DNA from: Pyxidicoccus sp. MSG2
GTDB taxonomy: Bacteria; Myxococcota; Myxococcia; Myxococcales; Myxococcaceae
NCBI RefSeq assembly: GCF_026626705.1
Contig: NZ_JAPNKC010000001.1
Span: 1,426,001-1,490,000, forward strand
Length of the DNA stretch: 64,000 bases
Reading direction: 5' to 3'
The number at the start of each line of letters is the position of its first letter. Positions within the stretch are counted from its first letter, which is position 1. The translations under genes were made by a program, and so were the position numbers. The notes below the pieces were generated by a model, which did not search any database, was not told the DNA's origin, and worked only from the letters and a program-made list of their open reading frames with translations. Of the stretch, positions 1 through 64,000 are shown piece by piece.

Positions 1-489
1 GAGTACTCGCCGGACCTGGGCGCGGGCGGCCACCAGCGGGTGGTGCTGGAGGTGAAGCGCGAGCGGCACGGCCTGACGCAGAAGCGCCGGGTGTGGGTGC
101 CGCGCACGGACCTGGGGCGCGTGCTGCGCGGCGGTGCCGGCCTGCTGCCGCTCATCGCGGGAGGCAGCCTCGTGCCGGTACTGGCCGTCACGTACAAGCG
201 GCACGTGTACCAGGCCACGCAGGAGTGGCGGGTGACGGTGGACCGGGACATCGCCTTCCACACGATTTCGCCGGAGCTGGCGCTGTCGCAGCTGTCGCTG
301 ACGGCGGAGCGGTTGGGCCCACCCCAGTCGATGGACAATCGGGTGGTGGTGGAGGTGAAGCACCTCGGGTGTGAGTTGCCCGAGTGGCTGGCGTCGCTCA
401 ATCCGGGCGGAGCGCCGGCGTACAGCAAGTTCGCGGAAGGGATGGCGAGGGTCTACGCCTTCGCCACGGATGGGGTCGTAGGGGGATAG
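1..489 (+). CDS. VTC-domain protein (polyphosphate polymerase type), 5' truncated
   Basis: The frame is open from base 1, so the start lies outside the window; 162 residues remain. The fragment has the C-terminal half of a VTC domain: a Tyr-rich YKRHVYQ strand, then RVTVDRDI, a VVVEVKH strand and a late SKFAEGM motif. In the family these basic and acidic residues line the tunnel in which inorganic polyphosphate is made from nucleoside triphosphate, or bound. It is followed after 6 bp by the kinase-like gene and then by a DUF4956 membrane protein. VTC and DUF4956 often travel together in bacteria, frequently with CotH-type kinases, so the missing upstream gene may be of that type (inference). 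An internal GTG at 40 could be mistaken for the start, but the homology runs upstream of it. Confidence 0.75.
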   Translation, partial: EYSPDLGAGGHQRVVLEVKRERHGLTQKRRVWVPRTDLGRVLRGGAGLLPLIAGGSLVPVLAVTYKRHVYQATQEWRVTVDRDIAFHTISPELALSQLSLTAERLGPPQSMDNRVVVEVKHLGCELPEWLASLNPGGAPAYSKFAEGMARVYAFATDGVVGG

Positions 490-495
490 GGCACC

Positions 496-2205
496 GTGTT
501 CATCGACTTCGAGGGTATTGACGGCAGCGGGAAGACCACACTGTCCAACCTGCTGGCCGCGCGGCTCAAGAAACTGGGCTACCGGGTGGCGCATGCGCGG
601 GAAGGGGGCGAATTGCAGGCGCCCGCCGCGCGACGCGTACGGGAGCTGACGCGCGACTCACGGCTCCTGGAGATGTCTCCACGCACCGAGTTCTTCCTCA
701 ACCTGGCCAGGGATGCGCAGCAACTGGAAGAGGTGATTTCACCCGCGCTGCGCCGGGGTGAGGTGTGCATCACCGACCGCTACCTGTACTCGCAACTGGC
801 GCTGAGCGGCGGTGGGCGAGGGCTGCCCATGGCCGAGCTGAGGCCGGCGTGCGAGCTGGCATCGCAGGGCCTGTGGCCGGACCTGGTCATCCTGGTGGAC
901 GTGGACCCGGACCTGGCGCGCTGGCGCAAGCGCCTGGGCAAGGTGCAGAGCGCGCGCGTGTCGGACGGCGACAGCCGCAAGGGGCTGGCCGGCGCGGGCC
1001 TGGCGGTGCGGGTGCGCGAGTCCTTCCTGGAGATGGCGCGCAAGGATCCGCAGCGCTGGCTCATCCTGGAGAACAACGACGTGCCACTGCGCATGCTGGA
1101 ACAGCGGCTGGTGGACGCGGTGGTGGCGCGGCTGGAGGGGCGGGAGATGCCGGTGCAGCGCATCGTCCCCGCGCCGTCCGCCCTGCCCGCGGGCCCGACG
1201 ACGGTGGAGAACACGGAGGAGCGCTTCTTCCACGCGCTGGACTCGGTGGAGGTGCGCGAGCCGGCGCTGGCGGTGTGGATGGTGGGCGGCATGCCCGGAC
1301 TGCCCGCATACCAGCGGCGGCTGACCTACGCGGAGCGCTTCCCCGCGCTCACCGCGCGCGGCCTCGGCGGGCTGGACGACGAGCCGGCCTGGACGCTGCG
1401 CGAGGTGCTGGCGTCAGCGGCGCCCGCGGAGGTGGCCTCCAGCCTGGGCGGCCTGACGGGCGCGCGGGCGGCGATGTTGCGCGAGCGCCTGTATGCGCAG
1501 GCTCCGACGGAGGTGCTGTCCGGCCTCAAGCGGGACAGCTCGACCCAGGCGTGGGCCCTGCGCGAGCGCGGGATGAAGGACGGCCGGCTCCCGGACGTGC
1601 TCTCCGGGCTCTCCGGCGTGGACGGCGACGAGTCCTGGGTGGTGCGCGAGGCGGGCATGCAGCGCAAGCTGTACGCGGAAGTCGCGCGCAGCCTGGGCGG
1701 GCTCACCACGGCGCGCGCGGATGCGCTGCGCGAGGTGCTGTTGCCACATGACCGGCTGGCGGTGCTGCGCAGCACCAACGGCCTGGACACGCCGGTGGCG
1801 CGCGGCCTGCGCGAGGCGCTGGCGGACAAGGCGCTGAAGCTGGTGCTGCGCTCGCTCACGGGCCTCACCACGAACGAGGCCTGGGCGCTGCGCGAGAAGG
1901 GCGCGCCGCTGACGAAGGAGGCGCTGGACTCGGTGGACGGCCTGGACGACCCGCGCGCGTGGAAGCTGCGCGTGGCGTACGCGAACCGCTGGTCCTCCAC
2001 GGTGCTGTCGTCGCTCAAGGGCCTGCCGCTCGGGCCACATGCCCGCACGCTCATCGACCGCGTGCTCGAGGCGAACCCCGCCCGGCTGCCAGTGCTGCGC
2101 AACGCGTACGCCGTCATCGCCACCGCGCGCGGCCTCGCCACCGCGCCCACGCGTGCGGCCCGCCCCGAGGCGGACGTCACGGCGCGTGCGGAAGTGCAGG
2201 GATAG
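496..2205 (+). CDS. Thymidylate-kinase-like protein fused to a ~28-residue repeat array
   Basis: 569 residues, GTG start 6 bp after the VTC gene. Residues 1-210 form a P-loop kinase of the dTMP kinase family: Walker A GIDGSGKT at 7-14, the DRY motif at 94-96 and a basic lid around 143-167. The usual EPGG motif is altered to REGG, so the substrate may not be dTMP. Family dTMP kinases are about 205-215 residues. Here another 350 follow, of which roughly 245-540 are nine or ten imperfect repeats of 26-29 residues built on the pattern L-SLxGL-(6)-A-x-x-LRE. The repeats look helical and may be a protein-interaction solenoid. Its position between a VTC protein and a DUF4956 protein suggests a role with phosphate polymers or the envelope rather than the housekeeping tmk (inference). 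Confidence 0.7.
   Translation: MFIDFEGIDGSGKTTLSNLLAARLKKLGYRVAHAREGGELQAPAARRVRELTRDSRLLEMSPRTEFFLNLARDAQQLEEVISPALRRGEVCITDRYLYSQLALSGGGRGLPMAELRPACELASQGLWPDLVILVDVDPDLARWRKRLGKVQSARVSDGDSRKGLAGAGLAVRVRESFLEMARKDPQRWLILENNDVPLRMLEQRLVDAVVARLEGREMPVQRIVPAPSALPAGPTTVENTEERFFHALDSVEVREPALAVWMVGGMPGLPAYQRRLTYAERFPALTARGLGGLDDEPAWTLREVLASAAPAEVASSLGGLTGARAAMLRERLYAQAPTEVLSGLKRDSSTQAWALRERGMKDGRLPDVLSGLSGVDGDESWVVREAGMQRKLYAEVARSLGGLTTARADALREVLLPHDRLAVLRSTNGLDTPVARGLREALADKALKLVLRSLTGLTTNEAWALREKGAPLTKEALDSVDGLDDPRAWKLRVAYANRWSSTVLSSLKGLPLGPHARTLIDRVLEANPARLPVLRNAYAVIATARGLATAPTRAARPEADVTARAEVQG
1228..2115 (+). repeat. Coding tandem repeats, ~28 codons each
   Basis: This stretch encodes the repeat array of the kinase-like protein. 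Units share the words SLGGL, SGLSG, SLTGL or SVDGL, followed 6-9 residues later by A-W/D-x-LRE. Units have diverged at the DNA level, so the array is old rather than a fresh expansion. Confidence 0.7.
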
Positions 2206-2211
2206 CGGCCC

Positions 2212-2913
2212 ATGGACCCGTTCTCGTCGTTGCTCGAAGGCGCGAAGTCGGAGCTGGGGTCGATACACGCGGGGGCCATGTTCCCCCGCATGCTGGCGGC
2301 GACGCTCATCGGCGCGCTGCTGTCGCTGCGGCCCTGGCGGCTCTTGATGAAGCGCTCGCTGCCGAAGGCGGAGATGATTCAGGCGCAGGTGCTGCTGTGC
2401 GCCGCGGCGGCGGTGATTACCGCCGTCATCGGAGACAGCGTGGCCAAGGCCTTCGGCCTCGTGGGCCTGGGCGGCTTCGTGCGCTTCCGCTCGGGGCTGA
2501 AGGACCCGCGCGACGCGGCCATCCTCTTCCTGATGATTGGCCTGGGCATGGCGTGCGGCCACGGCAGCCTGGGGCTGGCGGGCATGGGCACCCTGTTCGT
2601 GGCGGGGCTGCTGTGGGTGCTCGACCTGTTCAACCGCGAGGAGAAGAGCGCGCCGAAGCAGCGGCTGATGCTGTCCGCGCAGGCGGATGACCTGGTGGGC
2701 GCGGAGGCCACGCTGCGGCGGGCGCTGGGCGAGCGGAACGTGCTGGTGAAGAGCTGCGCGCTCGACTTCGACGCGCGGCGCGTGGAGCTGGAAGTGGAGG
2801 AGCCGGAGCCGGGCTCCCTCGCGGCGGCGATGGGCCGCACCGAGGGGACGCCGTTGAGGGGGCTGCGGTGGACGGCGGTGAGCCCGAAAGGGGCACGGGA
2901 GGACATGGTATGA
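2212..2913 (+). CDS. DUF4956 family membrane protein
   Basis: 233 residues, ATG start 6 bp after the kinase-like gene. The N-terminal 140 residues hold about four hydrophobic segments (near 25-45, 60-85, 100-118 and 120-140) with the motif GLGGFVRFRSGLKDPRD between them, typical of DUF4956. The soluble C-terminal part (about 150-233) alternates short strands and helices, like the small ACT-like tail seen in this family and in MgtC relatives. Its role is unknown. Co-occurrence with VTC-domain proteins is a recognised pattern for the family. The stop overlaps the next start (ATGA), so the following lipoprotein is probably co-translated. Confidence 0.8.
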   Translation: MDPFSSLLEGAKSELGSIHAGAMFPRMLAATLIGALLSLRPWRLLMKRSLPKAEMIQAQVLLCAAAAVITAVIGDSVAKAFGLVGLGGFVRFRSGLKDPRDAAILFLMIGLGMACGHGSLGLAGMGTLFVAGLLWVLDLFNREEKSAPKQRLMLSAQADDLVGAEATLRRALGERNVLVKSCALDFDARRVELEVEEPEPGSLAAAMGRTEGTPLRGLRWTAVSPKGAREDMV

Positions 2914-3719
2914 CGCGCAGGTGGATGGCCGCGCTCGCGGCGGGCTGGGTGCTGGTGGCGTGTGGTGGCGGGAGCAGCCTGCCTCCGGGACCGGGGGACG
3001 ACTCGCAGAATCCCCCCATCGGCAACCCGGACGGCAGCATCGACCTGCCCGGTGACGTGGTGAACCCGGACGACAACAACCCGGACGAAACGCCCGCGGA
3101 GTCGACCTCGCTGTGGCCCCTGACGACGGGCTCCACGTGGGTCTACGACATCAAGGACCCCGTGCAGGGCGAGTTCAAGAAGACGGTGACGGTGCTGGGC
3201 CCGCGCGAGGTGCCGGACACCCAGGGCAAGATGACCGGGGTGCTGGTGCACAGCCGCCAGGACCGCACGCAGAACGGGATGGTCTACGAGGAGTACTCGT
3301 GGCAGCTCGAGCTGACCAACGGCCTGGTGGTGCGCCTGCGCGAGGAGGACCACAAGGACGGCGCGCAGATTCGCTCCACCGTCTGGTCTCCGGCCACGGT
3401 GAAGTCCGTCGCCCGCGCGCCCGAGTCCCTGCCCTGGTCCTACCAGAGCGCGGTGCAGGAGCAGACGGTGCTGGGCGACGGGACGAAGGAGGACAGCGAC
3501 CCGACGTACAACTGGCGCGTGGTGGAGAAGGGCCTGACGCTGCAGACGAAGGCGGGCACCTTCACCAACGTCATCAAGGTCCAGCGCGACAAGCTCAACG
3601 ACGCGGGCGAGGTGAAGGAGGGCAAGGAGCGCACGTACTGGCTCGCGCCCGGCGTGGGCAAGATTCGTGAGGAAGGCGAGCGCACCGAGGAGCTCGTCTC
3701 CTACGACGTGAAGAAGTAA
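2910..3719 (+). CDS. Lipoprotein of unknown function
   Basis: 269 residues from the ATG at 2910, which overlaps the stop of the DUF4956 gene. An upstream in-frame start at 2868 would bury the signal peptide, so the later start is chosen. Residues 1-22 form a signal peptide with lipobox LVAC and Cys22. A Gly/Pro/Asp/Asn-rich linker (about 25-65) leads to a beta-rich domain beginning LWPLTTGSTWVY and ending with VGKIREEGERTEELVSY. This resembles the generic bacterial extracytoplasmic domain that opens with a PLxxGxxW(V/T)Y strand. No enzyme motif is seen. Being last in the VTC operon, it may be the outer-membrane partner of that system (inference). Confidence 0.75.
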   Translation: MTRRWMAALAAGWVLVACGGGSSLPPGPGDDSQNPPIGNPDGSIDLPGDVVNPDDNNPDETPAESTSLWPLTTGSTWVYDIKDPVQGEFKKTVTVLGPREVPDTQGKMTGVLVHSRQDRTQNGMVYEEYSWQLELTNGLVVRLREEDHKDGAQIRSTVWSPATVKSVARAPESLPWSYQSAVQEQTVLGDGTKEDSDPTYNWRVVEKGLTLQTKAGTFTNVIKVQRDKLNDAGEVKEGKERTYWLAPGVGKIREEGERTEELVSYDVKK

Positions 3720-3732
3720 CGCCCCTCCGGAG

Positions 3733-3767
3733 AGGCGGCGGACGCGTGAGGGCTCGCTCCGCCGCCT
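3733..3767 (+). terminator. Hairpin after the VTC operon
   Basis: A perfect 10-bp inverted repeat (AGGCGGCGGA / TCCGCCGCCT) with a 15-nt loop starts 14 bp after the lipoprotein stop. There is no T-run, as is common in this GC-rich sequence, so it is a terminator by position only. Confidence 0.5.
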
Positions 3768-3850
3768 GCCCGTCACACAGTGCTGAGTGGATGAAGGTTG
3801 GTGAATGAACGGTTGGGCTTCCGCCCCGAGTTGGTTCGGGAGGAGGCCTC

Positions 3851-5506
3851 ATGCACCGGACGTCCACATCCACCTTCGCGCCCCTGGTGGCGGCGCTGAT
3901 GCTCGTGACAGGCGTCGCCTGCGCGGGCGTGCTGCCTCGCGACCCGTTCCTCCAGAAGGTGGGGCCGGACACCGCCACGGTGGCGTTCCGCCTCGCGGCC
4001 GACTGCTCGCCCACCGTGCGCTACGGCGTGGGGACGGCCGACCAGACGGTCGCCTCCGTGGACAAGGGGCGCATCCACGCGGTGGTGCTGACGGGGCTGA
4101 AGCCCGCCACCGAGTACACCTACGTGGTGGACGCCTGCGGCAAGACGACGCCGGCGAAGCACTTCCGCACCGCGCCCGTGCCCGGCACCCGCAACGTGCA
4201 CTTCACCGCGGTGGGTGACTTCGGCACCGGCGGCACGGACCAGAAGCTGGTGGCCACGGCCATGCTCAAGATGAAGCCGGAGCTGTTCGTGGCGCTGGGC
4301 GACAACGCCTACTCGTCCGGTACCGAGTCCGAAATCCAGAACAACCTCTTCACGCCGATGGCGGACCTGCTCGCCGAGGTGCCCCTCTTCGCGTCGCTGG
4401 GCAACCACGAGTACGTGACGAACCAGGGGCAGCCGTACCTGGACAACCTCTACCTGCCGTCCAACAACCCGGCGAACAGCGAGCGGTACTACTCGTTCGA
4501 CTGGGGCCACGTGCACTTCGTGGCGCTCGACTCCAACTGCGCCATCGGCCTGGCGTCGGCGGACCGCTGCGCGCTGGCCGCGCAGAAGACGTGGCTGGAG
4601 AAGGACCTGGCCGCCACCACGCAGCCGTGGAAGGTCGTCTTCTTCCACCACCCGCCCTGGTCCAGCGGCGAGCACGGCTCGCAGCTCGCCATGCGCCGCA
4701 ACTTCGCGCCCATCTTCGAGAAGTACGGCGTGGACCTCGTCCTCACCGGGCATGACCACAACTACGAGCGCAGCAAGCCGATGCAGGGCGACGTCGTGGC
4801 GGCCGCGGGCAAGGGCATCCCCTACCTCGTGGTGGGCGGCGGCGGCGCGTCCCTGCGTCCCTTCGCCACGTCCCGGCCGGACTGGAGCCTCATCCGCGAC
4901 GACCAGGCCCACGGCTTCCTCGACGTGAATGTCGTCGACGGCACCCTCACCGCGAACCTCATCAAGACGGACGGCAAGGTGCTGGACAGCTTCACGCTGA
5001 AGAAGGACCTGCCCCCGCTGGAGCAGCCGCCCGCCGGCACGCTGACCGTCACGGTGGAGGGCGAGCGCGGCGTGGCCCCGCACCAGGCGCTCTTCCGCGC
5101 CACCCCACCTGTGGCGGGCGCGAAGGTGACGTGGGACTTCGGCGACGGCGGCACGGCCGAGGGCGAGTCGGTGACGCACACCTACGAGAAGGCCGGCCAG
5201 TACACGGTGACGGCCACGGCCACACAGGGCACGCAGCCGCTGACGGCCACCGCCGTGGTGCAGGTGACGGCCGCCCCGGGGGACCCGGGTGAGACGCCCG
5301 CGGACCCGGAGCCGACGGACCCCGGCACGGACACGCCGGAGGAGGGCCGCCCGGGCCTGCCTGCGAACCCGCCGGACACCACGGACGCGACGAATGCCGG
5401 CACGGGTTCCGGGGGTGGCGGTTGCGCCGCGAGCCCCACGGCGACCCTGCTTCCCGCCCTGGGCCTGTTGGTGGCCGGGCTGGCCCGCCGTCGTCGCCGC
5501 AAGTAG
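3851..5506 (+). CDS. Secreted calcineurin-like metallophosphatase with PKD domain and MYXO-CTERM tail
   Basis: 551 residues. A signal peptide (about 1-25) precedes a fibronectin-like purple acid phosphatase N-terminal domain (30-110). A metallophosphoesterase domain follows (115-380) with the metal ligands VGDFG, GDNAY, GNHEY, the HHPPW strand and GHDHNYER, so the active site looks complete. A PKD domain (about 395-475, WDFGDGG) and a Pro/Asp/Thr-rich linker lead to the C-terminus. That tail has Gly-Gly-Cys, a hydrophobic helix and RRRRRK, which is the MYXO-CTERM sorting signal. The protein is therefore probably exported and held at the cell surface through its tail Cys. Likely activity is phosphomonoester or diester hydrolysis; the natural substrate is unknown. 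A hairpin terminator follows. Confidence 0.88.
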   Translation: MHRTSTSTFAPLVAALMLVTGVACAGVLPRDPFLQKVGPDTATVAFRLAADCSPTVRYGVGTADQTVASVDKGRIHAVVLTGLKPATEYTYVVDACGKTTPAKHFRTAPVPGTRNVHFTAVGDFGTGGTDQKLVATAMLKMKPELFVALGDNAYSSGTESEIQNNLFTPMADLLAEVPLFASLGNHEYVTNQGQPYLDNLYLPSNNPANSERYYSFDWGHVHFVALDSNCAIGLASADRCALAAQKTWLEKDLAATTQPWKVVFFHHPPWSSGEHGSQLAMRRNFAPIFEKYGVDLVLTGHDHNYERSKPMQGDVVAAAGKGIPYLVVGGGGASLRPFATSRPDWSLIRDDQAHGFLDVNVVDGTLTANLIKTDGKVLDSFTLKKDLPPLEQPPAGTLTVTVEGERGVAPHQALFRATPPVAGAKVTWDFGDGGTAEGESVTHTYEKAGQYTVTATATQGTQPLTATAVVQVTAAPGDPGETPADPEPTDPGTDTPEEGRPGLPANPPDTTDATNAGTGSGGGGCAASPTATLLPALGLLVAGLARRRRRK

Positions 5507-5522
5507 CAACGTGAACCCCAGT

Positions 5523-5548
5523 CCCTCGCCCGGAGCACCGGGCGGGGG
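5523..5548 (+). terminator. Hairpin after the metallophosphatase gene
   Basis: CCCTCGCCCG and CGGGCGGGGG pair around a 6-nt loop with one mismatch, 16 bp after the stop codon. No T-run is present. Confidence 0.5.
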
Positions 5549-5699
5549 CTCCACTCCCCTCTGAAACGAGGGGTTCCGCGCCCCTCCGGGGAGACGGCGG
5601 CCCGTCCGGGTGGACCGGTGGACTCGAGTCCATCGGACACCCGGTTTTGCTTTCCGGGCTTGTCAACCCGGCCTGGGGAATGCAAAGGCCCATTCCGCC

Positions 5700-7553
5700 A
5701 TGGCAATCAAACGCAAGTCCCGCCCGGTCTCCCGGCCGGCCCCGAAGAAGTTCTCCGCCGAAGGGTCCGGGAAGAAGCCCGTGTCCACCGAGCGCCCCAG
5801 GCGCTCCGAAGACGCGCGCCGCACCGAGCGCCCGGAGCGTTCCGAGCGCCCCCCACGCAGCGAGCGGTCCGAGCGTCCGCGCAACGCCGAGCGCCCGCGC
5901 AACGCCGAGCGATCCGAGCGATCCGAGCGCCCGGAGCGCTCCGAGCGACCGCGCCGCACCGAGGGTTCCGAGCGACCGCGCCGCACCGAGGGTTCCGAGC
6001 GTCCGCGTGACACCGAGCGCCCGCGCCGCGCCGAGCAGTCGCGTGGCACCGAGCCGCACGAGCGCTCCGAGCGCCCGGGCCGCTCCGACCGTGGCGAGGG
6101 CCCGGGCCGCTCCGAGCGCGCCTGGCGTTCGGACGGCACCGGCCGCTTCGGCCACTCCAAGCGCGCCGACCGTGGCGAGCGCCCGGAGCGCGTCTCCCCC
6201 GCCGAGCGCGCCCGGAACCCCGAGCGCTACGAGCGCCCCGTGCGCGAGGACCTCGTCCTCCAGGCGTGCCTCGAGGCCTACGGCGCCGTCCGTCACGAGG
6301 GCCGCCTGTCCGACCGCGCCCTCGACTTCGTCCTGCGCCACAAGAAGAACCTCTACTCCAACGAGCGCCGCGCCGTGGCCGAACGCGTCTACGGACTGCT
6401 GCGTCGCCAGCGCACGGTGGACTTCCTCCTGTCCCGCGCGCACACGCGCTTCGACGCGCTCGACAAGACGCGCCAGGACGTACTGCGTCTGGCGACTTCG
6501 CGCGTGCTCTACGGCGAGCCGCTCGACACCGTGGTGCGCACCAGCTCCCTGGGCCCCGTGGACGCCGCGGCGCTCGGCTCGCTGCCAGAAGCCGCCGCCG
6601 TGCTGGAGGCCCTGCCGGAGCGCGAGCGCTTCCCCATCGCCGCCTCGCTGCCGGACTTCCTCGCGGACCTCTTCCGCAAGCAGTTCGGCCGTGACGCCGC
6701 CCGCGCCGCCGAGGCGATGAACGAGCGCGCCCCCCTCACCGGCCGCGCCAACCTCCTCAAGGACGACCGCGACGCGCTCGCCAGGCGCCTCAAGGCCGAG
6801 GGCGTGGACACCAGCCCCACCCCGCTGTCGCCCATGGGCCTGCACCTGGAGTCGCGCCTCAACGTCTTCGCCCTGGAGAGCTTCCGCGAGGGCTTCCTGG
6901 AGCTGCAGGACGAGGGCAGCCAGCTGCTCGGCATGCTGGTGGACGCACCGCCCACGCGCGTGGTGGACGCGTGCGCGGGCGCCGGCGGCAAGACGCTTCA
7001 GCTCGCCGCGCAGATGAAGAACCGCGGAGATTTGCACGCGCTGGACGTGGACGAGCGCCGCATGGAGGACCTCAAGAAGCGCGCGCGCCGCGCCGGGGTG
7101 CACAACGTGCGCGCCCAGCTCATCCCCCACGAGGGCCCGGAGGCGGACGCCGCCCTGGAGCCACTCAAGGGCAAGGCGGACCGCGTGCTCGTGGACGCGC
7201 CGTGCAGCGGCACCGGCACCTTCCGCCGCAAGCCGGACGCGCGCTACCGCCTCACGCCCGAGGACCTGGAGATGCACGTGGGCCGGCAGAAGGCGCTGCT
7301 CGCGCGCTTCGCCCTGCTGGTGAAGCCGGGCGGCCGCCTCATCTACGGCACGTGCAGCGTGCTCCACGCGGAGAACGAGGGCGTCATCGAGGACTTCCTG
7401 TCCAAGCACCCCGACTTCACCGTGCGCCCGGTGGCGGAGCTGCTGGGCCCGGAGCTGGGACCGAAGGTGGGCCCCGGTCCCTACCTGCGGCTGGCGCCAC
7501 ACACGCACGGCACGGACGGCTTCTTCGGCGCCGTGCTCGTCCGCGCGAAGTAG
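5700..7553 (+). CDS. RsmB/NOP family RNA (cytosine-C5) methyltransferase with repetitive N-terminal tail
   Basis: 617 residues from ATG 5700 (MAIKRKSRPVS). An in-frame GTG at 5610 would add non-conserved sequence. Residues about 27-180 are a low-complexity tail of Ser-Glu-Arg-Pro units. A NusB-like helical region (180-290) and the Rossmann methyltransferase domain (370-617) follow. The latter carries the SAM loop DACAGAGGKT, motif IV DAPCSGTG with one catalytic Cys, and motif VI GTCSV with the other, so the two-cysteine mechanism is intact. It probably methylates cytosine C5 in rRNA or tRNA. The tail is unusual for the family, whose members normally start at the NusB-like part, and may bind RNA or ribosomal protein. 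Confidence 0.88.
   Translation: MAIKRKSRPVSRPAPKKFSAEGSGKKPVSTERPRRSEDARRTERPERSERPPRSERSERPRNAERPRNAERSERSERPERSERPRRTEGSERPRRTEGSERPRDTERPRRAEQSRGTEPHERSERPGRSDRGEGPGRSERAWRSDGTGRFGHSKRADRGERPERVSPAERARNPERYERPVREDLVLQACLEAYGAVRHEGRLSDRALDFVLRHKKNLYSNERRAVAERVYGLLRRQRTVDFLLSRAHTRFDALDKTRQDVLRLATSRVLYGEPLDTVVRTSSLGPVDAAALGSLPEAAAVLEALPERERFPIAASLPDFLADLFRKQFGRDAARAAEAMNERAPLTGRANLLKDDRDALARRLKAEGVDTSPTPLSPMGLHLESRLNVFALESFREGFLELQDEGSQLLGMLVDAPPTRVVDACAGAGGKTLQLAAQMKNRGDLHALDVDERRMEDLKKRARRAGVHNVRAQLIPHEGPEADAALEPLKGKADRVLVDAPCSGTGTFRRKPDARYRLTPEDLEMHVGRQKALLARFALLVKPGGRLIYGTCSVLHAENEGVIEDFLSKHPDFTVRPVAELLGPELGPKVGPGPYLRLAPHTHGTDGFFGAVLVRAK
5785..6245 (+). repeat. Low-complexity coding repeats (Ser-Glu-Arg-Pro type)
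   Basis: The DNA encoding the methyltransferase tail is made of 9-12 nt cycles of CCGAGCG and CGC words. A 27-bp unit starting GAGCGACCGC is perfectly duplicated head to tail at 5943-5969 and 5970-5996, a sign of recent slippage or unequal exchange. Confidence 0.85.
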
Positions 7554-7580
7554 TCTCGGAGAAGGAGAGAGACACCGGCC

Positions 7581-9362
7581 ATGCCCCCCCACGCCGTCCG
7601 CTACCGCGTTTCCATGTCCCGGCCGCACTCGCACCTCCTGGAGGTGGAAGCCACCTTCCCGGAAGGCCCCGACGTGCTCGACGCGATGCTGCCGGTGTGG
7701 ACGCCCGGCAGCTACCTGGTGCGCGAGTTCGCCCGGCACGTGCAGGACATGTCCGCGTCGGGTCCGGACGGCGCGCCGCTGCCGGTGCGGCGGGTGGACA
7801 AGCGCACCTGGCGCGTGCAGGCGGGCGGCCGCGCCATCACCCTGCGCTACCGCGTCTACGCCAACGAGCTCACGGTGCGCACCAGCCACGTGGACGGCAC
7901 GCACGCCTTCTTCAACGGCGCCTGTGTCTTCCTCTACACGGAGGCCACGCGCGGCCTGGAGCACCACGTCACCGTGGCCGCGCCTCCGGGCTGGCGGACG
8001 TTCTGCGCGCTGGGGCAGCGCGAGGACGCCTTCATCGCCACGGACTACGACACGCTGGTGGACAGCCCCTTCGAGGTGGGGCCGCACACGCCGCTCACCT
8101 TCACCGCCGCGGGCGTGCCGCACGAAGTCGTCGTGTGGGGCGACACCGTGACGGACGCCGAGCGGCTGTGCTCGGACCTGCAGCGCATCTGCGAGGCCCA
8201 GGCGCGCCTGTACGGCGGGCTGCCCGTCCCCCGCTACCTCTTCCTGGTGTACCTGACGGACAAGGGCCGCGGAGGGCTGGAGCACCAGGCCAGCACCGCC
8301 CTGCTCTTCCCGCGCGCGGGGCTGTCCAGCTCGCGCGGCTGGGAAGATTTGCTCACGCTGGCCGCGCACGAGTACTTCCACCTGTGGAACATCAAGCGGG
8401 TGAAGCCCCGGGCGCTGGTGCCCTTCGACTACTCGCAGGAGAACTACACCTCGCTCTTGTGGGCCTTCGAGGGCTCCACCGCGTACTACGACAACCTCTT
8501 CGTGCGCCGCGCGGGGCTGATGTCCGCGCAGCGCTACGTCACCCGCCTGGGCGAGACGCTCACCGCGCTCCACTCCACCCCGGGACGCCGCGTGCAGACG
8601 CTGGCCGAGGCGTCGCTGGTGAGCTGGGTGAAGCACTACCGCCCGGACGAGCACTCGCCCAACAGCGCCATCTCCTACTACCTGAAGGGCGAGGTCGTGT
8701 CGGCGCTGCTGGACCTCGAAATCCGCCGCGCCACCGGCGACGCGAAGAGCCTGGACGACGTGATGCGCCTGTTGTGGCAGCGCCACGGCGACGGCTCCGG
8801 CGTGCCCGAGGACGGAGTGGAGGCGGCGGCGAGCGAGGTGGCCGGCACGGACCTGGCGTCCTTCTTCGACCGGGCGCTGCGCACCACCGAGGAGCTGGAC
8901 TACTCCGTCTTCTCGCACGTGGGACTGGAGCCCTCCTTCCGGCAGCGCGAGTCCCCCAATGACAAGGGCGGCACCCCGCCCCCCAAGGGCAAGGCCGGCG
9001 AGGGCCGGCCGAAGGGCTGGCTGGGCCTCACCACGAAGGGGAACTCCACGGTGGCCCTGGTGCTGGAGGGCTCGCCCGCGCAGGAGGCCGGCCTCTACGT
9101 GGAGGACGACGTGGTGGCGCTGGACGGGTGGAAGGTGGACGGCGCGGGCCTGCTCGGCCGGTGCGAGGACCGGCGGCCCGGGGAGACGGTGCGCGTGACG
9201 GTGTTCCGCCGGGACAGGCTGCTGGAGGTGCCGGTGGTGCTGGGCCAGAAGCCCACCGAGGCCGTGTGGCTGTCCCGGGTGGAGCGCCCCACGGACGCGC
9301 AGAAGGCGGCTTTCCAGGCGTGGCTCGGCGCCCCCTGGGACGAGGCCCCCGGCCCGACATAG
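7581..9362 (+). CDS. M61 family metallopeptidase with PDZ domain
   Basis: 593 residues, ATG 27 bp after the methyltransferase. An N-terminal beta domain (1-175) precedes a thermolysin-like catalytic domain. That domain has the zinc motif HEYFH at about 263-267, followed by LWNIKR, and a downstream glutamate in the AFEGST segment as third ligand, both typical of M61 glycyl aminopeptidases. A PDZ domain (about 485-560, GWLGLTT to DDVVALDGW) closes the protein. No signal peptide is seen, so it probably acts in the cytoplasm. The family prefers N-terminal Gly or Ala; the substrate here is not known. The stop codon TAG is also the start of a promoter-like TAGGCT element for the next gene. Confidence 0.88.
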   Translation: MPPHAVRYRVSMSRPHSHLLEVEATFPEGPDVLDAMLPVWTPGSYLVREFARHVQDMSASGPDGAPLPVRRVDKRTWRVQAGGRAITLRYRVYANELTVRTSHVDGTHAFFNGACVFLYTEATRGLEHHVTVAAPPGWRTFCALGQREDAFIATDYDTLVDSPFEVGPHTPLTFTAAGVPHEVVVWGDTVTDAERLCSDLQRICEAQARLYGGLPVPRYLFLVYLTDKGRGGLEHQASTALLFPRAGLSSSRGWEDLLTLAAHEYFHLWNIKRVKPRALVPFDYSQENYTSLLWAFEGSTAYYDNLFVRRAGLMSAQRYVTRLGETLTALHSTPGRRVQTLAEASLVSWVKHYRPDEHSPNSAISYYLKGEVVSALLDLEIRRATGDAKSLDDVMRLLWQRHGDGSGVPEDGVEAAASEVAGTDLASFFDRALRTTEELDYSVFSHVGLEPSFRQRESPNDKGGTPPPKGKAGEGRPKGWLGLTTKGNSTVALVLEGSPAQEAGLYVEDDVVALDGWKVDGAGLLGRCEDRRPGETVRVTVFRRDRLLEVPVVLGQKPTEAVWLSRVERPTDAQKAAFQAWLGAPWDEAPGPT

Positions 9363-9365
9363 GCT
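9360..9365 (+). promoter_or_regulatory. Candidate -10 element (TAGGCT), 8 nt before an ATG
   Basis: TAGGCT sits 8 nt upstream of the ATG at 9374, with no Shine-Dalgarno between. If active it would give a nearly leaderless transcript. No convincing -35 was found. Confidence 0.3.
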
Positions 9366-9373
9366 GCGGGGCG

Positions 9374-10852
9374 ATGAACGCCCTGCCCCCGGATGCCGTG
9401 GACGCGGACTCGCCGCGGCCCTTCTGCCAGCAACACCCGCGCGCCCCCGCCGGCTGGCGCTGTCAGACGTGCCAGGCGGCGCTGTGTCCCGACTGCGCGG
9501 TGGGACGGCGCGCGCAGACGGTGGAGCTGGTGGCGTGCGGCCTCTGCGGAGGCGGAGCCCAGCCCATCCTCACCCACCGCCGCCGCGAGCCACTGGCCCG
9601 ACGGCTGACGCGCGCCTGGCGCTACGTCTTCACCGCGTCCGGGCTCCAGGTGGTGACGGCGGTGAGCCTCGTGCTGGCCGCCCTCGGGTTCTTGCTGGAT
9701 ACGACCGCCCCCTTCCTGAAGGTGCTGCCCCTGGCGCTGTACGGCAGCATGTTCTGGGCCACCTTCTTCATGCTGGTGCGGCGCTCCTCCCTGGGTGACA
9801 CGGAGCTGGAGACGCCGGAGTTCACCGACTTCTTCAACGACGCAATCATCCCCGGCATCCGCGGGCTGACGGCCTTCGCCGCGGTGTGGATGCCGGCCAT
9901 CGTCTACACCGCCTTCCTGCGCCCGGGGCACACCGGCTGGTACGGCCTCGGCTTCATCCTGACGGGGGACAACGTCCCCCCTGAGCTGCTGAGAGACCCG
10001 GTGCTCTGGGGCCTGCTGCTGCTGGGCGTCGTGTGGCAGCCCCAGGCGCTGCTCGTCACGGCGGCGGGCATGCCGCCCACGGCCATCTACAACGTGCCGG
10101 CCGTGCTGCGGATGGTGCGCGCCCTGGGCCGCGACTACCTGCTCACCGCGGGCGCGCTCGTGCTCCTGGGCGTGCTGCATCTGGCGGCGCACGGCATCGC
10201 ACACGGGCTGCGGATGCTGGACCTGGTCTTCATCTCGCGCGTGCTGGCGGAGGCCGTCACGCTCGTCGTCCCCTTCACCGCGGCGCACGTGCTGGGGCTG
10301 CTGCTGTTCGTCCGCGGGGACTCGCTGGGGTACGGCGTGGCGCGGGACTACTGGGTCCCCATCCTCGGAGACACCGGGCCGCGCCTGGTGGCGCCGCCCA
10401 TGCGCGAGGACGCGCCGCTCCCGGCCCTGCCAGCGGGCGTGGAAGCGTTCACCGAGGTGAAGGACGCGGCCCGGCAGGCCATGAGCGACGGGCTCTCCGC
10501 GCTGGCGTCCGCCGTGGAGGCGCGCGACGTGCCCCAGGCAATGGCTCTGTACACGACACTGCGGGGGCAGCCGGCGGTGCGAGTCCCTCCGGCGCACCAC
10601 CTGTTCGTCGGACAGGCCGCGGCCGTGGAAGGAAACTTCCCACTGGCGGTAGCGGCGTTGGAGTCCGCGGCAGATGCGGCGCCAGATGAGGCCACCGCGC
10701 CCCGTGCGTTGGTACTTCTGGCGCGTGTGTTGGGCGAGCGGATGCGCGAAACGGAGCGCGCGGAAGAGGTCTACCGCTACGTGCAGCACCGCTATCCGGA
10801 CTCGAGCGCGGCGCGCTTCGCGAGAGAGCGCGCTCCTCCGTCTTCCGACTGA
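9374..10852 (+). CDS. Zinc-finger (B-box-like) polytopic membrane protein
   Basis: 492 residues from ATG 9374. The N-terminus has a Cys/His cluster (CQQH, CQTC, CPDC, CGLC within residues 16-62) like the short B-box zinc fingers fused to membrane domains in myxobacteria. About six hydrophobic segments lie between residues 85 and 335. The soluble C-terminal region (365-492) is helical and reads like two or three TPR units ending in an RYPDSSAARFA motif, a common tail in outer-envelope TPR proteins. Function is unknown. It may be a membrane sensor or scaffold, with zinc finger and TPR part both in the cytoplasm (inference). Confidence 0.7.
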   Translation: MNALPPDAVDADSPRPFCQQHPRAPAGWRCQTCQAALCPDCAVGRRAQTVELVACGLCGGGAQPILTHRRREPLARRLTRAWRYVFTASGLQVVTAVSLVLAALGFLLDTTAPFLKVLPLALYGSMFWATFFMLVRRSSLGDTELETPEFTDFFNDAIIPGIRGLTAFAAVWMPAIVYTAFLRPGHTGWYGLGFILTGDNVPPELLRDPVLWGLLLLGVVWQPQALLVTAAGMPPTAIYNVPAVLRMVRALGRDYLLTAGALVLLGVLHLAAHGIAHGLRMLDLVFISRVLAEAVTLVVPFTAAHVLGLLLFVRGDSLGYGVARDYWVPILGDTGPRLVAPPMREDAPLPALPAGVEAFTEVKDAARQAMSDGLSALASAVEARDVPQAMALYTTLRGQPAVRVPPAHHLFVGQAAAVEGNFPLAVAALESAADAAPDEATAPRALVLLARVLGERMRETERAEEVYRYVQHRYPDSSAARFARERAPPSSD

Positions 10853-10899
10853 CAACGGCGTTGCCGCGCGCCCCGTCCGGCACCACCTTGAAGCGCATC

Positions 10900-11283
10900 A
10901 TGGTTCGGGTGCGTGGGTGGTGGTGGCTCATCGGTCTGTCTCTCCTCGCCGGATGCGACGAGGCTCCGCGTGTCGAGCGCGACGAGGATGATTGCCAGGC
11001 GGAATTGGTGGCGTTGAGGGTGGAAGTGGTGACGGCGGAGGGGGCTCGCGTCCGGGGCGCCACCGTGACGGCCACCAATGTGACGTCGAACGCGAGCATC
11101 ACCGGGGTGACGGATGAGCAGGGCGTCACCACCGCCATCAACGAGTCGCTCGCGCCCAGCCCGGTGCGCGTGGTGGCCAACGCCGGCGCCAGGGTGTCTT
11201 CCGCCCACCGCGTCGAGTGGACGTGTAACTCCTGTAACTGCGTACCGGAGCCGGCCACCCTGCAGCTCGAGCTGAATCCGTAG
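10900..11283 (+). CDS. Small lipoprotein with Ig-like (carboxypeptidase-regulatory-like) fold
   Basis: 127 residues from ATG 10900; a TTG at 10861 is in frame but would lengthen the signal region. A signal peptide with lipobox LLAGC (Cys about 17) is followed by a single beta-sandwich domain. The word [17 protein letters not shown] is typical of carboxypeptidase-regulatory-like domains that present a surface. A Cys cluster (TCNSCNC) near the end could form disulfides. No catalytic motif is present. It lies 47 bp after the zinc-finger membrane gene on the same strand and may be co-transcribed. Confidence 0.65.
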
Positions 11284-11554
11284 GGCCGGGAACCCATCCC
11301 TCCTTGCGCGCGGGACTTCCGGGCTTCGCACCGGAGAGGTTGTGCTGCCCCCTTCGCCTGGGGTACGGCTAACGCCATGCGCAACGCCCGCCTGCCTTCC
11401 CTGCGTCCCACCGTTTCCGCCTCCAGGGCGACCCGCCAGCCGGGCGTCGCCCCGTGCGCGGGAGGGGGAACGTGTCCGGGCGCAGGACGGGTTTCCCCTC
11501 CACGAGGTCATGCCGGCGCGCTACCTCTCGGGTAGGCATCACCGGGTCATCATC

Positions 11555-12436
11555 ATGTCCGCAGACAGCGTGGAACAGCTTCTCCTGTGTGCGCTCTCCG
11601 AGCTGACGGAGCGCTACGTCACCCACTCCCAACCCGTGCCCGCGGGCCTGCTGGAGGCCCTGGACGGGGACTCGCGGCGGGGCGCGCGGGAGCTTGCCCG
11701 CCGCATCCGGGCGCGGCAGGAGCGCAACCGCTCCGAGGGCCAGCGCCTGCGCCACCTGCTGAAGTTCGAGGTGGAGTTGTGGGAGCAGGGCCTGACGCAC
11801 GTGGCGGGCGTGGACGAGGCGGGCATGGCGCCGCTGGCTGGCCCGGTGGTGGCCGCCGCGGCGGTGCTGCCGAAGGGCTACCGGCTCAAGGGGCTGGACG
11901 ACTCGAAGAAGATTCTCGACGCGGAGAAGCGCGAGGAGCTCGCGGTGGCCATCAAACGCGACGCGGTGGCGTGGGCCGTGGGGCGGGCGGAGGTGGAGGA
12001 AATCGACCGCATCAACATCTATCACGCGGGCCTGCTGGCCATGCGCCGCGCGGTGGAGGGGCTGGGGTTGAGGCCGGACTTCGTGCTGGTGGACGCGCGG
12101 AAGATTCCGGAGTGCCCCTCGCCCCAGCGCGGCATCATCAAGGGGGACACGCTCTCCATGAGCATCGCCGCGGCCTCCATCATCGCGAAGACGACGCGCG
12201 ACAGGCTGATGGCGGAGCTGGACATGCAGTACCCGGGTTATGGGCTGGCCGCCCACAAGGGCTACCCGACGCCGCAGCACGTGCAGGCGCTGAAGGAGAA
12301 GGGCGTGCTGCCCATCCACCGCCGGAGCTTCGCGCCGGTGCGCGAGGCGCTCGGGCTGGGGCCCGCCTCCACGCCCTCCGCGGTGCAGACGGAGTTGTTC
12401 CCCGCTATCTCTTCCCGGACGACGACCGAATCGTGA
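11555..12436 (+). CDS. rnhB: Ribonuclease HII with N-terminal extension and altered GRG motif
   Basis: 293 residues from ATG 11555; an ATG at 11510 is an alternative. RNase HII removes RNA primers and single ribonucleotides from DNA. The catalytic acids are present: Asp86/Glu87 (GVDEAG), Asp179 (LVDARK) and Asp215 (TTRDRLM), plus the late [17 protein letters not shown] block. Two features are odd. An 80-residue helical, Arg-rich extension precedes the domain. The family's GRG motif right after the first catalytic acids, which reads the ribonucleotide 2'-OH at the RNA-DNA junction, is GMA here. The stop overlaps the next start (GTGA), so the three genes to 13694 are probably one coupled unit. 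Confidence 0.88.
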
Positions 12437-13068
12437 GCTCGGACCAGGACATCGACGTATGGATGGCGGCGCGGGGCATCACCCTGCCTGACGCCAGGGC
12501 CCGGGCCCGCGCCGTGCTGACGGAGGCGGGGCTCACGCGCGACGGCAAGCAGCGCATGAGCGAGCCGAAGCTGCTCAAGGCCGCCGAGGTGCTGGACGGC
12601 CGCTTCTTCTCCGTGTGCGCGGACGCGGCGTGCCTCAAGGTGGCGCAGGCGAGCGGCAAGGAGCCGCTGCGCGTGGAGCCGCGGAGCCACTGCGCGCGGT
12701 GCGGGGGCTCGGCGAACCGGCGCGCGGAGGTGGCCTTCGTGGAGAGCTGCCGGCGCCACGGCGTGCGCAAGGTGGTCATCGTGGGCGGCTCGCCCGCGGT
12801 GCGCGAGGAGCTGGAGGAGAAGCTCGGGGACCAGATTGACCTGCGCATGGTGGACGGCACCGAGCGGCGCACGTCGGACCGGGCGCGGAGTGACTTGGAC
12901 TGGGCGGACCTGGTGCTGGTGTGGGGCGCCACGGAGCTGCACCACAAGGTGAGCGGGCACTACACGCACGGGGGCCCGGCCTACAGCCACAAGGTGGTGC
13001 ACGTGGTGCGCCGGGGCGTGGCCGCCCTGCTGGAAGAGGCCATGACACATCTGGAGCGGGCCCGTTGA
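12433..13068 (+). CDS. DUF2325 domain protein with zinc-ribbon-like cysteines
   Basis: 211 residues from GTG 12433, overlapping the rnhB stop by 4 bp; ATG 12463 is a fallback start. The first 55 residues are helical. A four-Cys cluster follows (CADAAC then CARCGG, about 58-98) that could bind zinc. The C-terminal domain (about 110-211) has the DUF2325 pattern: KVVIVGG at the start, an Asp-rich middle ending [15 protein letters not shown], and a HKVVHV strand. The role of DUF2325 is unknown. Linkage to RNase HII here suggests nucleic-acid housekeeping, but this is only context. Confidence 0.7.
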
Positions 13069-13694
13069 AGACCGAGCTCATTCTCATCCGACACGGCGAG
13101 ACGGAGTGGAACTCAGTGAACCGGCTGCAGGGGCACCGGGACAGCGCACTGAGCCGCGAGGGGCTGCGGCAGGCGGATGCGCTCGCCGCGCGGCTCGCGT
13201 CGGTGCGCTTCCACGCGCTCTACAGCAGTGACCTCGGCCGGGCGCTGGAGACGGCCCGGCGCATCGCCACGCGCACGGGGCACGCCGTCGTCCCGGACAC
13301 GCGCCTGCGCGAGCGGGGCCTGGGCATCCTCGAGGGGCTGACGCGGGAAGAGGCGGGAGCGCGCCACCCGGAGGTGTTCGAGCGCTACTCGAATGGCGGG
13401 CCGGACTACGTCGTCCCCGAGGGAGAGAGCACGGGGCAGCGGCTGGCGCACGCGGTGGAGTGCCTGCGGGAGCTGGGCAGGCGCCACCGGGGAGAGCGGG
13501 TGGTGGCGGTGACTCACGGCGGCGTGCTGAGCCTGCTGTTCCGCCACAGCCTGGGGATTCCGCACAGCACGCCCCGCGCCTTCTCCGTGCTCAACGCGGG
13601 GTGGAACCAGTTCGACGACCACGACGGCACGCTGCGGCTGGTGACGTGGGGCGACGTCACCCACCTGAACGACGTCAGCCGCGACGACACCTGA
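13065..13694 (+). CDS. Histidine phosphatase (phosphoglycerate-mutase-like) family protein
   Basis: 209 residues. The start is a TTG at 13065 that overlaps the preceding stop (TTGA) and places the family motif at the N-terminus: LIRHGETEWN with the catalytic phospho-His at residue 9. The second signature is HGGVLSLLFRHSLG, and the acid/base Glu lies in RERGLGILEG. These match small cofactor-independent phosphatases such as CobC or GpmB-like enzymes. The exact substrate cannot be told; no cobalamin genes are nearby. A terminator follows. Confidence 0.85.
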   Translation: MKTELILIRHGETEWNSVNRLQGHRDSALSREGLRQADALAARLASVRFHALYSSDLGRALETARRIATRTGHAVVPDTRLRERGLGILEGLTREEAGARHPEVFERYSNGGPDYVVPEGESTGQRLAHAVECLRELGRRHRGERVVAVTHGGVLSLLFRHSLGIPHSTPRAFSVLNAGWNQFDDHDGTLRLVTWGDVTHLNDVSRDDT

Positions 13695-13699
13695 GCCGC

Positions 13700-13725
13700 G
13701 CCCCGCTCCGTGAATCGAGCGGGGC
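13700..13725. terminator. Bidirectional hairpin between convergent genes
   Basis: GCCCCGCT and AGCGGGGC form a perfect 8-bp stem with a 10-nt loop, 6 bp after the histidine phosphatase stop and 16 bp from the end of the facing gene. Confidence 0.65.
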
Positions 13726-13740
13726 TGCCGCGGGCACCCC

Positions 13741-15093
13741 CTACAGCTCGACCTGCGAGCGCTCCTCGCGCAGCGCCGCGCGGGAGTGCCGGGACTGCGA
13801 CTTCACCAGCCGGCGGGCCTCGTCAATCGCACCGGACACCACCTCGGCGGCGTGGCGCGCCTGCTCCGGCGTGTGCGTCGCCATCACCTGCATGCGGAAG
13901 CGCGTCTCGCGCAGGCGCACCGCGGGGTACTCCACCAGGTTGGAGAAGATGCCGCGCTCGAAGACGAGCTTGGCGGCCAGACGGGCCACCTTCGGGTCCC
14001 CCACCGGCACCGGCACCACGTTGGAGGGCTCGCCGAGGCACTCGATGCCGCGCTCGGAGAAGGCGGTGCGCAGGGCCACGCTGTTCTCCCGGGCCTTCAC
14101 GCGCAGCGCCTCGCCCTCCTCCGAGCGGACGATGCGCAGGGCCTCCAGCACCACCGCCGCCTGGATGGGCAGCAGCGCGTTGGAGAAGATGTGCGGCCCG
14201 CCCATGACGCGGACGTACTGGCGCACCGCCGGGTTGCGCGTCGCCATGAAGCCGCCGTTGGAGGCGAACGTCTTGGAGAAGGCGCCCACCACCAGGTCCA
14301 CCTTCCCGAGCAGCCCCTGCACGCCCAGGCTGCCCGTGCCGCGAGGCCCCAGCGCGCCCAGGTCGTGGGCCACGTCCACCAGCAGCGTGGCGCTGAACTC
14401 GCGGCAGATGGCCTGCAGCTCCTCCAGCCGCGGCACGTCCGAGTCCATGGAGAACAGGCCCTCGGTGACGACGAGCACGCCGTTGCGCGTGTCGCGGGCG
14501 CGAATCTCCTGAAGCTTGCGGCGCATGGCGCGGTTGCTCAGGTGCGGCACGCGGCTCACGTTCTGCGTGGCGGCGGCGGCGCCCTGCTGCAGGCACTGGT
14601 GCGACAGCGCGTCCATCACCACGTGGTCATCCGGGCGCACCAGCCCGACAATGGTGCCGAAGCCCGCGCCCCAGCCCGTGGAGAACAGCGCCACGTGCGG
14701 CATCTGCAGGTGCTCCGCCAGCGCCTTCTCCAGCATCAGCGACGGCGCGGTGTTGCCCCCAAGCATCGCCGAGCCCGCGCTGTGCAGTCCGTATTGCTCG
14801 ATGGCCCTGTGCGCCGTGGCCACCACCTCCGGATGCGTGGAAAGCCCCAGGTAGTCCTGCGAGCCGAAGTTCAATCCCAGCTGCGAAGCACCCGTCTCCG
14901 CCCGCACTCCGCACTCCGCCGTGGGAGCCCCCTCCAGGCTCCGCGAGTACGGCCAGAGCCCCGTCTGGCGCCTCGCCTCCTGCCACTGGAAGAACTCCTC
15001 CGTCCGCCCCAGCAGGTCAGGTCCCGTCGGCTGCGCGTAGTTGGAGATGAAGTGGGTGAAGAGGGGGGATTCCAGCTGGTCACGCAGATCCAT
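13741..15093 (-). CDS. Alpha-oxoamine synthase family PLP enzyme
   Basis: 450 residues from the ATG at 15093 (MDLRDQ); an upstream in-frame start at 15168 adds a basic, non-conserved stretch that would overlap the promoter. The family condenses an amino acid with an acyl-CoA (KBL, ALAS, BioF, serine palmitoyltransferase). Visible hallmarks are NFGSQDYLGLSTHP, GSAMLGGN, the aspartate/His pair in LLVDVAHDLG, and the PLP lysine in VGAFSKTFAS near residue 280. The N-terminal 60 residues, with a tyrosine-rich word, resemble the serine-palmitoyltransferase-like group more than BioF. The product could be a sphingoid base or related acyl-amine. The gene stands alone between two terminators. Confidence 0.8.
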   Translation of the reverse strand: MDLRDQLESPLFTHFISNYAQPTGPDLLGRTEEFFQWQEARRQTGLWPYSRSLEGAPTAECGVRAETGASQLGLNFGSQDYLGLSTHPEVVATAHRAIEQYGLHSAGSAMLGGNTAPSLMLEKALAEHLQMPHVALFSTGWGAGFGTIVGLVRPDDHVVMDALSHQCLQQGAAAATQNVSRVPHLSNRAMRRKLQEIRARDTRNGVLVVTEGLFSMDSDVPRLEELQAICREFSATLLVDVAHDLGALGPRGTGSLGVQGLLGKVDLVVGAFSKTFASNGGFMATRNPAVRQYVRVMGGPHIFSNALLPIQAAVVLEALRIVRSEEGEALRVKARENSVALRTAFSERGIECLGEPSNVVPVPVGDPKVARLAAKLVFERGIFSNLVEYPAVRLRETRFRMQVMATHTPEQARHAAEVVSGAIDEARRLVKSQSRHSRAALREERSQVEL

Positions 15094-15168
15094 GAAGCAC
15101 TTCCAGGGGAGGAGGGGGGCATCGCGGGGACGGGAGCCAACGCGCTTGGGGGGCGAGCCGGGTCGCAT

Positions 15169-15197
15169 TTAATGCCCTTGCATCTTTTCACTGTCAA
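15169..15197 (-). promoter_or_regulatory. Candidate sigma-70 promoter of the PLP enzyme gene
   Basis: On the minus strand a perfect TTGACA (15197-15192) is followed after 17-19 bp by an AT-rich CATTAAAT block (15174-15167). The transcript would start near 15160, leaving a leader of about 65 nt. Confidence 0.45.
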
Positions 15198-15405
15198 CCG
15201 GCCTACTCAGACGACCGGGCTGTATTCATTTGTCCCGACTCAACGGAATGTACGGCACAGAGCGAAAGTCTGCCCTTGCATGCGACCCAGGCAAGTCCAG
15301 CAAACGCTTGCTGTGGACTCACCGCTCGCCGTCTGTCTCGACGTGCTTGTAAGGGTAACCCGCTAGGTGGGAGTGGCCGCCGCGCAGCGGGGGCCGCACA
15401 CGCGA

Positions 15406-15448
15406 AGGCCCCGGTGCCGCCCGTTCGTTCCAGGCGACTCCGGGGCCT
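15406..15448 (-). terminator. Hairpin downstream of acs
   Basis: AGGCCCCGG and CCGGGGCCT pair perfectly over 9 bp with a 25-nt loop, starting 35 bp beyond the acs stop codon. Confidence 0.5.
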
Positions 15449-15482
15449 CCTGGCCCCACCCCACGGTGCGAACCCGCGTGCG

Positions 15483-17436
<1,954 letters not shown>

Positions 17437-17503
17437 GGGCTCCTCCGCGGAAAGGGCTACCGCCCCTCTGTTCTAGGAACCCACGGAGAAAGGCTCAAGC
17501 GAA

Positions 17504-17992
17504 CTAGTCGCAGCGCTTCGAATCCTTGACGGCTTCGTAGCGCATCCACAGCTCGCACACGCACGTGTCCGGGCGCTGGGCCTCGTAGCGCACGCGCAGC
17601 ACGCCGTCGAACTGCGTCTCACATTGCGTCGTGCCCTCCAGGTGGAAGTTGACCTGGTCGAGCAGACACTCCTCGCCATTCACCTCGGCGACGGCGTTCA
17701 CCACGCTGCCGTCGATGGCGAAGTCGTCCCCCGTCTCGAGGAAGTAGCCGGTGAGACGGCTGTCCAGCAGGTCCAGGTCCAGGGTGACGACACGGCCGGT
17801 CACCTGGAGGGTTCCCGTGAACTTGTCCCGGTTGGACTCGACGAGCCCGCACTCGTCGCGGAAGACCTCGACAGGAGTGAAGACATAGTCGCCCTGCTCC
17901 TGGGCGTAGGGCAGGCAGCTGGCCATGCCAACCACGAGGAGGGCGGGAACGAGGAGTCGGAAGCGTCTCGGGGTGGACACGGCGCGCACCAT
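17504..17992 (-). CDS. Lipoprotein of unknown function
   Basis: 162 residues from ATG 17992; the open frame extends upstream to 18307 but that part lies antisense to the Nudix gene. A signal peptide with Arg-rich start and the lipobox VGMASC places the lipid Cys near residue 24. The mature part is beta-rich with several Cys (ECG, ECLLD, QCETQ, TCVCEL) that may pair as disulfides, and a central strand pattern [18 protein letters not shown]. It has no recognisable family. It is transcribed toward acs, 67 bp away, and shares a 58-bp divergent region with the Nudix gene. Confidence 0.65.
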
Positions 17993-18037
17993 ACCCCACG
18001 GGGCGCATTGGGTGCAGTGCGCCGTGACGGGGGCGGT

Positions 18038-18043
18038 TAGACT
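18038..18043 (+). promoter_or_regulatory. Candidate -10 element (TAGACT), 7 nt before the Nudix ATG
   Basis: TAGACT ends 7 nt before the ATG at 18051 and no Shine-Dalgarno lies between, which would fit a leaderless mRNA. No good -35 is visible at 17 bp. Confidence 0.35.
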
Positions 18044-18050
18044 CGGGCGC

Positions 18051-18473
18051 ATGGCTGAATACCGCAACCCCAAGCCCACCGTGGACTGCATCATCGAGCT
18101 TCCCGGTGAACGCATCGTCCTCATCCGCCGGAAGAATCCGCCGGTGGGCTGGGCGCTGCCGGGCGGCTTCGTGGACGAGGGCGAGGCGCTCGACACGGCC
18201 GCCGCGCGCGAGGCGCTCGAGGAGACGGGGTTGAAGGTGAAGCTGGTGGAGCAGTTCTTCACGTACTCGGACCCGAAGAGAGACCCGCGCCAGCACACGA
18301 TGTCCACTGTCTACCTCGCCACGGCCGAGGGCGAGCCGAAGGGCTTGGACGACGCGGCGGAGGCGAAGACGTACTCACTGGACGCGCTGCCGAAGGACCT
18401 CTGCTTCGACCACGCCACCATCCTCTCCGACTACCGGACCTACAAGCGGACCGGGCAGCGTCGGAAGCTGTAG
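18051..18473 (+). CDS. Nudix hydrolase
   Basis: 140 residues. The Nudix box is complete: GGFVDEG, then RE-x-x-EETGL at about residues 44-66, giving the metal-binding glutamates. A proline-flanked PVGWALPGG precedes it. The family cleaves nucleoside diphosphates linked to another group, for example ADP-ribose or oxidised nucleotides. The short length and the [17 protein letters not shown] segment resemble ADP-ribose pyrophosphatase-like members, but the substrate cannot be fixed. The M50 protease gene begins 18 bp downstream on the same strand. Confidence 0.88.
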
Positions 18474-18491
18474 GGACACGGCGCTCGGCGG

Positions 18492-20108
18492 ATGCACTAC
18501 GCGCTCGTCCTCCTGGCCCTCGGGGCCCTGCTGGCCCTGCATGAGTTGGGGCACCTCGTCGCCGCGCGGCTGCTCGGCGTGAAGGTGCCGCGCTTCGTGT
18601 TCGGCTTCGGCCCGCCCCTGGTGTCGTTCCGGTTGTGGGGGACGCAGTACGTGCTCGCCACGGTACCGCTGGGCGCCACCGCGCACGTGCAGGGGATGAA
18701 CCCGCACCGCGCGGACGCGGCGGAGCCGGCCAGCTTCCGCGCGGTGGGCCCGCTGCGGCGGGCGTTCATCATCCTGGCGGGACCGCTGGCCAACGCGGCG
18801 CTGGCCCTGGGCATCCTCTTCGCGCTGTACACGTCGGGCACGCACGTGGTGGTGCCGCTGACGGTGGGCACGGTGCAGCCCGGCTCGGAGGCGGCGCGGG
18901 CGCAGTTGCTGCCGGGAGACCGCATCGTCAGCGTGGGCGGGCAGCCGCTGCGCAGCTGGACGGACTTCGTGGAGAAGGTGGCCGAGGCGCCGGGCCGCAC
19001 GCTGGAATTGGGCGTGGACCGACATGGCGAGCAGCGCATGGTGCAGGTGCGCCCGCGTCCGGACGAGCGGGGAACGGGCCGCATCGGCGTGAGCCAGCAG
19101 TACGTGTACCGGACGCACGGCGCCGGTGAGGCGCTGGGGCACTCGTTCGCGCACATCGGCAACGTGGCCACCGAGGGGCTGGCGATGCTCGTGCGGCTGG
19201 TGAAGGGGCCGCGGCACGACGACGCGGTGGGGCCCGGGGCGCTGATGCGCCAGGAGTCGTCGGACGCGGCGGCCTCCGGGGCGGACGCGATGCTGCGGGC
19301 ACTGGTGGCGGCCTCGGTGGCGCTGGCGCTCCTGACGATGCTTCCCGTGCCGGGGCTGGATGGCGGCCGGGTGGTGCTGCTCCTGGTGGAGGCGGCGAGC
19401 GGACGCAAGCTGCCCGCGCGCGTGGAGACGGTGGCGCAGACGGTGGGCTTCCTCGGCATCGCCGTGGCGATTGTCGCGATGGCGGGCGCGGAGATTCGCC
19501 GGGCGCTTCCGGAGCCGGCACAGCCTCCCGCACCGGTGGTCGCGGGCGCGGCGACTCCTCCGAGCGTGCCCGTGCCGACGGCGTCGGCACCGGCGACGGC
19601 TGCGCCAGTCAGTGGAGCTCCGGTGGCACGGCCGGCGGCGGTCGTTCCCTCGGATGCGGGCACTGTCGCCACGGGTGGTGCGGCCGCGTTGGATGCGTCG
19701 ACACCCGCGCAGGGCGCGACGGTGGCCATCGGGAGTGCTCCGGCTCCGACGGCAGCGGCCGACGCGGGCACGGCGGCCACGGTGGCCACGACCGAGAGCA
19801 CGTCCTCCGCGATGGCATCGGATGCGGGGCCGCTCCCCGCCCCTGCCGCGCCGACGGTCGCGGCCAGCCCCGGAGCAGGTGGAGCGACACCTCCGCCCGC
19901 GGGCGCTGCGTCGGGGACGCCCGTCATTGCGGTCCCGGTTTCGCCAGGCACTGCCGGAACCAAGGAGGCAGCACCAGCCCCGGTGCCGGCCGCGACGCCC
20001 CCCGCATCCCCGACTGGAACCGCTCGCGTGGAGGCCGGACAGCCCCCGGCGTCGCCCCAGGGCAGTCAGCCCACGCCGCCCGCGACCGCCAGCGACACGC
20101 CTCCGTGA
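18492..20108 (+). CDS. M50 site-2 protease-like membrane protein with long Ala/Pro/Thr tail
   Basis: 538 residues. Membrane segment 1 carries the zinc motif HELGH (about 17-21). A GP-x-AN motif (AGPLANAAL) opens the next membrane helix. One PDZ domain (about 115-195) follows, and the third zinc ligand is in PVPGLDGGRV near 290, so the intramembrane active site looks complete. Residues from about 335 to the end (roughly 200) are almost only Ala, Pro, Thr, Val, Gly and Ser, an extended tail absent from RseP. It is a second M50 enzyme besides RseP at 27592. Site-2 proteases release membrane-held regulators; the target here is unknown. Confidence 0.82.
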   Translation: MHYALVLLALGALLALHELGHLVAARLLGVKVPRFVFGFGPPLVSFRLWGTQYVLATVPLGATAHVQGMNPHRADAAEPASFRAVGPLRRAFIILAGPLANAALALGILFALYTSGTHVVVPLTVGTVQPGSEAARAQLLPGDRIVSVGGQPLRSWTDFVEKVAEAPGRTLELGVDRHGEQRMVQVRPRPDERGTGRIGVSQQYVYRTHGAGEALGHSFAHIGNVATEGLAMLVRLVKGPRHDDAVGPGALMRQESSDAAASGADAMLRALVAASVALALLTMLPVPGLDGGRVVLLLVEAASGRKLPARVETVAQTVGFLGIAVAIVAMAGAEIRRALPEPAQPPAPVVAGAATPPSVPVPTASAPATAAPVSGAPVARPAAVVPSDAGTVATGGAAALDASTPAQGATVAIGSAPAPTAAADAGTAATVATTESTSSAMASDAGPLPAPAAPTVAASPGAGGATPPPAGAASGTPVIAVPVSPGTAGTKEAAPAPVPAATPPASPTGTARVEAGQPPASPQGSQPTPPATASDTPP

Positions 20109-20339
20109 GAGGCGACGGACGCGCCTCGCCCCAGCGCGCTCGGCCCAGGCCTCGGCGGGCAGCGTCCATGACGGCCCACCACGCACCGAGCAGCCTCCGC
20201 CCCGGCAAGCCCGCTCCGTGGAAACTCCACCCCCTCCCGGCTGTCCAGGGACCTGCCAGGCGGCGGACGTCGCCTGCGGGACGTCTCGGGACACTTCGAA
20301 GGGCCGAGGAGTGGTGAAGGACCTATGCTTCAGCGCGCG

Positions 20340-20996
20340 ATGAGCACCAAGCCGAGCGGAGGGCTGTACTGCGAGCTTTACTGGGGCACCAACCTGTCCG
20401 AGGCGTGGAGTTATGGCCCCGAGCAGTCCCAGGTCCACGCCGCTCCGGACGAGAAGGCCGCCCTGCCCCTCTACGGCTTCACGCTCCCGGAAGAGCCCTT
20501 CCTCCTCGCCGAGCGCACCGAGCGCGGCTGGCGCATCCACCTGCCGCCCGCCGTGCACACCCAGCGCAGGGTGCGCGGAGACGCCTTCGGCACCGTCCCG
20601 GAGACCGACCTGCGTCGCCAGGAAGGCCGCACGTCCGTGGAGCTGTCCGAGGGCACGACGCTCCGCCTCACCGAGGGACAGCTCCACCTGGTGGTGCAGA
20701 GCTCCGTGGTGAAGGAGCGCGTCGGCCGTCTCCAACTGAAGGACTTCGGCTGGCTGATGGTGGTCAGCGCCCTCTTCCTCAGCCTGCCGGTGGGCTTCCT
20801 CATCGCGGGCCCCACTCCCGAGCGCGCGGCCGAGTCCAACGCGCGCGCCCTGAAGGCCGCCGCCGAACAGGAAGCCGCGCGCCGCAAGGCCATGGGCCTG
20901 AACACGCCGCTGCGCCCGCTCACCGACACCGAGCGCGCCCAGCAGACCGACGGCGGCACCGGTGTGAATGTCCCCGGCTTCTTCCGCGTCCGCTGA
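20340..20996 (+). CDS. Single-pass membrane protein of unknown function
   Basis: 218 residues from ATG 20340; ATG 20325 is an in-frame alternative with a GAAGGA word 3 nt upstream. The first 100 residues form a beta-rich domain (GLYCELYWG, PLYGFTLPEEPFLL, GWRIHLPP) that resembles the cytoplasmic sensor-like domain found at the start of some myxobacterial AgmX/TonB-type proteins. A single hydrophobic helix lies at about 142-162. A charged, Ala-rich juxtamembrane helix and a short extracytoplasmic end follow. I do not recognise a named family. It meets the MoaD-MoaE gene tail to tail with 3 bp between. Confidence 0.6.
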   Translation: MSTKPSGGLYCELYWGTNLSEAWSYGPEQSQVHAAPDEKAALPLYGFTLPEEPFLLAERTERGWRIHLPPAVHTQRRVRGDAFGTVPETDLRRQEGRTSVELSEGTTLRLTEGQLHLVVQSSVVKERVGRLQLKDFGWLMVVSALFLSLPVGFLIAGPTPERAAESNARALKAAAEQEAARRKAMGLNTPLRPLTDTERAQQTDGGTGVNVPGFFRVR

Positions 20997-20999
20997 GCG

Positions 21000-21668
21000 T
21001 CAGGGCCCCAGGCCCACCCAGACGTCGCCGTCCTCGAAGAATTCCTTCTTCCAGATGGGCACGTCCTGCTTGAGCCGCTCAATCGCGTGCTCACAGCCGC
21101 GGAAGGCCTCCTTGCGGTGGGGCGCCGCCGCGGCGATGACCACCGCCAGCTCTCCCGGCACCAGCGTGCCCACGCGGTGGACGATGGCCAGCCGCGTCCC
21201 GGGCCACTGCGCCGCGGCTTCCGCGCCAATCTCCGCCAGCTTCTTCTCCGCCATGGGCGCGTAGGCCTCGTACTCCAGCCGCAGCACGCGCCGGCCCTTC
21301 GTCTGGTTGCGCACGGAGCCGCTGAACGTCACCAGCCCGCCGAACGCCTCGCCGCCCACCGCCTCCACCACCTCTTCCAATCGCAGCGGCCGGTCCACCA
21401 CCGAGAACAACCCCGGCGAGCCGCCCGCCACCGGCGGAATCAGCGCCACCTCCGCGCCCCCGCGCACCGGTGCCTCCAGGCCCACGAATTCCTGGTCCAC
21501 CGCCACGCGCAGGTGCGGCAGCAGCGGCGCCAGCGCCGGGTGCCGCTCGCTGATGAGCCGCAGCACGTCGCGCACGAGCGCGCCCTCCGGCACCTCCAGC
21601 GCCTCGCGCGCCCCGCCCGCGCGCTCCCGGGCCGCGGCGAAGTAGAGGACCGTGACTCGCCCGCTCAA
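21000..21668 (-). CDS. MoaD-MoaE fusion (molybdopterin synthase, MoaX-like)
   Basis: 222 residues. The start is TTG 21668, overlapping the previous stop (TTGA) and preceded by GGAGGT. Residues 1-83 are MoaD, a ubiquitin-like sulfur carrier ending IPPVAGG at 82-83. Residues 84-222 are MoaE, with the RNQTKGRRV loop, HRVGTLVPGE, the HRKEAF segment and the catalytic Lys block IERLKQDVPIWKKE. Together they insert sulfur into precursor Z to make molybdopterin. MoaD needs a free C-terminal Gly-Gly for its thiocarboxylate; here it is internal, so processing after Gly83 is expected, as described for M. tuberculosis MoaX. No other molybdenum cofactor gene is in the window. Confidence 0.85.
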   Translation of the reverse strand: MSGRVTVLYFAAARERAGGAREALEVPEGALVRDVLRLISERHPALAPLLPHLRVAVDQEFVGLEAPVRGGAEVALIPPVAGGSPGLFSVVDRPLRLEEVVEAVGGEAFGGLVTFSGSVRNQTKGRRVLRLEYEAYAPMAEKKLAEIGAEAAAQWPGTRLAIVHRVGTLVPGELAVVIAAAAPHRKEAFRGCEHAIERLKQDVPIWKKEFFEDGDVWVGLGP

Positions 21669-23494
21669 CGCGAGACCTCCCGCGTACCGCGCAGGGAGAC
21701 GCGCCCCTTGAGCCGGGCCCCGCCCTCCGCGAGCGAGAAGTCCAGGAAGGCCGAGTCCAGCGGCGTGAGCTGTTCCAACAGCGCCCCGGTGAAGGCCTGC
21801 GCCGCGTCGAGCTGCCCCTCCGGCACGCCCGGCACCACCTCCGGCGCCTGCAGGTCCGCGCGCAGCCGCCCCAAATCGAGCATCACCGACACGTGCCCCG
21901 CGCCGAACGCCGCGCCACCGAAGCGCTCGCGCAGCGCGGCGCCCACGTCCCCGCGCGCTCGCCCTTCCAGCAGCTCGCCCGCCAGCAGCGTGGCGCGCTG
22001 CGGGGTGATGCGCAGCTCCACGGGCTGCTCGCGCACCTGCGTGCGGTACAGCACGCCGTCCGGCAGCGGCTGCGTGGTGTAGCGCAGCGACGTGTCCTCG
22101 AGCTGCTGGTCGATGAGCTTGCGCACGGCTTGCGCGGAGTTCAGGCCCGCCTCCACCACCACGGTGCCCTTCGGCTCCGGCCGCTTGTTGCGGATGAAGT
22201 TGCGGAAGAAGGCGGGCGCGTCGAAGTACACCAGCATCGCCACGTCGCCGCGCAGCGCCTTCAACAGCGCCTCCGCGTCCAGCCCCTGCTGGCGCCACCG
22301 CTCCAGCGTGTGCTCGCGGCGGGGAGAGCCGGGCGCGCCGAAAGCCAGCTTCGCCAGCTCCTCGGGCGGCACCGACAACTGCGCCGCCGCCATGGGCCCC
22401 AGCGCCGCCTGCTCCAGCAGCGCCGACGCCGGCGCGCCCACACCCTGGAACAGCGGCCGCGACGAGGCGAGGAAGCCATCCAGCTCCATCGCCTCCGCGC
22501 CCGCGCTCACGCCCAGCGACGCGAAGAAGCCGCGCACCGGGCCCGGCTCCTCCCGCGGCTCCGGCCGCGCGCCCGAGTACAGGTACACGCTGCCCTCGGC
22601 CACCTTCCCGCGCAGCTCGCCCAGCAGCGGCTCCTCCGACAGGCCGGCCCCGGTGAGGCCCTTCACCCGGCGACGCACCACCTCCGGGTCCGGAGACACG
22701 ACGAGCTGTGCCTGCACGGGCTCGCCCTCCTCCGGCGCGTCGGGGCTCTCCGGCACGACGAGGTAGACGTAGCCCCGGTCCTCGAACAGCAGCATCGACG
22801 GGCCGTCGTCCTCGGGCACCACCCGCGCCGAGCCGTCCTCCTGCCGCATCACCGTATGGCCCGCCTCCTCCAATTCGCGCCCCACGGCGTCCAGGGCCTC
22901 GGCGGGCTCGTACACGCCCAGCAGCGCCACCACGCCGTCGAAGTCGGGCGTGAGGAAGAAGCCGAAGCCCTCGTCCGGGTCCACCACACCGCCGGGGCCG
23001 CCGTACAGGCCGCGCAACAGCAGCGACACCAGCGGGGCCTCCTCCAGCGAGCGCCGCGCATTCTCGGGGCCGATGAGCCGCTCGTAGAAGTCCACCAGCG
23101 GCTCCACGCTGCCGCGCAGCCGGGGCACCCACAGCACCGTCTGCGCGCCCGCGGGCACCGCGCGCAGTACCGGCCGGGGCACCACGGTGAGCTGCACGCG
23201 GCCCACCTCCTGGCCCTCGTGCAGCGCGCGCACGGTGTACGCACCCGGCCGCGCGAAGGCATGGGACAGGCGCGCGGCCTGCCGGGTGGCGGTGCCGTCA
23301 CCCAATTCCCAGGTGACGGCGGGAGCGCCCTCCTCGCGCGAGCCGAGCTCCACCGGCACGCCCGCCTCCACCGTGCGGTCCTGCCCCAGGTCCGGCCGCA
23401 CCGCGCGGCGGCAGCCGGCCACCGTGGAGCCCACGGCGGCCGTCAGCAGCAGGAGTGCGACAAGCGAAGCAGCGCGGCGCGGGGAAAGCGGCAT
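21665..23494 (-). CDS. Large lipoprotein with N-terminal PKD domain
   Basis: 609 residues. The signal peptide ends in lipobox VAGC (Cys about 28). A PKD-like domain follows (about 35-110: VTWELGDGTATRQ then GAYTVRAL). The remaining 490 residues alternate strands and helices with repeated words such as VLWVPRLRGSVEPLVDFY and LVYFDAPAFFRNFI, reminiscent of DUF3352-like periplasmic or surface proteins, but I cannot assign it. There are no enzyme motifs. The gene lies 7 bp after the beta-barrel gene and overlaps the MoaD-MoaE start, so it is the third gene of a four-gene operon. Confidence 0.7.
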   Translation of the reverse strand: MPLSPRRAASLVALLLLTAAVGSTVAGCRRAVRPDLGQDRTVEAGVPVELGSREEGAPAVTWELGDGTATRQAARLSHAFARPGAYTVRALHEGQEVGRVQLTVVPRPVLRAVPAGAQTVLWVPRLRGSVEPLVDFYERLIGPENARRSLEEAPLVSLLLRGLYGGPGGVVDPDEGFGFFLTPDFDGVVALLGVYEPAEALDAVGRELEEAGHTVMRQEDGSARVVPEDDGPSMLLFEDRGYVYLVVPESPDAPEEGEPVQAQLVVSPDPEVVRRRVKGLTGAGLSEEPLLGELRGKVAEGSVYLYSGARPEPREEPGPVRGFFASLGVSAGAEAMELDGFLASSRPLFQGVGAPASALLEQAALGPMAAAQLSVPPEELAKLAFGAPGSPRREHTLERWRQQGLDAEALLKALRGDVAMLVYFDAPAFFRNFIRNKRPEPKGTVVVEAGLNSAQAVRKLIDQQLEDTSLRYTTQPLPDGVLYRTQVREQPVELRITPQRATLLAGELLEGRARGDVGAALRERFGGAAFGAGHVSVMLDLGRLRADLQAPEVVPGVPEGQLDAAQAFTGALLEQLTPLDSAFLDFSLAEGGARLKGRVSLRGTREVSR

Positions 23495-23501
23495 GAGCCG
23501 C

Positions 23502-24236
23502 TTAGTAGTCCAGCGCCAGTCCGAACATCCAGCGCCGGCTGGACAGGTTGAGCCCGCCCCCGCCGAAATCGTTCACATCCGAGTAGATGTACTCGGCGAA
23601 CAGGTAGGAGTGGTTCACCCCCAGGTCCGAGTCGAAGTCGCGCGCGAAACGCGGCTCCAGCACGTCGAGCATGAAGGCCACGCCGCCGGTGGCGCTCCAG
23701 CCCCACTTGCCGCCGGAGCCCGACTTGCCGTTCACGACCTCCCGGCCGCTGCCCTTGGTAATCCACCACGGGATGTAGTTGAGGCCCAGCTTGCCGTACG
23801 GCACCAGGGGCACGCCCCACTCGAAGGCCGCGTAGTCGAACTTGTAGAAGACGTTGGCGCTCAGCGGAATCACCCGCAGCGCCGTCTGCTCGCCGGCCTT
23901 GCCGCCGTCGGCCAGCCTCGCCGCCGCGTACTTCTCCCCGTAGCCGGCGGACAGGCTCAAGCCCGCCGTGCCGATGCCCTGGTAGAAGAAGCGCTGCAGC
24001 TCCGCCTCGAACAGCAGCAGCGAGGCGTCACCGAAGGTGTCCTTGTACGGCGTGGCGCCGTTGAGCGCCTCCTCCTCGTCGATGAGGGGCCTGTACCCGC
24101 CCAGGCGCAGGACGATGGCGCCCGTGCGCGGCGAGGTCAGCGACACCTTCGCCTCAGTCACCGTTGTCGAATCCTGTCCCCATGCCGGAAGCGCGGCCAG
24201 CAGCGCCGCGAATCCGAGGGCCGTTGCCCGCCTCAT
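23502..24236 (-). CDS. Outer-membrane beta-barrel protein (MXAN_2562-like)
   Basis: 244 residues with a clean signal peptide (cleavage after AWG or AWGQ, about 20-22). The mature protein consists of amphipathic strands with aromatic girdles, ends in an aromatic residue (LALDY), and has no soluble domain, all typical of an outer-membrane barrel. From memory it matches the MXAN_2562 family, whose gene neighbours an MXAN_2561 family MYXO-CTERM protein. That is exactly the upstream gene here, with a 4-bp ATGA overlap. The pair may form a surface complex (inference). Confidence 0.75.
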   Translation of the reverse strand: MRRATALGFAALLAALPAWGQDSTTVTEAKVSLTSPRTGAIVLRLGGYRPLIDEEEALNGATPYKDTFGDASLLLFEAELQRFFYQGIGTAGLSLSAGYGEKYAAARLADGGKAGEQTALRVIPLSANVFYKFDYAAFEWGVPLVPYGKLGLNYIPWWITKGSGREVVNGKSGSGGKWGWSATGGVAFMLDVLEPRFARDFDSDLGVNHSYLFAEYIYSDVNDFGGGGLNLSSRRWMFGLALDY

Positions 24237-25126
24237 GACTGCTTCCTCCTCGACAGCCAGAATCCCAGGGCGGCCAGCACCGCGCCACCCGCCAGACCAC
24301 CGCCGGCCGCGCCGCAGCCGCCCGTCTCCTGGCCACCCGCACCCACGTAGGCCTGGAAGAAACCGTTGCTCTTGACGGGCGTACCCGTGGACGGGTCCGA
24401 GTCCGTGGAGTTGCCCGCGACGTCCGTCGCCCTGGCGGTCACCTGGTAGGTCACCCCGTTCTCCAGGCCCTCCAGGTTCGCGAGGCCCTCGACGGCCGTC
24501 GTCTCGTCCGTGGACACCACCGTCCCCGTGCCTCCATCCGCGTTCGGAAGGGTGGCGGTGACGACCACGGTGGAGTCCTCCTCGGCCGACACCGTGACAC
24601 CCAACGCGGAGTCGCGGGGCGTCACCGCGTCGATGGTGGGCTTGGGAGGAGGCTTGGTGTCGAAGCGCACCAGCACGGGCGACGTCACCTTGATGAGGGT
24701 GTCACACTGGGAAAAGCTGTTGATCACCGTGACGGAAGCGCACACGCGCATCGTCTGCTCCACCTGGGCCGTGGAGCACGTGTCCGTGCCTCCGTCCGTC
24801 GCCGTGAAGAGGGGCAGGCCGTTCACCGGAACCTCGCGGAACAGGTTGCCCGGGCTGTTGACGCTGCTGACGGCCACCGCCTGCAGCTCCTGGTCCCCTG
24901 TCGCCGGCTCGTCCTTGCAGGAGCCGCTCGTGGTGACCCACAGCTGCATGTCCTCACAGGCAACGCCCCCGGAGAGGGTCCAGCGGACCTGCAGCTTGTC
25001 GCCGCAATCCTCGCTGTTGAGCCCGATGACCTTGGCGGTATCGGTGATGTTGTCGACCGTCAGGGAGAGGGTCTGCCCCAGGGCGGTCGATGCGAAGAGC
25101 AGGAGACCAACGAATAGGAAACGCAT
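24233..25126 (-). CDS. Secreted MYXO-CTERM-anchored protein (MXAN_2561-like)
   Basis: 297 residues from ATG 25126; the frame is open upstream to 25249 but the later start exposes a signal peptide (MRFLFVGLLLFASTALG). The mature part has an N-terminal Cys-containing domain (Cys pairs near DCGDK, ACEDM, SCKDE, DTCST, VCAS). A fibronectin-like domain follows (about 175-260, ending TYQVTARATDVAGN). The C-terminus is a MYXO-CTERM signal: Gly-Gly-Cys-Gly, a hydrophobic helix and SRRKQS. It should be exported, trimmed and lipid-anchored at the surface via the tail Cys. It heads the operon running to 21000. Confidence 0.8.
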   Translation of the reverse strand: MRFLFVGLLLFASTALGQTLSLTVDNITDTAKVIGLNSEDCGDKLQVRWTLSGGVACEDMQLWVTTSGSCKDEPATGDQELQAVAVSSVNSPGNLFREVPVNGLPLFTATDGGTDTCSTAQVEQTMRVCASVTVINSFSQCDTLIKVTSPVLVRFDTKPPPKPTIDAVTPRDSALGVTVSAEEDSTVVVTATLPNADGGTGTVVSTDETTAVEGLANLEGLENGVTYQVTARATDVAGNSTDSDPSTGTPVKSNGFFQAYVGAGGQETGGCGAAGGGLAGGAVLAALGFWLSRRKQS

Positions 25127-25191
25127 GGGTACGCGCACGCTAGCAAGCGGGAGGCCACCCACAACCCCCATTGTACCGGCGCATTTCCCCC

Positions 25192-25209
25192 GGGGCGGAC
25201 GGCCGCCCC
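25192..25209 (-). terminator. Hairpin after the asd-like gene
   Basis: GGGGCGG and CCGCCCC pair perfectly around a 4-nt loop, 45 bp beyond the asd-like stop and 66 bp before the next gene on the same strand. It separates the two operons. Confidence 0.5.
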
Positions 25210-25253
25210 GCGCCAAACAGGCAGGGGGCGGCCGGGGGCGGTCTGCCAATTTG

Positions 25254-26288
25254 TCAGGCGGGGCGTTCAGCCAGCTTGAAGCCGGCCTCCACCAGGTTGA
25301 GGGCGGCGCCCCGGCTGGCGTTGTCCACGGCGGCGAAGAGCGTCACCCACTCCGGGGCCTGGGGGAAGGCGCGCACCCGGCCCACGTGCACGGCGGGGTC
25401 CGACATGACGAGCATGGGCATGGGGTAGATGCGCTCGCCGGGGGTGTCCAGCACCTTGAGCACCGGCGACGTCTTGAGGGCGGCGCGCACCTGCTCCACG
25501 GGGCCCGCCTTCTTGAGCTGCACGTTGAGGGTGATTCCGTGGCCGTAGAAGGTGGGCACCTGCACCGCGGTACCGGCGATGACGGGCACGTCGCCGCGCG
25601 CGGAGAACAGCCGGGCGCCTTCCAGCGTCCAGCCGCCCTCTTCTTCCGTCCACGGCGAGTTCACCATGAAGCCGCCCACCTGCGGCACCAGGTTGAAGCC
25701 CACCCGGTGGGGGAAGACCTGGGGCTCCGGCTCGCGGCCGGACAGCAGGTCCGCCGTCTGCTTCTCCAGTTCCGACACCCCGCGCACGCCCGCGCTGGAC
25801 ACGCCCATCATCGCCGTCACCTGCGCGCGCGCCACGCCGAAGGCCCGGCGCAGCGGCTCCACCACGTGCACCACGGCGGTGGTGACGGCGCCCGGCAGGC
25901 ACACCACGCGGCCCTTGAAGGTGAAGCCGGCGCCCAGCGCCTCGGTGTTGAAGCCGGGCAGCACCAGGGGCACGTTGCCGTCGCTCCGGAAGGCGGAGCT
26001 CGCGTCCACCACCCACGCGCCCGCCGCCTGAGCGGCCGGGGCCAGCGTGCGGGACGCCTCGGCCGGCGTGGCCAGCAGCACCACGCCGATTCCCCGGAAG
26101 GCCTCCGCCGTGGCGCGCTCCACCTCGAGCGAGTCCTCGCCGTACTCCACCTCCAGCCCCTTCGAGCGCTCCGAGCCGAAGGCGCGCACGCGCTCGGCGG
26201 GCACGTCCTGGGCGTACAGCGCGGCCAGCACCTCACGGCCCACCGCGCCGGTGGCACCCACCACGGCGATACTGAAGTCGTTTTTCAT
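25254..26288 (-). CDS. Aspartate-semialdehyde dehydrogenase homologue lacking the catalytic Cys
   Basis: 344 residues, with AAAGGA 6 nt before the ATG. The NADP-binding start VVGATGAVGREVL, the SELEKQTADLLSG helix and the GHG loop place it in the Asd family. True enzymes have a PNC(S/T)T motif with the nucleophilic Cys, a Gln in the TYQSVSG segment, and an Arg in RVPV-x-x-GH. Here the equivalents are LPGAVTT, MMGVSS and QVPTFYGH. All three catalytic or substrate-binding residues are gone, as in Usg-type paralogues. It probably does not make aspartate semialdehyde. It is the last gene of the uppS-led cluster, 52 bp after tsaB. Confidence 0.8.
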   Translation of the reverse strand: MKNDFSIAVVGATGAVGREVLAALYAQDVPAERVRAFGSERSKGLEVEYGEDSLEVERATAEAFRGIGVVLLATPAEASRTLAPAAQAAGAWVVDASSAFRSDGNVPLVLPGFNTEALGAGFTFKGRVVCLPGAVTTAVVHVVEPLRRAFGVARAQVTAMMGVSSAGVRGVSELEKQTADLLSGREPEPQVFPHRVGFNLVPQVGGFMVNSPWTEEEGGWTLEGARLFSARGDVPVIAGTAVQVPTFYGHGITLNVQLKKAGPVEQVRAALKTSPVLKVLDTPGERIYPMPMLVMSDPAVHVGRVRAFPQAPEWVTLFAAVDNASRGAALNLVEAGFKLAERPA

Positions 26289-26340
26289 GGCGCGTCCTTT
26301 ACGTCACCGCGCACGACGCGGCGAGCACCGCGCGTGCGCT

Positions 26341-27078
26341 TCAGTCTTCCTTCAACCGCGCCGTGGGCACCGGCCCCGGCAGCGGGGGGAACTTCGGATT
26401 GCGCTCCGGCTCGGAGGCGCGCACGTAGTGCGGCTCCAGCGCGAAGAGCGCCTGCAGCGAGCGCTCCTCCGGGAAGCGCACCAGCCGCGCCAATTCCACC
26501 GCCGAGGGGAAGGCCGGCCCGGCCAGCAGCCGCTCCGGCGACACCCCATGCGACTGCAGCGCGGCACGGTAGTCCGTCAGCGCGGGGCCCAGCGCCACCG
26601 CGCGGGGCTCCGCCGCCAGCCGGGCCGCCACTTCCTGGGGCGACATGGCCGTCTCCGGCTCCAGCGCCTCCACGGTGGTGCCCGTGCGCTGGTACGCGCC
26701 CAGGTACAGGTCGTCCTTGCGCGCCACCGCGAGGCAGTAGAGCGGCACGCCCTCCGGCCCCTCCAGCGCCACCGCCGCCAGCGACGACGCCCCGGCCACC
26801 TTGAGGCCCGTCGCGTACGCCAGCGACTTCACCGTGGCCAGGCCGATGCGCAGCCCCGTGAAGGAGCCCGGCCCCAGCCCCACCGCCAGCCCCTCCAGGT
26901 CCGCCAGCTTCACGCCCTGCCGCGAGAGCAATTCGCCCACCACGCCGGGCAGCAGCTCGCTCTGCTTCTGCGGCGGGGGCACCACCACGTGCTCCAGGGC
27001 GCGCAGGGCCCCGGAGGGCTCGCGCTCCACCAGGGCGAGCGACAGCGTCAACGTGGAGGTGTCCAGCGAGAGGAACAT
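26341..27078 (-). CDS. tsaB: tRNA threonylcarbamoyladenosine biosynthesis protein TsaB
   Basis: 245 residues from ATG 27078; an upstream frame to 27108 would overlap rlpA. TsaB is the scaffold partner of TsaD in making the t6A modification of ANN-decoding tRNAs. The ASKHA fold signature is seen: LSLDTST at the start and VGLGPGSFTGLRIGLATVK at about 77-97, the family hallmark. The C-terminal part with Pro-rich end is longer than E. coli TsaB (231). It sits 11 bp after rlpA in the same direction. Confidence 0.9.
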   Translation of the reverse strand: MFLSLDTSTLTLSLALVEREPSGALRALEHVVVPPPQKQSELLPGVVGELLSRQGVKLADLEGLAVGLGPGSFTGLRIGLATVKSLAYATGLKVAGASSLAAVALEGPEGVPLYCLAVARKDDLYLGAYQRTGTTVEALEPETAMSPQEVAARLAAEPRAVALGPALTDYRAALQSHGVSPERLLAGPAFPSAVELARLVRFPEERSLQALFALEPHYVRASEPERNPKFPPLPGPVPTARLKED

Positions 27079-27089
27079 GGAGCCGCTCC

Positions 27090-27584
27090 CTACACCGGCG
27101 CGGCCCACGACGCCCGGGGAATCTCCGAGACGGGCGTCTCGCAGCGGTACAGCCGCACTCGCGCCACGCCCTTGTCCAGCATGTCCAGCTTCTGCGCCGC
27201 CGCCTTGGACAGGTCGATGATGCGGCCCTCCACGAAGGGCCCGCGGTCATTCACCCGCACGTCCACCTGCTTGCCGTTCTCCATGTTCACCACGCGCACG
27301 CAGGAGCCGAAGCGCTCCTTGCGGTGAGCGGCGGTGAGGGCGTTCTGGTTGAAGCGCTCGCCGCTGGCGGTGGGCCGGCCGTGCAGGCCCGGGCCGTAGA
27401 AGGACGCCAGCCCCTCGCCCAGGTACGTGCGCGGCATCTGCTCGCGCTTCGTCACGCGCGACGAGCCGGAGGACTTCGGATCCTGCCGCGTGGCCGTCTC
27501 GGGTGGCTGGGGCTTCGCGGCGCGCGGGGCGCACGCCGCGAGGAGGCTCAACCCGAGAACGAAGGCAACGGCGGGAGCTCGCAT
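27090..27584 (-). CDS. rlpA: RlpA-like septal ring lipoprotein / lytic transglycosylase
   Basis: 164 residues. A signal peptide with lipobox LLAAC (Cys about 18) and a Pro/Ser linker precede a double-psi beta-barrel domain (about 58-150). The domain has GLASFYGPGLHGRPTASGE, the acidic VNDRGPFV and RIIDLSKAAA, which match RlpA. The family cleaves peptidoglycan strands lacking stem peptides at the septum. The C-terminal SPOR domain of Pseudomonas RlpA is absent, so septal targeting must differ. It lies 7 bp after rseP. Confidence 0.87.
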   Translation of the reverse strand: MRAPAVAFVLGLSLLAACAPRAAKPQPPETATRQDPKSSGSSRVTKREQMPRTYLGEGLASFYGPGLHGRPTASGERFNQNALTAAHRKERFGSCVRVVNMENGKQVDVRVNDRGPFVEGRIIDLSKAAAQKLDMLDKGVARVRLYRCETPVSEIPRASWAAPV

Positions 27585-27591
27585 GGCACCT

Positions 27592-29220
27592 CTAGCGCAT
27601 GATGTCGTTCTTGACGGCCAGCAGCATCAGCATGATGAGCAGCGCCAGGCCGACCACGTTGGCAACCTCGCGCACGCGCACCGGAATGGGACGGCGGCGC
27701 ACGCCCTCCCACGCGGCGGACAGCAGGTGGAAGCCGTCCAGCACGGGGATGGGCAGCAGGTTCATCACCCCCAGGTTGATGGAGATGAGGGCCATCAGGT
27801 TGAGGAAGCTGTCCAGGCCCTGCTCGGCCGTCTTGGACGCCATCTGGTACATCATGATGGGCCCACCCACCGTGTTCAGGGGCACCGTGCCCACGAACAG
27901 GCCGCCGATGACCTTCACCATCTGCCCGACGATTTTCGGGACGATGAGCGCCGCCTCGCGGAGCGCCTCGCCCGGGCCGATGTAGACAGTCACCTCATCC
28001 GCCGGGGGCACGTCCGAGGCGGTCAGCAGCCAGCCGCGCACGCCGAGCGCCAGCGGCGCGGAGCCCATCCCGTCCTCGGTGGGCAGCGGCGCCTGTGCCA
28101 GCTTCTCCGTGCGCTCGCCATCCGCGCCGCGCCACACGAGCGTGAAGGGCTGGTCCTTCAACTTGTTGAGCCTCAGCGCGAGCTTCTGGAAGGATTCGAT
28201 CTTCTCGCCGTCGAGCGAGACGACGCGGTCTCCCGGGCGGATGCCGGCCTTGTCCGCCGCGCTGCCCGGGGCGACGATGGCCAGGTACAGGTCCGCCGTC
28301 TCGGCGCCGCCCAGCGCCGCCATCCCCGCGCCCGCCTGCTTCGGCACGGTGATGTCCACCACGCGGGGAATGCGCCCCGTCACCGCCCCCGCCTCCACCG
28401 CGTCCAGCCGGCGCACGGCGAGCTGCATCGGCGTCCCCTCCGGGAACTTCTCCAGGGTCTGCCCGAGCTGCCCCTCGTCCTCCACCTTGACGCCGTTGAC
28501 GGACAGGACGCGGTCGAAGGTCCTCAGGCCGGCCTGCTCGGCGACGGTGCCCCGGGGCACGCCCAGCAGGGCCGGCCGGGACGCGGCGCCGATGCCAATC
28601 GAGCCCTTCTCCACCGTCTCGATGGGGTTCGACTCCACGAGCTTCTGCGGCGTCACCTCCACCGTGACGCGCTGCCCGCCGCGGTCGACCACCACCGGCA
28701 TGGGGCGCTCGAAGCGGCCGATGAAGGCCTCCGAGATGTCGTTGAAGGTGCGCACCGGCACACCATCCACGGACACCAGCCTGTCGCCCGGGCGGATGCC
28801 GGCGGCGGCGGCGGGCAGGCCCGGGCTGACGGTGCGCACCAGGGTGGACGTGGCCTGGTGCGGGCCGACGTAGACGAAGAAGTAGATGAGGATGGGGAAG
28901 ATGAGGTTGAACGCCGGCCCCGCCAGGACGATGAGGCCGCGCTTCCAGGGCGGCTGCGCCAGGAAGCCCCGGCTGGCCTCTTCCGGGGTGAGCTCCTCGT
29001 GGGGCAGGTCGCCCGCCATCTTCACGTAGCCGCCCAGGGGCAGCAGGGCAATCTGGTACTCCGTCTCACCCTTGGTGAAGCCAATCAGCTTCGGTCCGAA
29101 GCCGATGGAGAACTTCAGGACCTTCACCCCACAGGCCTTGGCCACGAGGAAGTGGCCGAGCTCGTGCACCGTCACGAGCACGCCCAACAACAGGATGAAC
29201 AACCCGGCGTTCTGGAGCAT
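27592..29220 (-). CDS. rseP: RIP metalloprotease RseP with three PDZ domains
   Basis: 542 residues from ATG 29220 (MLQNAGLF); the frame is open to 29256 but upstream residues are polar. The zinc motif HELGH is in the first membrane helix, FGFGP-like SIGFGPKL follows, and the third ligand is in PIPVLDGFHLL near residue 495. Three PDZ domains can be traced by their GIRPGDR or LRTFDR cores at about 120-190, 205-280 and 310-385. E. coli RseP has two and is about 90 residues shorter. Site-2 cleavage of anti-sigma factors or signal-peptide remnants is the family role. It lies between cdsA and rlpA, its usual company. Confidence 0.92.
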   Translation of the reverse strand: MLQNAGLFILLLGVLVTVHELGHFLVAKACGVKVLKFSIGFGPKLIGFTKGETEYQIALLPLGGYVKMAGDLPHEELTPEEASRGFLAQPPWKRGLIVLAGPAFNLIFPILIYFFVYVGPHQATSTLVRTVSPGLPAAAAGIRPGDRLVSVDGVPVRTFNDISEAFIGRFERPMPVVVDRGGQRVTVEVTPQKLVESNPIETVEKGSIGIGAASRPALLGVPRGTVAEQAGLRTFDRVLSVNGVKVEDEGQLGQTLEKFPEGTPMQLAVRRLDAVEAGAVTGRIPRVVDITVPKQAGAGMAALGGAETADLYLAIVAPGSAADKAGIRPGDRVVSLDGEKIESFQKLALRLNKLKDQPFTLVWRGADGERTEKLAQAPLPTEDGMGSAPLALGVRGWLLTASDVPPADEVTVYIGPGEALREAALIVPKIVGQMVKVIGGLFVGTVPLNTVGGPIMMYQMASKTAEQGLDSFLNLMALISINLGVMNLLPIPVLDGFHLLSAAWEGVRRRPIPVRVREVANVVGLALLIMLMLLAVKNDIMR

Positions 29221-29304
29221 GGGCGCAACAGTAATCTTGGGCGCCCGGGCGGACAACGCACATCGGGGCCCGCCAGGCAGGCGGGCAGGCGAAATCGCGC
29301 GCGG

Positions 29305-30135
29305 CTACGGGAGGAGGCCGCGGACGAATTGCACGTAGACGAACACCAGCGGGGCGTTGAACAACAGCGCGTCGATGCGGTCCAGGACGCCGCCGTGCCC
29401 GGGGATGAGGAAGCCCGAGTCCTTCACGCCGTAGGCCCGCTTGAGCATGGACTCGCACAGGTCGCCGATGGGCCCGAGGATTCCGCCCACCACGCCCAGG
29501 AGCACGCAATCCCACACGGTGAAGACGGGGAAGAAGAAGCCCCGGGCGATGAACATGCCGCCCACCGAGCCCACCATTCCGCCGAAGAAGCCCTCCCACG
29601 TCTTGTTCGGGCTCACCTCGGGGTAGAGCTTGTGCTTCCCCAGGAAGCGGCCGAAGAAGTAGGCGGCGGTGTCGTTGGCCCAGGTGATGACCAGCGCACA
29701 GATGACCCACGCCAGGCCGTCCCCGGGCAAAAGCCGCAGGGCGGACAGGGCGGTGAGGCCCACCGCGCCGTACAGGAAGCCGTTGACGAGGTGCGCGGTG
29801 CGCGTGGGGGCCTCGGCGAGGGGGCCCTTGAAGAGGTGGTAGATCCACGCGAAGAACGCGAAGACGATGGTCAGCCAGAAGGCCGTCTCACCGGTGCGGG
29901 CGGCGTCCTTCAGCGGCAGGAAGGGCAGCACGCCGGCGAAGAGCATCCCCACCCAGGCGGCCACCGTCAGCCGCTTCTGGACGATGAGGTAGTACTCGCC
30001 CACGCAGGCGGCGGCGGCCAGGCCGAGCAGCCCGGCGCTCCAGATGCCTCCGAGGAACAGGAGCAGCAGCACCAGCGGCAGGAGCGTCACTGCCGAGACG
30101 GCGCGGATGACGAGGTTTCGGTTCTTGTCGTTCAC
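29305..30135 (-). CDS. cdsA: Phosphatidate cytidylyltransferase
   Basis: 276 residues, about seven or eight membrane helices. CdsA converts phosphatidic acid and CTP to CDP-diacylglycerol, the branch point of phospholipid synthesis. The family signature near the C-terminus is intact (SMLKRAYGVKDSG then IPGHGGVLDRIDALL at about 225-255), as is the earlier SPNKTWEGFFGG loop. The ATG overlaps the uppS stop by 4 bp, so the two are translationally coupled, the standard arrangement for uppS-cdsA. Confidence 0.95.
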   Translation of the reverse strand: MNDKNRNLVIRAVSAVTLLPLVLLLLFLGGIWSAGLLGLAAAACVGEYYLIVQKRLTVAAWVGMLFAGVLPFLPLKDAARTGETAFWLTIVFAFFAWIYHLFKGPLAEAPTRTAHLVNGFLYGAVGLTALSALRLLPGDGLAWVICALVITWANDTAAYFFGRFLGKHKLYPEVSPNKTWEGFFGGMVGSVGGMFIARGFFFPVFTVWDCVLLGVVGGILGPIGDLCESMLKRAYGVKDSGFLIPGHGGVLDRIDALLFNAPLVFVYVQFVRGLLP

Positions 30136-30920
30136 GCCTTGGCCCGCTGGGGAGGATCCTCCCGCTTCACCTGGGCGGAAGTGAGTCCGAAGCGCCGCTC
30201 GCGCTGCTGGTACTGAGACACGCAGCGGAGGAACTCATCGGTGCGGAAGTCCGGCCACAGGGCGTCCGTGAAGCACAGCTCCGCGTACGCCACCTGCCAG
30301 AGCAGGAAGTTGGACACGCGCAGCTCGCCGCTGGTGCGCACCACCAGGTCCAGCGGGGGCAGCCCGTTCGTCCAGAGGAACTGCTCGAAGTCCTTCTCCT
30401 CGACGCGGCCGGCCGCCAGCTCACCCCTGGCGATGGCCTCCGCCATGCGCGTGGCCGCGTGGAGGATTTCCTCCCGCCCGCCATAGGACAGCGCCAGGGA
30501 CAGCACCATGCCGGTGTTGTGCGCGGAGTCGGCGATCAGCCGGTCCAGCGGATCACGCACGTAGCGGGGCAGCCGGTCCATGTCGCCAATGGCGTTGAGG
30601 CGGATGCCGTTGTCGAGGATTTCGGGGCGCTCGCGCTCGAGGTAGTCGCGCAGCAGCTCCATGAGGCCGGCGACCTCCTCGGCGGGCCGGGCCCAGTTCT
30701 GCGAGGAGAAGGCGTACAGCGTGAGGGCCTGGATGCCCAGGCGGCGCGCGGTGCGGGTGACTTCGCGCACACTGGAGCTGCCCTCGCGATGGCCCTCCAG
30801 CCGGGGCAGGCCCCGGGACTCCGCCCAGCGGCCGTTGCCATCCATGATGATGCCCACGTGGCGAGGCACGGGACGGGCCTTCACCTGAAGCTCGAGGGCG
30901 GAAACCAAGGGGCGTTCCAT
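30132..30920 (-). CDS. uppS: Undecaprenyl diphosphate synthase (isoprenyl transferase)
   Basis: 262 residues from ATG 30920; an in-frame start at 30932 is possible. UppS condenses isopentenyl units onto farnesyl diphosphate to make the C55 carrier for peptidoglycan and polysaccharide. Visible motifs are IIMDGNGRWA (catalytic Asp, near 27), GHREG, the FSSQNW segment, SYGGREEI, and DLVVRTSGELRVSNFLLWQ near the end. This is the first gene of the envelope cluster. A TAGGGT element lies 10 nt before the ATG. Confidence 0.95.
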   Translation of the reverse strand: MERPLVSALELQVKARPVPRHVGIIMDGNGRWAESRGLPRLEGHREGSSSVREVTRTARRLGIQALTLYAFSSQNWARPAEEVAGLMELLRDYLERERPEILDNGIRLNAIGDMDRLPRYVRDPLDRLIADSAHNTGMVLSLALSYGGREEILHAATRMAEAIARGELAAGRVEEKDFEQFLWTNGLPPLDLVVRTSGELRVSNFLLWQVAYAELCFTDALWPDFRTDEFLRCVSQYQQRERRFGLTSAQVKREDPPQRAKA

Positions 30921-30930
30921 TGAGCCGCGC

Positions 30931-30936
30931 ACCCTA
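30931..30936 (-). promoter_or_regulatory. Candidate -10 element (TAGGGT) upstream of uppS
   Basis: On the minus strand TAGGGT ends 10 nt before the uppS ATG and there is no Shine-Dalgarno between. A GTGGAC word lies 18 bp further upstream as a weak -35. Confidence 0.35.
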
Positions 30937-31088
30937 TCGACGCCGCCGCGCTGCGTCCACGGGCGCGTAGCCCAACCGTCACCCGGGGGCCCCGACCGGT
31001 CGCTCGGCCGGGTTGGACGGCCGAGACGGATTTTGGATGTGGGGCGGAGTAGGCACGTCCTATGATGCTCGCCTGCCTGCTCGCGCGC

Positions 31089-32045
31089 TCAGTAGACGGG
31101 CCAGTTGGGTCTGACGGTCTCGATGGAGCCGTCGAGCCAGGACGCGTAGGCGGCCTCGTCCGCGATTTTGTACGGGGTGCGGTAGGTGCGCTCGAAGTGC
31201 TCGGCCCAGTGCGGCTGGGTGCCGTCGACATCGGTGAAGCCGTACTCGCGCGCGAGGTCCCAGGAGGCGAAGACGCGACCGGCCTTGGAGCGCACCCTGG
31301 GGTCGGCGGCGAGCGCGGCGACAGCGCGGCCCACGAAGAAGGGAGACTCCGAGCAGATGAAGTCCGGCTCCACCTTCGCGCCGTCGCGCCAGTTGGCCTC
31401 GGTGACGCCGAAGGTCTCGAGCATCTCCTCCGAGCGCAGGAAGCCCGGCGTCAGGGCGAGCGCCGTGACTTTCGTGCGGCGGAGGTCTCGCGACATGCCG
31501 AAGGCCAGGCGGATGACGGACATCTTCACCAGGTCGTACCAGAGGCTGCCGCGGTAGCTGAAGCTGTTGCCGTCCGTGACTTCGACGATGAGGCCGCGGT
31601 CCTGCTCCACCATGAGCGGGACGGCGTAGCGGCTCGTGAGGAGGTGCGTGAAGACGGCGCGCTCGAACATGAGCTGCCCCTTCGCGGGGGACTGCTTCCA
31701 GAACGGCGGGCCGAACTCGACGAGCTGCTCCCCGCCCCAGATGTCGTTGACGAGGACGTCGAGCCGGCCGTGCTCGCGGCGGATGCGCTCGCAGAGGGCG
31801 ATGACTTCTTCTTCCACGGAGTGGTCCACGCGGACGGCGATGCCCCTGCCTCCGCGTGCGTCGACCAGCTCGGCGGTTTCCTCGATGGTCTCCGGGCGCT
31901 TGGGGCCGGAGGCAGGCTGGCCCCGGACGCTGCGGCCGGTGCAGTACACGGTGGCCCCGGCCTCTCCGAGCATGGCGGCGATGCCGCGCCCTGCCCCACG
32001 CGTGGCACCTGCGACGAGGGCGATGCGTCCTTCGAGTGGCTTCAT
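31089..32045 (-). CDS. Short-chain dehydrogenase/reductase
   Basis: 318 residues from ATG 32045, preceded by AAGGAG at 9 nt spacing. The cofactor loop is VAGATRGAGRG (TG-x3-G-x-G type), NDIWGG replaces the usual NNAG, and the catalytic YDLVK (Tyr-x3-Lys) is at about 178-182. Length and the C-terminal extension (about 60 residues beyond a typical 250-residue SDR) are unusual. The gene diverges from a WYL regulator across a shared palindromic operator, so it is very likely that regulator's target. Substrate unknown; the long C-terminal part (DVDGTQPHWAEHFERTY) resembles SDRs annotated only as oxidoreductases. Confidence 0.87.
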   Translation of the reverse strand: MKPLEGRIALVAGATRGAGRGIAAMLGEAGATVYCTGRSVRGQPASGPKRPETIEETAELVDARGGRGIAVRVDHSVEEEVIALCERIRREHGRLDVLVNDIWGGEQLVEFGPPFWKQSPAKGQLMFERAVFTHLLTSRYAVPLMVEQDRGLIVEVTDGNSFSYRGSLWYDLVKMSVIRLAFGMSRDLRRTKVTALALTPGFLRSEEMLETFGVTEANWRDGAKVEPDFICSESPFFVGRAVAALAADPRVRSKAGRVFASWDLAREYGFTDVDGTQPHWAEHFERTYRTPYKIADEAAYASWLDGSIETVRPNWPVY

Positions 32046-32113
32046 GGCTGGGCTCTCCTTGAGGACCGGGATGGTGGAGGCATTCGCGGGGTTCGCCGGT
32101 CGTTCTGACGGGC

Positions 32114-32119
32114 ACCCTA
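32114..32119 (-). promoter_or_regulatory. Candidate -10 of the dehydrogenase promoter
   Basis: TAGGGT on the minus strand (32119-32114), about 20 bp from the centre of the operator. Its expected -35 position falls inside the operator. The leader to ATG 32045 would be about 60 nt. Confidence 0.4.
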
Positions 32120-32123
32120 ATGA

Positions 32124-32154
32124 GGGAATCCTGACAGCTGCTGTCATGATTCCC
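32124..32154. promoter_or_regulatory. Palindromic operator between the dehydrogenase and WYL regulator genes
   Basis: A 31-bp inverted repeat with 14-bp arms and a 3-bp spacer: GGGAATC-C-TGACAG, then CTG, then CTGTCA-T-GATTCCC. Only one position per arm fails to pair. It is centred about 20 bp from TAnnnT elements on both sides, so a bound dimer or tetramer would cover both -35 regions. Confidence 0.7.
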
Positions 32155-32158
32155 CGCG

Positions 32159-32164
32159 TACAGT
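32159..32164 (+). promoter_or_regulatory. Candidate -10 of the WYL regulator gene
   Basis: TACAGT, 9 nt before ATG 32174, immediately downstream of the operator. No Shine-Dalgarno is seen, so the mRNA may be leaderless and the gene autoregulated. Confidence 0.4.
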
Positions 32165-32173
32165 CCGTGGAGA

Positions 32174-33178
32174 ATGAGAGCCGACCGACTCGTCAGGTTG
32201 ACGTTGTTGCTGCAGACGCGCCCGAAGATGACGGCGGGCGAGCTGGCGCGTGAGCTCGAGGTGTCCGAGCGGACGATTCACCGCGATGTGGAGGCTCTCT
32301 CCAGCGCGGGCGTGCCGGTGTATGCGCTGCGCGGGGCGGAGGGTGGGGTTGCACTGCTCGAAGGATGGCGCACGCAGCTCACCGGGCTGACTCGGGCGGA
32401 ATTGCATGCACTGGCGACGGTGGGGGCTCCGGGAGCGCTGGAGGATTTGGGGTTGTCGGCGCCGTTGCGCACGGGGCTGGTGAAGCTCGCGGCGGCGCTG
32501 CCGGCAATTCAACAGCCCGCGCTGGAGTACGCACGGCAGCGGCTCCATGTGGACGCGTCCTCGTGGTTCGCCGAGCGCGAGCCTGTTCCGTATCTGGCCG
32601 TGCTGCGGGATGCGGTGTGGCAGGACTGCCGTGTGTCGCTGGTGTACCGGGACTTCGATGGGAAGCAGAGCCAGCGGGAGGTGGACCCGTACGCGCTCGT
32701 CATCAAGGCGGACCGCTGGTACCTCGTTGCGGGGAAGGAGGGTGAGCCGCGCGTGTACCGGGGCTCACGGGTGGAGGGGGCGAGGATGCTGGCGGAGACC
32801 TTCGTCCGGCCCGCGCGCTTTGACTTGCCCTCGTTCTGGAGGGAGTGGTGCAAGCGCTTCGGCGAGAAGCGGGCGAGTTTTGAAGTCACGCTGCGGCTCA
32901 CGGTGGAGGCGGCGGAGAGGCTGCGGCAGATACGGCCTCGGACGGAGCATGCGCGCTTCGATGCGGCGCCGAGGTCTCGGGATGGGATGAAGAACGTCAC
33001 CGTGGACTTCGAGCGGGAGAGCATCGCTGTCGGCCAACTCTGTGAGGTGGGCGGCGGCTTCGAGGTGCTTGCGCCAGAGGAGCTGCGGAGCCGGCTGCTT
33101 GGACTGGCAAACGGGATTCTGGCGGCCCATGGCCGTGCGGCTCCGCGACGAGGTACCTCGCGGAAGATGAAGCGTTGA
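32174..33178 (+). CDS. YafY-type HTH/WYL-domain transcriptional regulator
   Basis: 334 residues. The N-terminal winged HTH (about 1-60) reads MTAGELARELEVSERTIHRD for the recognition helices. The WYL domain (about 145-225) contains the DFDGKQSQR strand, DPYALVIKADRWYLVA with the name-giving Trp-Tyr-Leu, and a basic YRGSRVEGARML segment that binds ligands such as nucleotides in relatives. A C-terminal WCX-like extension (240-320) is present. The palindrome just upstream and the divergent dehydrogenase make a classic local regulator-target pair. Confidence 0.9.
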   Translation: MRADRLVRLTLLLQTRPKMTAGELARELEVSERTIHRDVEALSSAGVPVYALRGAEGGVALLEGWRTQLTGLTRAELHALATVGAPGALEDLGLSAPLRTGLVKLAAALPAIQQPALEYARQRLHVDASSWFAEREPVPYLAVLRDAVWQDCRVSLVYRDFDGKQSQREVDPYALVIKADRWYLVAGKEGEPRVYRGSRVEGARMLAETFVRPARFDLPSFWREWCKRFGEKRASFEVTLRLTVEAAERLRQIRPRTEHARFDAAPRSRDGMKNVTVDFERESIAVGQLCEVGGGFEVLAPEELRSRLLGLANGILAAHGRAAPRRGTSRKMKR

Positions 33179-33220
33179 CTGTCATTCAGTCGGAAACCGG
33201 AGGCCTTGGGACGGGCGTGG

Positions 33221-33226
33221 TACGGT
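33221..33226 (+). promoter_or_regulatory. Candidate -10 element (TACGGT), 8 nt before an ATG
   Basis: TACGGT ends 8 nt before ATG 33235 with no Shine-Dalgarno between. This is the same arrangement as at several other genes of the window. Confidence 0.3.
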
Positions 33227-33234
33227 TGGCTTCC

Positions 33235-34104
33235 ATGGAAAGCCTTTCATTCTGGGGGACGTCTGTCCGTGGTCTGTTCTTGAGCTTGGTCCTGGTGGTG
33301 CCAGGGCTGGCGCTCGCACAGCAACCGGCACCTGTCGCGACGAAGCAGGCGGATGGGCTCCAAGCGCGATTGCTATTGAAGGAGGCGGCGCGCCTCTACG
33401 AGGAACTGGAGTACGAACAGGCTCTCGACGCGCTGACTCAAGCCAAGGCCCTGGCGAAGACCGACGACGAGCGGACCCGGGTGGCGCTGTATGAGGGCAT
33501 CGTGCTGGCGGACCTCGGCCAGCGGCCCCGGTCGCTCGCAGCGTTCCGTGAAGCGCTGTCCCTGAAGCTGGAGGCCCAGCTTCCGGTGAAGGTGTCTCCC
33601 AAGGTGGCGCGGGATTTCGAGGCCGTGCGTGCAGAAGTACGGACCGAACGCGCGGTGCTGGCGCGTGCGAAGCCAATCACTTCGCAGCCGCCTCCGGCGA
33701 CGACGGACCGTCCGACGCGGCCTGCCGATGATGTCTCCGGCCTCATGGCGACGCCGAGGCCCGAAGCTCCCGAGCCTGGGCCGGCCGGAGACCTGGGCGC
33801 GACGTCGCTAGAGGAGAAAACCTCTCGCCGCATCCGCCCACTCCCGGTGGCACTGCTCGGTGCGGGCGTACTGGCTGGCGGAGTGGGGAGCTACTTCGGC
33901 CTTCAGTCCAAGGGCAACATCCAGGACGCGCGCGACGCCAGCGCCGCTGACGGCCAGGTCGCGGCCGCGCATCTGGATGAAGCCAGAGGGCAGGCACTTG
34001 CGGCCAACATCCTCTTCGGCGTCGCCGTCACCGCTGCGGCGGGCGCCGTCATCACCTGGTTCACCGGCAATGAGACGGCGCACACCGATGAGGTGTCTCC
34101 GTGA
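33235..34104 (+). CDS. Exported TPR-like protein with C-terminal membrane segments
   Basis: 289 residues from ATG 33235; an in-frame GTG-type start at 33175 would put 20 polar residues before the signal. A signal peptide (cleavage near ALAQ, about 29) is followed by two or three TPR-like helices (about 40-125, LLLKEAARLYEELEYEQAL). A Pro-rich linker (150-210) leads to a hydrophobic hairpin at about 220-240 and 265-283. The protein is probably periplasmic and attached to a membrane by its C-terminus. It overlaps the next start (GTGA), so it is co-translated with the MopE-type lipoprotein and may assist it (inference). Confidence 0.65.
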   Translation: MESLSFWGTSVRGLFLSLVLVVPGLALAQQPAPVATKQADGLQARLLLKEAARLYEELEYEQALDALTQAKALAKTDDERTRVALYEGIVLADLGQRPRSLAAFREALSLKLEAQLPVKVSPKVARDFEAVRAEVRTERAVLARAKPITSQPPPATTDRPTRPADDVSGLMATPRPEAPEPGPAGDLGATSLEEKTSRRIRPLPVALLGAGVLAGGVGSYFGLQSKGNIQDARDASAADGQVAAAHLDEARGQALAANILFGVAVTAAAGAVITWFTGNETAHTDEVSP

Positions 34105-36236
34105 TTCGTGCGGCACTCGTCGTGCTGTTGCTCTGTGCTTCCTGCACGGTTCCGAGCCTCGAAGAACTGACTTGCGACGGCGCGGGAGGAACTGCTGACG
34201 GAGTCGTCGGCTCCAATGCAGCATGCACTGGCGTGCGGGCCACGGTGTCCTACGACGGCTTCAAACCTGGCTGCGTGCGGGTGACGGCGCGCGACGTGGA
34301 AGGTGGCAGCAAGCTTCTCTCGACGGAATTCGAAGGCGCGGACGTCAAGGGCGACGCCACAGGAGGCAGCCTCATCGTGACTGTGCTCCCTCCCGACAGC
34401 TGGGGCAGCAAGGTGGAGGTGGAGGCCCAGGCCTTCGAGCGCGCCTGCACTGGCGAGCCGGTGGTGACGCACTCACAGCAGGTCACAATGACGCGGGGCA
34501 AGACGACGGCCACGACGATGCAACTGCTCGCGACGGACGATGACCAGGACGGCTACGTGTCCAGGCTCACGGGCGGCACGGACTGCAATGACCACAGGCC
34601 CGATATCAACCCGGGCGTGACGGAAGAACTGTGCAACGGCGTGGATGACAACTGCAATGACCAGGCGGACACGACGGAGCTTCAGCTGGGACAGGCGTGC
34701 ACCGAGGGCGCCAGCTGCCAGGGCACGCGCGCATGTGGCGATAACGGAAAGGTCATCTGCAACGTGCCGAACGCCACCATGGCGTACCCGGACGCCGACG
34801 GGGATGGACATGGGGACAGGAACGCCACCGCCACGACCTTCTGTAATGGCGTTCCGTCGGGCTTCGTCACCAGCCCGAATGACGACTGCGACGACAGAGT
34901 CGGCACTGGCGCCAACGTGTTCCCCGGCGCCCAGGAGCGCTGCGACGGCAAGGACAATGATTGCGACGCTCAGACTGACGAGGACTTCCCGCGCCTCAAC
35001 CAGGCGTGCACCGACCCGGGCACGCAGTGCGGTGGTACCCAGCAGTGCAGTGCGCAAGGCACGGCTGAGGTTTGTGTGATTCCCCAGCCCGTGCCCACGT
35101 GGTACCCGGATGACGACGGCGACGGGTATGGCCGGAACGCCGGGAGCCAGCAGACCTGCGTGCAGCCCGCGGGCGCGTACGTCAGCCAGGGCAACGACTG
35201 CGACGATGGCAATACCTTCACTCATCCCCTGGCGACCGAGATTTGCGACGGCCTCGACAACGACTGTGACACCCTGCCCGAAGCCACCGCAGTGTGCCCG
35301 AACGGTGGACCGACATGGAACACGCGCACCGAAGGTTCAGCGACGCAGCTCTGGACTTCGGTCTCCTCTTGGACTCCTGGTGGAGTGTGGGTAGTAGGGG
35401 ATAACAACCGCCGCGCAGTAATGAAGCCAGGGGACACCACCTTCAGTGTGACCGCATCAACGGCTGGTGGCTGCGGATCTGGCACTGTCGGGTGGAACGC
35501 GGTGTGGGCGGACCCGAACAACAACGGCCGTGCCTATTTCCTCTCCAGCGGGGGCCGGTTCGCCGGTCAGGACGCTTCGAGCGCGGACTGCACCCAGCTC
35601 GCCAACAGCGGATTGGTGAATTACGGCATCACGGGATTCCAGACCAACTCCGTCCTCGATCTCTACGGGGTGAGCTCCAGCAGCAGCGCAGGCGAAGGTG
35701 CCGCCTTCCAATGGGATGGTGTCAGCAGCACGGCGGCCTTCAATCCCCCAGGCAACGTCATTGCCAACGTGTATGACGTCCACGGCATCTCGCGGGACAC
35801 GCTCTTCGCGGTCGGCGGCTATGACTCTGGCGCAGGCACCGGGCCTCGCCTCTATCGATTCACAACCACGGATTCGACGTGGCAGACGCAGAACGTACAG
35901 GCAATCGCTGGGCTCGCACGCCTCAACGGCGTCTGGGTGGTGAACGACAAGGTGGCCTTCGCCGTCGGCCAGTCGGGCTCCGCCCTTCGCTGGAACGGCA
36001 TGGCCTGGAGCAAGCTGACCTTCCCCAACAGCGACAACCTGACCTCCGTCGTGGCCTTCGGCGCCAACTCCGCCTACGCCACCACCACCAACGGCCGCAT
36101 CTACCGGTACAACGGCACGGACTGGACGATGATCCACGAGCTCGCGGGCACGACGTTCAGGGACATCTCCGGCACCAGCCCCGCGGACCTCTGGGTCGTG
36201 GGCACCAACGGGAAGATCCTCCACTGGCCGCAATGA
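34101..36236 (+). CDS. Lipoprotein with MopE-type metal-binding repeats and a C-terminal beta-propeller-like region
   Basis: 711 residues, GTG start overlapping the previous stop. The signal peptide ends with lipobox CASC (Cys about 15). Residues 150-400 contain three MopE-type motifs, each a DxDxDG(Y/H) loop, then NDCDD or TDCND, then an (E/I)CDG-x-DNDCD block. These are named for the copper-binding MopE of Methylococcus and are presumed Ca or Cu sites. Residues 400-711 consist of repeated strands (WTPGGVWVVGD, VHGISRDTLFAVGG, LNGVWVVNDKVAFAVG, SPADLWVVGTNGKILHW) typical of the GVWAVG-type propeller blades common in myxobacterial surface lipoproteins. Function unknown. Confidence 0.8.
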   Translation: MIRAALVVLLLCASCTVPSLEELTCDGAGGTADGVVGSNAACTGVRATVSYDGFKPGCVRVTARDVEGGSKLLSTEFEGADVKGDATGGSLIVTVLPPDSWGSKVEVEAQAFERACTGEPVVTHSQQVTMTRGKTTATTMQLLATDDDQDGYVSRLTGGTDCNDHRPDINPGVTEELCNGVDDNCNDQADTTELQLGQACTEGASCQGTRACGDNGKVICNVPNATMAYPDADGDGHGDRNATATTFCNGVPSGFVTSPNDDCDDRVGTGANVFPGAQERCDGKDNDCDAQTDEDFPRLNQACTDPGTQCGGTQQCSAQGTAEVCVIPQPVPTWYPDDDGDGYGRNAGSQQTCVQPAGAYVSQGNDCDDGNTFTHPLATEICDGLDNDCDTLPEATAVCPNGGPTWNTRTEGSATQLWTSVSSWTPGGVWVVGDNNRRAVMKPGDTTFSVTASTAGGCGSGTVGWNAVWADPNNNGRAYFLSSGGRFAGQDASSADCTQLANSGLVNYGITGFQTNSVLDLYGVSSSSSAGEGAAFQWDGVSSTAAFNPPGNVIANVYDVHGISRDTLFAVGGYDSGAGTGPRLYRFTTTDSTWQTQNVQAIAGLARLNGVWVVNDKVAFAVGQSGSALRWNGMAWSKLTFPNSDNLTSVVAFGANSAYATTTNGRIYRYNGTDWTMIHELAGTTFRDISGTSPADLWVVGTNGKILHWPQ

Positions 36237-36254
36237 CGCCGGACACGGAGACCT

Positions 36255-36283
36255 CCCAGCCCGCGCTTCAGAAGCGGGCTGGG
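36255..36283. terminator. Bidirectional hairpin between convergent genes
   Basis: CCCAGCCCGC and GCGGGCTGGG form a perfect 10-bp stem with a 9-nt loop between the MopE-type gene and the kinase gene that faces it. Confidence 0.7.
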
Positions 36284-36296
36284 GCTCCATACCGCC

Positions 36297-38396
36297 CTAC
36301 TCCGCTTCCAAATTGAGCTTGAACACGTTGGGCTGGTCCGCCTTCACCTCGACGGACTTCGTCACGTCCTTGCCCAGTTCCTTGTTCACGAGCCGCAGCG
36401 TGTGCTTGCCCACGGGCACCTCGACGGCCGCGAGCGGTGTCTGACCGAGCACCTTCCCGTCGAGTGACACGACCGCATACGGACGGATGCGGAACTCCAG
36501 CGTGCCCTTGGCAACCACGACAAACGAGCGCGCAGCCGGTCGCGGGCGGGGAGGAGCCTGAGTCGCCGCATTCTTCTCCACGACGGGCTCAGCCACCGGC
36601 GTCGAAGGCGCGGCCATCGAAGGCGGAGTCACCACGGGCTTGCTCTCCGAAGCACCCGATGGAGCACCCGTCTGCGGAGGAGCCTCCACCACCGGCTGCC
36701 GCGCAGCGCGCTCCGCCACACTGTTCCCCGAGGGCGAAGCAACAGGAGCCGCCACAGCCTCCGGAGCCGGCGCCGCGGGAACCCGAGCCGCCTCCGCCTC
36801 AACAGGAGCCACCTGCTCCGGCAGCGGCTTGATGGTCACCGGCACCGCGCGCTCCGAGCCCGAGCCGAACATCACGACGGCTCCGCCCACCGCGAGCAAC
36901 ACCCCGCCCACCGCCACCGCGACAAGGTTCCGGGAGCCCTTCGGCGCCTGCTGCGGCGCGGCGAACTCCGCGCTCCGCGTATGCACCGCATCGTCCGCGT
37001 CCACCTTCGCGGCAACCTCCGCATGCACCGGCGCCGACGGAGCTACAGCCCCCGCCGCATCCATCACCACGGCTTCCGGCGGCTTCCACGATTCGCCGAC
37101 GCGACCTCTAGCCACCCCAATTCCGAGCGCGGGACGCGCTTCCGTCCGGGGCCGCGAAGACGACGGCGCCCGGCCGGACGCGGGAATCGCCCGCTCCTGG
37201 ACCGTGGCGCGGGGCGCGGGGCCGAGCGCCGGGAGGTCGTCGACAGTCGACCGCACGTGGGCACCCGCCTCGGAGTGCAACGCCGGAAGCTCCTCAATCG
37301 TAATCGTCTGCCGGGGCGCCTTGCCCACCCCGGAGCGCAGCGAAATCGGCATCGGCGTCGTGGGCGATGTCGAATCCACGGGCGGCTCCGGCGGGGCCAC
37401 CATGGACCTCGGCGCCGTCGCCGGCTTCGGCCCCGTCTGCACTCGCGGCGCCACCGACTGCGGCGTCACGCCCACGGGCCCGCCCGCCCCATCCGCCATC
37501 ACCTGCGCCATGAACTGCGCAATCTGGTACGCGCCCACCGACTCACCGGTGGACATCACGAACCGCTCCAAATCGGCCTGCAGCACCCGGCAGTCCGGGT
37601 ACCGCTTGTCACGGTCCTTCGCGAGCGCCCGCTCCAGCACCTGCACCAGCGCCGCCGGCAAATCCCCCCGCCGCTGCACTGCGGGAATGAACGGCTCGAA
37701 CAAAATCGCCTGCATCACGCTCACGTCCGTCGTCGCGTCGAACGGTCGCTTCCCCGTGAGCAGCTCGTACAGCACCACCCCGAGCGCATAGACGTCCACC
37801 CGCTTGTCCAGCGGCTTCGTCTGGAGCTGCTCGGGTGGCATGTACGCCACCTTCCCCTTCACCACGCCCGTCTGCGTGCGGTGCCCCTGCCCCGCCACCT
37901 TGGCGATGCCGAAGTCCACCACCTTCACCGCGCCCTGCCGCGACACCAGGATGTTGTCCGGGCTCACGTCACGGTGAATCAGACCCAGCGGCTCGCCTGT
38001 CGCCGGGTCTCGGAACTCGTGCGCGTACGCCAGCCCCTCCGCCGCGAACGCCACCAACTTCGCGCACAGTGCCGGCGGCAGTGGCACCTCCTGTGCGCGC
38101 TTCACCAGCTTGCGCAGGTTGGGCCCGTCGATGAGCTCCATTGCCAGGAAGAAGCTGCCGTCGGCTTCACCGAAGTCGAAGATCTGCACCACGTTCGGGT
38201 GCTCGAGCTGGGCCGCCAGCTTGGCCTCGCCGAGGAACATCTCGACAAAGGCCGGGTCCTCCGACAGGTGCGGAAGGATGCGCTTGAGGACGAGCGTCTT
38301 CTCGAAGCCCATGGGCCCGGCGGCCTTGGCGAGATAGACCTCCGCCATGCCCCCCGTGGCGAGCTTACGAACGAGCTGGTACTTCCCTAATTGCAT
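36297..38396 (-). CDS. Ser/Thr protein kinase (Pkn type) with Pro-rich linker, one membrane helix and PEGA domain
   Basis: 699 residues from ATG 38396; the frame is open upstream but the Met begins the kinase fold ([20 protein letters not shown]). The kinase domain (about 5-275) has the ATP lysine in TLVLKRIL, catalytic loop [14 protein letters not shown] and MPPEQ. The Ser replacing Lys in the loop is common in myxobacterial kinases. A Pro/Ala-rich linker (290-500) leads to a helix near 520-540 ([17 protein letters not shown]), another Pro/Ala stretch, and a C-terminal PEGA domain (about 630-699, [13 protein letters not shown]). The protein should span the inner membrane with the PEGA domain outside. 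It diverges from the next kinase. Confidence 0.92.
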
Positions 38397-38487
38397 TTGG
38401 AACCGGGTTCTCCCAGGTTTGGCGGAAAAGTAAAACCCCGCCCCGGCTCGCTCTGCCCAACTCCAGGCAAACGGGCACGAATCGCGT

Positions 38488-38517
38488 TTGACCCTGACCC
38501 GACGCGGTCCGTAGGAT
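38488..38517 (+). promoter_or_regulatory. Candidate promoter TTGACC-N18-TAGGAT of the 38530 kinase gene
   Basis: The -35 TTGACC (38488-38493) and -10 TAGGAT (38512-38517) are 18 bp apart. The -10 ends 12 nt before the ATG, and the space is C-rich with no Shine-Dalgarno, so the transcript would start only 5-7 nt before the start codon. Confidence 0.5.
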
Positions 38518-38529
38518 CCCCGCACCCCC

Positions 38530-39666
38530 ATGCCACCGAAGGTCATCGGTCCCTACCGCGTCCTGGAGACGCTCGGCAGTGGCGGGGCCGGGACCGTCTA
38601 CCGGGCCCTGGACCGCCGAACCAACGACGAGGTCGCGCTGAAGCTGCTCTCAGCCGGCCCCGCGCTGGACGCTCGTGCCGCGCGCAGACTCGCCCGCGAG
38701 TTCGACACGCTCGCGGACCTGTCCCACCCCAACGTCGTGAAGGTCTTCGAGTCCGGCGTCCACCAGGGCTGGCCGTACCTCGCCATGGAGCTCATCGAGG
38801 GGCTCACCCTCCGCCACTACCTCGACATGAGCGGCGAGGACCTCCTCTCCAACGCCACCGGCGTGACGCCGCGCAGCCCCCTCTCCGTGCGGCGCACCGC
38901 GGACGACGACTTCGGCACCGGCAGCGACAGCCTCTCCGAGTCCCAGGAGAGCGGCGAGGCGGTCTTCGGCCTGGCCGCCTTCGCCGACGAGGCTCCCAGC
39001 GAGGACCTCGCCAGCTTCGCGGGCGGCGGCCTGGCCGGCGGCGGCATGTCCGCCGCGTACGACTCGGACGACTCGATGGAGGGCCTCGCCCCCCCGCCCC
39101 CCGCGCCCCGCAAGCCCGAGGTGGAAGACCGCGTCCGGGTGGTTCGCGTGGAGGAGCTCAACCGCCCGGAGCGCATGGGGCGCCTCAAGGACGCAATGCT
39201 CCAGGTCTGCGAGGCGCTGGCCTACATCCACGGCCACGGGCTCGTGCACAGAGACCTCAAGCCGTCCAACATCATGGTGGACGAGGACCGGCAGGTGCGG
39301 CTGATGGACTTCGGCCTCGCCAAGTTCCTCGCGGACGACGTCGCCATCACCGAGGCCGGCAAGCTGGTGGGCACCTACCGCTACATGGCGCCGGAGCAGA
39401 TTCTGGGCGAACCGCTGGACGGACGCTCCGACCTGTACAGCCTCGGGGTCATCCTCTATGAGCTCTTGAGCGGGCGGCCCCCCTTCGACGCGAAGACGCC
39501 GCACGAGCTCTGGCGTCAGGTGCTGGAGACGGAGCCGCCACCGGTGCTGGCGCTGAACCTTCACGGGGACCCGCAGCTCGCGCGCGTGGCCCACCGCCTC
39601 ATCCGCAAGGAGCCGGACGACCGGTTCCAGACGGCCGAGGAAGTCTACGAGGCCCTTTCCGAGTGA
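38530..39666 (+). CDS. Soluble Ser/Thr protein kinase with a ~110-residue insert in the kinase fold
   Basis: 378 residues. The nucleotide loop GSGGAGTVY (16-24), Lys38, Glu57, HRDLKPSN (240-247), DFGLAK (260-265) and MAPEQ are all present, so the kinase should be active. Between the hinge (about residue 100) and the helix before the catalytic loop (210) lies an insert rich in Ser, Asp, Glu, Gly and Pro, with several Ser-Asp clusters; normal kinases have only a short helix here. It may be a phosphorylated regulatory loop. There is no membrane helix. The stop overlaps the start of the pseudouridine synthase (GTGA). Confidence 0.9.
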
Positions 39667-40610
39667 CTCCCCCCAAGCTGCACACCCTCACCGTGGACGC
39701 CGACAAGGCGGGCCAGCGGGTGGACCTCTTCATCGGCGAAGCGCTCGGCCTGTCTCGCGCGCGCCTCAAGCGCCTCTTCGAGTCCGGCGCGGTGAAGGTG
39801 AATGGCCGCACCGCGAAGAAGGGCCTCACACTGGAGGCCGGGCAGCGCATCGCCGTGGAGGTGGAGGAGGAGTCGCGCGAGGCCGTCCCCGACACCGACT
39901 TCCCGCTGGTGGTGCTGCACGAGGACGCGGCGCTGGTGTTCGTGGACAAGCCCGCGGGCCGGCCCTCACACCCCTTGCAGCCCGGTGAGACGGGCACCGT
40001 GGCCAACGCGCTGGTGGCGCGCTACCCCGAGTGCGCACAGGCCTCCGTGGACCCGCGCGAGGGCGGGCTGTGCCACCGGCTGGACGTGGAGACGTCCGGT
40101 GTGCTCGTGGCGGCACGCACGCGCGAGGCGTGGACCACGGTGCGCGAGGCCTTCGGCGGGCGCACGGTGGACAAGCGCTACGTGGCACTGGTGACGGGGC
40201 CGCTGACGGACGAGGGCGACATCGACGTGCCCCTGCGCCACCACCCGCGCCACCCGGACCGCGTGGAGCCCGCGCCCTTCGGGGCCGAGGATGCGCGCGA
40301 GGCGCAGTCCCGCTTCAAGGTGCTGGCCCGCACGGGGGACTACAGCCTCGTGGAGGTGCAGATTCTCACCGGCGTGCTGCACCAGGTGCGCGCGCACATG
40401 GCGGGCGTGGGTGCCCCCATCGTCGGGGACACGCTGTACGGCGGGCGCGAGGCTCCGGGCCTGGGCCGCTTCTTCCTGCACGCGCGCTCGTTGTCCCTGC
40501 CCCATCCCCAGACGCAGCAGCAGCTCCGCGTGAGCAGTCCCCTGCCCCCGGAATTGCGCGCGGAATTGGAGCGCCTGGGCCTGCCGCTGCCGGGCGAGCG
40601 CCAGGACTGA
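39663..40610 (+). CDS. RluA family pseudouridine synthase
   Basis: 315 residues, GTG start overlapping the kinase stop. An S4 RNA-binding domain (about 10-75: [32 protein letters not shown]) precedes the catalytic domain with HRLDVETSG, where Asp is the nucleophile (near residue 140). A later [14 protein letters not shown] motif matches the usual TGRTHQIR block with Gly-Arg-Thr replaced by Gly-Val-Leu. It isomerises uridines in rRNA or tRNA, in the style of RluC or RluD; the exact site is unknown. Confidence 0.9.
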
Positions 40611-40797
40611 TTCGCGGTAGCCGCCTCGTGCGGAGCTGGAGCGCCCGGCCCGCCCAGGCCCCCATCTCAGCCGCCGTGTGCCGGGGCGTCCGCCTCGCGG
40701 CGCGGAAGGCGGCCCCGCATCCTTGCCCCACCTGGGACGTCCGCTCCGTCCCACCCTCCACGTCCTCCTCGCGGAGACGCCCTCTCAGGGTGTAGCC

Positions 40798-41223
40798 CTA
40801 CGCGCCCATCACCTTCACGATGACGCGCTTTCGGCGCTGTCCGTCGAACTCGGCGTAGAACACCTGCTGCCATGGCCCCAGGTCCAGCTTCCCCGCCGTA
40901 ATCGGGATGATGACCTGGTGGTGCACGAGCATGGACTTGAGGTGGGCGTCGCCGTTGTCCTCGCCGGTGCGGTGGTGGCGGTAGTCGGGACCGAAGGGCG
41001 CCAACGTCTGGAGCCACTCCCAGATGTCTTCATGGAGGCCGGACTCGTCGTCGTTGACGAAGACCCCGGCGGTGATGTGCATGGCGGAGACGAGGACCAT
41101 CCCTTCCTGGATGCCGCTCTTGCGGACCAGCCCCGCCACCGTGTCGGTGAGCCGGACGAGCTCGCGCCGCTCCTTGGTTTCGAACCACAGGTACTCGGTC
41201 AGGGTCTTCATGTCGGCGGCCAT
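40798..41223 (-). CDS. YjbQ family (UPF0047) protein
   Basis: 141 residues; ATG 41211 ([10 protein letters not shown]) is an equally plausible start. The fold signature is complete: [23 protein letters not shown], the [13 protein letters not shown] stretch with metal-binding-type His and Asp, and [18 protein letters not shown] near the end. Members are small trimeric proteins that complement thiamine phosphate synthase weakly when overproduced; their true role is unclear. It faces away from dinB with 36 bp between. Confidence 0.9.
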
Positions 41224-41243
41224 GGAGCGTCAGAGGGGCCCAC

Positions 41244-41249
41244 TACAGT
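41244..41249 (+). promoter_or_regulatory. Candidate -10 element (TACAGT), 10 nt before the dinB ATG
   Basis: TACAGT ends 10 nt before ATG 41260 and no Shine-Dalgarno follows. I do not see a LexA-type palindrome in the 36-bp divergent region. Confidence 0.35.
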
Positions 41250-41259
41250 GACTCACGCC

Positions 41260-42462
41260 ATGCGAGCCATCATCCACGTGGACATGGACGCCTTCTATGC
41301 GTCCGTGGAGCAGCGCGACAACCCCGCCCTGCGAGGCAAGCCGATCATTGTCGGCGGGCACGCACAGCGAGGGGTGGTCGTCGCCGCGTCCTATGAGGTC
41401 CGTCCCTTCGGGGTGCGCAGCGCCATGCCCATGGCTCGCGCCATGAAGGCCGCGCCCCACGCCATTGTCGTGAAGCCGCGCTTCTCCGCGTACGCCGAGG
41501 CCAGCGAGCACGTCTTCGCCATCTTCGAGCGCTACACGCCCCTCATCGAGCCTCTGTCCCTCGACGAGGCCTTCCTCGACGTGACGGCCTCGGTGGGCCT
41601 GTTCGGCTCGCCCGCGGACATCGCGCGGCGCATCCGCAAGGAGATTGCCGACGAGCTGTCGCTGCCGGCCTCGGCGGGCATCGCCACGGTGAAGTTCGTG
41701 GCGAAGATTGCCTCGGACCTCGCGAAGCCCAACGGCCAGCGCGAGGTACGGCCGGAGGAGACGGTGGGCTTCCTCGCGGCGCTGCCGGTGTCACGGCTGT
41801 GGGGCGTGGGGCCCAAGACGGAAGAGGCGCTCAAGCTCGCCGGCCTGCGGACCATCGGCGACGTGGCGGCGAGGGAGCCGGAGTGGCTGGAGGAGCGGCT
41901 TGGCTCCAGCGGCCGGCACCTGTGGGAATTGTCCCAGGGCATCGACGTGCGCGAGGTGGTGCCGGACCGCGCCGCCAAGAGCGTGGGCGCGGAGGACACC
42001 TTCGAGGAGGACCTCACCGGAGTGGACGCGCTGAAGACGCACGTGCACTCGCAGGCGCTGCGGGTGGGGCGGCGGCTGCGGCGCGCGGGCGTGAAGGGCC
42101 GCGTGGTGCAGCTCAAGCTGAAGTTCGCGGACTTCACACTCATCACCCGCCGCACCACGCTGCGCGAGGCCACGGATGACGGGCAGGCCATCTACCGCAC
42201 GGTGTTGGAGTTGATGGAGCGCTCGCACGAGGGGAAGCCGATTCGCCTCACCGGTGTCAGCGTGCAGCTCGACGAGGTGCCTCCGCAGCTCGGCCTCTTC
42301 CCCGCGGCGCCTCCGCGTACCGCGAAGCTGAACGCGGCGCTGGACAAGATTGCGGAGCGCTTCGGCAGCAAGGCGATAACGACGGCGGACATCGCCGGGA
42401 GCGAGGCCCCCGCCGACGACGGGCCCCGCTCCGAACGCCCGGTGGACAAACCGAAGCGCTGA
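41260..42462 (+). CDS. dinB: DNA polymerase IV (Y family)
   Basis: 400 residues from ATG 41260. The Y-family palm carries the metal acids in HVDMDAFYASVE (Asp8, Asp10) and SLDEAFLD (Asp-Glu near 103). SYEVRPFGVRSAMP is the conserved finger motif and GIATVKFVAKIASD the thumb. The helix-hairpin-helix and little-finger domains follow. Near the C-terminus PQLGLFP fits the beta-clamp binding consensus QL(S/D)LF. It performs error-prone translesion synthesis. The tail beyond the clamp motif (about 50 residues, charged) is longer than in E. coli. Confidence 0.95.
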   Translation: MRAIIHVDMDAFYASVEQRDNPALRGKPIIVGGHAQRGVVVAASYEVRPFGVRSAMPMARAMKAAPHAIVVKPRFSAYAEASEHVFAIFERYTPLIEPLSLDEAFLDVTASVGLFGSPADIARRIRKEIADELSLPASAGIATVKFVAKIASDLAKPNGQREVRPEETVGFLAALPVSRLWGVGPKTEEALKLAGLRTIGDVAAREPEWLEERLGSSGRHLWELSQGIDVREVVPDRAAKSVGAEDTFEEDLTGVDALKTHVHSQALRVGRRLRRAGVKGRVVQLKLKFADFTLITRRTTLREATDDGQAIYRTVLELMERSHEGKPIRLTGVSVQLDEVPPQLGLFPAAPPRTAKLNAALDKIAERFGSKAITTADIAGSEAPADDGPRSERPVDKPKR

Positions 42463-42579
42463 ATCACCGCCGCTTCGGAGCCCGCGGCCCGCCGGGTGCC
42501 GCCAGACGGAGGCCCGGTCGCGTCACGCGGCTCGAGGGCGGTAGATTGAGGCCCTGGTGTGTCCAGGAGCGTGTGAGCG

Positions 42580-45500
42580 ATGAGTGGGGCCGTCGGGGAC
42601 GAAGCAGCGGGTGCTGCCACCCTGGAGGGCCCACCCGCGCCTCGCCCTCCTTCGCTGGAGGCCCCCGTCTTTCCCGTGCCCGGCTGGGAGCGTTACCAGG
42701 GCGTGCGCTTCCTCGGCCAGGGCGGCATGGGTCAGGTCTTCCTCGCCTATGACCCGCGGCTGCGCCGCCATGCCGCCCTCAAGTTCGTGCGGGAAGCAGA
42801 CAGCGGGCTCACCCGGCGCGTCCTCTCCGAGGCCCGCGCCCAGGCCCGTGTCGAGCACGAGCGGGTCTGCCAGGTGTACGAAGTGGGAGAGGTCCAGGGG
42901 CGCGCCTTCATCGCCATGCAGTACGTAGACGGCGTCCCGCTGAACCAGCTCGCGGGCCAGCTCACCTTGGAGCAGGCGGCCCTCCTGCTCCGGGACGCCG
43001 CCGAGGGCGTCCACGCCGCCCACCGGGCCGGCCTCATCCACCGGGACCTCAAGCCCGGCAACATCCTCGTCGAGCGCACCGAGGATGGCCGCCTCAAGCC
43101 CTATGTCATGGACTTCGGACTGGCGCGCGACTGGAAGGCGCCGGGCCTCACCGCCACCGGCGAGGTGCTCGGCACCCCTCACTACATGGCGCCCGAGCAG
43201 GCGCGCGGCGAGGTGTCCCGGTTGGATCGGCGCGCGGATGTCTACAGCCTTGGCGCCACGCTCTACACCCTCCTGACGGGCCAACCTCCCATCCCGGGCG
43301 ACAACGGACTGGAGGTGCTCAGCAACATCGCGACGGTCGAGCCCCGCCCGCCACGCGCGCTCAACCCCGCCCTGCCGGTGGACCTGGAGGCCATCGTCCT
43401 CAAGTGCCTGGAGAAGGAGCGCGCGGCCCGCTACGACTCGGCGCGCGCCCTGGCGGAGGACCTGGACCGCTTCATCAGCGGCGAGCCCGTGCGGGCGCGC
43501 CCTTCCGGCCCGGGTCAACGGCTGCGCAAGGCGCTGCGCAAGCACCGCATCGTGGTGGGCGTGGCGGCCGCGGCCCTGCTCGCCGTGGCGCTCGCCGCCG
43601 TCCAGGTCGTCCTCACGCGGCAGGAGGCCAGCCGCCGCGAGCGCCTCTCGCGCCAGTTCACCGAGCGCGTCGAGCGCATCGAAGCCCTGGCTCGCTACTC
43701 GGGCCTGTCCCAGCTCCACGACACCCGCGCCGACCGCGAGGCCCTGCGCGGCCACATGCGCGCGCTGGAGGCCGAGATTCACGAGGCCGGCGCGCTGGCC
43801 GTGGGCCCCGGCCACTACGCGCTGGGACGTGGCGCGCTGGCGCTCGGCGACGAGGCCCTGGCGCGCGAGCACCTGGAGGCCGCGTGGAGCCAGGGCTTCC
43901 GCGAGCCCCGCGTCGCCTGGTCCCTGGCCCTGGTAATGGGTCACCTGTACCAGGAGCAACTCCTGGAGGCGGAGCGGCTGCGCGCCCCGGCGCAGCGCGA
44001 GGCGCGCAAGCAGGACGTCCAGCGCCTGTACCGCGCGCCCGCGCTGGAGTGGCTGCGCCAGAGCCAGGGCGCCGACGTGCCCTCCCCCGAGTACGTGGCG
44101 GCGCTGCTGGCCTTCTACGAGGACCGGCTGGACGAGGCCCTCGCCCGGCTCGACGCGATGAGGGACCGCCTCCCCTGGTTCCACGAGGCGCCCCTGCTCC
44201 GGGGCGACATCCTCCAGGCCCGCGCCACCCGGCGCTGGAACCAGGGCGACCGCGTGGGTGCGCTGGCCGACTTCGAGGCCGGCCGCCGCGCCTGCACCGC
44301 CGCCGCCGCCACCGGCGAAAGCGTGCCCGAGGTCCACCGCTCGCTGGCGAGGCTCGAGTACACCGCGATGGTGATGGAGCTCTACAGCCAGGGCGACGTC
44401 CTGCCCCCCTTCACCCGCGGACTGGAGGCCGTCGCCCGCGCGCTCCAGGCGGACCCGGACTTCGGGCTCGCGCGAGTGCTGGAGGCGCGCTTCCACAACC
44501 GGCTGGCGGAGTACCGCATGGGCCGGGGCGGTGACGTGGAGGAGCCCCTCGAGAAGGCCCTCTCGGCCGCGCGCGCCGCCATGCGCCTCGTGCCCGAACC
44601 GCCCCGGGCCCGCATGGAGCAGGTCCAGAGTCTCTGGCGCCGCGCCCGCGCCCTCCAGGCCCGGGCCCTGGACCCCAGCGCTCCGCTCCGCCAGGCCGTG
44701 GTGCTGCTGGAGTCCATCCCCCCGAAGGACCAGGACTACGAGTTCCACGCCACCCGGGGCCTCGTCTTCAAGATCCAGGCGGACTACGAGGACGAGCAGG
44801 GCGAGGACTCGCGCGCCCATCGCGGCGAGGCCATCGCGGCCTACCGCGAGGCCATCCGGCTCGACGCACGGCTGCCGGACGCGTGGATAAACCTGGGCAT
44901 CGCGTACCTCACCCGGGCCACCCGGCCGCGCGCCGGGGCGCCCCTGGAGGACCTGGAGCAGGCGAGGGCCGCGCTCGACACCTCGCGCGAGCTCAACCCG
45001 CGCAACTACGTGCCCTGCTTCCTGGGAGGCACGTTGCACCTGGAGCTCGCCCAGCGGCGCCGAGACCAGGGCGGGGACGCCGGGCCGGACCTGGCCACCG
45101 CCCTGCGGTTCTTCGACGACGGCCTGCGCATCAACGACCGGATTGCCCAGCTCCACAACGGCCGGAGCGCGGTGCTCCTCGAGCAGGCGCGGGAGGCGTG
45201 GGATTCCGGCCACGCGCCCTACCCTTCACTCGAGCAGGCCGTGCTGGCCGCGCGTCAGGCCATCGAAGTGGCGCCCCAGCAGGGCTTCGGCCACCACAAC
45301 CTCGGTGAAGCCCTCGCCGAGCGCGCCACCTTCCTCGCGCGCTCCGGAGGAGACCCACGCCCCGACCTCCAGGCGGCCGAGACGGCCTACCAGCAGGCCA
45401 GCGCGCTGCTCCCGGGCGGCGCGCACTACCCGGCCAGCCTGGCCCGCGTCCATGTCCGGCGCGCTGCCTTCGAGCTGGAGCACGCGCGGGAGCCGCGCAA

Positions 45501-46035
45501 GAGCCTCGACCGGGCCGATGCGGCCCTGCGCCAGGCCTTCGAGCGTGGCCCCCGGGAGCCCCTGGCCTGGCTCGCCCAGGGCGAGGCGCGGGGGCTGCGG
45601 GCCCGCTGGCTCGCGCGCCAGCATCCGGCGCATGCCGGGGACTTCGAGCAAGCCGCCCACGCCTTCGAGAAGGCGCTCGAGCTGGAGCCCCAGCGCCTGG
45701 ACTACCGCGTCGCCTTCGGCCACTTCTGCCGCGAGTGGGCCGTGTGGCTGAAACAGGCCGCGCTGGAGCCGCGCCCCGCCCTGGAGCGCGGCCTCGCGCT
45801 GGCGGACGAGGTGCTGGCCGCGCGCCCCCGCTGGGCGGACGCGCTGCTGCTGCGCGCGAGCCTGCGTGAAGAAGCCGGGCTCACACGCGAGGCCCGCGAG
45901 GACCGCGAGCGGGCCCTCGCGCTGAACCCCCGACTCACGGCGACGCACCCGCTTCAGGGCCAGGGCCCGTTGCCACCTCCAGCGTCCCCGTCCTCGAGTC
46001 GTGGGGCATCTCGGGACACCCCTCCGCAGCCTTGA
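42580..46035 (+). CDS. Ser/Thr protein kinase with membrane helix and large TPR domain
   Basis: 1151 residues. A Pro/Ala N-terminus (1-35) precedes the kinase domain (38-305): loop GQGGMGQVF (46-54), Lys68, HRDLKPGN (154-161), DFGLAR (178-183) and MAPEQ. A helix at about 323-346 crosses the membrane. Some 800 residues of TPR-like repeats follow, with typical LGIAYL, LEKALSAARAAMRL and ALDTSRELNPRNY words. They should lie outside the cytoplasm if topology follows the usual Pkn plan, possibly as a sensor. The last 100 bp overlap the cupredoxin gene on the other strand. A TAGATT element lies 34 nt before the ATG. Confidence 0.92.
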   Translation: MSGAVGDEAAGAATLEGPPAPRPPSLEAPVFPVPGWERYQGVRFLGQGGMGQVFLAYDPRLRRHAALKFVREADSGLTRRVLSEARAQARVEHERVCQVYEVGEVQGRAFIAMQYVDGVPLNQLAGQLTLEQAALLLRDAAEGVHAAHRAGLIHRDLKPGNILVERTEDGRLKPYVMDFGLARDWKAPGLTATGEVLGTPHYMAPEQARGEVSRLDRRADVYSLGATLYTLLTGQPPIPGDNGLEVLSNIATVEPRPPRALNPALPVDLEAIVLKCLEKERAARYDSARALAEDLDRFISGEPVRARPSGPGQRLRKALRKHRIVVGVAAAALLAVALAAVQVVLTRQEASRRERLSRQFTERVERIEALARYSGLSQLHDTRADREALRGHMRALEAEIHEAGALAVGPGHYALGRGALALGDEALAREHLEAAWSQGFREPRVAWSLALVMGHLYQEQLLEAERLRAPAQREARKQDVQRLYRAPALEWLRQSQGADVPSPEYVAALLAFYEDRLDEALARLDAMRDRLPWFHEAPLLRGDILQARATRRWNQGDRVGALADFEAGRRACTAAAATGESVPEVHRSLARLEYTAMVMELYSQGDVLPPFTRGLEAVARALQADPDFGLARVLEARFHNRLAEYRMGRGGDVEEPLEKALSAARAAMRLVPEPPRARMEQVQSLWRRARALQARALDPSAPLRQAVVLLESIPPKDQDYEFHATRGLVFKIQADYEDEQGEDSRAHRGEAIAAYREAIRLDARLPDAWINLGIAYLTRATRPRAGAPLEDLEQARAALDTSRELNPRNYVPCFLGGTLHLELAQRRRDQGGDAGPDLATALRFFDDGLRINDRIAQLHNGRSAVLLEQAREAWDSGHAPYPSLEQAVLAARQAIEVAPQQGFGHHNLGEALAERATFLARSGGDPRPDLQAAETAYQQASALLPGGAHYPASLARVHVRRAAFELEHAREPRKSLDRADAALRQAFERGPREPLAWLAQGEARGLRARWLARQHPAHAGDFEQAAHAFEKALELEPQRLDYRVAFGHFCREWAVWLKQAALEPRPALERGLALADEVLAARPRWADALLLRASLREEAGLTREAREDRERALALNPRLTATHPLQGQGPLPPPASPSSSRGASRDTPPQP

Positions 46036-46438
46036 TGGTGAAGACGCCCTCCGTCTTGAAGACCCGGTCGGTCTTCCCTTCGCGAGGCAACAACAGGCCG
46101 AAGTACGGCTCGGGTCCATGGACGGTGACGAGGGTCTCCTCTTCGCACAGGTTGATGAACCGGACCGTGCCCCCCACCTCGAGGCACCGGGACGGAATGA
46201 AGACGATGCCCTTTCCGCTGAAGTCGATGACCACCTCGTGGTGATAGCTCTTGCACCGGGTGGGCGCCGGGTCGGGCGGTAGCGGCTCCTCCGCGGCCTC
46301 TGACGTCGCGCCCACCACGAACCCGGCGAACGACAGCCCCAGCAGCAGTCCCGTCACCAGCAAGCGCGCCAGGGCCTGCCTCACACCGCGTTGCGACACC
46401 TCGGACGCATGACTCCGCAGCTCGGCTCTCTGATTCAT
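45935..46438 (-). CDS. Exported cupredoxin-like (plastocyanin-fold) protein
   Basis: 167 residues from ATG 46438, preceded by GGGAG at 8 nt; an in-frame start at 46474 is possible. A hydrophobic segment (about 25-48) serves as signal or anchor. The mature part has a small beta sandwich with HHEVVIDFSGKGIVFIP, GGTVRFINLCEEETLVTVHG and a final GCPEMPHDSRTGTLEV. The Cys-x3-Met/His arrangement resembles a cupredoxin copper site, though ligand spacing is not a textbook match. Copper binding is therefore a guess. The 3' end overlaps the opposite-strand kinase gene by 101 bp. Confidence 0.6.
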   Translation of the reverse strand: MNQRAELRSHASEVSQRGVRQALARLLVTGLLLGLSFAGFVVGATSEAAEEPLPPDPAPTRCKSYHHEVVIDFSGKGIVFIPSRCLEVGGTVRFINLCEEETLVTVHGPEPYFGLLLPREGKTDRVFKTEGVFTIKAAEGCPEMPHDSRTGTLEVATGPGPEAGASP

Positions 46439-46533
46439 CGCGTTGGCTCCCACGTCGGACTCGGGCATGAACACCGGATATCCCAGAAGTCCAACGCTCC
46501 GCGCCAGCAGAGGCCTCCCGGCCCCGGTTGCCC

Positions 46534-48150
46534 CTAGACGAGGCCGAGCTCCTTCACGCGACGCCCCAGCGCGCGCTTCGACACCTGGAGGCGCCGGGTC
46601 ATCGCATCCAGGTCCCCCTGGGACTCGTGGAAGCAGCGGGTGATTTCCTCGGCGCTCAGCTCCCCGGCGGTCCGCAGGTTCGGGCTCCTGTCTATCAAGG
46701 TGTAGATGGAGGACCGGTGGATGCGGAGCTGGTCGGCGGCGGCCTGGAAGTCCCAGTCGTTCTCATGAAGTGCGGCCAGCAGCTCCGCCTCGGAAATCCC
46801 GGAGGGCTTGCGGCGGGGCGCGGCGGGGGCCTCGGCCGGCGGGGCGGCGGCGACGGGGCGGCCCGGGGGCGCCGGCTTCGCCAGGGACAGCTCCTGCTCG
46901 AGCTGGGTGTCGAGCCGCAGGCACGGCTGGCCACGGTTGCCGATGACGAGCTGCCGCACGACGTTGCGCAGCTCGCGGATGTTGCCTGACCACGGGTGGC
47001 CCACCAGGCGCGCGGCCAGCGCCGGCGGGAGCCAGGGCTCGGCATAGGGCTCCGCGGGCTTCAGCCGTCCGGCCTCTCCCAGCGCCTCCAGCTCCGCGCG
47101 AGCGAAGTGGTGGAACAGCAGCCCGATGTCCTCCCGCCGCTCCCGCAGCGGCGGCACGCGGATGGAGTAGCCGGCCAGCCGGTGCAGCAGCGGCGCCTTG
47201 AAGCGCCCCGCTTGGATCTGCTCCTCCAGGTGCGCATCCGTCGCGGCGACGAGCCGCACGTCGACGGCGACGGGAGTGCGCTCGCCCACGGGGTAGAGCT
47301 GCCCCGTCTCCAGCACCCGCAGCAGCATCACCTGCACCTCGGGGGGCGCCTCGCCCACCTCGTCCAGGAACAGCGTTCCCCCATGGGCGGCCTGGAAGAA
47401 GCCGGGCTCGTCCCGCACCGCGCCGGTGAAGGCCCCCTTGCGCGCGCCAAACAGCTCCGCGGCGGCCAGCTCACGGGGGATGGCGCCCAGGTTCACACTG
47501 ACGAACGGCCTGTCCTTGCGCGGGCCGTGCCGGTGGATGGCCTGGGCGATGAGCTCCTTGCCCGAGCCCGTCTCTCCTCGGATGAGCACCGGCACGTCCA
47601 GGTCCGCCACCCGGCGGATGTGCTGGCGCACGCGCTGGAGCCCCACGCTGCTGCCCACCATGCCCAGTGCGTCCTCGGCCTGCTTCGCCGCGGCGTCCGC
47701 CAGGTGCAGCACCAGCAGCACGCGCCCGGCCAGCTCCAGTGGCACGCCCTCGGCCACCTCCTGGGCCGTCAGCTCCCACGGCTCGCGCAACACCTCGCCG
47801 CCGACGGCCACGCGGCCTCCTTCGCTCGGCTCCAGCCGGACGCCGCCCTCCGCCGCGCCCGGCGCGAAGACGAGCGGCTTGCGGCTCAGGAAGGGGTCGG
47901 CCAGGTGCAGGCCCAATGCCCCCCCGGGCCGCAGGAAGTCCGGTTCGTTGCGGGACAGGTGCACCGGGCGGCCCGCGGTCAGCGACTCCAGCAACAGCCG
48001 CTCACCGACGCGATGGGCCTGCGGGTGCGCGGCGATGGTCAGTGCCGGGACGAGCCGGGAGCCCTCCGTGGTGAGCGGGCTTCGCGAGGCATCGGCCGTG
48101 GAGTGGTCCCACGCCGGGGGACGGGGCTGGGAGGACACGGCCCGAAGCAA
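46534..48150 (-). CDS. Sigma-54 enhancer-binding protein with N-terminal degenerate FHA domain
   Basis: 538 residues. Start TTG 48150 has GGAAG 6 nt upstream; GTG 48138 is an alternative. Residues about 30-150 resemble an FHA domain (VHLSRNEP, DPFLSRKP, GGRVAVGGEVL) but the conserved SxxH His is missing. The AAA+ domain has Walker A GETGSGKE (192-199), the sigma-54 contact loop GAFTGA (239-244), and Walker B TLFLDE. A Fis-type HTH is at the C-terminus (about 495-538, LDAMTRRLQVSKRALGRRV). FHA-type activators in myxobacteria are thought to answer Ser/Thr kinases. A kinase gene lies close by, and a -24/-12 promoter faces the other way at 48253. Confidence 0.92.
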   Translation of the reverse strand: MLRAVSSQPRPPAWDHSTADASRSPLTTEGSRLVPALTIAAHPQAHRVGERLLLESLTAGRPVHLSRNEPDFLRPGGALGLHLADPFLSRKPLVFAPGAAEGGVRLEPSEGGRVAVGGEVLREPWELTAQEVAEGVPLELAGRVLLVLHLADAAAKQAEDALGMVGSSVGLQRVRQHIRRVADLDVPVLIRGETGSGKELIAQAIHRHGPRKDRPFVSVNLGAIPRELAAAELFGARKGAFTGAVRDEPGFFQAAHGGTLFLDEVGEAPPEVQVMLLRVLETGQLYPVGERTPVAVDVRLVAATDAHLEEQIQAGRFKAPLLHRLAGYSIRVPPLRERREDIGLLFHHFARAELEALGEAGRLKPAEPYAEPWLPPALAARLVGHPWSGNIRELRNVVRQLVIGNRGQPCLRLDTQLEQELSLAKPAPPGRPVAAAPPAEAPAAPRRKPSGISEAELLAALHENDWDFQAAADQLRIHRSSIYTLIDRSPNLRTAGELSAEEITRCFHESQGDLDAMTRRLQVSKRALGRRVKELGLV

Positions 48151-48167
48151 AGCAGACTTCCAGCGTC

Positions 48168-48206
48168 ACTTCCACGCGTCGGAACTCCGTTTTCACGCGT
48201 GAAAAC
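48168..48206. promoter_or_regulatory. Two ACGCGT-centred sites 21 bp apart (putative activator UAS)
   Basis: The right site (48189-48206) is a perfect 18-bp palindrome, GTTTTCACG-CGTGAAAAC. The left (TTCCACGCGT core, 48170-48179) matches its half-site at 9 of 10 bases. Centres are 21 bp apart, two helical turns, and lie about 80 and 100 bp upstream of the start expected from the sigma-54 promoter at 48253. Confidence 0.6.
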
Positions 48207-48252
48207 AGCCCGCCGCCCCGGCCCGGGAGGACGGCCTCCTGTGAACGGGCCG

Positions 48253-48268
48253 TGGCACGCCGGCTGCT
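48253..48268 (+). promoter_or_regulatory. Sigma-54 (-24/-12) promoter of the discoidin lipoprotein gene
   Basis: TGGCACG-N4-CTGCT matches the consensus TGGCACG-N4-TTGC(A/T) at every fixed position but one, with correct spacing. Transcription would start near 48279, about 60 nt before ATG 48341. Confidence 0.65.
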
Positions 48269-48340
48269 CTGGGCCCCGTCACGCGGTCGCGGCTCGCCGG
48301 CATCTCGCCGGCCACCAGCGCTCGTGCGTCCCCCCACGAC

Positions 48341-51067
48341 ATGGCCCTTTCACGAACGTTCATACGCCCCTGGCTCTCATGCCTCGCGGGCGCCGCGCTC
48401 CTCGGCGCGTGCTCGACGGAAGCCCCCACCGACACCCCGCCACCCGACGACACCCCCGTCGCCAGCGTGCGGGAAGCAGTGAGCACCCTCCCCAACCTCG
48501 CGCTCGGCAAACCGACGACGCAGTCGAGCATCTACCCGGGCGGCGGCGGCGAGGCGGCGCTCGCGGTGGACGGCATCACCAACGGTGACTGGAGCGCAGG
48601 CTCCGTCACCCACTCCGACTACGAGGCCCATCCCTGGTGGCAGGTCGACCTCCAGGGCACGTACGCCCTCTCCACCGTGGTCCTCTACAACCGCACCGAC
48701 TGCTGCTCGGACCGGCTCCAGTACGTCTGGGTGCGCGTCTCCGAGGACGGGACGAACTGGCAGGACATCCCCCCCGCGCCGGGCACCGCGCCGACGCAGA
48801 CCACCGTCACCATCAACCGCCCGGCGAGGTACGTCCGCGTACAGCTCCACAGCACCACTGCCACGGCCCTGAGCCTCGCCGAGGTCCAGGTCTTCCAGTC
48901 CTTCAACCTCGCGCTCGGCAAGCCGACGACGCAGTCGAGCGTCTACCCGGGCGTCGGCGGCGCGGCAGCGCTCGCGGTGGACGGCTCCACCAACGGTGAC
49001 TGGAGCGCAGGCTCCGTCACCCACACCAACCACCAGGCCCAGCCCTGGTGGCAGGTCGACCTCCAGGGCGCGCAACCCATCTCCACCGTGGTCCTCCACA
49101 ACCGCACCGACTGCTGCTCGGACCGGCTCCAGAACTTCCGGGTGCGTGTCTCCGAGGACGGGACGAGCTGGCAGGACTTCCCCTACACGGGCACCGCGCC
49201 AACGCAGACCCCCTTCACCATCAACCGCCCGGCGAGGTACGTCCGCGTACAGCTCGACGGCACCAACGCCCTGAGCCTCGCCGAGGTCCAGGTCTTCGCT
49301 CCCCAATCGCCCGGGACGGCGGCCCGCGTGGGCAACGTCGTGTATGGCCACTGGAGCAGCTCCGGCGGACGGTCCCCGTCCAGCCCGGCCAACCGGAAGC
49401 TCCTCGTGGACGTCTCCGGACCGAGCGAAGAGGTGACGTTCCAGCTCACCTCGTCCGCCAATGCCTATCTCTACCTGCTGGACGCGAACGACAACGTGCT
49501 CGCGGAGGATGACAACGGTGGAGGAGGCACCCACGCGCGGCTCACCCGTATGCTTCCGGAGGGAACCTACAAGCTGGTCGCGGCGACCCGCGACCCCGGC
49601 CAGAGCGCCGAGTTCACGGTCAGCGCGGACAGGGCCCTGCTGCGCTTCCCACAGCGCCTCCTCGTCCAGGCGACGAACCAGTTCGAGTGGATCTACAGCG
49701 ACATCAATTCGGGAGCCAAAGACGCCGTGACCGTCTACCGCGCGAAGCTCGACCCGCATCCGGGCTACTACTCGCTCGGAGACGTGGCCATGCCCGGCCA
49801 TGGCAACGCGCCCTGGATGACCTTCGTGGTGTCCGGCGAGGGGAATCTGCTCGCGCCTCCGACCGACTACCAGTGGATCTGGAACAACGAGGGCTCACCG
49901 GGAACCTACAGGGTTTCCTTCTGGGACCCCGTGCCTCCGGCGGGCTACACCTGCCTGGGCACCGTCACGACGCCGGGCTACGAAAAGCCCTCCACCCAGC
50001 TCATCCGGTGCGTGAAGAGCGAGTACGTGCTCCCGGGCACCTCCACCTATGTCTGGGACGACGCGGGCTCTCACGCGAAATACAACGTGAACCTGTCGCA
50101 GGTGGACCCCAAGGAGCACCGGGGCCTGAGCCTGTCCACCTTCAAGGGCCAGCAACACTACGGCCCTTCCGACCTCAGCCGCTTCTGGGTCCTCAACAAG
50201 AGCGCCACCGCCAACCCGGAGCTGCGGGGGCTGCCCGTGGACGGGCAGACGGCAATCCAGTTCGCGCCCCGCATCTGGCTGGACGGGGCGGAGTCCTACT
50301 TCCCCTCCTCGGTCGAGTACTTCCTGGCCAACGTGCGCGACAGGGACGGCTACCTGGTCACCAAGGAGCACCTGGATTGTGACTCCTGCACGAACCCGCC
50401 GTTCCTCAAGGGCCAGAATCCGGAACAGAAGCACGTGCCGCTCTATGTGGAGGTCGTCCACCGCACGCAAGGAGACAAGCCCACGAACATCACCGACCTC
50501 ATCTACTGGACCGTCTACCCGTACAACAATGGCAAGCGGGTGTGTCTCGGCTTGTACGATTACTGGATTGGATGCATGGGCGAGTACTCCACCTTCGGCA
50601 ACCACGTGGGAGACCTGGAGCACATGACGCTGCGGCTCATCGATGGCCGGCCGCACCAGGTGTTCCTGAGCCAGCACTCGGGAGGGCAGACGCTGCTCTA
50701 CGGCTCCAAGTGGCTGACCCTCCTGGGCTGGAACCCGGAGCTCTACGCGGCGCTGGGCTCGCATGGCCTCTACCCGGAGCCGGGCCGGCACACCTACAGG
50801 GAGCTCGTCAACGGGGACTCCCTCTTCGACGATACCAGCCGCGGAATCCGCTGGGACGGGTGGGTGCAGCCGGTCGTCTTCCCCTGGCAGGAGCCGGGCA
50901 CGTACACCGGCAGCCTGGCCTGGCTCAACATCACGAGCCGATGGGGCAACCCCAAGTCGGGCTGTGTAATCTCCGAGCGCTGGACCGGCGAGTGCGTGCT
51001 CAACTCCGGGCCGGAAGCGCCCATGATGAGGGACTTCGCGCATCCACCGGCCCTGATGCTGGAGTGA
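48341..51067 (+). CDS. Surface lipoprotein with two discoidin (F5/8 type C) domains and a Vps62-like domain
   Basis: 908 residues. The signal peptide ends with lipobox LLGAC (Cys about 26). Two nearly identical discoidin domains (about 50-185 and 188-320) share NLALGKPTTQSS, NGDWSAGSVTH, PWWQVDLQG and RPARYVRVQL. They are followed by a beta domain of the pre-peptidase C-terminal type (325-430), a middle region (430-620) and a C-terminal Vps62-like domain (about 680-830) with WTVYPYNNGK and GNHVGDLEHMTLRL. Discoidin domains bind carbohydrate, so surface or matrix attachment is likely. Divergent from the sigma-54 activator and preceded by a matching promoter. Confidence 0.85.
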   Translation: MALSRTFIRPWLSCLAGAALLGACSTEAPTDTPPPDDTPVASVREAVSTLPNLALGKPTTQSSIYPGGGGEAALAVDGITNGDWSAGSVTHSDYEAHPWWQVDLQGTYALSTVVLYNRTDCCSDRLQYVWVRVSEDGTNWQDIPPAPGTAPTQTTVTINRPARYVRVQLHSTTATALSLAEVQVFQSFNLALGKPTTQSSVYPGVGGAAALAVDGSTNGDWSAGSVTHTNHQAQPWWQVDLQGAQPISTVVLHNRTDCCSDRLQNFRVRVSEDGTSWQDFPYTGTAPTQTPFTINRPARYVRVQLDGTNALSLAEVQVFAPQSPGTAARVGNVVYGHWSSSGGRSPSSPANRKLLVDVSGPSEEVTFQLTSSANAYLYLLDANDNVLAEDDNGGGGTHARLTRMLPEGTYKLVAATRDPGQSAEFTVSADRALLRFPQRLLVQATNQFEWIYSDINSGAKDAVTVYRAKLDPHPGYYSLGDVAMPGHGNAPWMTFVVSGEGNLLAPPTDYQWIWNNEGSPGTYRVSFWDPVPPAGYTCLGTVTTPGYEKPSTQLIRCVKSEYVLPGTSTYVWDDAGSHAKYNVNLSQVDPKEHRGLSLSTFKGQQHYGPSDLSRFWVLNKSATANPELRGLPVDGQTAIQFAPRIWLDGAESYFPSSVEYFLANVRDRDGYLVTKEHLDCDSCTNPPFLKGQNPEQKHVPLYVEVVHRTQGDKPTNITDLIYWTVYPYNNGKRVCLGLYDYWIGCMGEYSTFGNHVGDLEHMTLRLIDGRPHQVFLSQHSGGQTLLYGSKWLTLLGWNPELYAALGSHGLYPEPGRHTYRELVNGDSLFDDTSRGIRWDGWVQPVVFPWQEPGTYTGSLAWLNITSRWGNPKSGCVISERWTGECVLNSGPEAPMMRDFAHPPALMLE
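48493..49297 (+). repeat. Tandem duplication encoding the two discoidin domains
   Basis: Copy 1 (48493-48895) and copy 2 (48904-49297) are offset by 411 bp and nearly identical in long stretches, including silent positions. This points to a recent intragenic duplication or ongoing gene conversion. Confidence 0.85.
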
Positions 51068-51076
51068 AGGAGCTGA

Positions 51077-51110
51077 CGCCCGCACTCCCAGGGAACGAGG
51101 CGTGCGGGCG
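51077..51110. terminator. Bidirectional hairpin between convergent genes
   Basis: CGCCCGCAC and GTGCGGGCG form a perfect 9-bp stem with a 16-nt loop between the discoidin lipoprotein and the EamA transporter. Confidence 0.6.
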
Positions 51111-51124
51111 GCGGGGCCTGGACG

Positions 51125-52060
51125 TCAGTCCGCCGCCGGCACCATGTCCGGCGGCGGGGGCTTCTGAAGGGCCTCTTCGCGGGCCATCAGCACCACGCCA
51201 ACCAGGGCCATGCCTCCACCGAGGAGCTGCACCTGGTCGGGTGTCTCGCTCAGCAGCAGCACGGCCCACAGCGTGGCCAGCACCGGCTCGCCGAGGGCCG
51301 CCACCGAGACGAAGGGCGCGGACAGGTGGCGCACGGAGGCGTTGAGCATCGAGTGGCCGATGAGCTGCGGCACCACGGCCAGCCCCACGAGCACCCACCA
51401 GGTGCGCGGCGTGAAGCCCGTGAGCGGCGAGTCCACGAAGGCGTGCGTCACCATCAGCGCCACCGCGGCCACCGAGTACACGACGCCCACGTACGTCCCC
51501 AGGGACATCGCCTCGCGCACGCGCCGGCCGATGACGAAGTACGCCGCGGCCAGAATCGCGCCCAGCACCGCGAGCATGTCGCCCCAGAGTGACTGTCCTC
51601 CCAGCGCGAAGTCCCGCGCGCCGATGAGCACGCTGCCCGCGAGGCACAGGCCGATGGCGCCGAGCCCACGCGGGCCCACGCGCTCGGACAGGGACATCCA
51701 GGCGAACAACATCACCCAGACGGGCGTCGTGGTGACGAGCGCCACCGAGCTGGCCACGGTGGTGTACTGCAGGGACGCAATCCACGTCGCGAAGTGCAGC
51801 GCCAGGGCCAGCCCGGACAGCACCAGCCAGCCCCACGTGCGTGCGTTGAGCGCGGCCAGCTCGGCGCGGCCTCGCAGCAGCGCCAGGAGCAGCAGCGGAA
51901 CGGAAGCGAAGGTGAGACGCCACGCGGAGATGGCCAGGGACGGCGCCTCCGCGAAGCGGATGAGCGGAGCGGCCCAGGACACGGCCACCACGCCCAGCAC
52001 CAGCCCTCCGTAGACCCGGGCCCGTGAAGGGCTCGGAGTCCTCGGAGTCGGAAGGCTCAA
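51125..52060 (-). CDS. EamA/DMT family transporter
   Basis: 311 residues, about ten membrane helices in two EamA halves (about 15-140 and 155-290). Hallmarks include WAAPLIRF in helix 1, the LALHFATWIASLQYTTVA segment and VALVTTTPVWV in the first half, and PQLIGHSMLNASVRHL and ALGEPVLATLWAVLLLSE in the second. The start is TTG 52060, overlapping the pcnB stop (TTGA). The family exports amino acids, nucleosides or other metabolites; the cargo is unknown. Confidence 0.88.
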   Translation of the reverse strand: MSLPTPRTPSPSRARVYGGLVLGVVAVSWAAPLIRFAEAPSLAISAWRLTFASVPLLLLALLRGRAELAALNARTWGWLVLSGLALALHFATWIASLQYTTVASSVALVTTTPVWVMLFAWMSLSERVGPRGLGAIGLCLAGSVLIGARDFALGGQSLWGDMLAVLGAILAAAYFVIGRRVREAMSLGTYVGVVYSVAAVALMVTHAFVDSPLTGFTPRTWWVLVGLAVVPQLIGHSMLNASVRHLSAPFVSVAALGEPVLATLWAVLLLSETPDQVQLLGGGMALVGVVLMAREEALQKPPPPDMVPAAD

Positions 52061-53916
52061 GCGTCGCCCGCGTCGGAGCCCGACGCGGACGAACCGGAGG
52101 AAGCCCCCTCACCGGAGGCCCCGCCCCCGGAGGGACGACGGCGGCGACGGCGGCGACGGCGCTTGCGCTGGCCTCCGGCGTCGGAGCCCTCGCTGTCGGC
52201 GGCATCCGCGCGGGGCGGCGGCACCTCGCCGGACTTCCACGCGTCCAGCTGCTCACGCCCCTCGCTGGTGGCCTCCACCGTCATCTCGAACACGGTGAGC
52301 GACTCCTGGAAGAGCGGGTGACGCTTGAAGGCGGCGCTGCGGCGGCGGCGCTCTCCGGACAGCGTGCGCTGGGCCAGCAGCAGCATGCGGCAGCGCTCGG
52401 CGATGCGGCGGGGCAGGCGCGCGGACTGCACGAAGCCCGCGAGCAGGTCCTCCACCACGTGCGACACCGACGGGCGGCCACCCTCCTGCGACGAAGCCTG
52501 GGCCTGCGACTCGTCCTGGCCCGGCGAGCGGCTGATGGGCATCAGCAGCGTGGCCAGGAGGATGGCGTCGTCCAGCGGCTCGCCCGCGGCGACGCGCCGG
52601 TCCAGCGCCTCGGCGAAGGCGTAGAAGGTCTTCTCGCCCTCCTTGCCGTGCTGCTTGAGGTACGCATTCACCGGCGGCAGCAGGATTTTGAGCGCATCCA
52701 GCGCGTCCAGCAGCTTGAGGGCCGGAGCGGACACGCCACCGCGGATGAGCCGGAAGGTCTCCTCCAGCAGGCGCGCGGGCGCGCAGCGCGGCAGGTCCTC
52801 CACCGCGCCTTCCATGGCCGCGTAGGTGCGCGACTCGATGTCCAGGCCCAGCTTCGCGGCGAAGCGCACGGCGCGGAGGATGCGCACCGGGTCCTCGCGC
52901 ATGCGAATCTCCGGGTCGCCAATCGTCCGGATGAAGCGCTCGTCCAAATCCCGGCGGCCGCGGACGTAGTCGATGACCCGTCCCTCGGCCACGTCGTAGA
53001 AGAGGCCGTTGATGGTGAAGTCGCGGCGGCGCGCGTCCTGCTGCGCGGTGCCGAAGACGTTGTCGTGGGTGATGAGCAGGTCCTCACCGGACGGCTCGCC
53101 CTCGTCCTCGCCAGTGTTGACGGGCTCCAGCTCCGTCGGGTTGGCGCGGAAGGTGGAGACCTCGATGATCTTCCCGCCCTTGAAGTAGACGTGCGCCAGC
53201 CGGAAGCGCCGGCCGATGAGGCGGCAGTTGCGGAAGATGCCGCGCACCTCGTTGGGCGTCGCGCTGGTGGCGATGTCGAAGTCCTTCGGCTTGCGGCCGA
53301 GGAGCAAATCGCGCACGCAGCCGCCGACCATGTACGCCTGATGGCCGTGCTGGTGCAGGCGCAGCACCACCTTGAGGGCGTCCGGGTCCAGCTCGTCGGG
53401 GTCGATTTCCGCCGGCTCACCGGTGGGGCGGACGTGGGGCGCGTGCAGCTCGCGCTCGTAGGGGGTGGGCTCGGGCTCGGGCTCGAGGACGGCGGGGACC
53501 TGCTCCACCTCCTCGTCGCCACGCTCCGCGGCGTCCGCGGCCTCGGCGGCGGCGAGCACGGCCTCGGCGGACAGGCCGGCCTCGTCGAAGACGCCCTCGG
53601 CCTCGTCGTCATCGGCCTCGTCGTCGTCGGCCTCTTCATCCGCGCGGGCGGCCTGGGCAGGCGGCTCGGAGGACTCGGGGGTGGGGGTGGAGGGAATTTC
53701 GGTTTCGGAAGGGGCCGCATCGGCGGCCACGGGCTCGGAAGCGCTGGCCCGCTCGGGGGGCGCCGACAGCTCCGGGTTTGAACTCATGGGAACCTCTTGT
53801 GCGCCGCGCTCGGAAGTCGCTACCGCCTCGAAGGAGGCAACCTCGCGCGCGTCAATTTCGGGCGCAGGTGGCAGCGTCATGCCGGCAGGCGGCGTTTCAG
53901 TCGAATCTCGCGTCAT
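52057..53916 (-). CDS. pcnB: Poly(A) polymerase / CCA-adding enzyme family (PcnB type) with acidic and Arg-rich extensions
   Basis: 619 residues from ATG 53916. The first 170 residues are Ala/Glu/Asp/Pro-rich. The nucleotidyltransferase head (about 180-330) has YMVGGCVRDLLLGRKPKDFDIAT with the catalytic DxD pair and RRRDFTINGLFYD. The RNA-binding region with RMREDPVRILRAVRFAAKLG (about 340-360) is characteristic of PcnB. After about 560 a tail of eight or more Arg in a row and Gly/Ser repeats follows. It adds A tails to RNA 3' ends, marking them for decay. The terminal Arg tail may bind RNA; the acidic N-terminus may shield it (inference). Confidence 0.88.
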   Translation of the reverse strand: MTRDSTETPPAGMTLPPAPEIDAREVASFEAVATSERGAQEVPMSSNPELSAPPERASASEPVAADAAPSETEIPSTPTPESSEPPAQAARADEEADDDEADDDEAEGVFDEAGLSAEAVLAAAEAADAAERGDEEVEQVPAVLEPEPEPTPYERELHAPHVRPTGEPAEIDPDELDPDALKVVLRLHQHGHQAYMVGGCVRDLLLGRKPKDFDIATSATPNEVRGIFRNCRLIGRRFRLAHVYFKGGKIIEVSTFRANPTELEPVNTGEDEGEPSGEDLLITHDNVFGTAQQDARRRDFTINGLFYDVAEGRVIDYVRGRRDLDERFIRTIGDPEIRMREDPVRILRAVRFAAKLGLDIESRTYAAMEGAVEDLPRCAPARLLEETFRLIRGGVSAPALKLLDALDALKILLPPVNAYLKQHGKEGEKTFYAFAEALDRRVAAGEPLDDAILLATLLMPISRSPGQDESQAQASSQEGGRPSVSHVVEDLLAGFVQSARLPRRIAERCRMLLLAQRTLSGERRRRSAAFKRHPLFQESLTVFEMTVEATSEGREQLDAWKSGEVPPPRADAADSEGSDAGGQRKRRRRRRRRRPSGGGASGEGASSGSSASGSDAGDA

Positions 53917-53926
53917 CGCCAATAGA

Positions 53927-53942
53927 CGCCCCCCAGGGGGCG
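53927..53942 (-). promoter_or_regulatory. GC hairpin in the pcnB leader
   Basis: CGCCCCC and GGGGGCG pair with only a 2-nt loop, 11-26 nt upstream of the pcnB ATG. On the mRNA it contains the only purine-rich stretch that could serve as ribosome-binding site, so it could limit translation. Confidence 0.3.
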
Positions 53943-54183
53943 CTTCAAGGGCAGCCGTCTATACCGCATCCACCCGGCCTGGGAGTAGCGAGTGACGACA
54001 ATGTTGACCGGTGTCACCGGGCCGGAGGGGGCCACCCGGCCCTCGCCGTTCCGTCCTCCCCGGGGGGTAGGCTCTTCCCCGCACCCCCACGGGCGGACGG
54101 GCGAAGAATCCCTTCGCGGTGGAACATTCGGGGAGACGTGGAAGGTCATCCTGCTCCGGGCTCGCTCCGGGTACGTCGAAGGG

Positions 54184-54199
54184 TGGCACACACGTGGCT
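54184..54199 (+). promoter_or_regulatory. Weak sigma-54-like site
   Basis: TGGCAC-N5-TGGCT has the GG/GC spacing of a -24/-12 promoter with one mismatch in the -12 part. It is about 280 bp from the next start codon, so its use is doubtful. Confidence 0.25.
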
Positions 54200-54468
54200 G
54201 ACTGGCCTGAAACGCGTGGAAACACCCGTTCTTCCGGGGCACTTTGTCCCGTATCAACACGCCACGCACGTGAAACGTTCTGGAGGCCGCCCGGGCAGCG
54301 GGCCGAGGGCCGCTCGGGCAGGGGCCGGGCGGAACCTGCCGCATGGCCGGAGGGCGGGCAGGCAGGCGTGGAGGGCCGTGGCGGCCCCCGGGCGCGGACA
54401 CGAGGCCCGAGGCCCCGCGCGCTGGTGCTGGCCCTGGCTTGTCCTGGCCTCGCGCTCGGAAAAGGGCC

Positions 54469-54474
54469 TACCTT
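54469..54474 (+). promoter_or_regulatory. Candidate -10 element (TACCTT), 6 nt before an ATG
   Basis: TACCTT ends 6 nt before ATG 54481, leaving no room for a Shine-Dalgarno. It fits the leaderless pattern seen elsewhere in the window. Confidence 0.3.
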
Positions 54475-54480
54475 CGCGCC

Positions 54481-55551
54481 ATGAAGGTGATCGACTCCCG
54501 GTACCTCGCGGATGGAAAGCTCTTCAACCATGGGCAGGAGGCCCGGCTCATCCATGCCGAGGCGCCGGAGGACTTCGAGGCGCTGCTGAGCAACATCCTC
54601 GACACCGGCTATTACGACCAGTCGTACTACCGCACCCACAGCGGGCTGCGGGACGCGACCAAGGTCAACCACTTCTGGTTCCTCTCGGAGCTGGTGCGCG
54701 AGCTCGCACCGCGCTCCGTGCTCGACCTCGGCTGCGGGCGCGGGGACGTCATCTCGCTGCTGCACCACAAGGGCGTGGACGTGGCCGGCGTGGACTTCAG
54801 CGAGGACATCCGCGCCTCCGTCTGGCCCAACATCCGCGACGCCTTCTTCTCCGGAGACATGCGCGAGCGCTGCCGCACCCTGGCCGCCGAGGGCCGCCGC
54901 TTCGACACGCTCTGCGGCTTCGACATCTGGGAGCACCTGGCCCCGAGCGCCCTCCACGAATACATCGCCGCCGTCCTGGAGGTCGCCTCGCCAGAGGCCC
55001 TCTGCGTCTTCGTCATCCCCGCCTTCGGAGAGGACCGCGTCTTCGGAGAGCAGTTCCCCCTCGAGTTCGAGGAGAACCGCCCCCGCTTCGACGCCCGCGA
55101 GCCCTTCGAGTATCTGCTCGCCGAGCACACCTCGCCGGCCATCCCCGCCTCGGGCCACCTCATCTGGGCCCACACGGACTGGTGGGAGCGGCAGTTCGCG
55201 CAGCACGGCCTGCACCGGCTGACCGACGTGGAGCGCCGGCTCCACGAGGTGTTCGACCCGTTCTTCCCGCACTCGGTCAAGGCCTTCTACGTACTGGCCC
55301 GGGACGCGCGAGCCGGACAGGCGCGGGCGCGGGAAGTCCTGGCCCGGCCGTCCCGGGTGACTCGCGCGCGACTGCTGCCGCGACTCCTCCAGGACGTGAG
55401 GGACGGGCAGATGTCGCTCCAGGGCAACGTGTTGCCGATGGTCCGTCAAGGCGCGGTGGAGAACCTGCCTCCGCCCGTCAGGCAGACGTACCGGCAATTG
55501 CGCCAGTGGGTCCGGCGACTGGCCACCCTGGCCCGGCCGGGCGGCGCCTGA
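54481..55551 (+). CDS. SAM-dependent methyltransferase (class I)
   Basis: 356 residues from ATG 54481. After a 60-residue N-terminal region (YYDQSYYRTHSG) comes a Rossmann domain with motif I VLDLGCGRGD at about 80-90, an acidic end of strand 2 (AGVDFSED), and the post-I motif CGFDIWEHL. The last 100 residues are helical and Arg-rich (RARLLPRLLQDV, RQTYRQLRQWVRRL) and may bind a membrane or polysaccharide partner. The style resembles methyltransferases of glycan or lipid biosynthesis; the substrate is unknown. It converges with the HAD gene, 16 bp apart. Confidence 0.8.
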   Translation: MKVIDSRYLADGKLFNHGQEARLIHAEAPEDFEALLSNILDTGYYDQSYYRTHSGLRDATKVNHFWFLSELVRELAPRSVLDLGCGRGDVISLLHHKGVDVAGVDFSEDIRASVWPNIRDAFFSGDMRERCRTLAAEGRRFDTLCGFDIWEHLAPSALHEYIAAVLEVASPEALCVFVIPAFGEDRVFGEQFPLEFEENRPRFDAREPFEYLLAEHTSPAIPASGHLIWAHTDWWERQFAQHGLHRLTDVERRLHEVFDPFFPHSVKAFYVLARDARAGQARAREVLARPSRVTRARLLPRLLQDVRDGQMSLQGNVLPMVRQGAVENLPPPVRQTYRQLRQWVRRLATLARPGGA

Positions 55552-55567
55552 GGCGGCACGTCGCGCC

Positions 55568-56614
55568 CTACTCCTCCGTCGGCTTGCCCCGGCCCTTGTG
55601 GGTGCGCGGCAGCGCGTGGTGGATGAGCTTCACGTAGTCCACCGCCTGCACCGGCGGCGGAGGCGGCGGCGTGCCCAGCGCGGCCAGGCGCTTGCTGAAT
55701 GCGGCCAGGATGTCCGGCATCGGCCGCATCGCCGCCAGCAGCTTGTTGGGCCCCTCCAGCGCCTGCGACAGCGCAATCGCCGCCTGCTGCAAGGGCAGCC
55801 CGCGCCGCAGCAAATCCTGGAAGGAGTTCGACAGGGTGATGATGTTGTGCCCCGCCGTCTGCACCATCTCCACGGCGATTTTCAGCACCTGCGGCGCCGT
55901 CAGGTGCCCGTCCGCCAGCAGCACCAGCGCCGCCTGGAAGTAGTTGAAGATGGGCACCACGCGCGGGCCATAGGCGGAGAACTGCGCGGGCGGCGTCAAC
56001 CGGTCCAGGTGGATGAAGATGCGCCGCACCGGGTCCGACACCGGAATCTTCTTCCACGCCTCGCGCACCCGCACCTGGTCGTCCGGGTACACCCCGCCCG
56101 CCTCCAGCACCTGCGACAGCACCCGCTCGTCCACGCGGCCGGCAATCAGGTCCGCGAACAGCGAGTAGATGAACGCGTCCGCCTCCGCGTCGTCGCCGAA
56201 GAGCACCTCCTCGGCCTCCACCGGCGCGTGCACCCGGCTCTCCAGAATCGCCGGCAGCTTGTAGCCCACCTGCCCGCGCAGGGCCCGGAAGCGGCCGCGC
56301 AAGAGGTTGCCCACGTTGTCCTTGAGGACGAACTCGTCCCACTTCACGCCGTCCAGCTTGAGCTTCTCCTCCAGCACCGCCCGCATCTGCTTGGGGCTGC
56401 CGGAGACGATGCACAGCCGTGAGTCACCCTGCTCCGACAGCTCGCGGATGAGCGCGCTCGCCCCAGGCACCGCCACCTTCTCGTGCGCCTTCTGGAACGC
56501 CGTACGCACCAGGTCCCGGAGCGAGTCGAACTCCGTCTGGAGGTACGTCTTGTCCAGGTCCCACCGGTAGATTCGCCGCGGGGGACGCGGGTCGATGCGG
56601 TCCGGCAGACTCAC
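55568..56614 (-). CDS. App1-like HAD-superfamily phosphatase
   Basis: 348 residues, GTG start at 56614 overlapping the plsX stop (GTGA). HAD motifs are present: DLDKT (motif I, nucleophile Asp near 18), SGSPKQM (motif II), a lysine in GQVGYKLPAIL (motif III) and FGDDAEADAFIYSLF (motif IV). SGSP and the early phenylalanine-rich stretch are typical of App1-type phosphatidate phosphatases. Residues 220-330 are a helical C-terminal domain with a Pro-rich loop. There is no signal peptide. Coupling to plsX suggests dephosphorylation of a phospholipid precursor (inference). Confidence 0.75.
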   Translation of the reverse strand: MSLPDRIDPRPPRRIYRWDLDKTYLQTEFDSLRDLVRTAFQKAHEKVAVPGASALIRELSEQGDSRLCIVSGSPKQMRAVLEEKLKLDGVKWDEFVLKDNVGNLLRGRFRALRGQVGYKLPAILESRVHAPVEAEEVLFGDDAEADAFIYSLFADLIAGRVDERVLSQVLEAGGVYPDDQVRVREAWKKIPVSDPVRRIFIHLDRLTPPAQFSAYGPRVVPIFNYFQAALVLLADGHLTAPQVLKIAVEMVQTAGHNIITLSNSFQDLLRRGLPLQQAAIALSQALEGPNKLLAAMRPMPDILAAFSKRLAALGTPPPPPPVQAVDYVKLIHHALPRTHKGRGKPTEE

Positions 56615-57657
56615 TTCTTCAGGCCTTCCCGGATGGCGGTGGTCAGGTTGTTCGCCACCACCTTCGCCGCCACCTTTCCCGCGTTGGCGATGGCCCGCGA
56701 CTTCGAGCGCCCGTGCGCCTTGATGAAGATCTTGTCGAACCCCAGGATCGGCGCGCCGCCGTACTGGTTCCAGTCGGTGATGTCCTTGATGCGCTGAATC
56801 CCGCTGGACAGCATGGCCAGGCCCGCGCGCCAGCGCAGGCTCTCCTTGTAGGCATACTGGGCCAGCTCCACCACCGTCTCGTGGACGCCTTCCAGCATCT
56901 TCAGGCACACGTTGCCCACGAAGCCGTCCGTGACGATGACGTCCGCGGTGCCCTTCGGGATGTCGATGCCCTCCACGTTGCCGATGAAGTTGATGTCGTG
57001 CATCTCCGACAGCCGCGCGTGCGCCTCCACCACCCGCGGCGGGCCCTTCTGCGGCTCCACGCCGTTGGACAGCAGCGCCACCTTCGGCCGGTCATTCTTG
57101 GAGATGATGCGCGCATAGGCCGAGCCCATGACGGCGAACGTCACCAGGTCCTCCGCGTTGGCCTCCACCGTGGCGCCCACGTCGAGGATGAGGGAGAACG
57201 GGTCCTCCTTCGCGCCACGCACCGAGCGCGTCGGGTACACCGTGGCCAGCGCGGCGCGGCGCACGCCGGGGATGAGCTGGAAGTGACGGGCGCACGCCAG
57301 CACGCCCGCGCCGGTGTTGCCGGCGGACACCAGCGCCTGCGCCTCACCCTCCGCCACCAGCCGCGCGGCCACCGCCACGGAGGCGTTCGGCTTGCGCGCC
57401 AGCGCCTCGCCCGGCTTCTCGTCCATGCCGACGAAGTCCGCCGCGTGCTGCACGGAGATGCGCTCGCCGTTGTGCTTCACCTCGGCCAGCGCCTCGTCGA
57501 TGAGGGTGCGGTCCCCCACCAGGAGCGTGTGGATGTGGGGGGACTCCAGCGACAACATCGCCGCGCCCCGGACCACTTCCGCGGGACCGTGGTCCGTCCC
57601 CATGACATCGAAGGCAATCGTCACCGGCTGCGGCTGCGTCCCCACCATGGCCTCCAT
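56611..57657 (-). CDS. plsX: Phosphate acyltransferase PlsX
   Basis: 348 residues from ATG 57657; ATG 57648 is an alternative. PlsX turns acyl-ACP into acyl phosphate for the first step of phospholipid synthesis. Typical sequences are AFDVMGTDHGPAEVVRGA, LVSAGNTGAGVLACA, LLSNGVEPQKGPP, DVIVTDGFVGNVCLKMLEG and FDKIFIKAHGRSKSRA. It is not next to fabH or rpmF as in many bacteria but in an operon with an MFS gene upstream and the HAD phosphatase downstream. Confidence 0.96.
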   Translation of the reverse strand: MEAMVGTQPQPVTIAFDVMGTDHGPAEVVRGAAMLSLESPHIHTLLVGDRTLIDEALAEVKHNGERISVQHAADFVGMDEKPGEALARKPNASVAVAARLVAEGEAQALVSAGNTGAGVLACARHFQLIPGVRRAALATVYPTRSVRGAKEDPFSLILDVGATVEANAEDLVTFAVMGSAYARIISKNDRPKVALLSNGVEPQKGPPRVVEAHARLSEMHDINFIGNVEGIDIPKGTADVIVTDGFVGNVCLKMLEGVHETVVELAQYAYKESLRWRAGLAMLSSGIQRIKDITDWNQYGGAPILGFDKIFIKAHGRSKSRAIANAGKVAAKVVANNLTTAIREGLKK

Positions 57658-57658
57658 C

Positions 57659-58987
57659 TTAGGACCTTTGCTCGGCCCCCGCGCCTGCCATTCTCGCCTG
57701 GGCCACCAGCGACAGCGCCAGCAGTCCCGCTCCCGCCACCATCACCGCCGCCGTCCCGTACGGCGCCGCCGGCCCCAGCCGGGTGAAGAGCCACCCGCCC
57801 AGCGCCGGCCCCACAATCCGCCCCAGCGAGCCGAAGGCCTGGTACGCCCCCAGCACCGCGCCCAGCCGCTCCGGCGGGGCATGAACAGATACCAGGGCGG
57901 ACAGACACGGGTTCACCAGCGCCGAGCCCACCGCCAACAACCCCATGACGGGGAAGAGCCACGCATAACTGGGAGCCACCGGCAGCAGCGCCAGCCCCGC
58001 GGCCGTGAGCCCGAAGCCCACCGCGGCCACCGGGGCCTCGCGCCCGGGCCTGCCCTCTCCCCCGCCCACCAGCCGCCGCACCAGCCCCCCCTGCACCAGC
58101 GCCGACAGCACGCCCACCACGGCGAAGAGCCAGCCCGCCCGCAGGCTCGCCTCGCGCAGCACCGCCGCGTCCGGCAGCGCCGCCTGCAGGAACAGCCCGC
58201 CCTGGAGCGGCACCGGCCCCGACGAGAGGAAGCGCGTCAGCAGGTACACCGAGAATGTCCCCTCCATCTGCGCGAAGGCGGTGGTGAACACCAGCACCAG
58301 CACCAGGCACCGCCCCACCACCGGCAGGTGCATGGCCAGCGACGCGCCCTTCAGTGTGCGCGCGTGCCCTTCCGAGCTGCCCGGTGCCCGCGACTCGGGC
58401 AGGAAGAAGAAGGTGCACACGAGGTTGAGCGCCACCAGCCCCGCCGCGAAGAGGCCGATGGCGAGGTTGCCTCCCCATGCGCCCAGGAAGCCGCCCAGCG
58501 CCGGCCCCAGCACGAAGCCCAGCCCGAAGGCCGCGCCGATGACGCCCATGCCCCGGGCCCTGTCCTTCGGTGGGGTGATGTCCGCCACCACCGCCTGCGC
58601 GGTGGAGATGTTGCCCCCGGATATCCCGTCGATGATGCGCGCCAGGAACAGCAGCGGCAGCGAGTGGGCGAAGGCGAACAACACGTAGCCCGCCAGCGAG
58701 CCCACCTGGCTGAGCAGCAGCACCGGCCGCCGGCCGTACCTGTCGCTCAAGCGGCCCAGCACCGGGGCGGCCACCAGCTGCATCAGCGAAAAGATGGAGA
58801 TCAGCAGCCCCACCGTGAACGGTGAGGCGCCGAACTTCACCCCGTACACGCCCAGCTGCGGAATCAGGATGCCGAACCCGATGAGGTCCAGCGTGACGAT
58901 TCCGAAGACGACGCGCAGTGACGCCGCCCGCCTCACCACCAGGAACACCTTCCTTCCAAAAACGAAACCGCCGAGAGCGCGGAACAT
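57659..58987 (-). CDS. MFS transporter (TetA/drug-efflux type)
   Basis: 442 residues, twelve predicted membrane helices. The loop 2-3 motif is LSDRYGRRPVLL, and the helix 5 GGNISTAQAVVADITPP-x-DRARGMG stretch matches the DHA1 efflux group, to which TetA belongs. The second half repeats the fold, with LGAYQAFGSLGRIVGPALGGWLF as the helix 11 motif. Substrate unknown. The plsX start codon follows 1 bp after its stop. Confidence 0.87.
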   Translation of the reverse strand: MFRALGGFVFGRKVFLVVRRAASLRVVFGIVTLDLIGFGILIPQLGVYGVKFGASPFTVGLLISIFSLMQLVAAPVLGRLSDRYGRRPVLLLSQVGSLAGYVLFAFAHSLPLLFLARIIDGISGGNISTAQAVVADITPPKDRARGMGVIGAAFGLGFVLGPALGGFLGAWGGNLAIGLFAAGLVALNLVCTFFFLPESRAPGSSEGHARTLKGASLAMHLPVVGRCLVLVLVFTTAFAQMEGTFSVYLLTRFLSSGPVPLQGGLFLQAALPDAAVLREASLRAGWLFAVVGVLSALVQGGLVRRLVGGGEGRPGREAPVAAVGFGLTAAGLALLPVAPSYAWLFPVMGLLAVGSALVNPCLSALVSVHAPPERLGAVLGAYQAFGSLGRIVGPALGGWLFTRLGPAAPYGTAAVMVAGAGLLALSLVAQARMAGAGAEQRS

Positions 58988-59036
58988 AGCGCCCCCGGCG
59001 GTGGGTAGGGTGGAGAAGTACCCGTTGTGAAGCGGC

Positions 59037-61085
59037 CTACATCGCCTCGGCGGACTGGACGTTCCGGTTCGCCGTGTCGCGCTCGATGCAGCCCTTCGTC
59101 AGCGTGTACTGGTACGTGCCCAGCTCGTCGCGCCAGTACTCGCCCTCGTACGGCCAGTAGAGCTGGTCGTCGGAGACGGCCACCGAGTACTTGTACTTCT
59201 TGACGATGGCCGTGCGGCCGCCCGCCTTGAGCTGCTCCTCGAGGAACTCCTTCTCCTTCGTCGTCGTCTCGAACTTGATGCGCAGGCCGTTGGCCAGCAG
59301 CTGCTTGAGCGCGACGAGCTCCGTCTCCAGTTTGCCCTTGGCCATGATGCCGGCCTTGGAGATGAGCGCGGTGCGCTGGACCTTGAGGCCCTCCAGCAGC
59401 GTCTTGCTCAAGTCGGAGTACTTGAAGGTGTCCGCCCGGTTCGCGAAGGCGTCCATCTCTCCCTCCAGCTCGAGGATGGAGTCGTTCGTCTTGCGCAGGT
59501 CCTGGTCGGTGAGGGCGAGACGGAGGATGCGCTCCAGGATGACGTCCGTCTCGTTCTTCTCCAGGCCTTCCTTGTTCTTCTTCTGCACCTCGGCGAGCAC
59601 CGAGTAGTACTCCCCGGCGTCCATGTTCTTCTTCACCAGCGCCTCGAGCTGGTCATGCACCGGCAGGTATGTGCGCTCGAAGTCCTGGAGGATGAGGTTG
59701 GACTCCCGGTAGCGGCAGTTCTCGTAATAGATGACCGCCTTCAGGATGAGCGCCTCGGGGAAGTACTCCTCGCGGAAGAAGGGCGACGAGAGGGTAATCA
59801 GGTTGCCCAGCGCCTGCTCGTACTGGCCCACGCGGTAGTTGGCCCAGGAGGCCTCGAAGAGGGACTCCAGCCACTGCGTGTTACCCCGCTCCACCTTGCC
59901 CAAATAGAAGAGGGCGTAGCGGTTCTGCTGCATGCCGTAGTGCGTGCGGGCCAATTGCATGAAGGCCAGCTCGCGCAGGGACTTGTCCAGCTTCGCCTGC
60001 TCGGCGGACTTGCCGGGCATGGGACGGGTGAGGCGGATGACCTCCTTCATCGCTTCCACGGAGGCCAGCATCTCCCCGTTGCCGCGCTTGGAGGCCGCGT
60101 CCTTCTGGCGGCTGCCGTTGCGGAAGGCGGACAGGCCCTCCAGGTACTTCGCGCGCGGGAAGAACGGGTCATTGCGCGGGATGCTCAGGGCCAGGCGCTT
60201 CACTTCCTCGAAGCTCTTGTCCGCGTCCGCCGGCTGGCCCACCTGGTCCAGCGCGCGGCCGCGCACGAAGTGGTAGCGCGCCAGGAGGTAGCGGAACTCG
60301 TTCCGGTACTTCTCCGGGAACTCCTGGTTCGCGTGGCGGGCAATCTCGTCGAGGATGACCGTCTCGTTCTTCGTCTTGCGGCTGATGAAGAAGAGCCACT
60401 CCAGGCTCGTCTTGAAGAACTTGGTGGACGGGCCCAGGGCGAGCAGCTTGGAGAACTCACCCAGGGACGAGTGGTACATGCCCATGCGGTAGAGCGACTT
60501 GGCGAGGACGTAGCGCGCCTCGGTGTGCAGGCCCGCCAGCTTCGCGTCCGCGAGCAGCTCGTGCGCGGACATGGCGGCCTTCTCGTACTCGTCGTTCTTG
60601 AAGAGGTTGACCGCGATGTCCAGGCGCTGGCGGTCCGCCGTCTTGCCGGACACGTCCACCGCGTCGAAGGACATGGTGGGCGCCGTCTGCTTGGGCGCCT
60701 CCTGCGTCAGGTCCAGCCCCAGCCCACCGGTGGAGGCACCGGACGCGGGGGTGGACGCGGAGGCCGGCGGCGCGGCCGGGGTCGGCGCGGGAGCGGGCGT
60801 GGACGCCGCGGGCGCGGCCACGGCGGGAGCGGACTCGGCGGCCGGCGTCTCGGTGGAGGCGGCGGCGTCCTCCTCCGGCGGAGGCGTCGTCTTGGTCGAC
60901 TTGCCCCCACGCGTCTTGCGCGTGGTGGTGGTCTTCTTCTTCTTGCTGGGGGCGGAGCCGCGCTTCTTCTTCTTGGACGCGGCGCCGAGGTCCAGGCCCT
61001 CGAAGTTCTGGGCGAAGCTGGGGGCCGTCCAGGCGAGCGCGAGCCCGAGGACGGCGAGACGGATGAGCCGGAAGGAGCGAATCAT
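59037..61085 (-). CDS. gltC: Periplasmic TPR protein, probable gliding-motility protein GltC
   Basis: 682 residues. The signal peptide is cleaved near SFA-Q (about 25). A Lys/Thr-rich and Ala/Pro-rich linker (30-125) contains GLDLGAASKKKK and GLGLDLTQ words, and GltB carries a similar GMGLDLT word. About ten TPR-like helix pairs follow (about 150-480), then a coiled-coil-like region (480-620). The order TPR protein, barrel, barrel, with 4-bp overlaps, and a nearby lipoprotein match the M. xanthus group gltC-gltA-gltB-gltK recalled from memory. GltC is a soluble periplasmic protein of the focal-adhesion motility machine. Confidence 0.75.
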   Translation of the reverse strand: MIRSFRLIRLAVLGLALAWTAPSFAQNFEGLDLGAASKKKKRGSAPSKKKKTTTTRKTRGGKSTKTTPPPEEDAAASTETPAAESAPAVAAPAASTPAPAPTPAAPPASASTPASGASTGGLGLDLTQEAPKQTAPTMSFDAVDVSGKTADRQRLDIAVNLFKNDEYEKAAMSAHELLADAKLAGLHTEARYVLAKSLYRMGMYHSSLGEFSKLLALGPSTKFFKTSLEWLFFISRKTKNETVILDEIARHANQEFPEKYRNEFRYLLARYHFVRGRALDQVGQPADADKSFEEVKRLALSIPRNDPFFPRAKYLEGLSAFRNGSRQKDAASKRGNGEMLASVEAMKEVIRLTRPMPGKSAEQAKLDKSLRELAFMQLARTHYGMQQNRYALFYLGKVERGNTQWLESLFEASWANYRVGQYEQALGNLITLSSPFFREEYFPEALILKAVIYYENCRYRESNLILQDFERTYLPVHDQLEALVKKNMDAGEYYSVLAEVQKKNKEGLEKNETDVILERILRLALTDQDLRKTNDSILELEGEMDAFANRADTFKYSDLSKTLLEGLKVQRTALISKAGIMAKGKLETELVALKQLLANGLRIKFETTTKEKEFLEEQLKAGGRTAIVKKYKYSVAVSDDQLYWPYEGEYWRDELGTYQYTLTKGCIERDTANRNVQSAEAM

Positions 61086-61864
61086 GACTCGGAGCCGTTG
61101 AGGAAGAAGAAGGACACACCCAGCTCGAACATCAGCTGGTTGCGCAGGTAGTTGTCGGTGGTGCGGCTCTTCTCCACGTAGATGAGGTCACGCACCTCGG
61201 TGCGCAGCGTCACCCAGCGGTTGAAGAAGAAGCGCGCGCCGACACCCAGGTTGCCGCCGCCGGTCATGTAGTTCTTCGCGCCGGTGGGCGTGGACAGCTC
61301 CGGGCCGCGGTACTGCACCGCGGAGGCGCCCACGACACCGTACAGGTCGAAGCTGACGAACTTCTCCGCCAGCAGCGACAGCTTCCCGTAGATGGGCGCC
61401 CACTGGACGTCCGCGCCGGCCAGCAGCTTGAGCTGGCCGGGGGCCTGCCCGTCGAGCTGGTTCATGGTGGGCGAGCCGCACCCACGCGTGGCGCCGCCGT
61501 CGGTGCCGTCGGTGAAGGTGCAGATCTGCGCCGCGCCGGCCACGGTGTTGAGCGCGTAGCCCAGGCGCAGGCCGACGCCCAGCGTCTCCAGCGGGTGGTA
61601 GGTGAGCGTGCCGCCGAAGATGTACTTGCTGAAGAAGGCGTCGCGCAGCGACACCGAGGCGGACGGGCTGAACTCGAAGCGCCCCTTCTTGAGGAACAGG
61701 TGCCCGGAGACGGGGCGCACGCGCTCGCGCAGCGGCCCGAGCCGGTCCTTGTCCACCTCGGAGACGTCGCCGGCCTCCTCCTCCTCCTTGGAGGAGGACT
61801 GGGCGTGGCCCAGCGCGGGCACCACGAGGCACAGCGCCAGGAGCAGACGGAGGGTCCACTTCAT
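61082..61864 (-). CDS. gltA: Outer-membrane beta-barrel, probable gliding-motility protein GltA
   Basis: 260 residues from ATG 61864 (MKWTLRLL); the frame is open to 62179 but that part is antisense-like sequence within gltB. The signal peptide ends LGHAQ (about 22). After a short charged linker (SSSKEEEEAGD) the rest is amphipathic strands with aromatic girdles, ending LGVSFFFLNGSES. FLKKGRFEFSPSASVSL parallels the sister protein's YRKKGRFELTPLVSISV, so the two barrels are paralogues. Both ends overlap neighbours by 4 bp. Confidence 0.75.
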   Translation of the reverse strand: MKWTLRLLLALCLVVPALGHAQSSSKEEEEAGDVSEVDKDRLGPLRERVRPVSGHLFLKKGRFEFSPSASVSLRDAFFSKYIFGGTLTYHPLETLGVGLRLGYALNTVAGAAQICTFTDGTDGGATRGCGSPTMNQLDGQAPGQLKLLAGADVQWAPIYGKLSLLAEKFVSFDLYGVVGASAVQYRGPELSTPTGAKNYMTGGGNLGVGARFFFNRWVTLRTEVRDLIYVEKSRTTDNYLRNQLMFELGVSFFFLNGSES

Positions 61865-62691
61865 TCCGCGTCCCTCCCCGTCGAGCTGAACGGCAGGAAC
61901 AGCGAGATGCCGGCGTTGAGGGTCATCATGTTCTGGATGGCGCCCTTGCTGCTGCCCAGGGGCTGATCCACGTAGGAGGTGTTGATGAGGGCCACGTTCA
62001 CGGCCAGGTAGTCCTTGGCCACGAAGCGCATGCCCAGGCCCAGGTCGGCGGCCGGGTTGAGGCCGCGGTCGGGCAGCGCGGACGTCTCCGTCCGCACCAC
62101 GCCGGCGCCCGCCAGCAGGTAACCGTCGAAGTGGAGGATGGAGTTGAGGAACGCCACCTTGCCGTACAGCGGGCTCCACTCCAGGTCACCCATCGCGGAC
62201 CACTCGGGCACCGAGTTGTAGATCTTGCTGTTGAAGGTGCGCTTGGCCGTCCGCACGTCGTCGGAGGGCACCACCTGCATCACCGACGCGCGGCCGGCGA
62301 TGGCGAGCGTGTCCGCCAGGTACCAGGCGCCGCGCAAGGACGCGCCCACCTTGGAGTAGAACGGATCATTCACCGAGATGCTGACGAGCGGCGTCAGCTC
62401 GAAGCGACCCTTCTTTCGGTAGACCTTGCGCTGGACGCTCTTCACCCGGTCCTCCTGGGTGATGTCGGTCAGCGGTGCGATGGCCTCGGGCTCTGGAGTC
62501 TCCTCCGCGGTGGCGGCCACGGCGGGCGTGGCTTCCTCCGCGGGCGGTGCAGCGGGTGGGTCCTCGGAAGAAGGGGACGGCGCGGCAGGAGACTCTTCCT
62601 TCGTCAGGTCGAGTCCCATGCCTTCCTGGCTCTGCGCGGGCGCCAGGGAGGGCACCAGACACAGGGCGAGCAGCAACGTGGGGCGGTTCAA
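61861..62691 (-). CDS. gltB: Outer-membrane beta-barrel, probable gliding-motility protein GltB
   Basis: 276 residues from TTG 62691, with GGAG 9 nt upstream; the frame runs on to 62790 but only this start exposes the signal peptide (MNRPTLLLALCLVPSLAPAQ). A Pro/Ala/Glu linker (about 25-75) with GMGLDLT is followed by barrel strands beginning KGRFELTPLVSIS and ending ISLFLPF. It is the first gene of the operon. A sigma-70-like promoter lies 70-100 bp upstream. Confidence 0.72.
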   Translation of the reverse strand: MNRPTLLLALCLVPSLAPAQSQEGMGLDLTKEESPAAPSPSSEDPPAAPPAEEATPAVAATAEETPEPEAIAPLTDITQEDRVKSVQRKVYRKKGRFELTPLVSISVNDPFYSKVGASLRGAWYLADTLAIAGRASVMQVVPSDDVRTAKRTFNSKIYNSVPEWSAMGDLEWSPLYGKVAFLNSILHFDGYLLAGAGVVRTETSALPDRGLNPAADLGLGMRFVAKDYLAVNVALINTSYVDQPLGSSKGAIQNMMTLNAGISLFLPFSSTGRDAE

Positions 62692-62761
62692 ATCCGGAGG
62701 CTCCGTGAAGGGAGGGGGGCGTAACTGCCACCGGGGGTACAGCGCGACTCTCGGTTTCCGC

Positions 62762-62790
62762 ATCCTATCGGTCGCATTCCCAACCATCAA
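62762..62790 (-). promoter_or_regulatory. Candidate promoter of the gltB-gltA-gltC operon
   Basis: TTGATG (62790-62785), 17 bp, TAGGAT (62767-62762) on the minus strand. The start would be near 62755, giving a 60-nt leader with a GGAG before the TTG start. Confidence 0.45.
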
Positions 62791-62872
62791 CCATGCCGCG
62801 CACGCCTGGTTACCCTGTATCCCTCCGGTATTCCTTCACATTTCCACTGGCTCAGACCGTGGTACGGGGGCG

Positions 62873-62900
62873 TTGGCGCAAGAGGGTGCTGTGCTACCCT
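62873..62900 (+). promoter_or_regulatory. Candidate promoter of the gltK-like gene
   Basis: TTGGCG (62873-62878), 16 bp, TACCCT (62895-62900), about 60 bp before ATG 62959. Weak match. Confidence 0.3.
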
Positions 62901-62958
62901 TCCCTGCGCTGTCGCGGGTCCAGAGGTCCCGCGCCCCTCCCCCCTGCTTAGAGGTGTC

Positions 62959-63483
62959 ATGAAGATGTCCGTGCGAACCGCCCTCCTGATGTCCGCCGCG
63001 CTGCTTCTGGGTGGCTGCGAGGTCAGCAGCGAAATCGGCAAGGAGTGCACCCTGGTGCGCAAGGCGAGCCCCGAGGAGGAGCAGGAGTTCGGCCGCAAGT
63101 TCATGCCCATCCTCGAGAAGGAAGTGGCCCCGAAGCAGGACTTCATCTCCTTCGGCTCCATCGAGTGCGAGGACCTCATCTGCGTGCGCGACGCGGCCTT
63201 CCCCCGCGCCACCAACGAGGACGGCTCGGTGAACCCGAACGCCGAGGCCAAGGGCTACTGCAGCAAGGAGTGCGTGGAAGGCTCCAACGCGTGCGAGGTG
63301 AAGGACACCAGCGGCGTGCTGGAGGGGCTGCCGGAGCGCATGGGTTGCCGGGCCCTCCTGTTGGATCAGGACACGCTGGATGCCCTGCGCTCCTCGGACG
63401 AGGGCTTCTACCGGCGGACGTTCGGCGAGAACAACTCGCCCTTCTTCTGCGCGGGCGCCCCGGTGGCACAGTCGGGCAACTGA
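62959..63483 (+). CDS. gltK: Lipoprotein, probable gliding-motility protein GltK
   Basis: 174 residues, GAGG 4-5 nt before the ATG. The signal peptide ends in lipobox LLGGC (Cys about 20). The mature part is soluble with seven further Cys (ECTLV, ECEDLICV, YCSKECV, ACEVK, GCRALL, FFCAG), suggesting a disulfide-rich fold. The name rests on its position next to the gltBAC-like genes and on its being a lipoprotein, not on a distinctive motif. Divergent orientation relative to gltB is seen here. A hairpin terminator follows. Confidence 0.6.
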   Translation: MKMSVRTALLMSAALLLGGCEVSSEIGKECTLVRKASPEEEQEFGRKFMPILEKEVAPKQDFISFGSIECEDLICVRDAAFPRATNEDGSVNPNAEAKGYCSKECVEGSNACEVKDTSGVLEGLPERMGCRALLLDQDTLDALRSSDEGFYRRTFGENNSPFFCAGAPVAQSGN

Positions 63484-63495
63484 ACTTTTTCCGGC

Positions 63496-63520
63496 GCGGG
63501 GGGTAGACCTTTTCCCCCGC
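63496..63520 (+). terminator. Hairpin after the gltK-like gene
   Basis: GCGGGGG and CCCCCGC pair perfectly with an 11-nt loop, 13 bp past the stop codon. Confidence 0.5.
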
Positions 63521-63569
63521 TTCGTTCGTAAAGGCAGGGCCCGCGTCGTTTGCGCCAGGAGCCCTGCCC

Positions 63570-64000
63570 ATGAACCGAACGGTCCTCTTCCTCAGCCTCG
63601 CCGGTGGCCTCGCCCTCACCGCCCTGGTGCTGGGGCTGCCGCAGCTGGGAGTGGTGAAGCCCCCGCAGCCTCCGGTCCCCGTGGTGGTGGTGACGCCCCC
63701 GGTGCCCCCCACCCCGCCCCAGCCCGTGACGGCGACGCCCGGCTCGCTCACCATGACGAGCCGCCTGTCGCACCCCTACATCCCCGCGGGCACCTCCGAG
63801 GTCTTCGCCACGGTGGACCTGACGGGCGCCGAGGTGCCGGGGGCGAAGCGCAGCGCGGTGAACCTGGCGCTGGTCATCGACCGCTCGGGCTCCATGAGCG
63901 GCTACAAGCTGGCCCAGGCGAAGCAGGCCGCGCGGCACCTCGTGAGCCTGCTGCGTGACGAGGACCGGCTGGCCATCATCCACTACGGCTCGGACGTGAA
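63570..64000 (+). CDS. VWA-domain exported protein, 3' truncated
   Basis: The frame opens at ATG 63570 and is still open at the window end (143 residues seen). A hydrophobic N-terminus (about 1-28) could be a signal peptide or anchor. A Pro/Val-rich linker (30-55) is followed by a beta region (VFATVDLTGAEVPG) and the start of a von Willebrand A domain. The MIDAS sequence is DRSGSMSG at about 109-116 in LALVIDRSGSMSG, followed by KQAARHLVSLLRDEDRLAII. VWA domains bind proteins through a divalent metal. The rest lies outside the window. Confidence 0.85.
   Translation, partial: MNRTVLFLSLAGGLALTALVLGLPQLGVVKPPQPPVPVVVVTPPVPPTPPQPVTATPGSLTMTSRLSHPYIPAGTSEVFATVDLTGAEVPGAKRSAVNLALVIDRSGSMSGYKLAQAKQAARHLVSLLRDEDRLAIIHYGSDV

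Follow-up and report, generated by a model that had tools for sequence, protein, structure and literature searches.

Genes at the locus

At the 5′ end of the window, that is, the whole 64,000-nucleotide stretch analysed here from the 13.3-Mb genome of Pyxidicoccus sp. MSG2, we identified four head-to-tail genes, which encode a VTC-domain protein, a thymidylate-kinase-like protein with a C-terminal repeat half, a DUF4956 protein and a lipoprotein. The genes are spaced by 6 and 6 bases and then overlap by 4 bases, and their coordinates agree with a sequence-only reading of this DNA, which had described the same unit (Table 1). The four genes stand, but the operon is larger than that reading had it, as a porin-like gene lies directly ahead of the VTC gene. 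Besides this gene, we found two features that the earlier account had lacked: another type of the operon, which includes CotH, and an acceptor pocket of the kinase that is changed. The VTC gene is truncated by the window edge; the whole gene encodes 237 aa and starts 225 bases upstream of the window (L005:7776-8489). By name, the close relatives of the locus belong to Pyxidicoccus, Myxococcus and Corallococcus.

Table 1. Features of the operon and its downstream neighbour, in window positions unless a locus is named
Feature	Position	Strand	Basis or remark
Porin-like gene, 454 aa	L005:6393-7757		Outside window
VTC-domain protein, 3′ part	1..489	+	PF09359
Kinase-toroid protein, whole	496..2205	+	569 aa, GTG start
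Kinase domain: thymidylate-kinase fold, altered acceptor side, long basic lid	496..1146	+	PF02223, model match, alignment columns
Repeat array of about eleven helix pairs, ~27 residues each; predicted toroid-like solenoid	1204..2109	+	AF2 model
DUF4956 membrane protein	2212..2913	+	233 aa; PF16316 and hydrophobic windows
Lipoprotein, DUF3108-like	2910..3719	+	269 aa; lipobox LVAC ending at Cys18
Purple-acid-phosphatase-like metallophosphoesterase, exported, MYXO-CTERM-type tail	3851..5506	+	PF00149, PF16656, TIGR03382

The VTC domain (PF09359) was matched with 56 bits by the whole gene and with 41.8 bits by the part in the window (cut-off 23). While the single sequence retrieved nothing from the PDB at E up to 1, a profile of eight VTC sequences found Vtc4 as its best match (1.1e-10), followed by Vtc2 (1.3e-4) and Vtc3 (0.0025 or weaker). 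Residues R73, E92/K94, K103/R105, Y140/R142 and E193/K195 and the SKF motif were invariant in all eight aligned sequences, and they align with the tunnel residues of yeast Vtc4. The protein carries a Glu at E15, as tripolyphosphatases do, whereas Vtc4 is reported, in the excerpt of the source used here, to be without it (PMC4641920); the mapping of E15 onto the Vtc4 column is our own reading of the alignment. As judged from these residues, polyphosphate polymerase activity is likely, but it is not certain because E15 is unlike Vtc4. No SPX domain was detected in the scanned operon proteins at E up to 1.

The DUF4956 protein matched PF16316 with 40 bits (cut-off 30.6) and MgtC weakly, with 19.9 bits (below the cut-off of 31.4). 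The lipoprotein of the window gave a weak DUF3108_like match (PF21347, 21.7 bits, cut-off 27), and its Enhygromyxa counterpart was above the same cut-off with 31.3 bits. The window's own porin-like gene had no Pfam match; Porin_O_P (PF07396, cut-off 20.9) was matched by the counterparts in the Enhygromyxa locus L062 (27.3 bits) and in L040 (23.9 bits), which shares its genus with the named Anaeromyxobacter locus, and by the second copy just under the cut-off (20.7 bits). The phosphatase downstream of the lipoprotein gene matched PF00149 with 63.3 bits, PF16656 with 32.7 bits and TIGR03382 with 17.8 bits (cut-off 15.85). A purple-acid-phosphatase-like gene was found near 16 of the 27 loci examined, or in 14 of 23 distinct places, since four places are represented by two loci each, two of these places belonging to the 16. 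In Myxococcaceae the gene follows the operon on the same strand, whereas in Anaeromyxobacter-type loci it lies upstream in divergent orientation; the second-copy loci examined had no such neighbour. We describe the phosphatase as a linked neighbour, whose membership in the operon is uncertain. The suggestion of an envelope system handling phosphate compounds, made in the sequence-only reading, gains support of context from the porin-O/P-like gene, the lipoprotein, the acid-phosphatase-like neighbour and, in the second copy, CotH.

The kinase and repeat domains

The kinase matched Thymidylate_kin (PF02223) with 90 bits (cut-off 27) and the dTMP-kinase equivalog TIGR00041 with 99.6 bits, above its cut-off of 83.25. 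The full-length model (569 aa) had a pLDDT of 89.6, and the model of the kinase domain superimposed on 4edh with a Z of 26.3 and 1.9 Å over 203 residues. The genome encodes a separate canonical tmk with 146.2 bits, compared with 91.6 bits for the repeat kinase (TMK profile E 3.2e-25 in its own genome), which bears out the earlier proposal that the latter is not the housekeeping Tmk. Among the matches listed, 72 of the 75 genomes with a repeat kinase had a TMK match of E 1e-35 or better, the exceptions being G128, G150 and G038. With the canonical tmk present and the acceptor side changed, as described below, we rejected the identification as the housekeeping enzyme. Membership of PPK2 was also rejected, as none of the ten Pfam matches of the kinase at E up to 1 was to PPK2. 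A fourth TMK-family match of the genome (L008) looks, on our reading of its sequence, like a deoxynucleoside kinase.

We compared alignment columns between canonical TMKs and repeat kinases, 22 of each. The canonical enzymes were that of T. thermophilus and 21 found in the relatives searched; many of the repeat kinases are closely related and thus not independent. Among the columns inspected, 12 were invariant in the canonical set. The repeat kinases kept the Asp of the P-loop and the Asp and Arg of the DR motif in 22/22 and had the P-loop Lys in 22/22, and they kept in part the Tyr of DRY (14/22), a Ser (16/22) and an Ala (16/22). Six columns were present in 22/22 canonical TMKs and in 0/22 repeat kinases, namely the Pro of REPGG, the Phe of LLF, the Asp and Arg of ADR, and the Tyr and Gln of AYQ; we take these to be the thymidine-side (acceptor) contacts of TMK. 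The REGG motif that the sequence-only reading had noted in place of REPGG is thus confirmed, and the loss of its proline is common to all repeat kinases compared. At the ADR column the repeat kinases read Arg and then Asp/Glu; rather than a swap, this may reflect an R-x-x-Q/H helix motif that is retained but displaced by one residue. The lid of the repeat kinases was also longer than that of the canonical TMKs (29.7 versus 21.0 residues) and far more basic, with a net charge of +6.3 (range 4 to 10) versus +0.9 (range -2 to 4). As a separate observation, the P-loop of the canonical TMKs from these myxobacteria is mostly GAGTTT or similar; 18 of the 21 (L001 and 17 among L094-L113) have Thr where Lys is usual.

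Thus, the repeat kinase resembles Tmk in fold, P-loop, DR motif and profile score, and differs from it in the acceptor-side columns, the lid, the fused repeats and the genomic context. The kept catalytic motifs suggest real phosphotransfer, the changed acceptor side suggests a substrate other than dTMP, and the lid suggests an anionic partner; a basic lid could also fit other anionic substrates. The protein is probably not a dTMP kinase despite passing the cut-off, and its automatic annotation as such is probably wrong, since six columns invariant in canonical TMKs are changed in spite of the curated threshold. Neither a lipobox nor a hydrophobic segment was found in the kinase, and we therefore expect it in the cytosol, next to DUF4956.

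In the C-terminal half, we found eight LRE-type anchors spaced by 26-28 residues. Modelled alone with AF2, the repeat domain (302 aa) gave a pLDDT of 95.9 and 22 helices, or about eleven pairs, in line with the nine- or ten-fold array of ~28 residues described earlier. At the DNA level, a single repeat family was detected, with five copies of 66-72% identity. The repeat half had no Pfam or NCBIfam match and no relatives among PDB sequences, both at E up to 1, and a Foldseek search with the repeat model gave no match with an E-value of 0.001 or lower. In VIA-align, the top 31 rows were all proteasome entries, including those titled Rpn2 (4ady) and PSMD2 (7ujd); the remaining matched chains are presumably toroid chains of the Rpn1/Rpn2 type. 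The best toroid match aligned the whole domain with a Z of 14.1 and 4.7 Å over 300 residues at 11% identity, where helical repeats can reach a Z of about 13 by arrangement alone, and HEAT- and ARM-type chains ranked after the proteasome rows, with an rmsd mostly above 10 Å. The domain is thus predicted to be a toroid-like solenoid resembling the proteasome toroid, clearly favoured by VIA-align only; given the identity and the missing Pfam match of the repeat half, a relationship to Rpn2/Rpn1 is unproven. Of the 97 repeat-half matches described below, 96 lie in open frames of at least 468 residues; the frame of the remaining one, in G120, has 344 residues and lies where a contig begins. We thus saw no free-standing repeat domain.

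Conservation and a second operon type

The order porin-VTC-kinase-DUF4956-lipoprotein was kept in 30/30 best-matching loci, own locus included and mostly from one genus (in L013 a contig end cuts inside the lipoprotein gene); across this set, the gene order is more than chance. The sequence-only reading had named two findings that would refute it, a genome lacking a second, canonical tmk and a gene order that relatives do not share, and the data contradict both. Among 61 genomes searched, a full-length kinase was found in 27/27 of the same genus. In a sample of the phylum, a profile of the repeat half matched 75 of 195 genomes and 15 of 90 genera at 97 loci, which means that a second copy is present in 22 genomes. 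DUF4956 was present in 111 and VTC in 94 of the 195 genomes at E up to 0.01. DUF4956 lies on the same strand within 1.5 kb in 96/97 repeat-half loci, and VTC lies within 5 kb in 89/97.

Seven of the eight loci without a VTC profile match nearby (the eighth being that of G086) were looked into individually. In G024 and G046, tblastn located VTC nearby after all, despite no profile match; G029 and G120 have their repeat-kinase loci at contig ends, with no VTC profile match nearby; and in G019 and G144 VTC is on another contig than the repeat kinase. G038, the one exception for DUF4956 as well, is a 95% complete genome in which the repeat kinase stands by itself (L042:5562-7226) and neither VTC nor DUF4956 was matched (E up to 0.01), indicating that the kinase can exist without both. 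In a MAG (L063) with the genes VTC-kinase-DUF4956-lipoprotein, the kinase copy is broken across two frames (L063:9248-10960), possibly through an assembly error.

Beyond the phylum sample, a pattern scan identified 16 loci, 15 of them with myxobacterial titles and one titled Comamonas; as the scan rested on a single 10-residue pattern, the spread outside the sampled phylum is weakly tested. The locus titled Comamonas sp. KCTC 72670 (L051) carries a myxobacterial operon and flanks with 58-98% identity to the window genes, and its organism name looks wrong. Spread on plasmids was rejected, since none of the 63 matching plasmid records covered 80% of the kinase protein. A defence system was rejected, as PADLOC gave two matches that were weak, with 26 bits each, and confined to the kinase half; a phage link was rejected as well, with PHROGs matching this half alone.

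We examined 12 distinct second-copy loci out of the 22. Eleven of them begin with CotH, encoded on the same strand as the rest of the cluster; the set CotH-VTC-porin-kinase-DUF4956 is retained in 10, and the porin-like gene is retained with the kinase in 11. The CotH-VTC pair of L045 was found apart from it, at L114, and the genome of L116 has a separate VTC-porin pair at L115; the kinase stays adjacent to DUF4956 in the diverged second operon. As the set splits and the kinase still remains with DUF4956, we consider DUF4956 the closest partner of the kinase. In the Enhygromyxa locus L062, porin, kinase and lipoprotein genes lie opposite CotH (133.8 bits) and a DUF4956-like gene (23.9 bits, under the cut-off of 30.6) on the other strand, and tblastn found no VTC in this 20.8-kb locus. 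Beside the window operon and its first-type relatives, no CotH match was obtained with the queries used. A PPDK_N lipoprotein-like protein (83.7 bits) was observed at L007:859-2880 on the minus strand, and also in L044 and L059.

VTC-DUF4956 pairs without the repeat kinase were also found; there are 23 of them, with match starts within 0.9 kb in 21, and the repeat kinase is therefore not essential to the pair. All seven kinase-free loci looked at had one or more neighbours resembling CotH, the porin, the DUF3108 lipoprotein or the PPDK_N lipoprotein, in some cases by weak matches (39 to 72 bits in L127, L132 and L133). A Lys-type TMK P-loop was found in 0/7 of these loci in ORFs of at least 100 aa, a scan that a Thr-type P-loop would escape. 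Because kinase-free loci carry similar envelope-type neighbours, the kinase seems to have been added to a broader envelope system.

A possible phosphate-polymer module and its alternatives

We tentatively favour, with somewhat less than even confidence, the reading that the operon is an envelope-spanning module for synthesis and export of a phosphate polymer of the polyphosphate type, with a TMK-derived, toroid-bearing cytosolic subunit; we infer the polymer, its export and the kinase substrate from sequence. The kinase-toroid protein would sit at the inner face next to DUF4956, docked by its toroid, and the porin-O/P-like protein and the lipoprotein would form the outer part of the route. The TMK-derived domain, with its long basic lid, might add phosphate to, or take it from, a phosphate-rich compound or a nucleotide other than dTMP, thereby feeding, priming or gating the polymerase. 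We base this reading on the conserved order, the linkage of DUF4956 and VTC to the repeat half, the pairing kept by the second operon, the Vtc4-best VTC profile, the Porin_O_P matches of counterparts, and the columns and lid charge of the kinase. Against it stand the lone kinase of G038, the 23 kinase-free pairs, the window's porin-like gene without a Pfam match, the dTMP-kinase cut-off that was passed, the three TMK columns kept in 14-16/22, the possible ADR shift, E15, which is unlike Vtc4, and a basic lid that would fit other anions.

The TMK-derived domain might instead bind a nucleotide signal and the toroid switch VTC-DUF4956 on or off, with catalysis secondary, in analogy to the inositol-pyrophosphate input of yeast VTC. 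In the part of PMC9911596 used here, inositol pyrophosphate binding is described to activate yeast VTC and to orient the polymerase at the channel. The lack of an SPX match in the scanned operon proteins, the predicted scaffold-like toroid and DUF4956 beside the repeat kinase in nearly all loci fit such a gate, but all repeat kinases compared keep DR and the Asp and Lys of the P-loop, which suggests selection for catalysis, and we consider a sensor rather unlikely. It is similarly doubtful that the operon serves a secreted phosphorylation system, in which its parts would provide the phosphate donors for kinases outside the cytoplasm (CotH and an exported PPDK_N lipoprotein, for example), with polymer export incidental. 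CotH heads nearly all second-copy clusters examined, and the PPDK_N lipoprotein occurs in 2/12 of them (the window's genome and Pyxidicoccus caerfyrddinensis) and near 2/7 kinase-free loci (L129 and L131); yet it is missing from the other ten second-copy loci, and the window operon and its first-type relatives lack a CotH match with the queries used. A redundant but genuine dTMP kinase with a repeat tail, kept in the operon for gene dosage or by history, would explain the TIGR00041 score and the clear TMK fold. The canonical tmk in the genome, the six changed columns and the tight linkage to DUF4956 speak against it and make it very unlikely.

The module reading can be compared with known systems. 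With the eukaryotic VTC complex (Vtc4/Vtc3/Vtc1), the operon would share a tunnel polymerase domain with aligned Vtc4 residues, a membrane partner and, plausibly, cytosolic synthesis, which in yeast is coupled to translocation according to the excerpt of PMC9911596; it differs in that no SPX was found, that DUF4956 is the membrane partner, and that a kinase-toroid, a porin-like protein and a lipoprotein are added. Pel clusters of streptococci, clostridia and bifidobacteria are described to have accessory genes for CotH, a polyphosphate polymerase and DUF4956 (PMC7112168, in excerpt), side by side as in our second operon type. Thus, the pairing of a polyphosphate polymerase with DUF4956 is already known. 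The Pel set has DUF4832 or a diguanylate cyclase/phosphodiesterase instead, and the excerpt mentions neither a kinase-toroid nor a porin. In the open-licence PubMed Central literature, we found no description of the VTC domain and DUF4956 together, or with a thymidylate kinase. The kinase domain is also reminiscent of PPK2, which, according to the consulted portion of PMC8776046, is related to thymidylate kinases and has a lid as well as a channel with positive charge; it differs from PPK2 in having no match to that profile.

A bolder version of the module reading, which we regard as distinctly unlikely in its entirety, would make the operon a bacterial VTC counterpart across both membranes. 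In it, a TMK-derived kinase on a proteasome-like toroid would take the place of SPX, sense or consume nucleotides or use polyphosphate as donor or acceptor, and couple synthesis to export via DUF4956 and the outer-membrane porin; CotH and exported phosphatases would be the external users.

Soil myxobacteria possess a conserved set resembling a machine to make and move phosphate chains through the cell envelope, and as the myxobacterial version adds parts expected on both envelope sides, the route can be tested in a workable model bacterium.

Downstream of the phosphatase, the window contains an RsmB-like methyltransferase gene (5610-7553) with a repetitive Arg/Glu/Ser/Pro-rich N-terminal stretch at 5820-6000. 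An RsmB-like gene also lies 3′ of the operon in Myxococcus-type loci, and the lone kinase of G038 adjoins one.
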